From a virus: a stretch of 33,088 nucleotides of DNA. Under the pieces are notes generated by a model. It worked only from the letters and a program-made list of their open reading frames with translations. It was not told where the DNA came from and did no database searches. A program made the translations under genes and the position numbers. The stretch covers positions 1-33,088 of IMG/VR virus record IMGVR_UViG_3300022752_000238. One strand, 5' to 3'. Each line of letters begins with the position of its first letter. The first letter of the stretch is position 1. Shown here one piece after another: positions 1 through 33,088 of this stretch.

Positions 1-340
1 TGTCGTGGAATGTTTTCCAGTCCCCGCCCCACTCGATCGGGATACCGAGGTCAGCCGCCGCCGCCTTCATCTTGCGAGCAACGGCCTGCATGTCGTCTTC
101 ATCGTAGGAGACGCCGCCATCTTTGGTGACGGCCACGACGTCGACAGCGTGGCCGGTGAGATGCCTCGACTTCATCGTCTTGGACTTGCCGGCGGCGACG
201 AGCGCCTTCTGCTCCTCGATCGAGCGCAGCCCGCACGTCACATGGAACGTGGCGCCCATCTCGTCGGCGCCACGCACCACCCTGACGAGATCGGGGTGCA
301 CACCGGCGAGCTTGACTTCAGAGCGCTGCGCAAGAGCCAT
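1..340 (-). CDS. M15-family peptidase, phage endolysin (3' end cut by window)
   Basis: Reading leftward from an ATG at 340, the frame stays open to the window edge (113 codons, no stop), so the C-terminus is missing. The sequence fits the M15 L-alanyl-D-glutamate / D-Ala-D-Ala peptidase fold used by T5-type endolysins, which cut peptide cross-links of peptidoglycan at lysis. Visible signs are an N-terminal helix followed by VTCGLRS (34-40), the zinc-site motif SRHLTGHAVD with His60 and Asp67 spaced by six residues, and WGGDWKTFHD at the end. In the family the WGGDW block is followed within a few residues by the third zinc ligand in a D-x-P-H motif, so only about 10-25 residues are probably missing. 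It starts 6 nt after the DUF4376 gene and would end the fibre operon. No signal peptide is seen, so export would need a holin, which is not in the window. Confidence 0.85.
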   Translation of the reverse strand, partial: MALAQRSEVKLAGVHPDLVRVVRGADEMGATFHVTCGLRSIEEQKALVAAGKSKTMKSRHLTGHAVDVVAVTKDGGVSYDEDDMQAVARKMKAAAADLGIPIEWGGDWKTFHD

Positions 341-346
341 CGTCGC

Positions 347-871
347 TTATCCGTTTGAAGGCCATGCAGCAGAGTCGATCTGCTGGGTCGTGGTGATGGT
401 GCCGGCGTTGATGGCGGCGAGAAGCTCGGCCTGCTTGGCAAAACAGGCTTGAACGTGAGCGACGATCGCGGCATGAGCCGCCTTAAACTGGGAACCCGTG
501 AACGTCACTGCGCTTGAGCCGATCACGAACGGCGCGGTGGCCGCGTCAGCCATCGCATTGGCAGCGCCCATGATCAGCGTTTTGGCGCGATCGTCGCTGG
601 GGATCACCATGCCGCCAAACGGTATTCCTCCAGTCTCAACACGCCAGCGCTTGTCTGCGGCGTAGGCGCGCAAATCAACTGGCGGCGCCACATAAGGGGC
701 TACCGTGTTGCCTTCAGAAATCCACAACTTGACTTCGGAAGCAATTTGACCGTCGCTGTCTATGACAACTTCGCCATTGGTGTGGCGACAAGGTATGTTT
801 CTCCATATAGCACCGAGTGAGTCTGTCCAAATAATTTGCGTGCCGTTCTCGTTGCCAAAAGCTGCTATCAT
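347..871 (-). CDS. DUF4376 tail-fibre-associated protein
   Basis: This 174-aa protein carries a DUF4376-type C-terminal half (about 68-165). It has the pattern A-x-K-R-W-x-x-E-x-GG-I, a short beta turn, a T/S-D-D-R-A-K-T-L-I stretch, then a helix ending HVQACFAKQAELLAAI. Proteins with this domain are usually encoded right after phage tail fibre genes and are treated as fibre tips or assembly factors; the exact role is not settled. The N-terminal 65 residues look like a small beta domain. It begins 2 nt after the fibre gene, with AAGGA about 8 nt before the ATG, and is followed closely by the endolysin gene. Base composition in its first half is clearly less GC-rich than the rest of the window, as in the adjoining fibre C-terminus, suggesting the pair moved as a unit. 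Confidence 0.75.
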   Translation of the reverse strand: MIAAFGNENGTQIIWTDSLGAIWRNIPCRHTNGEVVIDSDGQIASEVKLWISEGNTVAPYVAPPVDLRAYAADKRWRVETGGIPFGGMVIPSDDRAKTLIMGAANAMADAATAPFVIGSSAVTFTGSQFKAAHAAIVAHVQACFAKQAELLAAINAGTITTTQQIDSAAWPSNG

Positions 872-873
872 CT

Positions 874-3471
874 TTACATCCTTGCATTGAGCTTCAGGTT
901 TCCACCCGCTGCATAAGCGTTCTGCGTAGCGGACGACGCCACGCCAAACCGCATGCCAGCTGTTGTCAAATTATCTGTATAAATGCTCGCTGCGTTAATG
1001 GTATAGCCCGACGCCGACACAGTCGGCACAACACGCATCGGCGCCGAAAATGAAACTGGCGCAATCAAGGCTTGTCCTGCGCTGCTCGCATACCCCCAAT
1101 ACTCTGGGTATATGATTTGCCAGTACCTGCAGCACAGCTGCAGCTCGTCCTCGAAATGGCGCTGGAGCTTGTAGGCGTGAGCTGCGGGGATCACGAGGTC
1201 GCCGGGTAGGAGGACCGCGCCGGTGAGCTGGTACGTGGCGTTGAGGGTGGCCGCGAGATTGACCTGCCCGGTTGCGCCAAGGAGGTTTGCGGCCGCCCAG
1301 GTGCCGGCCGTGCCGACGAGAGCGGACCCCGCGGCCGGAGCCACCAAGAGGTACATCGAGCCCGCAGAGGTCGCCGGCCATGAGTCTAGCGTAGTCGCCG
1401 GAATGGTGGATGTTTTCCACTCCCAGGTGTTTGCAGAATTGACCGCAAACGAAAACGGGTAGGAGCGCGTCGTCGCGAAGTTGCGGACGGAGCCGCCAAA
1501 AAGGCCGGCAACAGACGACTTGACCCAAAAGCCAAAGGTGACGCTGGAGCCGCCCGACGCGCCCCACCCAAGCCGGGCGGTGCGAAGCCCTTCAATAGCT
1601 TGCCCAAGGAACATGAAGTCGCTAGTTCCGAGGGAAGCTTGAGCCGTAGTGACGGTCAGGCGGATCGAGTTGGTGTAACCCGGAGGAGCGTCAGTGACCT
1701 GCTGAACCGAGCCGACCATCGTTCCGGCGCGGCTGTAGTACCACTGGTCGACAGGGTAGTAGAGGTTGCCCGTCCCGGCCGCCGTGCCGTTTTCCTGAGA
1801 GATCTGCATTCCCGAATTGATGAGGATGTTCTGGGACGCGGCGGCGTGCCAATAGGAGGAGGCAATTGCGTCCGCGACGCGCAGCGGTGTCATTGCTGTT
1901 GCGTCGTCCGTTCCAGCGGTCGCCTGGGACTGAGACGATTTCGTCACCGTGATTGTGCGATCGGCACTGAGATCTCCGCCGCCTGTTGCCAACCCGCCCG
2001 CAAACACGGATCGCGTATTCGGAGGCGGCGTGAACCCAAGCGCTGTCGTGACGTTGCCAGACGACAGCTCGCCACGGATGGTGGCGCTCGACTTGTTCTC
2101 GACGTTGCCGATGCCGAGGTTGGTGCGCGCCGTTGCCGCCGTCGCCGTCAGCTCCGACAGATTGTTTGCAGCAACCAGATCGCCCGTTCCTGTGCCAACA
2201 CCAATCGCCGAGCGCGCTGCCGCCTGGTCCGCAGCAGTGAGAACGTTGCGGCCAACAGTGGTCGAATTGCTGATCTGAAGGGCGGTAAAAGATTTCGCGC
2301 TGTCTGCCGTGTTGTCAACGTTACCCAGTCCAACCTGCGCTTTGGTCACGGAGTGCGGGTTGTCGGTGCGTGATGTGTGCGTTGTCACAAACGCCGTCGT
2401 TGCGATCTGCGTCGTGTTGGTGCCGGCAGTTGCGGTCGGAGCCGTAGGCGTGCCCGTAAGGTTCGGCGAGGCCAGATTGGCCTTGAGATCAAGCGCCGCC
2501 TGCTGCGCAGTGCTGACGGGTTTGCTTGTGTCGCTCGTGTTGTCGACAGAGCCGAGCCCCACGTCACTTTTCGTGAGCGTCACCGCTCCAGTGCGCCCGG
2601 CGACAGATTGCACCGGAGCCGCCGCAGAGGCCCGCGCCGAGGTGTGGTAGAGGTTTGTCGACCCCTCAGGAACGGAATCGGTCGAGCCCGGTGACGGGCT
2701 GATCTCGACATACGCGGAGCCCGACCAGCGATAAATCTTGCCTGTGTCGAGCGCGACATAGATCTTTCCCGTCTCACCAGTCAGAGCCTGGATCGCCGTA
2801 AGGTTGGCGGCCTCGATCACGTCGTCGACGTAGCTGGGAAGCTGAGCGGCCGGCACCCGACCTGTGCCGTCGAGTCCCGCGTAACCGTTGGCGACGCCCT
2901 TGTTCGCCGTGTTCTCGGCCGTGTAGCCGAGCGTCGCCTGCTTGGCGTTGAGCGCCGTCTGCACCGCCGTGCTGATCGGCTTGTTCGCGTCGCTCGTGTT
3001 GTCGACGTTCGCAAGACCCACATCGGTCTTGGTCAGGGTGACCGCGCCAGTGCGGCCCGCCACGCTCTGCACAGGAGCGGCTGCTGCTGCCGTGGCCGTG
3101 AAATCTGAGATGGTTGCAGCAAGCTGCGTGCCCGTGTGGTTCGCTCGAGCCGTCGCATCCACGTTGGGCACGTTGCCTAGCCCAACCTGAGCCTTGGTCA
3201 CCACATGCGGATTGTCGACACGAGCTGCATGCGTCGATAGTGCCGCCGCAGCCTCGGTTGCTGCTTCGACAATGGCATCCTGCACCGTGGTTGCGGCAAT
3301 CCCCGCCGGCGTCGATGGCGAAAACAGCACATGCACCGCATCGATCTGCGGCTCCGCAAGCCCAAGCGCGTCGATGCGCCACTTCTGAATGGCCGCGCGG
3401 TAGACATACCTCACCCCACGCTCGACGTAGGACTGCCCATCGTTCCATGGCAAAGCAGGACGGTTGCTCAT
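874..3471 (-). CDS. Tail fibre / receptor-binding protein with tandem fibre repeats
   Basis: An 865-aa fibre. The N-terminus (1-40) has a short tyrosine- and tryptophan-rich module (GVRYVYRAAIQKWRI) shared in style with other fibre proteins here. Residues about 80-480 hold at least four copies of the common phage-fibre repeat, such as GRTGAVTLTKTDVGLANVD and AQVGLGNVDNTADSAKS. These repeats typically form trimeric beta shafts. From about 540 a globular domain starts (NILINSGMQISQ...), with the FGFWVKSS-type jelly-roll pattern of carbohydrate-binding fibre heads. The tail (ELQLCCRYWQ..., then SFSAPMRVVPT) is a widely shared fibre C-terminus. It most likely binds a surface polysaccharide. No hydrolase motif is recognised. 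The C-terminal coding DNA is AT-richer than the shaft, a sign of exchange of the receptor-binding tip. The gene follows the 273-aa gene by 4 nt. Confidence 0.9.
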   Translation of the reverse strand: MSNRPALPWNDGQSYVERGVRYVYRAAIQKWRIDALGLAEPQIDAVHVLFSPSTPAGIAATTVQDAIVEAATEAAAALSTHAARVDNPHVVTKAQVGLGNVPNVDATARANHTGTQLAATISDFTATAAAAAPVQSVAGRTGAVTLTKTDVGLANVDNTSDANKPISTAVQTALNAKQATLGYTAENTANKGVANGYAGLDGTGRVPAAQLPSYVDDVIEAANLTAIQALTGETGKIYVALDTGKIYRWSGSAYVEISPSPGSTDSVPEGSTNLYHTSARASAAAPVQSVAGRTGAVTLTKSDVGLGSVDNTSDTSKPVSTAQQAALDLKANLASPNLTGTPTAPTATAGTNTTQIATTAFVTTHTSRTDNPHSVTKAQVGLGNVDNTADSAKSFTALQISNSTTVGRNVLTAADQAAARSAIGVGTGTGDLVAANNLSELTATAATARTNLGIGNVENKSSATIRGELSSGNVTTALGFTPPPNTRSVFAGGLATGGGDLSADRTITVTKSSQSQATAGTDDATAMTPLRVADAIASSYWHAAASQNILINSGMQISQENGTAAGTGNLYYPVDQWYYSRAGTMVGSVQQVTDAPPGYTNSIRLTVTTAQASLGTSDFMFLGQAIEGLRTARLGWGASGGSSVTFGFWVKSSVAGLFGGSVRNFATTRSYPFSFAVNSANTWEWKTSTIPATTLDSWPATSAGSMYLLVAPAAGSALVGTAGTWAAANLLGATGQVNLAATLNATYQLTGAVLLPGDLVIPAAHAYKLQRHFEDELQLCCRYWQIIYPEYWGYASSAGQALIAPVSFSAPMRVVPTVSASGYTINAASIYTDNLTTAGMRFGVASSATQNAYAAGGNLKLNARM

Positions 3472-3475
3472 GATG

Positions 3476-4297
3476 TCAGCCTCCCGCCTCGCCCATCACA
3501 GCCTCGCGCATGTCGGCGACGCGCTTGGCCAGAACCTCAGCAATGTACGTGTCGACGTCCTGACCGGCCTTTGCTGCAAGCTCCGACATCCACTGCCTTG
3601 CCACGTCAGATCCGTTGCTGGCAGCCTGCGCCGTTTCGACCAGAAGCTGCTCACGACGCCACGCCTGAAACTGTTCCTCGCTCATGCCGGACGGCGAGGA
3701 CGCAGCTTGCGTGCCCTGTGGTGCAGGCAGGCTGGCCTGATGCTCGACTTGGTTCGCCGCCATCGGCACAGAAGCGACGTGCGCAGCCGGCATCGGCATG
3801 TGCACCTGCGCAGGCTGCGGGGCCTGCATCTGCACCACCTTCGTCTCTGCCGGGCTCTGGAACACCATCGGCCCCGACGGCGCTGCACCATTGATCACGA
3901 TGGGTGCTGCCTGCGGCGGGCTCTGCATGACCACCACCGGCGCCTGCGGCTGCATCATCCCCCACGGGGGCATGCCCATCGGCTGGCCGTACCAAGGCAA
4001 TGCCGGGGACTGTTGCTGGGATGCTCCCCCGAACGCCATCGATTCAACCGTCGGACGCCACTCGCCCGACCAATAGCGATCGTCCCTGAAATCCGTTGGG
4101 ATGCGCCGCATGGCCTTGATCATCCACGCGCTGTTGCGCAGCCCGTTGATGATGAGCTGCATCGTGCGCTTCTGCTCATCCGAGCCTTCGCGGTCGATGT
4201 TGTGCTGCACCGCATCGGGATAGACTGCCAGAATGCGTCGGCGGCACTCAGTGTCGACCTCCTCGGGATGCACGAGATGATCTGCCATCGTATCCAT
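3476..4297 (-). CDS. Hypothetical protein between two fibre genes, Pro/Gln/Met-rich centre
   Basis: A 273-aa protein not matched to a family. The N-terminal 85 residues are helical and charged (a possible folded domain around HPEEVDTECRRRILAVYPDA). Residues about 90-190 are low complexity, rich in Pro, Gln, Met and Ala. The C-terminal 75 residues return to a charged amphipathic helix (EEQFQAWRREQLLVETAQA...). The start chosen is the ATG whose A is shared with the stop of the upstream fibre gene (TGATG); a GTG one codon earlier is also possible. Its place between two fibre genes suggests a fibre assembly factor or connector, but this is context only. Confidence 0.75.
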   Translation of the reverse strand: MDTMADHLVHPEEVDTECRRRILAVYPDAVQHNIDREGSDEQKRTMQLIINGLRNSAWMIKAMRRIPTDFRDDRYWSGEWRPTVESMAFGGASQQQSPALPWYGQPMGMPPWGMMQPQAPVVVMQSPPQAAPIVINGAAPSGPMVFQSPAETKVVQMQAPQPAQVHMPMPAAHVASVPMAANQVEHQASLPAPQGTQAASSPSGMSEEQFQAWRREQLLVETAQAASNGSDVARQWMSELAAKAGQDVDTYIAEVLAKRVADMREAVMGEAGG

Positions 4298-5652
4298 CAC
4301 GTCGCGCTCAGGGTTTGGATGACCACTTCGGCATAGACTTCGGTTTCACCCGCGATTGCGGACGCATCGCCCAGCGTGGTGGCGCCGACAGTGCCCGCCA
4401 GAAGAAACACCAACTCGAATGATTCGCTGTCGGCGGTGACCTGGATGCGCCCATCGCAGTTGATCTCGCCCTGCTCGTTCGCAGCGAGATACAGCGGCAT
4501 GCCCTTGATCGACTTGGACGTCGTCGAAACGGACCGGAACGAGAGCTTGCCCGCGATAGCGCCCTTCAATCGCCGCCGTGCCGTCACCCGATACTGCCCC
4601 TTGGGCAACGTGATCACGTCGGAAGCCAGAACCGCACCAGTGATGCTGCTGTCCGACAGCGTGCCGAGCTTGTTGCGCGTCCAGAAGCCGGCGGTCGGTG
4701 CCGTTCCGCCATGAGCCGCAAGTGCGCCCGTCGACGAGGCGTGCTCGTCCTTGGCGATCATCACTTGCGCCGTGCGGCGCGAGCTTTCCGTCCATTCCGT
4801 ACCCGACCACGTGACCTCGACCTTTGAAACGCCAGTGGAGGTCGTGACCGATTCATCATCGAGGACCGCCGTGTCTCCGACTTCAGGCTTGCGCTGGATC
4901 CACGACCCAGCGCCGTTGGCGGTCATGAGATAGTTGATGGTCCAGCCGTTGGCGGTCGCGCCTGCGATGTACGTGTCACCAGGGTTGGCGACGCTGGGCG
5001 GCTTGGTGAGCGTTCTTGAACGCACCAGGATGCGCTTACGCGGCGATGGCGTCCGCGCCACCGTGCGGAACCCTGCCCCGTCCCACACGACGGTGACGAC
5101 CTCCTGGTCGTTCGTGAGCACGATCGCAACGATGCGATCGATGAGCGTGGCGCCCTGCCCCCGCACGATGAGCACGCCGCCGCCATCGTTGATCAGCGTG
5201 AGGGAGATACCATCGGTGAGGTCGGCGCCCTTGGGCAGGAACACGGTGGCATTGGCGCCCACCGCCGTTGTGATCGGAATGACCTTGCCGGCGTCGCTGG
5301 CCGTCAGCGAGATGACCACGCCAGATTTGGTCGACACCGGCGTTCGCGGTGTGGCTGTGGCAGCATTTCCGACCGCAGGTGATCCTGGATCAAACCCCGG
5401 AATGAGTTTGGTGCGTCCGTCCTCGTAGGTGATGCGGACGTCGAGCTTCACGCCATCGGGCTTGAGGTGGATGACCGGCAGGCGCCCGGTGACGTCGGCG
5501 AGGATGTCCGGCTGGTGCGCCGAGGCGAACTCGGGATCCTTGTAGGCGGTGGCCTTGCGGCTGGTGCCGGCAACGAGAAACGCGACCGACCATCGGTCCG
5601 GGGCGCCGTTGTGATCGACCTGCTGGAGGAGAGAATGGGGCCAGAGGGTCAT
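4297..5652 (-). CDS. Tail fibre-like protein
   Basis: A 451-aa beta-rich protein. The first 90 residues follow the fibre N-terminal pattern in which a short strand region leads to GTSRKATAYKDPE, then a DVTGRLPVIHL segment and a DGRTK turn. In other phages this module tops fibres attached to the baseplate or tail. The middle (about 105-210) resembles repetitive pectate-lyase-like or trimeric beta material (VVISLTASDAGKVI, SLTLINDGGGVLIVRGQG). Residues about 215-270 look like a DUF2793-style insertion (PGDTYIAGATANGWT). The C-terminal 150 residues form an all-beta domain. An upstream TTG at 5664 is in frame, but the ATG at 5652 is preferred. The gene opens the host-recognition cassette right after a gap with a hairpin and the 18-bp motif, so it may have its own transcription start. 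Confidence 0.8.
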   Translation of the reverse strand: MTLWPHSLLQQVDHNGAPDRWSVAFLVAGTSRKATAYKDPEFASAHQPDILADVTGRLPVIHLKPDGVKLDVRITYEDGRTKLIPGFDPGSPAVGNAATATPRTPVSTKSGVVISLTASDAGKVIPITTAVGANATVFLPKGADLTDGISLTLINDGGGVLIVRGQGATLIDRIVAIVLTNDQEVVTVVWDGAGFRTVARTPSPRKRILVRSRTLTKPPSVANPGDTYIAGATANGWTINYLMTANGAGSWIQRKPEVGDTAVLDDESVTTSTGVSKVEVTWSGTEWTESSRRTAQVMIAKDEHASSTGALAAHGGTAPTAGFWTRNKLGTLSDSSITGAVLASDVITLPKGQYRVTARRRLKGAIAGKLSFRSVSTTSKSIKGMPLYLAANEQGEINCDGRIQVTADSESFELVFLLAGTVGATTLGDASAIAGETEVYAEVVIQTLSAT

Positions 5653-5669
5653 GGGGATCCACAATGACG

Positions 5670-5700
5670 AAAGGCCCGGCTGGCGGGTTGCCAGGGGCCT
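5670..5700 (-). terminator. Hairpin ahead of the fibre cassette (terminator or 5' leader stem)
   Basis: On the minus strand AGGCCC pairs with GGGCCT, and an inner TGGC pairs with GCCA around an AACCC loop. TTTCG follows. The stem is strong but the T-run is only three long, and the fibre ATG lies 18 nt downstream. It can therefore be a weak terminator of the ejection-protein operon, an attenuator, or a 5' stabilising stem of a fibre transcript. The last reading is favoured by the similar motif-then-hairpin order near 32.0 kb. Confidence 0.5.
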
Positions 5701-5729
5701 GTTCGTGGTTCGGGAGTGTGCCTTGGTCT

Positions 5730-5747
5730 TGCCGTGATTTGTGCACG
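5730..5747 (-). promoter_or_regulatory. 18-bp intergenic motif, copy A
   Basis: The minus-strand sequence CGTGCACAAATCACGGCA is identical to positions 32026-32043. Both copies lie in gene-free gaps and both are preceded by TTGCCC or TTGACC two bases upstream on the minus strand. The core is an inverted repeat, CGTG-N7-CACG; in this copy the arms extend to CCGTG/CACGG. It lies about 30 nt before the hairpin at 5670-5700. No convincing -10 box follows, so it is called a putative regulatory element, not a proven promoter. Apart from this motif and the hairpin, the gap 5653-5795 shows no gene. Confidence 0.5.
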
Positions 5748-5795
5748 GCGGGCAAGGGGTGGAGGGTGGGTTGGTGGGCTAGGGTTGCAGGCGGG

Positions 5796-7739
5796 TTACT
5801 CGCCGCTGCGGGGTTTCCATTTCTTGGGGTCTGGCGGGCCGTCAAAGCGGCCGTCGTCGCCGCGTGGCTGAGCCTGCCAGTGGCCTTTGATTTCTTCGGC
5901 AGCAGCACCTGCGGCTACGGCTGCGGGGAGGGCGAGGGTGTGCGGCTTGCCGGTCACGGCGTCGAGAACGGACGATCGAATCTGTGGCGCCGTAATTGTC
6001 CGCTTCGCGCTTGGCATGGCGTCAAAAATTGCCTGAATGTCCATGGCGGAATCAAATGTCCCTTGCGCCCTGCTTCGCAGATTCGTCGGGTCGACGGGTG
6101 GCAACCCTCTGACGGCGTAGCGGCTTTGCAGCTGGTCAACCATATGAGCAACTGTATCGGGCTCCGTCTGCTTCATCGAAGCGTTGCGCGCGGCGTGGCG
6201 ATGCGTCAGCAGCTCGTCAACATACTGCCTAGATATGGGGCCATACGTGGTGGTATCGTAGGACGCGAAGGCATTGGGAGATGACGATGGCTGTGCGGCG
6301 GGACCGGGGGGCTGCTGGGGTGGCGGCGGAGGAGCTGTACCACTCCCTGATTGCGATCCCGAAGGCGGAGGCGGAGGAGGTGCTCCGGACCCTCCACCGC
6401 TGGCTCCGCGAGCACGAAGAGCGTCTCGCGTCCCAATCGCAGCCGGCCAATTCGGATCCATCCGCGGCACAAGCTCTCCCGCCTTGTAGCCCGACATCCC
6501 AAGCAGGGTCCCGAGTCCAGCCCTGGTGAGAAACGTGCCGGGGTCGAGCGCACGCTTGCGCGCCGCCTCCTTCTCAGGCCCATCCGGCAGATTGTACCAG
6601 TCGAATTGATCAGGGAACATCTGGCCTTCAGCCGCCAGAAATCCGCCCGCCGCACCTGCCGCCACCGGCTTTCCGGCCGCGCTCCACGACTTTCCGACAA
6701 CGCCCGGCTCCCGCTTTACGAACGCGTCAAGCACGGCACCTGAAAGGTCTTTCTGCGTTTCGGTTGCTGTCGGCGAGGTCAAGGCAGCCTGCCCTCGAGA
6801 GATCTCTCGATTAAGCCGCTGCGACGTCGACCACGGCAGGAACGTCGACGCATTACCGACCGCCCTGAGTGCAAACGGCACACCGGCGGCAGCCGCCATG
6901 CCAGCAACCGGAAGCATAGCCGCCTCGGTTGGGTAGCGCTCGCGAAACGGCGCCGTCGCCATGTAGGCCTCGCTTGCCCGCTTTTCAGCGTCAGCAAGCC
7001 GCTGGCGAAGCCCAGGGATGGCCGCACCGTTGGCGCCCGTCGTGCCATTGAGCATTGCATTCCAGGCCGCCGACTCGCGCTCGCGGCTTTTGTCGGCGCT
7101 GTTCTGGTTCATGCCGGGCTTGGCTTTTTCGCCTTCCGCCAGCTTGTCCTCAACTCGCTTTACCTGGTCGCGAAGGCGCCTCACCTCAGGATCGCGCTCA
7201 ACCGCCTCGGCCGCCCTTGACGACCCTGCTGCCTGTGCTTCACGTGCGCCCAGCATGGCGCCAGGAGCCGCGAGCGCGGCAGTCGTCGCAACTGCCCTTG
7301 GCACGGTGCCGCTCACGGCCCGCATGACAGGCGCTGCCGCGCGCACCACAGACGCACCAGGAAGTGCGCCAAGACCCATCTCGCCAACACCTGCCAGCAC
7401 ACGTAGACCATCACCCTGCTCGACGCCCTGAGCAACATTGTCGGCGCCTCGCACCATTGCCGGCACGCCGGTAAACTCAGCCGCCAGCTTGGCGGTATCC
7501 ATCACGGGCCGCAGCGGGTTCATGCTCGCCTGACCCGGCTGAAGCGGACCTTCTTTCACCATCGCCTGCTGCTCTCGCAGCCAATCCGGTGCCCCCATGC
7601 GTTCGCGCGGCGCCTCAACAGCAGCCACTGGCGGCGCTTCGGCAAACATCCCCGCATCCACCGGGTTGATCCCGAACTCAGGGCCGAACTCGTTCGCCAG
7701 AGCAATCAGCTTGTCAATGTAGTCCTGACGGATTGTCAT
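5796..7739 (-). CDS. Putative internal virion / DNA ejection protein
   Basis: A 647-aa, Ala/Gly-rich protein with low-similarity sequence, the last gene of the putative ejection block. Residues 1-25 (YIDKLIALANEFG) form an amphipathic helix. Hydrophobic Ala-rich stretches lie around 110-165 and 285-300, and a charged coiled-coil-like stretch (RRLRDQVKRVEDKLAEGEKAK) near 183-203. Two polyproline tracts occur near 455-485, followed by an SPNAFASYD segment. The start overlaps the previous gene by 4 nt (ATGA). Large helical Ala-rich proteins with hydrophobic patches, encoded after the tail hub genes, are typical of podovirus ejection proteins (P22 gp7/gp16/gp20 in function). No enzyme motif was recognised, so the role comes from position and composition. 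Confidence 0.7.
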   Translation of the reverse strand: MTIRQDYIDKLIALANEFGPEFGINPVDAGMFAEAPPVAAVEAPRERMGAPDWLREQQAMVKEGPLQPGQASMNPLRPVMDTAKLAAEFTGVPAMVRGADNVAQGVEQGDGLRVLAGVGEMGLGALPGASVVRAAAPVMRAVSGTVPRAVATTAALAAPGAMLGAREAQAAGSSRAAEAVERDPEVRRLRDQVKRVEDKLAEGEKAKPGMNQNSADKSRERESAAWNAMLNGTTGANGAAIPGLRQRLADAEKRASEAYMATAPFRERYPTEAAMLPVAGMAAAAGVPFALRAVGNASTFLPWSTSQRLNREISRGQAALTSPTATETQKDLSGAVLDAFVKREPGVVGKSWSAAGKPVAAGAAGGFLAAEGQMFPDQFDWYNLPDGPEKEAARKRALDPGTFLTRAGLGTLLGMSGYKAGELVPRMDPNWPAAIGTRDALRARGASGGGSGAPPPPPPSGSQSGSGTAPPPPPQQPPGPAAQPSSSPNAFASYDTTTYGPISRQYVDELLTHRHAARNASMKQTEPDTVAHMVDQLQSRYAVRGLPPVDPTNLRSRAQGTFDSAMDIQAIFDAMPSAKRTITAPQIRSSVLDAVTGKPHTLALPAAVAAGAAAEEIKGHWQAQPRGDDGRFDGPPDPKKWKPRSGE

Positions 7740-10081
7740 GGCAGACGCTCTCTCCTGATCCTGTTCGACGCGTCAGACGTGAAGGGTGCCAGGAATGCAT
7801 TCCCAGCCACGTACCCTGGATTCATTCCAGCCTGACCGCCGGCCACGCGGGCCGCTCGCATCGTGTCAAGATCCCGCAACAGATCGAGCTGGCGAACCGG
7901 GTTCTCTTCCACCATCATCGGGATCATGCGGTTGTTGCGAGACTCCGACAAACGTGCAGCGCCCTTGGCCACCAAAGCCCGAGCCACAGCGCGCGGGTTC
8001 ATCCAGTCCACTGCCGACGCCAGCATGGCAGGACCGTTGAGTTCGTCGATCGCCTCGCGCAGCGGCGTCGTCTGAGATCCACCAAGGCCACGATAGGTGC
8101 GGGTGGTCGCTGCCTCTTTTTCAAGGTAGCGGATGAACTCGGCCGCTCTTGGCCGCCCCATCACGCTCGTCAGGATGAAGCGTGCCGACGGCGTAAGAAG
8201 CTCGCCGACATGATCTCCCGTCTGGGCCTTGTTAAGCACGCGAGCGGCTAGCGCTTGAGCCAGGCCATCGCGGTACATCTCCAGCTTGGCCTGCGCGATT
8301 GCCTTGGCTTCCGGGGTCGCCTTGCGTGAGGCGACCGTCCTGTGCAGCTCGGCGATGCTCTCGACTTCCCTGCGGCTCTCTGGGGTCAGGCGGAGAGATT
8401 GCTTTTCACCTACCCCCAGCAACCTCTCTGCAGCGCGGTTCTCCGCAAAGAAGTCGTTGGCTTCGCGCCAGAGCGGGTTAGTGCGCCCAACCTCGTCCAT
8501 CAGATCGTTTTTGAACCGCTGCAACTCACGAGTCAAAGGCGTCGGCCTGTAGCCGTTCATGGAGCGCTCGATCATCTGATCGAGATCGCGCTTGGCGCGC
8601 TGGAAGTCTCCCAAGGTCGAAACCGGAGACACCCTGTCCACGTCGGCAGACTTGATGATCTGAGTGACGGGCCTTCCGGCCTCATCCTGAACCGGCAGCA
8701 TCGTGCGCTGATACGCCGTGATGTTGCCTTGAGCATCCCTCACCGGCGTCAGCATGGGTCGCATGACGGCGCGCTCGACGTCATCGCCCGCCACGCGCGT
8801 ACTGCCTCGAAACAGCGCTACGGCCTGCTCAAGCGCCTTGGAAATCTCCGAGTTTGGCACCCCGCCGCGCTGATCCCATTGGGCAAGCACGCGACCAACG
8901 TCAAATGGCTGCGCGCTCCTGTCGGCCATCTGGTAAGCAAGTCGCTCGCCTTCTTTGAGCAGAGCCAGCTTTGCCTGCGGGTCGGCCGAACTCACCATGC
9001 GCCCGATGGCGTCGACAACCCGGTCATGCTGCTCAAGCTGACGATCGGTCAATCGACTGGCGCCGATCGCGCGACCTTCTCCCGGCGATGCCATGGCGGC
9101 CCGCAGCGTCCACGAGGTGTTTTCTCCACCTGCGGCACCGGTCAACTTGACACGGTCCACAAGGTTGAGCGGCGTGGCGTTCTGCTCTTGGAATCGACGT
9201 GCTGCATCGGAAACAGCCTTTGCCGACACGCCAACGTCTCCGGCGATAGCCGCAGCAGACTCGCCCGCCTCCATGCGCCGAACGACGTCGCTGATTTGTG
9301 GGCTCGTGAGCTTCCCGTATTGAGGCACCTCGATCTGTCCGCGCAACGTCGACGGGTCGATCCGATCCCTGGCAAGAGCGCGATCAATAGCCGCCAAAGA
9401 CGCCGTATCCGCGTTGGCCATTTCGTTGCGCGCCGCGCGCGACAGCGCAATCCCTTCGCCAATCTTGTAGGCAACTGGACCAAGAACGCCGCCTGCCACA
9501 GCGCCTAATGCTCCCTTGCCAATAGTCTGCTGCGCGACATCGCCCCAGCCTGCGTTTGGATCGGTGACAGTCGACCCGAACGCATGCAGACCCGTGTTTG
9601 TCGCGCCAACCTTGGCGCCAGTGAGTGCGGCTTGCCCCAGCGTGGCGGTTGCAGGATTGGGAAGCAAAACCCTCTCTGCCGCCAATGCCGTATTGGCAGC
9701 CACCGACCCAACCCGACCGAGGTTTCCCGCTGCCTGCGCCGCACGTGCCGCGTTTGCTGCTGGCCCCAAAATGGCACCCTGCCCTACGATAGCCGCAGCA
9801 TCACCGGCAAACGACGCCCACGGGTGCTCCTTGCGGCCTGCCTCCAAGCGCTGGCGATCCTGCCACCTGTTGGCAAACCCGAATGTTCCGGTATCGAGCG
9901 CGGCGCGACCGAACGCCTCCAGGGCTGACGTGGTGGGCTCGGTGACGAGTTCAAAACCGTCCGGGATAACGGCAGCAGCGCCACGGGCGGGAGCGGCGGC
10001 AGTCGTGTACTGTGCCGGCGTGAGGCTGCGCTCATCCTCGACAAGCTCGAAGCCTTCAGGGATCGGCGCTCCGGTGGTCAT
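7736..10081 (-). CDS. Putative DNA ejection / internal virion protein (large, gp16-like position)
   Basis: A 781-aa protein. Two copies of a short N-terminal motif, IPEGFELVEDE (7-17) and IPDGFELVTEP (39-49), precede an Ala/Gly-rich, partly hydrophobic region (about 85-200) that could insert in membranes. Then comes a long charged helical body with stretches such as ALARDRIDPSTLRGQIEVPQ and DFQRAKRDLDQMIERSMNG. The pro-x-GF-hydrophobic motif at the N-terminus recurs in ejection proteins of several podoviruses and may act in processing or capsid targeting; that role is inference. ATGA overlaps join it to both neighbours. The size and location match the large ejection protein of P22-like phages, but sequence identity to gp16 could not be tested. 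Confidence 0.7.
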   Translation of the reverse strand: MTTGAPIPEGFELVEDERSLTPAQYTTAAAPARGAAAVIPDGFELVTEPTTSALEAFGRAALDTGTFGFANRWQDRQRLEAGRKEHPWASFAGDAAAIVGQGAILGPAANAARAAQAAGNLGRVGSVAANTALAAERVLLPNPATATLGQAALTGAKVGATNTGLHAFGSTVTDPNAGWGDVAQQTIGKGALGAVAGGVLGPVAYKIGEGIALSRAARNEMANADTASLAAIDRALARDRIDPSTLRGQIEVPQYGKLTSPQISDVVRRMEAGESAAAIAGDVGVSAKAVSDAARRFQEQNATPLNLVDRVKLTGAAGGENTSWTLRAAMASPGEGRAIGASRLTDRQLEQHDRVVDAIGRMVSSADPQAKLALLKEGERLAYQMADRSAQPFDVGRVLAQWDQRGGVPNSEISKALEQAVALFRGSTRVAGDDVERAVMRPMLTPVRDAQGNITAYQRTMLPVQDEAGRPVTQIIKSADVDRVSPVSTLGDFQRAKRDLDQMIERSMNGYRPTPLTRELQRFKNDLMDEVGRTNPLWREANDFFAENRAAERLLGVGEKQSLRLTPESRREVESIAELHRTVASRKATPEAKAIAQAKLEMYRDGLAQALAARVLNKAQTGDHVGELLTPSARFILTSVMGRPRAAEFIRYLEKEAATTRTYRGLGGSQTTPLREAIDELNGPAMLASAVDWMNPRAVARALVAKGAARLSESRNNRMIPMMVEENPVRQLDLLRDLDTMRAARVAGGQAGMNPGYVAGNAFLAPFTSDASNRIRRERLP

Positions 10082-11448
10082 GGCGTGGCAAACCCATCCA
10101 TGGTGCCGGGGATCTCAGCCTTCGGAGGCTGGACCCGCACCCACTGTCCGCCCTGCATGCGATACGCTTCGCCAGTAATTTTGTTGCGAATGACCTGCCC
10201 CTCGATCGCAACGCGCGGAGCCGATGACTGCGGTGCACTGCCACCTGCTACCGCTGCCGGTTTCTGCCCACCACCAAACGTCCGCTCAACGTAGCTGGGG
10301 ATGGACTTGTCAACGTAATCCTGGATCTGCTTCTGGTCGGGCGGCGTGCCGTAGCTCTGCACCCAATCGCTTTCGAGCTTGCGTGCAAGCTGTTCGCGGG
10401 CTGCGACCGTCTCCATAGCCCCCAAGATGTGCCTGATGCCTTCGGGGTCCTTGCCAAGCGTTGGGAGCCCTTTTTCGATGAAGGCCACGTCCGAGTTGGA
10501 CAACGGCTTGTATTTCTGGCCCTCGGCGCCGACGAACTTCTGCGCCAGAGAGTTGAATAGCTGCGTCGGCGCAACGCCTTCGAAGTTGGTGCCGACGTAT
10601 TTGTTGAGTGCGTTGGCGACCTCCGTCTGCAGACCCGCCCACGAGCCAGTGTAGATGTGGGGCACGATCAGTTTCATGTCTCGGACGGTCTGCAGTGAAT
10701 CCGTTGCGGTGGCGTAGGCTCTCTGGGCCTCCTGGATCACCTTTGGGCCTTCGTTCTCAGCCCACTTGCGTGCGGTGAGGCGCGCATACGGCGCAACATT
10801 GTCGCCACCGCCAATGGCTCGATACTCGCCTGTGCGCTTGTTGAAGATGAAGCCCGGCATGCTCGGGTCCGTCGACCAGTTTTGATCAAGCGACGCGGCC
10901 TCTGCTGTCATCTTCGCAATCTTGGCCTTCTGCTCCTCGCGATCAAGCTGGCTCTTGAGCTTCTGGGTTTCGTAGTTCGTCACCAGACGGATGCGGTCCC
11001 GCGCCCGCTGCCAATCCGCGTCGTTGTATTGATCAAGGTTGGCCCCGAACTGGCGAGCAACCTTCTTGGCCGCCTCGAATTCCTCTGGCGTCTGGGCATC
11101 CCCGAGCAGCCCCGAGAACCTGAGCATCGCCTCGTGCGTTCGCGTGGCCCGCTCGTAATTCTGCGTATCGATCTTGTAGGCGCCGTCGATGTTGCCGGCT
11201 TGCGCAAGGCGCTTCTGCGCTCCCGTTGCGTCGCCTGACGCATACATCTGACCCGCTTCCTGCTGCGCCTTGCGCTGCTCGACCTCATACTGGCGCTGAT
11301 CGCGAACCCATGAGCGCTGCTCGTCTTGGAACGCGTTGTCGCGTGCCGTCTTGAAGCCCTCGGCGAACGACCCCGCGATGTCAGGCGACTTCGCCATCGC
11401 GAACGGGTTCGCGTTCGGCATGCCCCAGTCGATGTTGACCTGTGCCAT
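10078..11448 (-). CDS. Putative internal virion protein (gp20-like position)
   Basis: A 456-aa mainly helical, charged protein. Residues 35-75 are Gln/Glu/Arg-rich coiled-coil-like sequence (SWVRDQRQYEVEQRKAQQE). A second long helix spans about 145-190. The 230-370 region looks like a folded domain (LKLIVPHIYTGSWAGLQTEV..., then LAQKFVGAEGQKYKPLSNSD). The C-terminus (about 405-450) carries a small beta module (GQVIRNKITGEAYRMQGGQW), also seen at the ends of other phage ejection proteins. Ala-rich helical sequence and the place in the operon suggest a DNA ejection protein carried in the capsid. It starts 8 nt after the preceding gene and overlaps the next by 4 nt. Confidence 0.7.
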   Translation of the reverse strand: MAQVNIDWGMPNANPFAMAKSPDIAGSFAEGFKTARDNAFQDEQRSWVRDQRQYEVEQRKAQQEAGQMYASGDATGAQKRLAQAGNIDGAYKIDTQNYERATRTHEAMLRFSGLLGDAQTPEEFEAAKKVARQFGANLDQYNDADWQRARDRIRLVTNYETQKLKSQLDREEQKAKIAKMTAEAASLDQNWSTDPSMPGFIFNKRTGEYRAIGGGDNVAPYARLTARKWAENEGPKVIQEAQRAYATATDSLQTVRDMKLIVPHIYTGSWAGLQTEVANALNKYVGTNFEGVAPTQLFNSLAQKFVGAEGQKYKPLSNSDVAFIEKGLPTLGKDPEGIRHILGAMETVAAREQLARKLESDWVQSYGTPPDQKQIQDYVDKSIPSYVERTFGGGQKPAAVAGGSAPQSSAPRVAIEGQVIRNKITGEAYRMQGGQWVRVQPPKAEIPGTMDGFATP

Positions 11449-11456
11449 GCGTCAGC

Positions 11457-12242
11457 TCACGAGAAAAGATTGCGGAGATACTGCTGGCCGGTGTTGGAAC
11501 CGACAGCCTGACCAAACGCGTTGCCGATGCCCTGTGCAGCCGACGCAAACGCATTGCCCTGCGCAATCGTTGCGTTAGCCTGCGTCAGACCGTTCGCGAC
11601 TTCGGCTCCAGCCGCTGCATTGGTCACCTGGTTGTTGTTGTCCATCGACCGATCAGCGGTGCCCCACGTGTTACGCGCGAACGCATTGCCCGCATCGACA
11701 GACAGCCCCGCCATGGCCGTGCGGGCTCGGTTGCCGTCCGACACGAGCGGCCGGACCCGGTTGAGATCGCGGTCAATGCCCTGCTCGGCATACTGGCGAT
11801 CACGCTCCTGGAGCGAACGAGCAAAAGCGCCCGATCCGAGCTTGGAGCCGTACTGCTGCGCCACTGCGTCCGAGGCTTGGCGCCGGGCGGCCGTATACTC
11901 TGGCCGCGCCATGAGGCGTTCGACATAGGCAGAGCGCGCGTCTTCACCGTTGAGGCCCGTTGCGGTCTGATAGTAGTCCAGCGCCCTGTTGCCCATCGTG
12001 ACGAGCGGCTGCAGCGTCTGCTGGGCTCCGGTGTAACCGCCTTGAAGGTAGTCCTTCGACTCCGTACTCGCCGCGTCGATGAGGCCCTTGTTGACCTTGG
12101 CGTTCTCCTGAGCGATCGCAATCGCTCGCTCGCGAGCCGCCTGAGACTGGTCTGACGCCGACTGGATGGCGCCGGAGGTCTTGTTTGCCGCCAGCAGCGA
12201 GGCGCCGCCGGTGATCAGAGCTGGAAGCAGTGATGCCGCCAT
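11457..12242 (-). CDS. Putative internal virion protein (gp7-like position)
   Basis: A 261-aa Ala/Gln/Asn-rich protein. The start is the ATG at 12242, 1 nt after the GNAT stop; the longer frame would run into the acetyltransferase gene. The first 20 residues (AASLLPALITGGASLLAA) are hydrophobic and could be a membrane or signal-like helix. Next are helices with YLQGGYTGAQQTL and ALDYYQTATGLNGEDA, a pattern I recognise from small phage head-internal proteins. The C-terminal third contains three Asn-Ala-Phe tripeptides (GNAFARN, GNAFASA, GNAFGQA). Position and composition suggest the first of the ejection proteins, but no family was established. Confidence 0.65.
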   Translation of the reverse strand: MAASLLPALITGGASLLAANKTSGAIQSASDQSQAARERAIAIAQENAKVNKGLIDAASTESKDYLQGGYTGAQQTLQPLVTMGNRALDYYQTATGLNGEDARSAYVERLMARPEYTAARRQASDAVAQQYGSKLGSGAFARSLQERDRQYAEQGIDRDLNRVRPLVSDGNRARTAMAGLSVDAGNAFARNTWGTADRSMDNNNQVTNAAAGAEVANGLTQANATIAQGNAFASAAQGIGNAFGQAVGSNTGQQYLRNLFS

Positions 12243-12243
12243 T

Positions 12244-12696
12244 TCACAAAGCCCTCTGGTAGATGGTTTCAAGTGGCGCGTAGCGACGCCGGCGATAGAC
12301 GCGGCCAACGCGCTCGGTCGGAGCAATCATCTGCATGGCGGTAGCCTCGCGCTCCTTGGCCCATGCCTCTGCTGCATTGAGCAAGCGCAGACCGAGCTTT
12401 CCTCGAGCATTGGTGTCGACCCACCAAAACAGTTCCGCTGCGACGCGATCACCACTCAGGGGGTGTTCGTGCATCCACACACCGATCACGCCGACCAAGC
12501 GGGAGTTTCGGCGAGCCACGAACACCGCGCTATCGGGGCCGCTGATCAGTCGGTCGACGATGCCGCGAATGCGGTCGGGCTCGTAGGACAGGAAGTCCTT
12601 GTAGGCAGACACGTGCAGAAACACCGAGAGCATCTCGACGATGCGCGTCGTGTCGCCGTGGTTTGCCGGTCCGATCTCAGGGGATGCGAGCGTCAT
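12244..12696 (-). CDS. GNAT-family N-acetyltransferase
   Basis: A 150-aa protein with the GNAT layout: strand SAVFVARRNSRLVGVIGVW (56-74), then AELFWWVDTNARGKLGLRLLNAAEAWA (88-113), which carries the acetyl-CoA loop, and the C-terminal GRVYRRRRYAPLETIYQR (131-148). The canonical R-x-x-G-x-G/A loop is altered here (ARGKLGL), as in other phage versions. It would transfer an acetyl group to an amine; the target is unknown. The ATG at 12696 is chosen because the longer frame upstream coincides with the coding frame of the 52-aa gene. The two genes overlap by 20 nt. The gene sits inside the virion block, so the enzyme may modify a virion or host component. Confidence 0.85.
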   Translation of the reverse strand: MTLASPEIGPANHGDTTRIVEMLSVFLHVSAYKDFLSYEPDRIRGIVDRLISGPDSAVFVARRNSRLVGVIGVWMHEHPLSGDRVAAELFWWVDTNARGKLGLRLLNAAEAWAKEREATAMQMIAPTERVGRVYRRRRYAPLETIYQRAL

Positions 12697-12835
12697 CGAG
12701 GCGCTTGGCCAATTTGTCGACGCGCACTTTGAGATCATTAACGTCCTTCACGACTTGGCTCAACAGGTGAAGGAACTGCGGGGTCAGTCTGCCGTCACTA
12801 TCGGTGATGGTGATGTCGGCGGGCATCTGTGGCAT
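12677..12835 (-). CDS. Small helical protein (52 aa), unknown function
   Basis: A short gene whose ATG shares its A with the stop of the 810-aa gene (TGATG) and whose end overlaps the GNAT gene. The translation begins MPQMPADITITDSDGRLTP and continues as one amphipathic helix (FLHLLSQVVKDVNDLKVRVD, then KLAKRLDDARIP) with heptad-like spacing of Leu and Val. It looks like a small coiled-coil oligomeriser or chaperone. Translational coupling on the upstream side and tight packing support it as real. No family is recognised. Confidence 0.65.
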   Translation of the reverse strand: MPQMPADITITDSDGRLTPQFLHLLSQVVKDVNDLKVRVDKLAKRLDDARIP

Positions 12836-15267
12836 CAGGCGTAGGCTCCAAGGTCAAGGCCAAGATCGCGGCCAAAGCCGCTACCGAAGGCATTGCCGCC
12901 GAAATCAAGATCCTTGTCCTTTTCGGCATCAAGATCGGAGTCAAAAGCATTCTTTTCCGATGTGTTGCTTTCGGACGTCTGGCCGTAGTCCGTCTCGCCG
13001 TTTGTGTTCATGGCTTGGCCCCCGCGAGGTCCTGGCGTGACGTCGCCGCCGCCCCATTCGATGCTGCCGTCAGCAGGGTTGAACGTCGGTCCTTCGGGCG
13101 CATTTGGCGCAGATGACCCGCGAGCGTATCCGCCGCCACCAGTCTCGAAGGCATTGCCGCCGCCTCCAGTCCCGGCGGTTCCCACGCTGCGCCCTTCGCC
13201 ACGAGATGATGTGTCGACGCCGATGTCTCTGAAGCCTTGGCCGCGCTCACCTTCCCTGCCGCGCTCTGCTTCGCCTCCCTGGCCATAACTGTTTGCGGTC
13301 AGGCCGGGGTCCATTTCGAAGCTGGCGGGGGCAAAGGCGCCCACCGGGGCACTCCCAAGACGGCCACCATACTCGCCACCCAACGCGGCTGGGTCGCTAT
13401 CCTCAGACGAAGCGGCGGCTGCAGCCCGAGCTGCATCGATAGCTGCAGCGAAACCAGGATTGGAGCCTGAAAATGAAAACCCGGTGCCTACGCCGGCCGG
13501 AGCACTTCCAAAGCTGGGAGCGACCTCCTGAGCAAATGCGTTCTGAGCAAAGCCTTGAAGCGCCGCGCTGCCGCCAAAAGCAGGGTTAGAACTTGCTGCG
13601 CTGTTCATAGTGCCGGCGCCGACAAGGCCATCGATCTCGCCGACGTTCACGCCGACAACCCCATAGCCCATGCTTTGAGCTGACGGGCTGCCGCCAAACG
13701 CGTTTGTGAAGCCTCCCGCTGGATCTACAGCGACGGTGCCGAACCCAATGCTGCCAGGACTGATAGTGCCAATGCCGCTTGCGGGTCCCGTTTGAATCCC
13801 GGCTGGGCCTGGATCGACGCCCCAGGCCCAGCCGGGGTTGTTGGCAAAGCCGCCTTTGAAGGCGCTCACTTCCGGCGCGTTCTTGGCAAAGCCTTGAAGC
13901 GCCGCGCTGCTGCCCCAAGTGGGGTCGGGGCTGAAGGCGCTGTTCAAGGCGGTGCCGGCATTGAACGCGGTGTTTGAGGCGGACACCTCGCCGTCAGTCA
14001 GCGCTCCGGGGTCGAAGATAGCAGTGGCCCCGGCCTTTATTTCCATGCCCGGATTTACGGGTCCAACCGGAGTGGGACTCCGTTCTTTCTGAGCTGTGCC
14101 TGGCGCCAGTTCCGATACTTCGACAATGGTTGGGTTGGGGCCGAATCTGCCACCATAAGGGCCGACCGGAGAAAAGCCGGGTGTCGTGCGTTCCTCACCC
14201 CGACCGGCGCCCGGAAACGACCCGGACGACTCCGCCACCGCCGTCCGGCCTGATGCTGCGCCCGTTGCGCGATCGGCTACTGATCCGCCAAACCGCCCAC
14301 CAGAACCCGAACCACCGGACACACCATCAGCAGTTCCGCTGCCCGCAGCAATCGTTGACGGCCCCAATGGCGACTGGCCTGGCACTGTTGGCGCAGCTTC
14401 AAACGGGTTGGGCAGCGAGAACCCACGCGACGGAATGCCGCCCTCACGCAGGGCTCGCCGCCCATCCCGCTCTCGTTGCAGGGCCTGCGCCCTGTCGAGC
14501 ACAGCTTGGCCGTAAGCGATCGTCTTGTTTGTTTCATCGATCTGTGCCTGTCGTGCGGCAATCTCACGGTTCAAGTCATCAAGCGCCTGTTGGCGGGACG
14601 CGCGCGCGGCTTCTAGGCCGGCGCGGTCGAAGTCGGTTTCGTTTGATCTCGATGGAGGCGCCGGACCCTCGCCTTCTTCACCCTCGCGTTCCTCATCGCC
14701 TTCTTCGCGCCAGGGCGGGGTAAGGATGGGGCCTTTCCATGCACCAGGCTCGGGCGGCTCTGGTGCGGGCTCGCCGCCAAGACGGTTCGCCCCGCGTTGA
14801 ATGGCGCGCCCAACCTCATCGGCAGATGGGACCGAGTTCCACCCCTTCAACCCTTGAATGCCGCCCCGCGTTGCATTCGAGTTGGCGCGCGCTGCGCGCT
14901 CCCGCTCGCCGGCCGCAAACGTCGCGTCATCTGATTCTTCGCTCTCGCCCGGTCCGTAGCCCCGGAACAGTCCATTTGCTGCCGGAACCGGCCCCCACCC
15001 GAGAGCCCGCATGAGATCTGTTGCCTGCTGCCCGTACGAAAAGGCACGCGCGCCCAATTCATTTGCACGACTTCGCGCATCGATGGCCCTAACGGCGTTC
15101 TCAAGGCTGTCGTTCTGAGCACGCGCGGCTTCGGCTTGTTCGGCCGCCAGTTCCGCTGCTTTGGCCGCGCCGTAAGCTGTTGATGCGCGAGCGTCCAAGT
15201 CCGCAGCAAGCTCCTGCATTGCTGCGGATACGCGATCGGACGACGCTGTGGTTGCAGTTGTGCCCAT
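12835..15267 (-). CDS. Large Gly/Ala/Ser-rich virion protein with internal repeats, unknown function
   Basis: An 810-aa protein with two parts. Residues about 1-90 form a charged Ala-rich coiled-coil (AAELAAEQAEAARAQND). The rest is low complexity: acidic Arg/Glu/Gly tracts (about 170-275), then Gly/Ser/Pro/Phe-rich sequence to the end. A block containing GSSAALQGFAKNA recurs as GGSAALQGFAQNA about 113 residues later. Five Asn-Ala-Phe tripeptides occur. No enzyme or membrane motif is visible. It is encoded between the lysozyme and the ejection proteins, so it may be packaged in the head or act as a flexible connector. The start at 15267 opens right after the short gap that separates it from the opposite-strand gene pair. 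Confidence 0.7.
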   Translation of the reverse strand: MGTTATTASSDRVSAAMQELAADLDARASTAYGAAKAAELAAEQAEAARAQNDSLENAVRAIDARSRANELGARAFSYGQQATDLMRALGWGPVPAANGLFRGYGPGESEESDDATFAAGERERAARANSNATRGGIQGLKGWNSVPSADEVGRAIQRGANRLGGEPAPEPPEPGAWKGPILTPPWREEGDEEREGEEGEGPAPPSRSNETDFDRAGLEAARASRQQALDDLNREIAARQAQIDETNKTIAYGQAVLDRAQALQRERDGRRALREGGIPSRGFSLPNPFEAAPTVPGQSPLGPSTIAAGSGTADGVSGGSGSGGRFGGSVADRATGAASGRTAVAESSGSFPGAGRGEERTTPGFSPVGPYGGRFGPNPTIVEVSELAPGTAQKERSPTPVGPVNPGMEIKAGATAIFDPGALTDGEVSASNTAFNAGTALNSAFSPDPTWGSSAALQGFAKNAPEVSAFKGGFANNPGWAWGVDPGPAGIQTGPASGIGTISPGSIGFGTVAVDPAGGFTNAFGGSPSAQSMGYGVVGVNVGEIDGLVGAGTMNSAASSNPAFGGSAALQGFAQNAFAQEVAPSFGSAPAGVGTGFSFSGSNPGFAAAIDAARAAAAASSEDSDPAALGGEYGGRLGSAPVGAFAPASFEMDPGLTANSYGQGGEAERGREGERGQGFRDIGVDTSSRGEGRSVGTAGTGGGGNAFETGGGGYARGSSAPNAPEGPTFNPADGSIEWGGGDVTPGPRGGQAMNTNGETDYGQTSESNTSEKNAFDSDLDAEKDKDLDFGGNAFGSGFGRDLGLDLGAYA
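13547..13570. repeat. 24-bp direct repeat, copy 1 (within the 810-aa gene)
   Basis: These 24 bases recur exactly at 13886-13909, in the same reading frame and 339 bp apart. They encode the shared AALQGFA-type segment. This is the DNA trace of an internal duplication in the low-complexity protein. Confidence 0.85.
13886..13909. repeat. 24-bp direct repeat, copy 2 (within the 810-aa gene)
   Basis: Exact match to 13547-13570. The identity holds at third codon positions, which suggests a recent duplication or ongoing recombination between the copies. Confidence 0.85.
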
Positions 15268-15294
15268 GATTTGATCATAGTCCCACGCTAGGGA
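15265..15294. promoter_or_regulatory. Inverted repeats between divergent genes (possible operator)
   Basis: The short gap between the minus-strand 810-aa gene and the plus-strand pair holds two small palindromes: ATGAT-TTG-ATCAT at 15265-15277 (including the 810-aa start codon) and GTCCC-N6-GGGAC at 15279-15294. Such a pair could be an operator or overlapping promoter region for the plus-strand genes. No clear -35/-10 pair was found, so the call is weak. Confidence 0.3.
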
Positions 15295-15317
15295 CGCCCA
15301 TCACTAAGGGGTGACGC

Positions 15318-15539
15318 ATGTATGAACTCGTTCTCTATGTTCAGATCGAACGTACGCTGATGCACATGCAGACCTATGCGATCTATGAGACCAAGGCTCA
15401 GTGCGAGGCGCACTTGCCCCCCGTCCGCGAGGTCATCAGCAACACACAGACGCTCGCAAGCGCTCATTGTAGATCGTTTGTTCCGCAGCCAAGTTTTTGG
15501 CCGCCGATGTGCCGCATAACAGGCGGCGGGAAGTCGTAA
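15318..15539 (+). CDS. Small protein on the opposite strand, moron-like gene 1
   Basis: A 73-aa protein read against the direction of all neighbouring virion genes. AAGGGG lies 7 nt before the ATG, a good ribosome site. It begins MYELVLYVQIERTL and has a central YETKAQCEAH and a later AHCRSF, a two-cysteine layout also seen in the next gene, so the two look like distant paralogues. The last 15 residues are less regular. No family is recognised. Base composition is lower in GC than in the flanking genes. Position, orientation and its own ribosome site fit a moron: a small gene expressed separately, often from a prophage, with a host- or superinfection-related role. That function is inferred. 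Confidence 0.6.
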   Translation: MYELVLYVQIERTLMHMQTYAIYETKAQCEAHLPPVREVISNTQTLASAHCRSFVPQPSFWPPMCRITGGGKS

Positions 15540-15551
15540 CGGAGGGGTGCT

Positions 15552-15839
15552 GTGGACTATATTCTTTACGTCTGGATCACCATCTCGCAGCCTCAACAAA
15601 ATGGCTTGGACTCGAGCAAAGAATTGGTAGTCAAGGCTGCGTTTGCTACCATGTCCGAATGCAAGGCCGCGCAAGCAGGCGCTGAAGCCGCGCATGCCAA
15701 GCAACCAGATGTTTTCGCCAGGTTCAATTGCGTGCGGGAGACCGACGCCGACCGTGAGGCACGGCAAAAGAAGCTAGCAGAGCGCAACAAGGCTCTGGCG
15801 CGGAGGCTGTGCGAGATGTACCCGGATCAGTGCAAATAG
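15552..15839 (+). CDS. Small protein on the opposite strand, moron-like gene 2
   Basis: A 95-aa protein starting at GTG, with GGAGGGG 4 nt upstream and the previous plus-strand stop 12 nt away, so the two genes form a mini-operon. It begins MDYILYVWITIS, has ATMSECKAAQAG in the middle and FNCVRE further on, the same Cys spacing style as gene 1. It ends in a charged helix (REARQKKLAERNKALARRL) with a final Cys pair (CEMYPDQC). It ends 3 nt before the stop of the convergent lysozyme gene. No family is recognised. Confidence 0.65.
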   Translation: MDYILYVWITISQPQQNGLDSSKELVVKAAFATMSECKAAQAGAEAAHAKQPDVFARFNCVRETDADREARQKKLAERNKALARRLCEMYPDQCK

Positions 15840-15842
15840 TTT

Positions 15843-16595
15843 TCACACATAACTCCTCCCCCTCTCCAGCGCCCTCCCCTTGCTGTCCGACCAGTCGATG
15901 AACGTCCCGTACTGATCCGAGCCCCACTTGGGCGTGCTGAACGCGTTCTGCTGAGCGGGCGATTGGAACGTCTGACCATAGGCGCTGGGGCTTTGCTGGC
16001 GAGCCGATGCCATCGGCGGCTGGTCGCGTCCGCCATCCATCAACGTGGGCGGCGTCGCGGGCATCGGGTGGTTGCCGTAGCCGTAGTTCATGCCATTATT
16101 CGAGACTGCAAACGCATTCTGTTCCTGAGGCCCGCCTAGCCCCATCCGGCCCGTCGCATCGGACGGTGACCACCACTGGCGCACCTCTTGCTGACGTCGG
16201 TTAACCAGCCCCGGCAACACTTCACCACCGGCTCGGGTGTACTGCTGAAACCGACGCCGTGCGTCGTCGTAGTCATTCCGCCGGATCGCGGCGCCAAGCC
16301 CGGCTCTCGTCCACTGATCACCAGCGTTGTAGGTCAACGAGGTCAGCGCATTCTTGACCCCATCAGGCGCGTCCGGCGCAAATCGCTCCACGATCTGGCG
16401 CGCTCGGGCGACCTCGTCACTCAGCCGGCGATCTGCCTCGCCGCGGTCGATGACCTCACCTGGGTATCGCGCGCGCGTTCCGTACCCGACCGAATGCTGC
16501 TTGTAGTCCCACGCGGCCCGCGGCTGAAACCCCTCAAACCGCTTGATGCTTTCAATCAGTGCGGGATCGAGCGTCGGCCCGGTAAACCTGCTCAC
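15843..16595 (-). CDS. Lysozyme-family (GH24-like) muramidase with disordered tail, probably virion-associated
   Basis: A 250-aa protein. Residues 10-145 are a phage lysozyme domain: ESIKRFEGFQPRAAWD with catalytic Glu21 and Asp30, then QHSVGYGT (33-40), ALTSLTYNAG and the PGLVNRRQQE helix. The third catalytic position appears as Ser35 where T4 lysozyme has Thr, with the loop one residue shorter. The DY-x-Q-x-S-x-GYGT form is, to my knowledge, common in this sub-family. A low-complexity tail of about 100 residues follows, with two NAF tripeptides. GTG at 16595 is chosen because it overlaps the preceding stop as GTGA. Its place among tail and ejection genes, far from the M15 endolysin, suggests a cell-wall-penetrating enzyme used at DNA entry, though a lysis role cannot be excluded. 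Confidence 0.85.
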   Translation of the reverse strand: MSRFTGPTLDPALIESIKRFEGFQPRAAWDYKQHSVGYGTRARYPGEVIDRGEADRRLSDEVARARQIVERFAPDAPDGVKNALTSLTYNAGDQWTRAGLGAAIRRNDYDDARRRFQQYTRAGGEVLPGLVNRRQQEVRQWWSPSDATGRMGLGGPQEQNAFAVSNNGMNYGYGNHPMPATPPTLMDGGRDQPPMASARQQSPSAYGQTFQSPAQQNAFSTPKWGSDQYGTFIDWSDSKGRALERGRSYV

Positions 16596-16999
16596 TGCGG
16601 CCCCCGCCGACCGCCGCCGTAGCGAGCCAGCGCCTCCGCGGCAATGTCCGGTCTGCCAGGAAGCGGCGAGTCCGCCCACATCAGGGCGCCATCCTCGTTG
16701 CGGAACGCCTTGCGCAAGCTCGACAGACCGCCCATGGCCTGGCCCAGCGTGAGCGGCACAGTGACCGGCGCCGTCACCGGCGCCCCCACAGCAACCGCTC
16801 CCGTCACGGTCGCACCAAGCAGGCGCTGCATGGCCTTGCGCCTCTCCTCGGCAGCCATGGCCGAAAAATACTCGTCCATCGGGTTGGGTGCAGCAGGCGC
16901 AGCACCACCCTGCTGCATCATCTGATAGTTTTCTTCCCAGTTGCCCGAACTGGGCCAGGCCGACTGGCCGCCCGATCGCATGGTGTATCGATCCGCCAT
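16592..16999 (-). CDS. Hypothetical protein with hydrophobic stretch
   Basis: A 135-aa protein. GGAG about 10 nt before the ATG at 16999 supports this start. The first 45 residues are polar and Gln/Met-rich. Residues 45-60 form a charged helix (FSAMAAEERRKAMQRL). Residues 62-90 are hydrophobic (ATVTGAVAVGAPVTAPVTVP and beyond) and could cross a membrane. The C-terminus is Gly/Arg-rich. It lies between the tail hub gene and the lysozyme and overlaps the latter by GTGA. The membrane-prone segment would fit a small ejection or pore protein, but nothing proves this. Confidence 0.6.
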   Translation of the reverse strand: MADRYTMRSGGQSAWPSSGNWEENYQMMQQGGAAPAAPNPMDEYFSAMAAEERRKAMQRLLGATVTGAVAVGAPVTAPVTVPLTLGQAMGGLSSLRKAFRNEDGALMWADSPLPGRPDIAAEALARYGGGRRGPQ

Positions 17000-17001
17000 G
17001 A

Positions 17002-17193
17002 TCAGCAAGCTCCTTTGCCGCCGCAGGTCGGGCAGGTCTTGCCACCCTTCATGGGGCGGCCCTTTTTGTCCTCACCCGCTTCCTCAGCGGCGTGGGCCGA
17101 TCCAAGCGCAATCATGATGACCGGCCGGCCCGGCACGTTCTGACGCTCAGGCTCAATCAAGCCGCTGCGGGGCCACTTCTCATCCTTTGCCAT
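17002..17193 (-). CDS. Small Cys-motif protein (63 aa)
   Basis: It starts 1 nt after the gp10-like stop. The C-terminus reads KTCPTCGGKGAC, a C-x-x-C-G-G-K-G element like half of a DnaJ-type zinc site; with only three Cys it may bind zinc as an oligomer or not at all. The central part (RPVIMIALGSAHAAEEAG) is mildly hydrophobic. No family is recognised. Tight packing supports it as a real gene. Confidence 0.55.
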   Translation of the reverse strand: MAKDEKWPRSGLIEPERQNVPGRPVIMIALGSAHAAEEAGEDKKGRPMKGGKTCPTCGGKGAC

Positions 17194-17194
17194 G

Positions 17195-18592
17195 TTACGT
17201 GCTTCCCTGTTGTCCGTTGATCACTGCCGACATCACGCATCGCGCTGCCGTGGCCGACATCACCAGCTCGATCGTCGCGCCTTGACGCTCAAATGTCCCA
17301 AGCTGGCGGAACACCACACGCCCCGCCGCACCGCGCACGCCCATGACGTGCGTCAGCGGCGCAAACCAACTGAGCCCACCATCCTCGGAAACCCTGCACC
17401 TGATGGTGCGCTGCCCCTCATCGAAGTCGCCCGCGCGCGGCGTCGAGAGCACGTCCACATGCAGGCTGTAGATTGACAGCGGCATGGGCCACGCATGCAC
17501 GATGGGGCTTTGCAGCCGCACCATGATTTCATCGGGGCCGTCCAAGGCGCAATCAGCATCCAGTTGCCAGATTGACCCGGAGCGATCATCTCCAATCAGC
17601 GTCTTGTCGGCAAAACTGATGGCCCCAAGTCCGCGCCACACCTTCGATCTCAGCGTTTCGCGCTCGGTCCACTGGTTGGTGTTGAGGTTGTACCAGAGCG
17701 TGAACGTCGACCCTCGCAAGACGTACCAGTTCACCCCGCCGAGCGAGAACGTGAAGCCTCGCAGTGAGGACGTATCAGGCTCCGCCTGAATAACCTCGAC
17801 CACCCACTCAGGGCTGATCTCCTTGGGCGTGTAGCCGTTGGCGCGTCGCACCTGTCTGTTGTTGTCAACCCAAAATATATCGTCGTTGTTTTCGGCGATC
17901 GTGCCAGCCGACAAGCACCCGATCGGCAGCGCGCCAGCGCCAAGCGGCGAAAATGGATCATCGGCATCCTGCGTCGGCGACCACAGCTCCACCGATTCCG
18001 TCCCGAGCAGCCACACTTCGTTGCGGCGGGTCCATAGACCAACAAGCCCGTCCGGCTTGCCCTCAGCATTGTAGAATGCATCACCCTCGATCTCGGTCGA
18101 GTTGATGCGTGTGTAGTAGAATTGGCCGTTGGCAAGCCCGATCAGGAAGCGGCCCCGCAGGAAGTCGATATCGACCACCGTTCCGGCGATGGCATCACCA
18201 TCGTATGGAACGCACACGCCGCCTTTGATGGTCCACAGCTTGCCCGTGGCGCACAGCATGATGTCGGGCTGGTCGAGGGCGTTGGCCGCGAACTGCACCG
18301 GCCCATCACCGGGAATGCCGGCCAGCTCGCTCGCGTCACCTGCTGGCGTCACCGCATAGAGCACGCGCCCCGACACGACATAGAGAATGCCAGCAACGAC
18401 AATCCACCCGCGGTGCGGACCGGTCGGGACTGCGCCCCACTCCCTGAGCCCCGGCCCGGCATAGAGCCCAATCTCAGCTTTGCCGCCCTGTCCAATCGGA
18501 CGCGCGTAGGCATTGACGACCCGCACGTTCGTATCGAGCCCCAGTCGACCTTTGTTTGACGAGAGCCCGAACGACAGCGGAATCGGCGGCAT
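17195..18592 (-). CDS. P22 gp10-like packaged-DNA stabilisation / tail hub protein
   Basis: A 465-aa beta-propeller-like protein that fits the P22 gp10 family (472 aa in P22). Repeated beta-hairpin blades are visible: IVVAGILYVVSGRVLYAVTP, DIMLCATGKLWTIKGG, EVWLLGTESVELWSPTQ, then DNNRQVRRANGYTPKEIS and WYVLRGSTFTLWYNLNT. The N-terminus (NAYARPIGQGGKAEIGLYAG) and the blade with SVELW followed by DPFSPLGAGALPIGC match the family pattern. In P22 it binds below gp4 and closes the portal after packaging, giving tail fibres their docking site. The start shares its A with the stop of the gp4-like gene (TAATG). Confidence 0.85.
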   Translation of the reverse strand: MPPIPLSFGLSSNKGRLGLDTNVRVVNAYARPIGQGGKAEIGLYAGPGLREWGAVPTGPHRGWIVVAGILYVVSGRVLYAVTPAGDASELAGIPGDGPVQFAANALDQPDIMLCATGKLWTIKGGVCVPYDGDAIAGTVVDIDFLRGRFLIGLANGQFYYTRINSTEIEGDAFYNAEGKPDGLVGLWTRRNEVWLLGTESVELWSPTQDADDPFSPLGAGALPIGCLSAGTIAENNDDIFWVDNNRQVRRANGYTPKEISPEWVVEVIQAEPDTSSLRGFTFSLGGVNWYVLRGSTFTLWYNLNTNQWTERETLRSKVWRGLGAISFADKTLIGDDRSGSIWQLDADCALDGPDEIMVRLQSPIVHAWPMPLSIYSLHVDVLSTPRAGDFDEGQRTIRCRVSEDGGLSWFAPLTHVMGVRGAAGRVVFRQLGTFERQGATIELVMSATAARCVMSAVINGQQGST

Positions 18593-18960
18593 TACATGAA
18601 GATCCCTTCAAGGGGTTCTTCAGTAGCCCCGTTCGATCCCACCCGCCGCAGTTCCATCACGATCCAGTCTTTTGCGGATTGAGCATCGGGCTGGCTGATG
18701 GCGTTGAGAACGATCGGCAACGCGCCGAACTCCTGCGACACCTCCACAGCCACGATCCAACAGATCTTACGGAAGCACTCGATGGGGATCTCATCGTCAG
18801 GAAACCATGACACGCCATCGGCGCGCAGCCAGGCGTTCGTCTCCGACCATGCGTCCCTGATTGTCGACGCATCACGCTGGGACAGAGTTTCGCCGGGCCG
18901 CAGCAGGTTCATCAGGCCGGCGACACGAGTGGCCAAATCATTTGCTGTCTTGATCGCCAT
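18592..18960 (-). CDS. Putative gp4-like head-tail adaptor (tail accessory factor)
   Basis: A 122-aa helical protein. It starts at the ATG at 18960 (MAIKTANDLATRVAGLMN), since longer frames are out-of-frame with the overlapping upstream gene. The pattern of an N-terminal helix, a polar region with QRDASTIRDAWSETNAWLRADG, an acidic loop (FPDDEIP) and helices resembles the P22 gp4 adaptor layout, though P22 gp4 is 166 aa. In P22, gp4 oligomerises on the portal and blocks DNA leakage. The immediate gp10-like gene downstream supports the call. It overlaps the previous gene by 23 nt. Confidence 0.65.
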   Translation of the reverse strand: MAIKTANDLATRVAGLMNLLRPGETLSQRDASTIRDAWSETNAWLRADGVSWFPDDEIPIECFRKICWIVAVEVSQEFGALPIVLNAISQPDAQSAKDWIVMELRRVGSNGATEEPLEGIFM

Positions 18961-19453
18961 TGGCCTGTGCCTCTGCGGCGCGCGCTGCGGCCATTTCTTC
19001 CTTGGTCCGACGCTTGCGGCGCGGCTTGACCGGCACAGGCGGCTTCGGTGCCGGGTCGACCGGCTTGATCGGCTGGTCCACGACAAACGCGTTCGGCACT
19101 ACCGGCGGGGGCCGCAAGAACGCCTTCGCAGCAGCCATGCCGTGCTCGCGTGCGATCTCTTTGGCTTCCGGCGGCAGTGCATCAAACTCCGCCATCGATT
19201 TGCGGGCATGCCCTACAACATCGATCGTTTCATCATCAAGGCGCCTGGCCACCACAGCCACCGGCGCAGCTGCGCCCATCACCTTGGGCGGCACCTCACC
19301 GCCAGATACAGGCGCAAACCACGGATGCGCCATCAGTCGATTGCGGTCAGGGTGATCATCCCCAACCGCGATCACGTCGCCCTTGCGCACGTCGAACCCC
19401 CACAGGATGCCAGCATCCGGTGAGGTCTCCGAGCCGACGTACTTGAGCCTCAT
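18938..19453 (-). CDS. N-terminal paralogue of the putative head fibre protein
   Basis: A 171-aa protein. The ATG at 19453 uses the A of the preceding stop (TGATG). Residues 1-45 align with the previous gene: YVGSETSPDAGILWGFDV versus YVGTADTPSTAVFWGVEM, then HPWF. The rest is Pro/Ala-rich and ends in a Lys/Arg-rich tail with EEMAAARAAEAQANG. No fibre repeat is present. The shared N-domain probably has a common attachment partner, perhaps the capsid surface or the portal region. No family name is claimed. Confidence 0.7.
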   Translation of the reverse strand: MRLKYVGSETSPDAGILWGFDVRKGDVIAVGDDHPDRNRLMAHPWFAPVSGGEVPPKVMGAAAPVAVVARRLDDETIDVVGHARKSMAEFDALPPEAKEIAREHGMAAAKAFLRPPPVVPNAFVVDQPIKPVDPAPKPPVPVKPRRKRRTKEEMAAARAAEAQANGDQDSK

Positions 19454-20163
19454 CACCATGTCGCGATGGCCGCCCGCTTCCACGTGTCGGTTGCTGTGCA
19501 AACATAGACGTAGCCGGAATCGTAGGCAATATCGCCCACCGTGCCGGTGGACGACGCCGTGCTCGGAGCAGCCACGAACGCTTTCATCTTCCCATTGAGC
19601 GCGGTCTGCTGCGCCGTGCTGACAGGCTTTGCCGTGTCAGCGGTGTTGTCGACGTTGCCAAGACCGACATCCGCCTTCGCCAGAGTGATTGCACCAGTGC
19701 GGCCGGCGACCGACGTCACCGGAGACCCGCTCGACGTGTTGAGGGCGATGATTGTTCCGTTCGCGCCAGCCGGCGGGGCCTTCGCAAACACGATGTTGGT
19801 GTTTGAAACGGTGAAATCCGTGCCGGGCACCATGTAGGTGTTGTCAATGTGCACGTTGAGCTGGGCTGCCGTTTCCGGCTTGAACGCCGTGCCGGCGAGC
19901 TTGAGCGCGAACGTCGTGGTGACACCATTGAACAGATTGTCCAGCTCATCGAGCAGGACGTTTGTTGCCTGCGTCGTGGGCGTGCTCTGCGCCGTGTTGG
20001 CGGTGGTGTTGGTTGCCTGCGCATCCGCATTCGTAAACCACGGATGGCGCATGGACGGATGATTGGCGGCGACCGTGTATGTCTGCGTTTTCGTCATCTC
20101 GACGCCCCAGAACACGGCCGTGCTGGGGGTGTCGGCCGTGCCGACGTAGGTGACCTGAGGCAT
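19453..20163 (-). CDS. Putative head fibre / capsid decoration protein
   Basis: A 236-aa protein encoded directly after the major capsid gene and its terminator. The first 45 residues are a small domain shared with the next gene. Residues about 65-150 are a polar Thr/Ala-rich stretch and a beta-rich segment (TVSNTNIVFAKAPPAG). Residues about 150-200 hold a tail-fibre-type repeat, GRTGAITLAKADVGLGNVDN then TADTAKPVSTAQQTALN, almost the same as in the 865-aa tail fibre. It ends GYVYVCTATDTWKRA, the Tyr/Trp module also seen at fibre N-termini. Position after MCP plus fibre shaft repeat suggests a fibre projecting from the head, as phi29 gp8.5 does. The role is inferred. Confidence 0.7.
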   Translation of the reverse strand: MPQVTYVGTADTPSTAVFWGVEMTKTQTYTVAANHPSMRHPWFTNADAQATNTTANTAQSTPTTQATNVLLDELDNLFNGVTTTFALKLAGTAFKPETAAQLNVHIDNTYMVPGTDFTVSNTNIVFAKAPPAGANGTIIALNTSSGSPVTSVAGRTGAITLAKADVGLGNVDNTADTAKPVSTAQQTALNGKMKAFVAAPSTASSTGTVGDIAYDSGYVYVCTATDTWKRAAIATW

Positions 20164-20186
20164 AGTGATGATCCCGTGAGAGCGTT

Positions 20187-20222
20187 GAAAAGCAGCAGGG
20201 CGGCCAGAAAAGCCGCCCTGCT
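20187..20222 (-). terminator. Rho-independent terminator after the major capsid gene
   Basis: On the minus strand AGCAGGGCGGC pairs perfectly over 11 bp with GCCGCCCTGCT around a 7-nt loop, then GCTTTTC follows. It is placed 8 nt beyond the MCP stop and 24 nt before the next start. Partial termination here would make capsid transcript more abundant than the downstream genes, which have no obvious promoter in the gap. Confidence 0.85.
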
Positions 20223-20229
20223 GGGGTCC

Positions 20230-21417
20230 TCAATATCTAGCGAAATGACTTACACACCCGAAGTCGACCTTCGAGCCGTTTGCAAGCTCGCGCTGCATCT
20301 TGCCGACGCCGAGCGACTCGCGGATGGCAACCGACTTGGAGTTGCCGTAATCGCGCTCCAGCGGACGGAACTGCACATCGTCGCCGAGGCACATGGCAAC
20401 CGCCTGTTTCCCGAGCAGGATGGCGCGGCTGTAGGTCTTGTCCGTCGTGTTGGTCACGTCGGTGTGCTCACCAAGCTCGGGAATACGCTTGATGATGACG
20501 TTGTCCCACATCAAGTCACCCGACGAGAAGTATGGGTTCTTCACGCCAGACCCGGAGCCATTGCCGGCCACGAGCGACTTGTTGAACTCCTTGATGTCGG
20601 TGTCCTGGCGCAGCTTATTGTAGTAGCCGAGCGAGCAAAGCAGCACGTAGCCCGTCTCGTCGTCCTCGCCGAGCGACAGAGGCTCGATGCCGTAACCCGC
20701 CTTGTGGGCAAGGTCGGCGCGATCCTTGATCTTCGTCACGTTGGTCGCCGAGGGGTAATCGGAGTTTGTGGTGCAGGCCTGCACCGACGACACGAAGTTG
20801 TTGGACACGGGCACCGTGTCGTTGCCGCCGAACATGATGCGGTCGGGGTTGGCCGTGAGCCATGCGTTGAGCTGCGTGGTGGTCGCCTGCGTTTGCACCG
20901 CCGTCGGCGACGGGTCGCCAGCAATCACCTGCGTCGCGTCGTGGTTGCGCAGCGGCGCGTGGATCGTGGTGTGCAGGCCGGTCGAGAACAGGCCGTCGAT
21001 GATGTAGTCGCGCAGCCGCGCTTTCGACCAGTTCATAAGCAACGGGCGAAGCTGGGGCAGCAGCTCCACCGGCCGGCGGCGCTCGTCCCACTCCGTCACG
21101 CCGATGGCGTTGCGCCAGTGCTCGATCTTGCAGTTGTAGAGGTGCTCGTCGGCCTTCTCTTCGCGGCCCTCGAGGACCATGTTGCCGGTCACGCCCTTCT
21201 TCTTCATCGCGCCGAGCAGCGGGATCTTGATGTACTCGCCGCGCGCCTTGACCTCGCTGACGTAATGGATCGGCGTATCGCCGCCGTCACCCATCAGCTT
21301 GTTGAAGCGGAACGTACCGATCCACTCCAGCATGTACTGCTGGCGCCAGACCGGATCATCGAAGCTCGCAGGCTTCGCGGTGACGTCGGGCATACCGACG
21401 ACATAGGGGGATGCCAT
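20230..21417 (-). CDS. Major capsid protein (N4-gp56 / Phage_capsid_3 type)
   Basis: A 395-aa protein. The N-terminal pattern, with DDPVWRQQYMLEWIGTFRFN followed by IKIPLLGAMKKKGVTGNMVLEG and NAIGVTEWDERRR, is the one I know from Phage_capsid_3/N4-gp56-type coat proteins. It also has TSLG-like loop features (NYLRD, QDTDIKEFN) and a C-terminus ending GCVSHFARY. AGGAAG lies 8 nt before the ATG. It follows the scaffold gene by 20 nt and is closed by a strong terminator, as expected for the most abundant virion product. Confidence 0.9.
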   Translation of the reverse strand: MASPYVVGMPDVTAKPASFDDPVWRQQYMLEWIGTFRFNKLMGDGGDTPIHYVSEVKARGEYIKIPLLGAMKKKGVTGNMVLEGREEKADEHLYNCKIEHWRNAIGVTEWDERRRPVELLPQLRPLLMNWSKARLRDYIIDGLFSTGLHTTIHAPLRNHDATQVIAGDPSPTAVQTQATTTQLNAWLTANPDRIMFGGNDTVPVSNNFVSSVQACTTNSDYPSATNVTKIKDRADLAHKAGYGIEPLSLGEDDETGYVLLCSLGYYNKLRQDTDIKEFNKSLVAGNGSGSGVKNPYFSSGDLMWDNVIIKRIPELGEHTDVTNTTDKTYSRAILLGKQAVAMCLGDDVQFRPLERDYGNSKSVAIRESLGVGKMQRELANGSKVDFGCVSHFARY

Positions 21418-21437
21418 GTTGTAACTTCCTCAGTCCA

Positions 21438-22400
21438 TCAGGTTGCGGGGAACGCCGACCTGCGGGCTGCAAGCATCGCTTTCACGCCGTCCATCCCAGT
21501 CGAGAACATCGTCTGAGGCGTCTGTGCGTTGGTGCGGGGCTGGCCCGACAGCGGCGGTGGGGTCACAGCAGGAGGCGGCTGCACGCCAGGGCGGGCCTGG
21601 AGCAGCATGGGCGCAATGCGCTTCACGAACTCGGGATTGCTCAAATGTTCGAGCAGCACCTGCTGCTTGAAGTGATTGAGATCCCCGTTGGGCACCGCGG
21701 CACGAAGCTGGGCCGTACGGAACAAATCGACCGCAGCCGAGTACGGATCGGCGCGCCTCGACAGGGCATCCGCGTAGCCATTTTGGCGGACCCACTGCTT
21801 GGCGGCTTCAACCGTCTCACGGCCAAACCTCTGCTCCGCACGAATGTCGTCGTTGGCCCATGCTGCCTGTCTGGCGATGCTTTCGGCCTTGGCGACCTGC
21901 TGAGCTGCCAGCCTCTGCGCCCGCTCTTGGACCGCCAAGGCGTAACCCTGAGGATCGTTGATCAGGTCGGGAAGCGGCGGCTCTTCGGGAGCAGCCTGCT
22001 GCTGTGGCGGAGGTGTCGACGTGGCTTGCTGCTGGAGCGCGCGGATGTAGCCTTCCATTTGGAGCGCACGGGCTTCCACTTGGCGAGCATACTCCGCCCA
22101 TTCGCGGCGGCTTTGGTTGACCTCGTCGAAACGCGACTTCGGGATGCTGATCCGATCGTCTGCCGCTGCAGCATCGCCCTGCTGGGCCGGATCGACCGTC
22201 TGCGCAGGGTCAGCGCCTTGCGGCATCTGATGCTGGCTCGGGTCTGCCGGCTGAGCCGGTGCCGCACCATTGGGCGCGGCGTGCTGTGCGGTATCGGCCT
22301 GTCCGCCGTTGCCGTTGCCGAACAACTGTGCGGCAAGGGTCGACATGATAGGTGCGGCGGGCGTTGCCGATGCGGCGTCGGGTGCAGATGCAGTATCCAC
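21438..22400 (-). CDS. Scaffolding protein
   Basis: A 320-aa protein with GTG start. It is Ala/Gln/Pro/Asp-rich, helical and highly charged. Residues 1-75 are low complexity. Residues 75-160 form a coiled-coil-like segment (VNQSRREWAEYARQVEARAL). The acidic link EEPPLPDLINDPQGYALAVQ and later helices lead to a basic C-terminal part, as in P22 gp8 (303 aa), whose basic helix-turn-helix binds the coat. Place between portal and capsid genes supports the scaffold call. The coding start is preceded by GGGG about 8 nt upstream. Confidence 0.85.
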   Translation of the reverse strand: MDTASAPDAASATPAAPIMSTLAAQLFGNGNGGQADTAQHAAPNGAAPAQPADPSQHQMPQGADPAQTVDPAQQGDAAAADDRISIPKSRFDEVNQSRREWAEYARQVEARALQMEGYIRALQQQATSTPPPQQQAAPEEPPLPDLINDPQGYALAVQERAQRLAAQQVAKAESIARQAAWANDDIRAEQRFGRETVEAAKQWVRQNGYADALSRRADPYSAAVDLFRTAQLRAAVPNGDLNHFKQQVLLEHLSNPEFVKRIAPMLLQARPGVQPPPAVTPPPLSGQPRTNAQTPQTMFSTGMDGVKAMLAARRSAFPAT

Positions 22401-22413
22401 GGTAGAACCCCAT

Positions 22414-22520
22414 GTTTCGTCGGGATGGACGGAAAGCGCTGCTATGGCCTCAGCGGGCGGCGCTGCCGTTTCGTGGCAGCCGACGGAAAACGCTGATTGT
22501 CCTCAGCGGGCGGAGCAGCA
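22414..22520. repeat. Two ~54-bp tandem repeats with hairpins between portal and scaffold
   Basis: Unit 1 (22414-22467) and unit 2 (22468-22520) share gtttcgt, gacggaaa(a/g)cgctg and cctcagcgggcgg at matching offsets, with one base of length difference. On the minus strand each unit makes a small stem: CGCTGA/TCAGCG plus TTTT at 22487-22508, and CGCTG/CAGCG plus CTTT at 22433-22455. The units look like duplicated weak terminators or attenuators. The portal-scaffold gap 22401-22622 has no convincing gene. Confidence 0.7.
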
Positions 22521-22592
22521 GACGCGACGATCCCATCCCGGACCTCGCTGCGGAGGCTCAGGTGCTCGGGTGCTCAACGTGACGCGACGGGT

Positions 22593-22612
22593 GTCCTGAT
22601 ATCGCTCAGGAC
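22593..22612 (-). terminator. Hairpin just after the portal gene (attenuator-like)
   Basis: GTCCTGA pairs perfectly with TCAGGAC around a 6-nt loop, 10 nt beyond the portal stop. No T-run follows, so it is more likely an RNA stability or attenuation stem than a full terminator. Confidence 0.4.
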
Positions 22613-22622
22613 GGGCGAACTG

Positions 22623-24941
22623 TTATGGCCTCGTGCCGGGCGGCGGCTGAAGGCCACCCACCGTCTGAGGTCCGGGCAGCGGAAGGCCGCCGATCTGATT
22701 GGTTGCGGGCTCTGACCCCGGCACCGCCGGCTGTGCAAGCCCCAGCAATGACGGCGCAGGCCCAGTTGGCATGGGCGGCATGTTCGGGCTTGGCCCACCT
22801 TCATTCATCGGCATCATGTCCGGCATTTGCGGCGCCATGGGCATTCCAGGCATCCCCGGAATCCCAGACTGACGAAACGCGTTCGCAGCTTCAGGGTTGA
22901 GATCCTGCTCAAGCACGTCCTCGACGAACGAGCGCGACCCGTATTCGAACGGGAACATCTGCATGACCTCAGGACCGGCCATCGTGCCGGCCATCTTCGC
23001 AAGGCTGTCGGCGCGCTTGTTCTCGACCTCGGCGATGATCTTGTCGACGCCAGCGGCCTTCTCCGCCAGCTCAAGCATGTTCATCTTGTCCTGCTGCTTG
23101 GCCGCCTCCGGATCAGGCCGCGGCATTTCTTCCTCAAGCAGCTTGAACAGGTAATCCTTGTTGCGTGCGCCAGAGAGATGGATGATCGTCTTGAGCCTCG
23201 GCAGCGGCATGTTGCCGGCCTTGGCGATGATATCCATCAGCTCTTCGTTCATGGTCACCGTATCGGGGCCTTCCTCGATCGTGATGTCGATGTCCATCTG
23301 AGCGACATCGTTCATGATCACAACCCGACCCGTGCTGGGATCAACCATGACTTGGTTGAGGGCGTAGAACTTCACGCCCTTCTCATCGTCGGTGACGCGC
23401 AGCCACCACTCGTCCGTCTTGAACTGGCGGATAAGGCGCCAATCGCGACGGTAGCTCTCGATCTTCCATTCCCGAAGCCGCTCGAACACCGGCGACATCT
23501 CAGTCATGCCCGAGTTCTGCCGGGCAAGGATCGCACGGCCCGATGCGTTGTCGATCCCCTCACCCTTGCCCAGAATGGCCGTGTTGGGGCCGTAGGTCTG
23601 CATCATCTTGAGCGAGGATTCGAGAAGCTGACCCTGGCCCTGGATCTCCGCATCCATGGTGCGGATCTCGAAGCGCTTCGCGATGTCGCCTTTTCCGGTC
23701 GGGCGAAGCTCGATGATGCCGTCGGCTTTGCGGGCTTCTTTGCGGGCCTTTTCGACGTCGGAAACCGCCCCAGCTTCCATGATGATCTGCCGCACCGACA
23801 GCATCCACAGCAGCTTGGAATGCCGCGCGTTGATCGCCTGCTGGATCGGGATCAGGTCTTTGACCACACCATAGCGCTCGCCCGACGGGTCGACGTTGCA
23901 GGACACCGCGTTGTAGGGCTGGTACGTGTCGCCCGTCTCCATGTCGCGGTAGATGCTGGGCGCGTTGTACAGCTCGATCGAGCCGCAGAAGTAAGAGCAC
24001 CACCATTCGCCACGGTGCTTGTAGTAGAGGTGGACAAGCCGGACGCGGCTCAGTTGGGCTGAGAACCAATCGCTGCGGATGCGCGCCCACTCACCGGGTA
24101 CTTGACCCGACGAACCAGACCCCGTCGCACCTTTGAGGCTCGCCATCTTTGCAGCGCTGTCAGGCCGGCCGAGCTTGATGAACAGGTCCTCGGCGTCCTC
24201 GGCGTCGAACCAGCCCCACTCACCAATGAATTTCGCATCGGAGAAGTCCCATTCCACAGAGCGCGGGTCGTAGATGAAATTGAGCGAGGGCACCTGTCGC
24301 TTGATGATCGACAGCTCGCCCTTGGCGTTGCGCATGACGCCTTGGAACAGTGCACCGACCCCGCGCACGAAGTAATCACGTCCACCCTCGGAGAACACGC
24401 GCTGCGCCTTGGTCTCGTCAGCCGTCTGGCGCAGGGCGGCAGTCACCGCATCGCAGTCGATGTCATGCTTGGGTGTGCGCGGGTAGGCTTTGGGATCACG
24501 CCGTAGCCGCTGCTCGATGCCAACGTAGCTGTCGATCTTCTTGCGCAGCTCGTTGAAATACGTGTCGGGCTGGTTGCGATCGGCAAGAACTCGCTTCTCG
24601 GCCTCCGACCACTGGAAGCCGTGATAGAAGCTCTCATAGCGAAGCTGCGCAACAAGCTCGGCCTGCTTCGCCGTTGCCCATGCGGTATACATCTGCTGAA
24701 GGCGATGCGCCGGCAGACCCTCCGGCTGATCGTTCGCCGGCTTGATCACGTCCTGCATATCGACGTGTGGACCGCCTGGGACCGGCAACCCCTGCGCCGG
24801 ATCGGCATTCGGCATCATCTGCGCCAGCGGGATCAACCCCATGCCATGCTGCTGAGGCATTCCCATGCCCGGCATCGGTGGCACAGGCGCACCCATCCCG
24901 CCCGGAGGCATCGGGCCGGGCCTCTGGGGTGCTGGCATCAT
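22623..24941 (-). CDS. Portal protein (P22-like)
   Basis: A 772-aa protein of the large portal class (P22 gp1 is 725 aa). Met/Pro/Gly-rich ends flank a core starting about residue 70. The core includes FYHGFQWSEAEKRVLADRNQ, YFNELRKKIDSYVGIEQRLR, DYFVRGVGALFQGVMRN, the NFIYDPRSVEWDFSDAKFIG segment and YKHRGEWWCSYFC, a wing and stem pattern of P22-type portals. GEGIDNASGRAILARQNSGM lies before the crown helices. It forms the dodecameric ring for DNA packaging and exit. It starts 6 nt after the TerL stop with two consecutive ATG codons; the ribosome site is poor, so translation may be coupled to terL. Confidence 0.9.
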   Translation of the reverse strand: MMPAPQRPGPMPPGGMGAPVPPMPGMGMPQQHGMGLIPLAQMMPNADPAQGLPVPGGPHVDMQDVIKPANDQPEGLPAHRLQQMYTAWATAKQAELVAQLRYESFYHGFQWSEAEKRVLADRNQPDTYFNELRKKIDSYVGIEQRLRRDPKAYPRTPKHDIDCDAVTAALRQTADETKAQRVFSEGGRDYFVRGVGALFQGVMRNAKGELSIIKRQVPSLNFIYDPRSVEWDFSDAKFIGEWGWFDAEDAEDLFIKLGRPDSAAKMASLKGATGSGSSGQVPGEWARIRSDWFSAQLSRVRLVHLYYKHRGEWWCSYFCGSIELYNAPSIYRDMETGDTYQPYNAVSCNVDPSGERYGVVKDLIPIQQAINARHSKLLWMLSVRQIIMEAGAVSDVEKARKEARKADGIIELRPTGKGDIAKRFEIRTMDAEIQGQGQLLESSLKMMQTYGPNTAILGKGEGIDNASGRAILARQNSGMTEMSPVFERLREWKIESYRRDWRLIRQFKTDEWWLRVTDDEKGVKFYALNQVMVDPSTGRVVIMNDVAQMDIDITIEEGPDTVTMNEELMDIIAKAGNMPLPRLKTIIHLSGARNKDYLFKLLEEEMPRPDPEAAKQQDKMNMLELAEKAAGVDKIIAEVENKRADSLAKMAGTMAGPEVMQMFPFEYGSRSFVEDVLEQDLNPEAANAFRQSGIPGMPGMPMAPQMPDMMPMNEGGPSPNMPPMPTGPAPSLLGLAQPAVPGSEPATNQIGGLPLPGPQTVGGLQPPPGTRP

Positions 24942-24947
24942 CTGCGG

Positions 24948-26489
24948 TTAGGCCGTGGTCCAGGTGTTGGCGGAATCGACGTCTTCAAACCCGTAGTCCG
25001 TCGCGACGTTGGCAGCAGATGCCTTTGCAGGCGCAGCTCCCGACGCCATCATGTCGAGCATGCGGCCGATGACTGACATGGCGTCGACCTGGTCATCGTT
25101 CTTGCCCAGCGGGAACATGAGCATCTCAGTCTCGAAGTCGGCGAGCCAATCGGGCGGCACGTAGTCGCCATCTGCGTTGGCCGCCGGGATGAACAGCTTG
25201 CCCATCGAGGCACGGGCCTGGATCGCTCGGGCCTTCTTCACCTTGTCGGCGCCGGCTTCCTGCAATTCCTCGATGTGGCAGTACACTTTGCGCTCATGCA
25301 TGCGCTTGGTGATGAACGGGCCGAGTGATCGCTTGATCTGATCCACCGGCGCCGCCCACGCGAGCGGCTTGTACCGGTCCATCAGATCAAGCTTGGCCTC
25401 GATCCAGATGTGCGTCTCCGTGCGCTGGCGCCAGACTTCCAACAGGTACATATTGTCGTCGGGGTCGATCCCAACCACCGCATGCACCGTCCAGTCGCCG
25501 CCCTGTTTTGTCACCGCGTAGTCCGAGCCGCCGTAGAGGGCGAGCTGATCGAGCGGCGGCGCCTTGACGTAGCGCTGTAAATGCCCAGGCTTGAAAAACG
25601 CATCGGCCTCAAGGCGAGGCTCCTGCATCATCTGCGCCGCGAACGTCTCGCTGCCCATCTCGAGCAGCTTCGACTTGAGCTGATCGCGCGTCAGGAGCCA
25701 GGGCTCGCCATCGACCGTGCCGTCCTTCGTCGCCTGGTACCGCCGAGCCTTGAAGCCGCGCTTGAGCAGCTCCTCGTAGGTGTCGAAGTACGCATACCGC
25801 GTGCCGATCACTCGCGTCTTGGCATCCTTCGACACAAGGTTGCGGGACAACGAAAACGCGGCAGTCGTCTTCTTGATCTGGTCCGGCGTCGTCACCGAGC
25901 TGTCGGTCACCACGTCGTCGTAGATCATGCGGCGGAAATGCTTCGACGTCGGCTGGCCATCAACCAGGCCCCACGCTTCGACGGTCGCCTCTTTCGGGTT
26001 GCCCTTGCGCTTGACGGTGATGCCCTCATCTTCGGACCATTTCAGCGCTTCGCTGCGGGGGTCCGCGTAGAGCACATCATCGAACAGGTGCTTGAGCAGG
26101 TCGTTGGTTTCGAACTCGGTCTTGATCTGCCGCAGGAACTGCTTGGCGATCGGCCGGTTGAAGCTGAAGATCCCGAACGTCAGCTCCGGATCGTTCAGGA
26201 TTTCCATGATGGTGTAGGCGAAGGTGAGAATCGTGGACTTGTAGTGCCCGCGCGACCACAGATCGATGTGGCCATCGGGGCTGGCCTGAACCTCGCGGCA
26301 TCTGTCGAACACGAACTGCGTGTCGGCATCGGGCCGGCGCAGGATGTAGACCAGCAGGAAAAACAGGTCAGTTTGGGCGAGCGTTCGAAGGTGGTGCCTT
26401 CGCTGGGCTTCCGAGCATCCCCTCAATCCATTCAGAAGTCGGGGATACACGCTCCTCGATGTTATGATTGACGGTAGAGGCTTTGACAT
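24948..26489 (-). CDS. terL: Terminase large subunit
   Basis: A 513-aa packaging motor. The ATPase part has a Walker A-like SRGHYKST (79-86), the Walker B MIYDDVVT (188-195) and the coupling motif IGTRYAY (228-234). The nuclease part has GGSDYAVT with Asp323 and KNDDQVDA with Asp465/466/469. The N-terminus (LPSIITSRSVYPRLLNGLRG) seems to be genuine family sequence, so the ATG at 26489 is kept although it overlaps terS by 122 nt. It works with TerS and the portal to cut and pump concatemeric DNA. Headful versus cos packaging cannot be decided from the protein by eye. Confidence 0.93.
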   Translation of the reverse strand: MSKPLPSIITSRSVYPRLLNGLRGCSEAQRRHHLRTLAQTDLFFLLVYILRRPDADTQFVFDRCREVQASPDGHIDLWSRGHYKSTILTFAYTIMEILNDPELTFGIFSFNRPIAKQFLRQIKTEFETNDLLKHLFDDVLYADPRSEALKWSEDEGITVKRKGNPKEATVEAWGLVDGQPTSKHFRRMIYDDVVTDSSVTTPDQIKKTTAAFSLSRNLVSKDAKTRVIGTRYAYFDTYEELLKRGFKARRYQATKDGTVDGEPWLLTRDQLKSKLLEMGSETFAAQMMQEPRLEADAFFKPGHLQRYVKAPPLDQLALYGGSDYAVTKQGGDWTVHAVVGIDPDDNMYLLEVWRQRTETHIWIEAKLDLMDRYKPLAWAAPVDQIKRSLGPFITKRMHERKVYCHIEELQEAGADKVKKARAIQARASMGKLFIPAANADGDYVPPDWLADFETEMLMFPLGKNDDQVDAMSVIGRMLDMMASGAAPAKASAANVATDYGFEDVDSANTWTTA

Positions 26490-26820
26490 TCTTGGTCTCG
26501 ACGTACTCGCCTATGAACTTTGCAAGGTTCATGGTGATGGTGTTTGAGACAGAAGCATCCCCGGCCGTTTTTGCCATCTCCCTGTCCTCAAGGATCATTC
26601 GGACGATGTCGTCTCGCGTGATCGCGTTGCGCTTGGCCGTCTCTGCTCGCAATTGCTGAATTCTAAGTGCGATATGGGTGTTGGCCAGAAGGGCATTAGC
26701 ATTACTGGCAATCGTCTGCGCCTTGGTTGTTGGCTTGCAACTATACGCCCTGCGGTAGGCTTCAGCGGCGCTGCCCGTCTCAACATAAGCGTGAGCAAAA
26801 GCCTCCTGCTTCGGCGTCAC
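26368..26820 (-). CDS. terS: Terminase small subunit
   Basis: A 150-aa protein of the Terminase_2 type. TPKQEAFAHAYVETGSAAEA (2-21) is the conserved DNA-binding helix-turn-helix region, followed by AYRRAYSCK and a helical oligomerisation segment. It starts at GTG (26820), which overlaps the HNH stop (GTGA) and has a perfect AGGAGG at 26826-26831, 5 nt upstream. The last about 40 residues are read in a second frame inside terL. Local base composition is AT-richer than in terL, as for the HNH gene next to it. Confidence 0.88.
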   Translation of the reverse strand: MTPKQEAFAHAYVETGSAAEAYRRAYSCKPTTKAQTIASNANALLANTHIALRIQQLRAETAKRNAITRDDIVRMILEDREMAKTAGDASVSNTITMNLAKFIGEYVETKNVKASTVNHNIEERVSPTSEWIEGMLGSPAKAPPSNARPN

Positions 26821-27314
26821 GTCACCCTCCTGTTGGCATTCTGTACGGCTACCGTCGCCCACCTGCAGTTCTCAGGGCTGTAGCCTTTGTTGCCGTCAAT
26901 TCTGTCAATAGAGTGAGCCAGCGACGGCCGCGGCCCCATGTCGGACAGAAACAACTCGAAGCTTCGCCACCTGTCGCAGACCGCGATGCCTCGTTTGCCA
27001 TACCACCGCCAGGAGGTTGACTTCTCATTAGAGCATCGAGTGTGCATGCTTCGCCAAACAGAGTACTCACTTGTTTTTGATTTTGCGTGGGTTGTAAGCC
27101 TGCGCCGTCGTCTACAACCACACGACTTCACATTTCCCGTGCGCAGGCTTCTGAGATCCACATTCTTGATGGCCCCGCACTTGCACCGGCACACCCAAAT
27201 GGTGGTGCCCCACTTTTTTCCTACCGGCTCAATCAGAGTCATGTCTCCGAAAGCATCGCCACCGTTGGCCTGAGCTGCCCTAGACGATCGCCTATCTGCG
27301 TTTGCGCAAGTCAT
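26817..27314 (-). CDS. HNH homing-type endonuclease with zinc ribbon
   Basis: A 165-aa protein. A Cys cluster CRCKCG (42-47) and SCGC (64-67) forms a zinc ribbon. TSEYSVWRSMHTRCSNEKS (81-99) and WRWYGKRGIAVCDRW (102-116) are typical of phage HNH/AP2-like nucleases. The catalytic block is HSIDRIDGNKGYSPENCRWA (134-153), with His134 and Asn149. Such free-standing nucleases spread by cutting phage genomes lacking them. The lower GC here fits recent arrival. The ATG at 27314 is preferred; the longer frame would overlap the lipoprotein gene. HNH proteins next to terminase genes can also take part in cos cleavage; this one looks more like the homing kind. Confidence 0.85.
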   Translation of the reverse strand: MTCANADRRSSRAAQANGGDAFGDMTLIEPVGKKWGTTIWVCRCKCGAIKNVDLRSLRTGNVKSCGCRRRRRLTTHAKSKTSEYSVWRSMHTRCSNEKSTSWRWYGKRGIAVCDRWRSFELFLSDMGPRPSLAHSIDRIDGNKGYSPENCRWATVAVQNANRRVT

Positions 27315-27318
27315 GCCC

Positions 27319-27450
27319 TTACCGCCCCATCCCATGCTCACGCTCGACGGGTGCGGCGGGTGTCTCGTCAGGCAGGGCTGTGGTAAGCTTGATGGGCGAG
27401 CAGGCGGTGATCATGACAACAAGGGCGATCGTGATGAGGGCTCTGATCAT
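27319..27450 (-). CDS. Small lipoprotein (43 aa), possible outer-membrane spanin-like peptide
   Basis: Too short for usual gene calls. The translation begins MIRALITIALVVMITACSPI: a positively charged start, a hydrophobic core and a lipobox ending ITAC, so Cys17 would be lipidated after signal peptidase II cleavage. The mature part is 27 residues, Pro/Thr-rich. AAGGA lies 6-7 nt before the ATG, which is 9 nt after the fibre gene stop. Length and Pro content are like Rz1-type outer spanins, but no inner-membrane partner overlaps it, so the role stays open. Confidence 0.65.
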   Translation of the reverse strand: MIRALITIALVVMITACSPIKLTTALPDETPAAPVEREHGMGR

Positions 27451-27459
27451 GACGCGTCC

Positions 27460-28389
27460 TTACACGCTTGCGACCGTGAATGTGTAAAGGCCAGTCTGCG
27501 GCGCGGACCCTGTGCCGGCAGTGGCGTAAAGGACCGGCCTGCCGCTTTGGGGTGTTGCAGACGTGTATGACCCATCGTGGAAATGGCCGACCACAGCAAG
27601 CGTTGATGGGGCAGCGCCGCTGCTGGCTGCTGTGATGCGGCCCTTGGCGTCAACGGTGATCGAGGCGTAGGTGTAGGAGCCTGCCGTGACTGCGGTGTTG
27701 GCGAGTGTGTGGACCGCGCTGCCTGCTGGCGCCGTGACGTCACCGCCAGTGATGGCGGGGAACCGGCCGATGGGGAGCGTTCCGGTCAAGATCGCGCTGG
27801 CATCAATGGCGCCGGACGAACTGCCGTTAGCGGCAGCCACCACCTGACCTTGAGCGTTGACGGTGATGTTGGCGTTGCTGTAGCTGCCGGGCGTGACGCC
27901 GACCGACGCGAGCTTGGCTGTGGTGATTACGCCATCTGCGATCTGAGATGCGCTGTTAATCTGGCTGGCGCTGACAATGAAAGCGTCCTGCCATGCCGTT
28001 CCGTTGTAGACCTTGAGCTTGTCGGCCGCAGCATCCCAGACCAGCAAACCATCATAGGGAGCGATGAACGTCCATGCGCTGGCCGTGCTGTCGTAGACAG
28101 CGAGCGCATTCGCCTGGCCCGCAAATGCTCCAGTCGGACTTGCGCCGACGACGTGCGTGTCGCCATTGGCGGGAGAGCCAGGCGGTGTGTTGGTGCCGAA
28201 CGTGACGGCGAGTTTCATCTTCTCCGGCGTCGCGACCTGGCTTGCCAGCATGAGGCGCGTGATTGTGCCGGCGCCTGGCGAGGATGCAATGGAAGTACGC
28301 TTCCATCGGTTCTGTGCCGAGAGGTAGGTATAGGTCACGCCAGCGACGGCAACCTGCTGGTTGTTCGTTGGAGATGTTGGAAATGGCAT
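27460..28389 (-). CDS. Fibre-like protein with DUF2793 and shaft repeats
   Basis: A 309-aa protein. Residues 7-33 are the Tyr/Trp module (GVTYTYLSAQNRWKRTS). Residues 65-134 are DUF2793: PPGSPANGDTHVVGASPTGA followed by WTFIAPYDGLLVWD. Two copies of the common fibre element VTAGSYTYASITVDAKGRIT (about 165-188 and 234-257) follow, then an HFHDGSYTS region like the tip of other fibres. DUF2793 is found mainly in alphaproteobacterial phages and gene transfer agents. It may form a short fibre or a head or collar appendage, unusual in being encoded ahead of the terminase. Confidence 0.75.
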   Translation of the reverse strand: MPFPTSPTNNQQVAVAGVTYTYLSAQNRWKRTSIASSPGAGTITRLMLASQVATPEKMKLAVTFGTNTPPGSPANGDTHVVGASPTGAFAGQANALAVYDSTASAWTFIAPYDGLLVWDAAADKLKVYNGTAWQDAFIVSASQINSASQIADGVITTAKLASVGVTPGSYSNANITVNAQGQVVAAANGSSSGAIDASAILTGTLPIGRFPAITGGDVTAPAGSAVHTLANTAVTAGSYTYASITVDAKGRITAASSGAAPSTLAVVGHFHDGSYTSATPQSGRPVLYATAGTGSAPQTGLYTFTVASV

Positions 28390-28396
28390 GGAAGCC

Positions 28397-28993
28397 TCAG
28401 CTCGGGGTCATGTCGCGCCAGACGCCGGCGCGGGTGTAGATGTACTCGTGGCCGTTGGCGGGCGAGGTCCACCAGTCGCCAAACTTCGGGTTGGGATGGG
28501 GCGAGGCACCCGTCGAGTAGGTCACGGACACCTGAGCCAAGGTGTTTTGGTCAAGCGCACCGCCGTTGAAGTCGATCCAGGCGGATGTGCCGGTGCCGGT
28601 CGGCATGTAGATGGAGACGATGCCGTCCTCATCGGTGTGCCACCAATAGTCGCCGCGCATCGGGTCCACCGGCGTCGCAGCCTGGAAATAGATCGTGGGG
28701 CGAGCCGAGACGTTGAGGAATGTCGTGAACTCGAGCGCCGTCATCGGCACCCATGTGTCAGTGGTCGTGTCGTAGCGCTTGAGCGTGCCGCGTGCGCCGG
28801 TCGCGGGCTGAGCATAGTGAAGCCACAGCTTCCGGGTGCTGCTTGGCGGGGTGTCGGAGAAATGGCAGTCGATGATGCCGTTGGCCGTCAGGGCCTTGAT
28901 GACCGCATCCTGAAGCCAGACGTCCGAGCCAAGCCCAATGAAGTCTGTAAGCCGAACGCGCTGCCTTTCGAGGTCGACAGTGGTCAAATTCAT
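28397..28993 (-). CDS. Hypothetical beta-rich fibre-block protein
   Basis: A 198-aa protein of mainly beta sequence. Repeating short strands with Trp and Tyr occur (RKLWLHYAQPATGARGTLKR, YDTTTDTWVPMTA, GDYWWHTDEDGIVSIYMPTG and KFGDWWTSPANGHEYIYTR). The last is a Tyr/Trp segment ending GVWRDMTPS, in the style of the module in neighbouring fibres. It lies between two DUF2793 proteins with gaps of 7 nt on each side. No family is claimed; it is likely part of the same appendage. Confidence 0.65.
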   Translation of the reverse strand: MNLTTVDLERQRVRLTDFIGLGSDVWLQDAVIKALTANGIIDCHFSDTPPSSTRKLWLHYAQPATGARGTLKRYDTTTDTWVPMTALEFTTFLNVSARPTIYFQAATPVDPMRGDYWWHTDEDGIVSIYMPTGTGTSAWIDFNGGALDQNTLAQVSVTYSTGASPHPNPKFGDWWTSPANGHEYIYTRAGVWRDMTPS

Positions 28994-29000
28994 AGGGTCA

Positions 29001-30017
29001 TCATCCGACGGATACCGTGGTCAATTTGATCGAGCTGGCGCCAGCGCGTGAGATCAGCCGCAGCCGCATTGGGCCGGAGTCGGTGGCCGACACTTCCGAA
29101 CCTGTGACAACAGAGTATGTGAGGCCGTACTGGTCGACTTTGGGCGTCACTTCCATGCCGAGGAACTGTTCGGTCCCATCGCCGCGGTCGAACGGGATGA
29201 CCTGGTACCCAGACCCGATAGATCCTGAGCCATCGATCACGTCGTCGATCCAGGTGGCGCCGTCATCGAGCGAGATCTGAAGCGCGAGGCGCGAGGCCGG
29301 GAACGGCTGACCAAGGTTCTGGATGATGATCGCGAGACGCGCGACGCTGGGCAGGCTCGGCAGTGCAATCCCATGCGGGAACAGGCCGGTCTGACCCGGC
29401 GCGATGGTCATGAACCCGTTCGGATCGTGCCACGTCTGGGTGCCATTGCCGACGCCGCTGCCGGAACCGATCTGGCTTTGCAGGTTGCTGATCTGCGTTG
29501 GACTTAGATCGTTGAGGGGGCCAAGGTCGGCCGCGGTGACCCGGCCCGGCTTGATTGCAATGTTGGTGCCCGTCACCGTGACGTCGCCGTAGTCGCCATC
29601 GGGCAGGGCTACGGTGTTTGTCACCGTCGTCGAAATGGTGCCGATCGACCAGGACACGCCGTTGTAGCTGTGCACATAGCCGGTGGTCACGTCGAACGCA
29701 TGGATGCCGGACACGGGCTCGACAAAAGCCCAGGCTGATCCGTTGCTCTCGGCAATCATCTGAGCCTGATTAGCCCAGGCGCCGGTCGGACTGGCGCCGA
29801 TGATGTAGCGGTTGCCGGCCAGATGCGCCGGCGGGGTGTTGATACCGACACCGTTGACCCGGTAGAGGGTCGGGTCGAACTCGTCGTTGCCGACGGCGCC
29901 ATAGACGGGCGGCGTGGTGATGCGGGTCCACACCGGCGGGTTGATCACATCGAGGCGGTACTGGATGCCGCCCTCAGTTGCGATTTGGCCGATTGACGTG
30001 GGTGATGGGAACGTCAC
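29001..30017 (-). CDS. Fibre-like protein with DUF2793
   Basis: A 338-aa protein. Residues 14-34 are a Tyr/Trp module (EGGIQYRLDVINPPVWTRIT). Residues 59-124 are DUF2793: INTPPAHLAGNRYIIGASPT, WAFVEPVSGIHAFDV, SYNGVSW. A glycine-rich linker follows (about 130-200), then a beta domain with EQFLGMEVTPKVDQYGL and a C-terminal SDSGPMRLRLISRAGASS. The N-terminal domains are paralogous to the 309-aa gene, so a duplication is likely. Start overlaps the preceding gene by 4 nt (ATGA). Confidence 0.75.
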   Translation of the reverse strand: MTFPSPTSIGQIATEGGIQYRLDVINPPVWTRITTPPVYGAVGNDEFDPTLYRVNGVGINTPPAHLAGNRYIIGASPTGAWANQAQMIAESNGSAWAFVEPVSGIHAFDVTTGYVHSYNGVSWSIGTISTTVTNTVALPDGDYGDVTVTGTNIAIKPGRVTAADLGPLNDLSPTQISNLQSQIGSGSGVGNGTQTWHDPNGFMTIAPGQTGLFPHGIALPSLPSVARLAIIIQNLGQPFPASRLALQISLDDGATWIDDVIDGSGSIGSGYQVIPFDRGDGTEQFLGMEVTPKVDQYGLTYSVVTGSEVSATDSGPMRLRLISRAGASSIKLTTVSVG

Positions 30018-30433
30018 ACCACACCTCGCGTGAACGGCGCGGCACCGATGCGGCGATCCTCACCCGCTCGCTTCGGCAGCCGCACACAGAGGCGTTCGGT
30101 GAAAACCTCGCCCATGGACGTGCGGATCTCTACGGCGACCGTTCCATCATCAACAGGATTGGCCACGGTGAGAATAGCGATGGTGCCGATGTAGGTGATC
30201 GAGGCGGAGACATTGCAGGGCGTGCAGGTCGCCTCGACGATGAGTTCGCCGGGCTCCATGCGGTCGGTGAAATCGAGCTTGATGCTGGTGACGTCGCGGG
30301 CGTCGCAGACGATCTCCGGACGCCCGGCGTCATCGCGATTGACGTTGCGGTAGGTGGCACGCAGTCCGGGACCGTAGGCAATGACGCGACGCGGTGATCT
30401 CGGTCGCGTGTCAGCGAAGCGGATGTCGGTCAT
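30014..30433 (-). CDS. Beta-rich hypothetical protein (Ig-like or fibre-associated)
   Basis: A 139-aa protein. Residues about 40-125 alternate strands: DVTSIKLDFTDRMEPGELIV, then NVSASITYIGTIAILTVANP and TVAVEIRTSMGEVFTERLCV, a pattern common to Ig-like or fibre-decorating domains of phages. It is coupled by ATGA overlaps to both neighbours. It opens the fibre block; a role as an attachment or decoration domain is inferred. Confidence 0.65.
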   Translation of the reverse strand: MTDIRFADTRPRSPRRVIAYGPGLRATYRNVNRDDAGRPEIVCDARDVTSIKLDFTDRMEPGELIVEATCTPCNVSASITYIGTIAILTVANPVDDGTVAVEIRTSMGEVFTERLCVRLPKRAGEDRRIGAAPFTRGVV

Positions 30434-30729
30434 CTGATGCCGTGAAGGGCCTTAAAATCGATGGTTTCGGCAGCCGCGTCGTCGCTGTAGTCGTAGTCCT
30501 TATGGCGCTTAATTTTCATCCGGAAGCGACCGGCCTTGAGGCGATAGCGGGAAAGGTCGGGAGGGGTGAGTTCCCGACCTTCCAGGGGCGTGTTGCCCAA
30601 TACGCCCTGCTGCGGCTTGGGGAGTGCGCCGCAGATGCAGACGCGTTGAGCAACACGTCCTTCGGTGTCATTGGGGCCGGACCTGACGACGCGCATCATG
30701 CCGGTGCCGTTGCAAATGGCGCAGGTCAC
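30430..30729 (-). CDS. Cys-rich small protein (putative zinc-binding)
   Basis: A 99-aa protein. The GTG start at 30729 overlaps the preceding stop as GTGA; the longer open frame upstream is the other strand-frame of the membrane protein gene. Its N-terminus reads CAICNGTG, and CICG follows 23 residues later, a likely four-Cys zinc site. The C-terminal half (DLSRYRLKAGRFRMKIKRHK) is basic, then acidic with DDAAAETIDFKALHG. It may bind nucleic acid or act as an assembly factor. No family is recognised. Confidence 0.6.
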   Translation of the reverse strand: MTCAICNGTGMMRVVRSGPNDTEGRVAQRVCICGALPKPQQGVLGNTPLEGRELTPPDLSRYRLKAGRFRMKIKRHKDYDYSDDAAAETIDFKALHGIR

Positions 30730-31850
30730 GCAGCGGCCTTGCGGCCGAACTGGGCGTCGATGGCCGCCGCAATCGCGTCTTTCACGCGGACATCCACGTC
30801 GATGTGGTTGATCGTCGACGGCTGAGCCGACGGCGGCGGAGACGCTGAGCCGCCGAACAGAGCACGACGCAGCTTCCACATCGTCTTTTTGAGATCGAAC
30901 CACGGCGTGCGCTCACGCCCTTGAATGGCCATCAGCGCCATAACGAGACCTGCCAAGCTCACGAGCAGCATGTTCGTGAGCGAAGTCTGGAACGTCTCGA
31001 TCCACTGAACCTTCTCAGGTTCCGCCCCAGACACGTCGGACACAAGACCCACGAACGGCGTCACGTCGAAGGTCTGGACCGCCGTGTGGTCGTTCTTGCT
31101 CTGTGCGTCCTTCAGGACGGTGCGCGATGTGGCAAGCTGCTGCTCGGCCAGCTCGACCTTCTGCTGCCAGCGAGCGCGTTCCTCAAGGTCGGCCTTGGCC
31201 GCTTTGGCCTCGCCGTGCTCCTTGCAGAACTTGCGAGCCTGGGGACCCTGCGCATCGGTGCAGCCCTTGGTAAGGTCCCAGAACCGCGCGTTGCCCTCAT
31301 AGGACTTGATGAGGGCGCCGGCAGCGTTCGCCGACATGACCGGGCGGCCCGCCACTTTCGGCATCTCCTGCCACGTCATGGCCTTGAGATCGGCCAACGA
31401 TTTCTCATCGGCGCTCACGCGCTTGCGTGCATCGTCGACACCGGCGCGAACATCTTGATAGCTGACCAAAGCCGCCTTCTGAAGATTGGCGCGCTTGACC
31501 TGGCTTTCGGCAGCCGAGCCGATGGCGTTGTAGACCGAGAAGCCGAAGCCAATCAGCCACACCATGGACCATGCGATGGTCTGACCCTTGTGGGCGCCGT
31601 GCCACGCGATGACAGCGCGATGAACGCCCATCAGCTCAGCGATGATGGCGCCGAGTCCAAGCATCATCAACTTCCAGTAGGCAAGGCCACCGTCGGCGGC
31701 GCGGATTGCGGTGTTCTCGATGATCGACAGAACGGCAGCGCCGACCACCATGAAGACGAACACGCGCACAAGGGCGCCGTCGAATGCGTGATAGGCGCGG
31801 CTGACAGCGCCGTTCATGGCGCCGACCAGACCTTTTGAGGGGGTGTCCAT
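30726..31850 (-). CDS. Multi-pass membrane protein with large coiled-coil domain
   Basis: A 374-aa protein. Residue numbers below are from the ATG at 31850; an upstream GTG at 31880 is in frame. Three hydrophobic segments lie near 24-44 (ALVRVFVFMVVGAAVLSI), 57-80 (AYWKLMMLGLGAIIAEL) and 92-115 (WSMVWLIGFGFSVYNA). A charged helical domain of about 165 residues (120-285) follows, with a CTDAQGPQARKFC loop, and a fourth segment (TNMLLVSLAGLVMALMAIQG) lies near 295-315. The C-terminus is basic, with KKTMWKLRRALFG. The fold resembles no lysis protein I know. It may be an early membrane, exclusion or anchoring protein; the function is open. It follows the gap with the hairpin and 18-bp motif. Confidence 0.7.
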   Translation of the reverse strand: MDTPSKGLVGAMNGAVSRAYHAFDGALVRVFVFMVVGAAVLSIIENTAIRAADGGLAYWKLMMLGLGAIIAELMGVHRAVIAWHGAHKGQTIAWSMVWLIGFGFSVYNAIGSAAESQVKRANLQKAALVSYQDVRAGVDDARKRVSADEKSLADLKAMTWQEMPKVAGRPVMSANAAGALIKSYEGNARFWDLTKGCTDAQGPQARKFCKEHGEAKAAKADLEERARWQQKVELAEQQLATSRTVLKDAQSKNDHTAVQTFDVTPFVGLVSDVSGAEPEKVQWIETFQTSLTNMLLVSLAGLVMALMAIQGRERTPWFDLKKTMWKLRRALFGGSASPPPSAQPSTINHIDVDVRVKDAIAAAIDAQFGRKAAA

Positions 31851-31962
31851 AGGTTGCGGTCCCTGGATGGAACGCGGCACGCCATAATTCCGCCGACGCC
31901 GTTGGGCATCGTCGTGATGGTCGTTCGAGTATGTTGCGTTTGCGTAAGGGATCGGGAACGAC

Positions 31963-31999
31963 GACGGCCGGGCCAGGAACGCACTCCTGCCCGGCCGTC
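31963..31999. terminator. Strong GC-rich hairpin in the 31.9-32.1 kb gap
   Basis: GACGGCCGGG pairs with CCCGGCCGTC over 10 bp, and after a one-base bulge CAGGA pairs with TCCTG around a short loop. No T-run follows on the minus strand. It lies about 27 nt after the 18-bp motif and about 113 nt before the membrane protein ATG, so it would be in the 5' leader if transcription starts at the motif. The remaining gap (31851-32061) shows no gene. Confidence 0.55.
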
Positions 32000-32025
32000 A
32001 TACTTTCTGGATGTTGACACAGCGA

Positions 32026-32043
32026 TGCCGTGATTTGTGCACG
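32026..32043 (-). promoter_or_regulatory. 18-bp intergenic motif, copy B
   Basis: The sequence CGTGCACAAATCACGGCA is identical to copy A. On the minus strand it is preceded by TTGACC two bases upstream, a good -35-like match, but the 17-nt spaced -10 position (GCATCG) is poor. It lies 18 nt beyond the stop of the 177-aa gene. Confidence 0.5.
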
Positions 32044-32061
32044 CAGGTCAACAGGCTAAGT

Positions 32062-32595
32062 TCATTTCTGGTTCATGCCCTGGCGGGATTGCCACATGCG
32101 GTCCAGGCGGCCGAGGTTGGACTTGATGTAGGCGATACCGGCAATGTGAGCCTGACCGCGCTGCTTGCAGCCGAGCCACTTGCGGCCGATCTCCTCGGGT
32201 TTCACCGCAAGGTGGCCCAACTCGGTGAACTGGGCGTGCACCATCTGCTCCAGGACAGCATAGGCTTCAAGGCCGATCTCATTCCTCGCCCGGGCACATT
32301 CCTGGCTGTGGCGAGTGACGGCGAACTCGGTGGAGGACTCTTCCTCATCCAACCACCGGCCCGAGCCGTAGGCGTGGCCTTTGTGGAGGGCGCCGATGAT
32401 GTGGCGCTCCAGGCGGTCGCCGGCCCGGATCTCATCCGGGGTGAGGTAGACGTCGAGGGCGCTCCAGACCGACTTGATGGAGGCGTTGCGACGCTGGGTC
32501 TTGGCGTCGACCTTGGGTGCGGCGTAGCGATTGCCGGCCTTGCGGATGCCCTCCGGTGTGGGCTCAGCGGGTAGGATCGAGAGATTTGATCGCAT
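32062..32595 (-). CDS. Small helical protein, DUF6456-like, possible late-gene regulator
   Basis: A 177-aa protein. The ATG at 32595 has GAGG 5 nt upstream; the longer frame to 32694 reads low-quality sequence. The pattern YLTPDEIRAGDRLERHIIGA, a basic or acidic linker, CARARNEIGLEAYAVLEQMV, and a final HIAGIAYIKSNLGRLDRMW follows the layout I recall for the DUF6456 domain of alphaproteobacterial regulators. If correct, it could bind DNA or RNA polymerase. It lies just before the first copy of the motif, which fits a regulator role, but the call is tentative. Confidence 0.55.
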   Translation of the reverse strand: MRSNLSILPAEPTPEGIRKAGNRYAAPKVDAKTQRRNASIKSVWSALDVYLTPDEIRAGDRLERHIIGALHKGHAYGSGRWLDEEESSTEFAVTRHSQECARARNEIGLEAYAVLEQMVHAQFTELGHLAVKPEEIGRKWLGCKQRGQAHIAGIAYIKSNLGRLDRMWQSRQGMNQK

Positions 32596-32703
32596 GGTTG
32601 CCTCGCGGGTGTTGGGCTTTGGTGGTGACGCGAGACGAGCATGGCGGTGGTGTTCAGAAGAACTTCTTGAGCAAGACGGTGATGGTATCGACACTGGTGC
32701 GTT

Positions 32704-32784
32704 TCACGGCGCGTACCTCAGCACGATCGCCAGGATGAACAGGTATGCCGCGCATGCGGCGATGAGGTCCCAGAAGTGGATCAT
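32704..32784 (-). CDS. 26-aa putative membrane peptide
   Basis: The translation begins MIHFWDLIAACAAYLFILAI, then VLRYAP. It is one hydrophobic helix with an Arg near the end. The ATG overlaps the stop of the 93-aa gene by 4 nt (ATGA), which supports translation. A further 17-codon GTG frame overlaps its stop but is too short to judge. It could be a small inner-membrane regulator; no family is claimed. Confidence 0.4.
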   Translation of the reverse strand: MIHFWDLIAACAAYLFILAIVLRYAP

Positions 32785-33062
32785 GCTTCGGCCCTCACCC
32801 ATGCACGTCGACAGTCCGACTCGACCAAGATGAGAATGGCTACAAGCGCGTCATCAAACCGCTCCCATGCGGCTCTCTCATCAAGAGGACTTTTGGCGTC
32901 ACCAACAGCCACGCACGCCGCGCAAAGATCGTCGTAAAATGATGAATCAAACAACACCCGCCGCCATTTGGTAGCCGTGCGATCAGGTTTGGATTTACCT
33001 TTTTTTGCGTGCGTCATGCTGCGTCCCATTGAAGGCCGCGACCTCTCCGTGACCTCAAACAT
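32781..33062 (-). CDS. Hypothetical protein (93 aa)
   Basis: Residues 1-35 are basic (THAKKGKSKPDRTATKWRR). Residues 40-90 are helical and acidic, with two Cys (FYDDLCAACVAVGDAK), and end ILVESDCRRAWVRAEA. The chosen ATG lies 1 nt after a TGA that may end another gene beyond the right edge. Internal ATGs at 33029 and 33017 are alternatives. Nothing in the sequence tells its function. The 26 bases to its right show only the possible 3' end of an upstream gene. Confidence 0.5.
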   Translation of the reverse strand: MFEVTERSRPSMGRSMTHAKKGKSKPDRTATKWRRVLFDSSFYDDLCAACVAVGDAKSPLDERAAWERFDDALVAILILVESDCRRAWVRAEA

Positions 33063-33088
33063 TTCACCAGTCCTGATGCAGATCCCCT

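Follow-up and report, generated by a model that had tools for sequence, protein, structure and literature searches.

The window, by which we mean the whole stretch of DNA that was analysed, is an entire IMG/VR record of 33,088 bases in which nearly all genes lie on the - strand. It carries a podophage late module of P22-like type, with genes for the small and the large terminase, the portal, the capsid, a head closure protein, tail fibres and an endolysin, and the P22-like character is seen in the packaging and head proteins. No replication module was recognisable in the window, and the genome is therefore probably incomplete. Non-coding gaps account for 5.5% of the window. The major capsid gene is immediately followed by a strong terminator-like hairpin (20164-20229), with a 13-bp stem and then CTTTTC. 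Elsewhere, a 575-nt gap on the - strand (15268-15842) probably contains two short genes on the + strand (15318-15539 and 15552-15839), the second of which matches the end of a relative, L014, at 47%; P22-like relatives, too, have small genes in reversed orientation close to the fibre block.

The non-coding gaps at 5656-5795 (site A) and 31853-32061 (site B) each contain the same 18-bp block. The blocks and their neighbouring genes are listed below.

5730-5747, - strand: site A 18-bp block, CGTGCACAAATCACGGCA, an exact repeat of the block at site B
32026-32043, - strand: site B 18-bp block, CGTGCACAAATCACGGCA, an exact repeat of the block at site A
4297-5655 (start near 5653), - strand: tail fibre gene downstream of A (phrog_24210 tail fiber, E 6e-7)
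30726-31850, - strand: membrane protein gene heading the late block after B, with two hydrophobic segments
32062-32592, - strand: gene for a 177-aa protein directly upstream of B, occupying the position of a Q-type antiterminator (from position and codon score)

The original prediction had described two exact copies in the same orientation, both outside coding sequence and each with TTG(A/C)CC two bases upstream, and all of this was confirmed: the copies share the predominant coding strand, their gaps are gene-free, and the upstream hexamer reads TTGCCC at A and TTGACC at B. The blocks of genes that it had placed downstream were also recovered, namely the tail-fibre cassette at A and the membrane protein with the structural operon at B, with about 77 and 176 nt between block and start codon at the two copies. 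Allowing up to three mismatches, we found no further copies in the window (0.07 are expected from shuffles). Two + strand ORFs run over the sites (5664-6284 and 32011-32574), and they look like shadows because their codon scores (-0.24 and 0.03) fall below those of the - strand genes opposite (0.15 and 0.30). Reading the repeat as a peptide (both + strand ORFs have CRDLCT in frame) was rejected on these codon scores.

An 18-bp exact match had been considered unlikely to arise by chance. The repeat alone is not very rare, as an 18-mer repeat, direct or inverted, turns up in some 14% of the Markov copies (mean 0.22 such repeats per window); it is the joint placement that is beyond chance. Among the listed window repeats of at least 14 nt, only CGTGCACAAATCACGGCA has both copies in non-coding sequence, and the other comparably long repeats (25, 18 and 17 nt) fall within genes for repetitive proteins. 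The repeat by itself is no proof, and it is the placement and the stems that carry the case.

A strong stem had been predicted to begin about 27-30 nt downstream of each copy, and we found it, rich in GC, at 29 nt at A (from 5700 downwards) and at 26 nt at B (from 31999 downwards). The fold of the 55-nt stretch that lies 20-75 nt past the block beats 97.8% (A) and 99.85% (B) of window positions. Each site thus has the following hairpins, the first of which spans the block and the second of which is this downstream stem.

5721-5757, - strand: site A predicted two-tier hairpin; outer CCTTG (5757-5753)/CAAGG (5725-5721), inner GCCGTG/CACGGC, loop CACAAAT
5670-5700, - strand: site A second hairpin, AGGCCCCTGGC-aaccc-GCCAGCCGGGCCT, then TTCGTC; terminator-like, with a weak U-run
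32012-32053, - strand: site B predicted two-tier hairpin; outer TGTTGAC (32053-32047)/GTCAACA (32018-32012), inner CGTG/CACG, loop CACAAAT
31963-31999, - strand: site B second hairpin, GACGGCCGGGC...GCCCGGCCGTC, with an 11-bp perfect outer stem and without a U-run

As it lacks a U-run, the second hairpin of site B is not an ordinary intrinsic terminator. The inverted repeat CGTG-N7-CACG, proposed earlier as the core of the motif, is a perfect 6-bp dyad at A (GCCGTG/CACGGC) and falls short at B, where it spans 4 bp, extending to 6 bp if a G is bulged out. Around this core we recognise an outer inverted repeat that is new here and had been missed in the original prediction. The outer 5′ arms of A and B begin at the same aligned column, and the stems share three pairs (TTG/CAA) and differ by two compensated pairs (C-G to U-A and C-G to G-C). 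With shuffled flanks, the probability of an outer stem of at least 5 bp at A was 0.075, of at least 7 bp at B 0.010 and of both 0.0009, a result that is only suggestive because the test was devised after the stem had been seen. Folds of 101 nt gave z values of -3.6 (A) and -5.5 (B), and in the minimum-energy fold the inner part is paired somewhat differently in B than in A. The nested repeats suggest a two-tier RNA hairpin that would display a CACAAAU loop, followed by a terminator-like hairpin.

The exact 18-mer CGTGCACAAATCACGGCA has no match elsewhere in IMG/VR and was not found in the literature searched. Its 15-mer core has four matches in IMG/VR, which we judged by eye from their context to be chance. 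A one-mismatch pattern gave two matches, which is chance level, in 385 bacterial genomes from the class to which G001, a Caulobacterales MAG, belongs (the true host may be another). As far as tested, the motif appears to be phage-specific and not a host regulator site.

Relatives were found by capsid, 177-aa protein and portal, and no contig among them spans both sites; the terminase search returned only fragments or distant matches, and comparison of the leaders with phages by BLASTN gave nothing convincing. Four P22-like phages (CBW1004C-Prop1, Pam1, Pam5 and Pan3) have no between-gap repeats of at least 13 nt. A close relative, L003 (94-97% DNA identity), has its large terminase gene split at 4192-5235 by about 1 kb that lacks any long ORF, with residues 1-86 and 83-446 on either side; this interruption is intron-like and has no Rfam match. 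One bacterial genome (G017) holds two related P22-like prophages (L038-L041) with 75-79% DNA identity in their late genes, and in one of the two a 14-bp repeat, CATCCAGCTAAATA, stands immediately ahead of the late block and again behind the capsid gene.

The search with the membrane protein returned a single relative, L008 (IMG/VR, 10.7 kb), which has this membrane protein in common with the window (71% across the part that matched) and has packaging and portal proteins of a different, BPP-1-like group. The pattern C..GC.CAAATCAC, picked after L008 had been seen, occurs once in it, upstream of the late operon, and 25 nt later comes a hairpin ending GGCCUUUUU with a U-run; this run is thus present in L008, weak in A and absent in B. 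The L008 leader aligns with that of site A along about 120 nt (P 0.0005, 2000 shuffles), the block match alone being weak (P about 0.02), and is not significantly like that of site B (P 0.57). The inner dyad is absent in L008. On this comparison, the L008 leader is homologous to the site A leader, with a motif remnant and a GC hairpin at the head of a late operon.

We hypothesize that A and B are copies of one leader, placed where transcription would enter the tail-fibre (A) and structural (B) blocks. The element would be transcribed and act in the nascent RNA, where a phage factor or RNA polymerase itself may recognise the first hairpin. This hairpin would then decide whether the polymerase passes the second one, which may stop or slow it, so that the pair would form an antitermination or attenuation switch for the late genes. 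An RNA leader governing polymerase entry into the late blocks is our preferred reading, held tentatively as the foremost of several candidates. More firmly, the data point to a real phage-specific leader element that is used twice, on the basis of its sequence, its placement, the folds predicted for it and the homologous leader of L008. What speaks against the RNA leader is the small number of instances (a pair of copies in this genome and a single relative), together with the imperfect inner dyad of B, the absence of that dyad from L008, the missing U-run of B and the lack of significant likeness between the B and L008 leaders. Also against it, we found no boxA near either site (up to two mismatches), no leader match in Rfam at gathering score and no known antiterminator nearby among the family matches. 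The 177-aa protein, for which Pfam, PHROG and NCBIfam gave no convincing family match and whose structure model is poor (pLDDT 44), may be an unrecognised Q.

Among known systems, the late leader of lambdoid phages and P22 (pR′, qut and tR′, with Q) is similar in its place, between the gene in the Q position and the late operon, and in having a leader hairpin. It differs in being present once, whereas here there are two copies and neither a recognisable -35/-10 nor a Q family protein, and the conserved block lies outside any promoter-like site. The nut sites of lambda and P22 (boxA-boxB) likewise combine a small hairpin with a conserved loop in more than one place per genome; the leader described here has a 7-nt loop, a two-tier stem and no boxA. 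HK022 put RNA is a cis-acting RNA element that suppresses pausing and termination (PMC9378689). The put element consists of stem-loops near the transcript start, which act on polymerase without a protein. It acts on early genes, whereas the present leader is a predicted one without an Rfam match. The cluster K mycobacteriophages have start-associated sequences (SAS/ESAS; PMC3203893). These are short repeats that lie between genes, ahead of coding sequences, and contain an inverted repeat; many copies sit close to start codons. The likeness is the short intergenic repeat with its inverted repeat; the present element has only two copies, at distances of about 77 and 176 nt from the start codon.

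The original prediction had read the sites as a phage-specific promoter or operator paired with a 5′ leader stem. Its phage specificity, gene-free location, position at the heads of late blocks and leader stem all stand, a sigma-70-type promoter is not supported, and a simple dimer operator is weakened. A phage-specific promoter is nearly as likely as the RNA leader, and we place it close behind: the DNA block would be read by a phage-encoded polymerase, sigma factor or activator whose gene would lie in the part of the genome that is missing, and the hairpin would be a 5′ leader stem or a processing site, as after T7 promoters. In its favour, a contiguous asymmetric block stands on the same strand at the heads of two gene blocks, and comparable block-head repeats look like promoters in BPP-1-like podophages, the portal class of L008. 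T7-type promoters with an RNase III hairpin share with our sites the contiguous conserved block and the strong stem close behind it, before a gene block; unlike them, A and B have no AT-rich unwinding region, and no single-subunit RNA polymerase was seen in the window. Furthermore, neither site has -35/-10 hexamers at 16-18 bp spacing, gap A contains one TA dinucleotide and no TANNNT, the one TANNNT of gap B lies upstream of the block, and no conserved AT-rich melting region follows the block. No RNA polymerase was recognised in the window, from which part of the genome is missing, and none is annotated in the P22-like relatives examined. In one of these, CBW1004C-Prop1, antiterminator Q is annotated in the equivalent position, shortly before the late genes. 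We favour the nascent-RNA reading because of the missing sigma-70-like site, the lack of an annotated polymerase in these relatives and the Q in one of them.

The repeat seen in the BPP-1-like podophages is GGTRCCCGTR-N17-TANNNT, with three to four mismatch-free copies in each of four genomes (0.03-0.08 expected per genome). Several copies head gene blocks, fibre genes included, and it looks like a shared promoter class.

L018: 964, 4585, 22241 and 34056, - strand
L021: 4786, 21844, 33342 and 39325, - strand
L024: 5086, 23151, 27987 and 33792, + strand
L025: 18179, 21564 and 36089, + strand; 16017, + strand, with one mismatch

Sites A and B do not have this two-part layout. L018 (PQ492659, Limnohabitans phage DC33) is a 39-kb podophage-like genome that its record assigns to the Inoviridae, a classification that looks wrong.

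It is unlikely that the block is an operator, on which a dimeric phage regulator would bind TGCCGTG-N7-CACGGCA to repress or activate the late blocks. An inverted repeat does flank a 7-bp centre, the half-sites match well in A, and the right half-site, CACGGCA, is identical in A and B. However, the asymmetric centre CACAAAT is exactly conserved in both copies and the left half-site matches at only 4/7 positions in B, which together weaken a simple dimer operator, and no weaker copies occur elsewhere in the window. We give still less weight to a mosaic linker, that is, a leader that arrived with a gene module in the manner of a moron and was kept by recombination and not by function. L008 would fit this, as it has only the membrane gene and the leader in common with the window and its structural genes differ, but the 18 bp are identical amid diverged A and B flanks, which implies selection. 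Chance or a host regulator site can scarcely be credited: the frequency of 18-bp repeats in Markov copies speaks for chance, but two non-coding copies on the same strand, each before a strong stem, make it untenable, and the 385 genomes show no enrichment that would suit a host site.

A bolder form of the RNA leader, which we consider rather unlikely, is a new class of phage RNA leader composed of a two-tier hairpin, a fixed CACAAAU loop and a terminator-like hairpin. Such a leader would load an antitermination factor, possibly the 177-aa protein, or act on RNA polymerase directly; it would be used twice, gating the structural and tail-fibre blocks, and would move between unrelated podophages.

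If real, the element would mark the switch for late genes in an uncultured lineage of P22-like podophages, and would be a small RNA or DNA element with a partner to find. Late control is poorly known outside the enteric model phages, and an RNA element common to phages whose packaging genes are unrelated would suggest an antitermination module that can be transferred.
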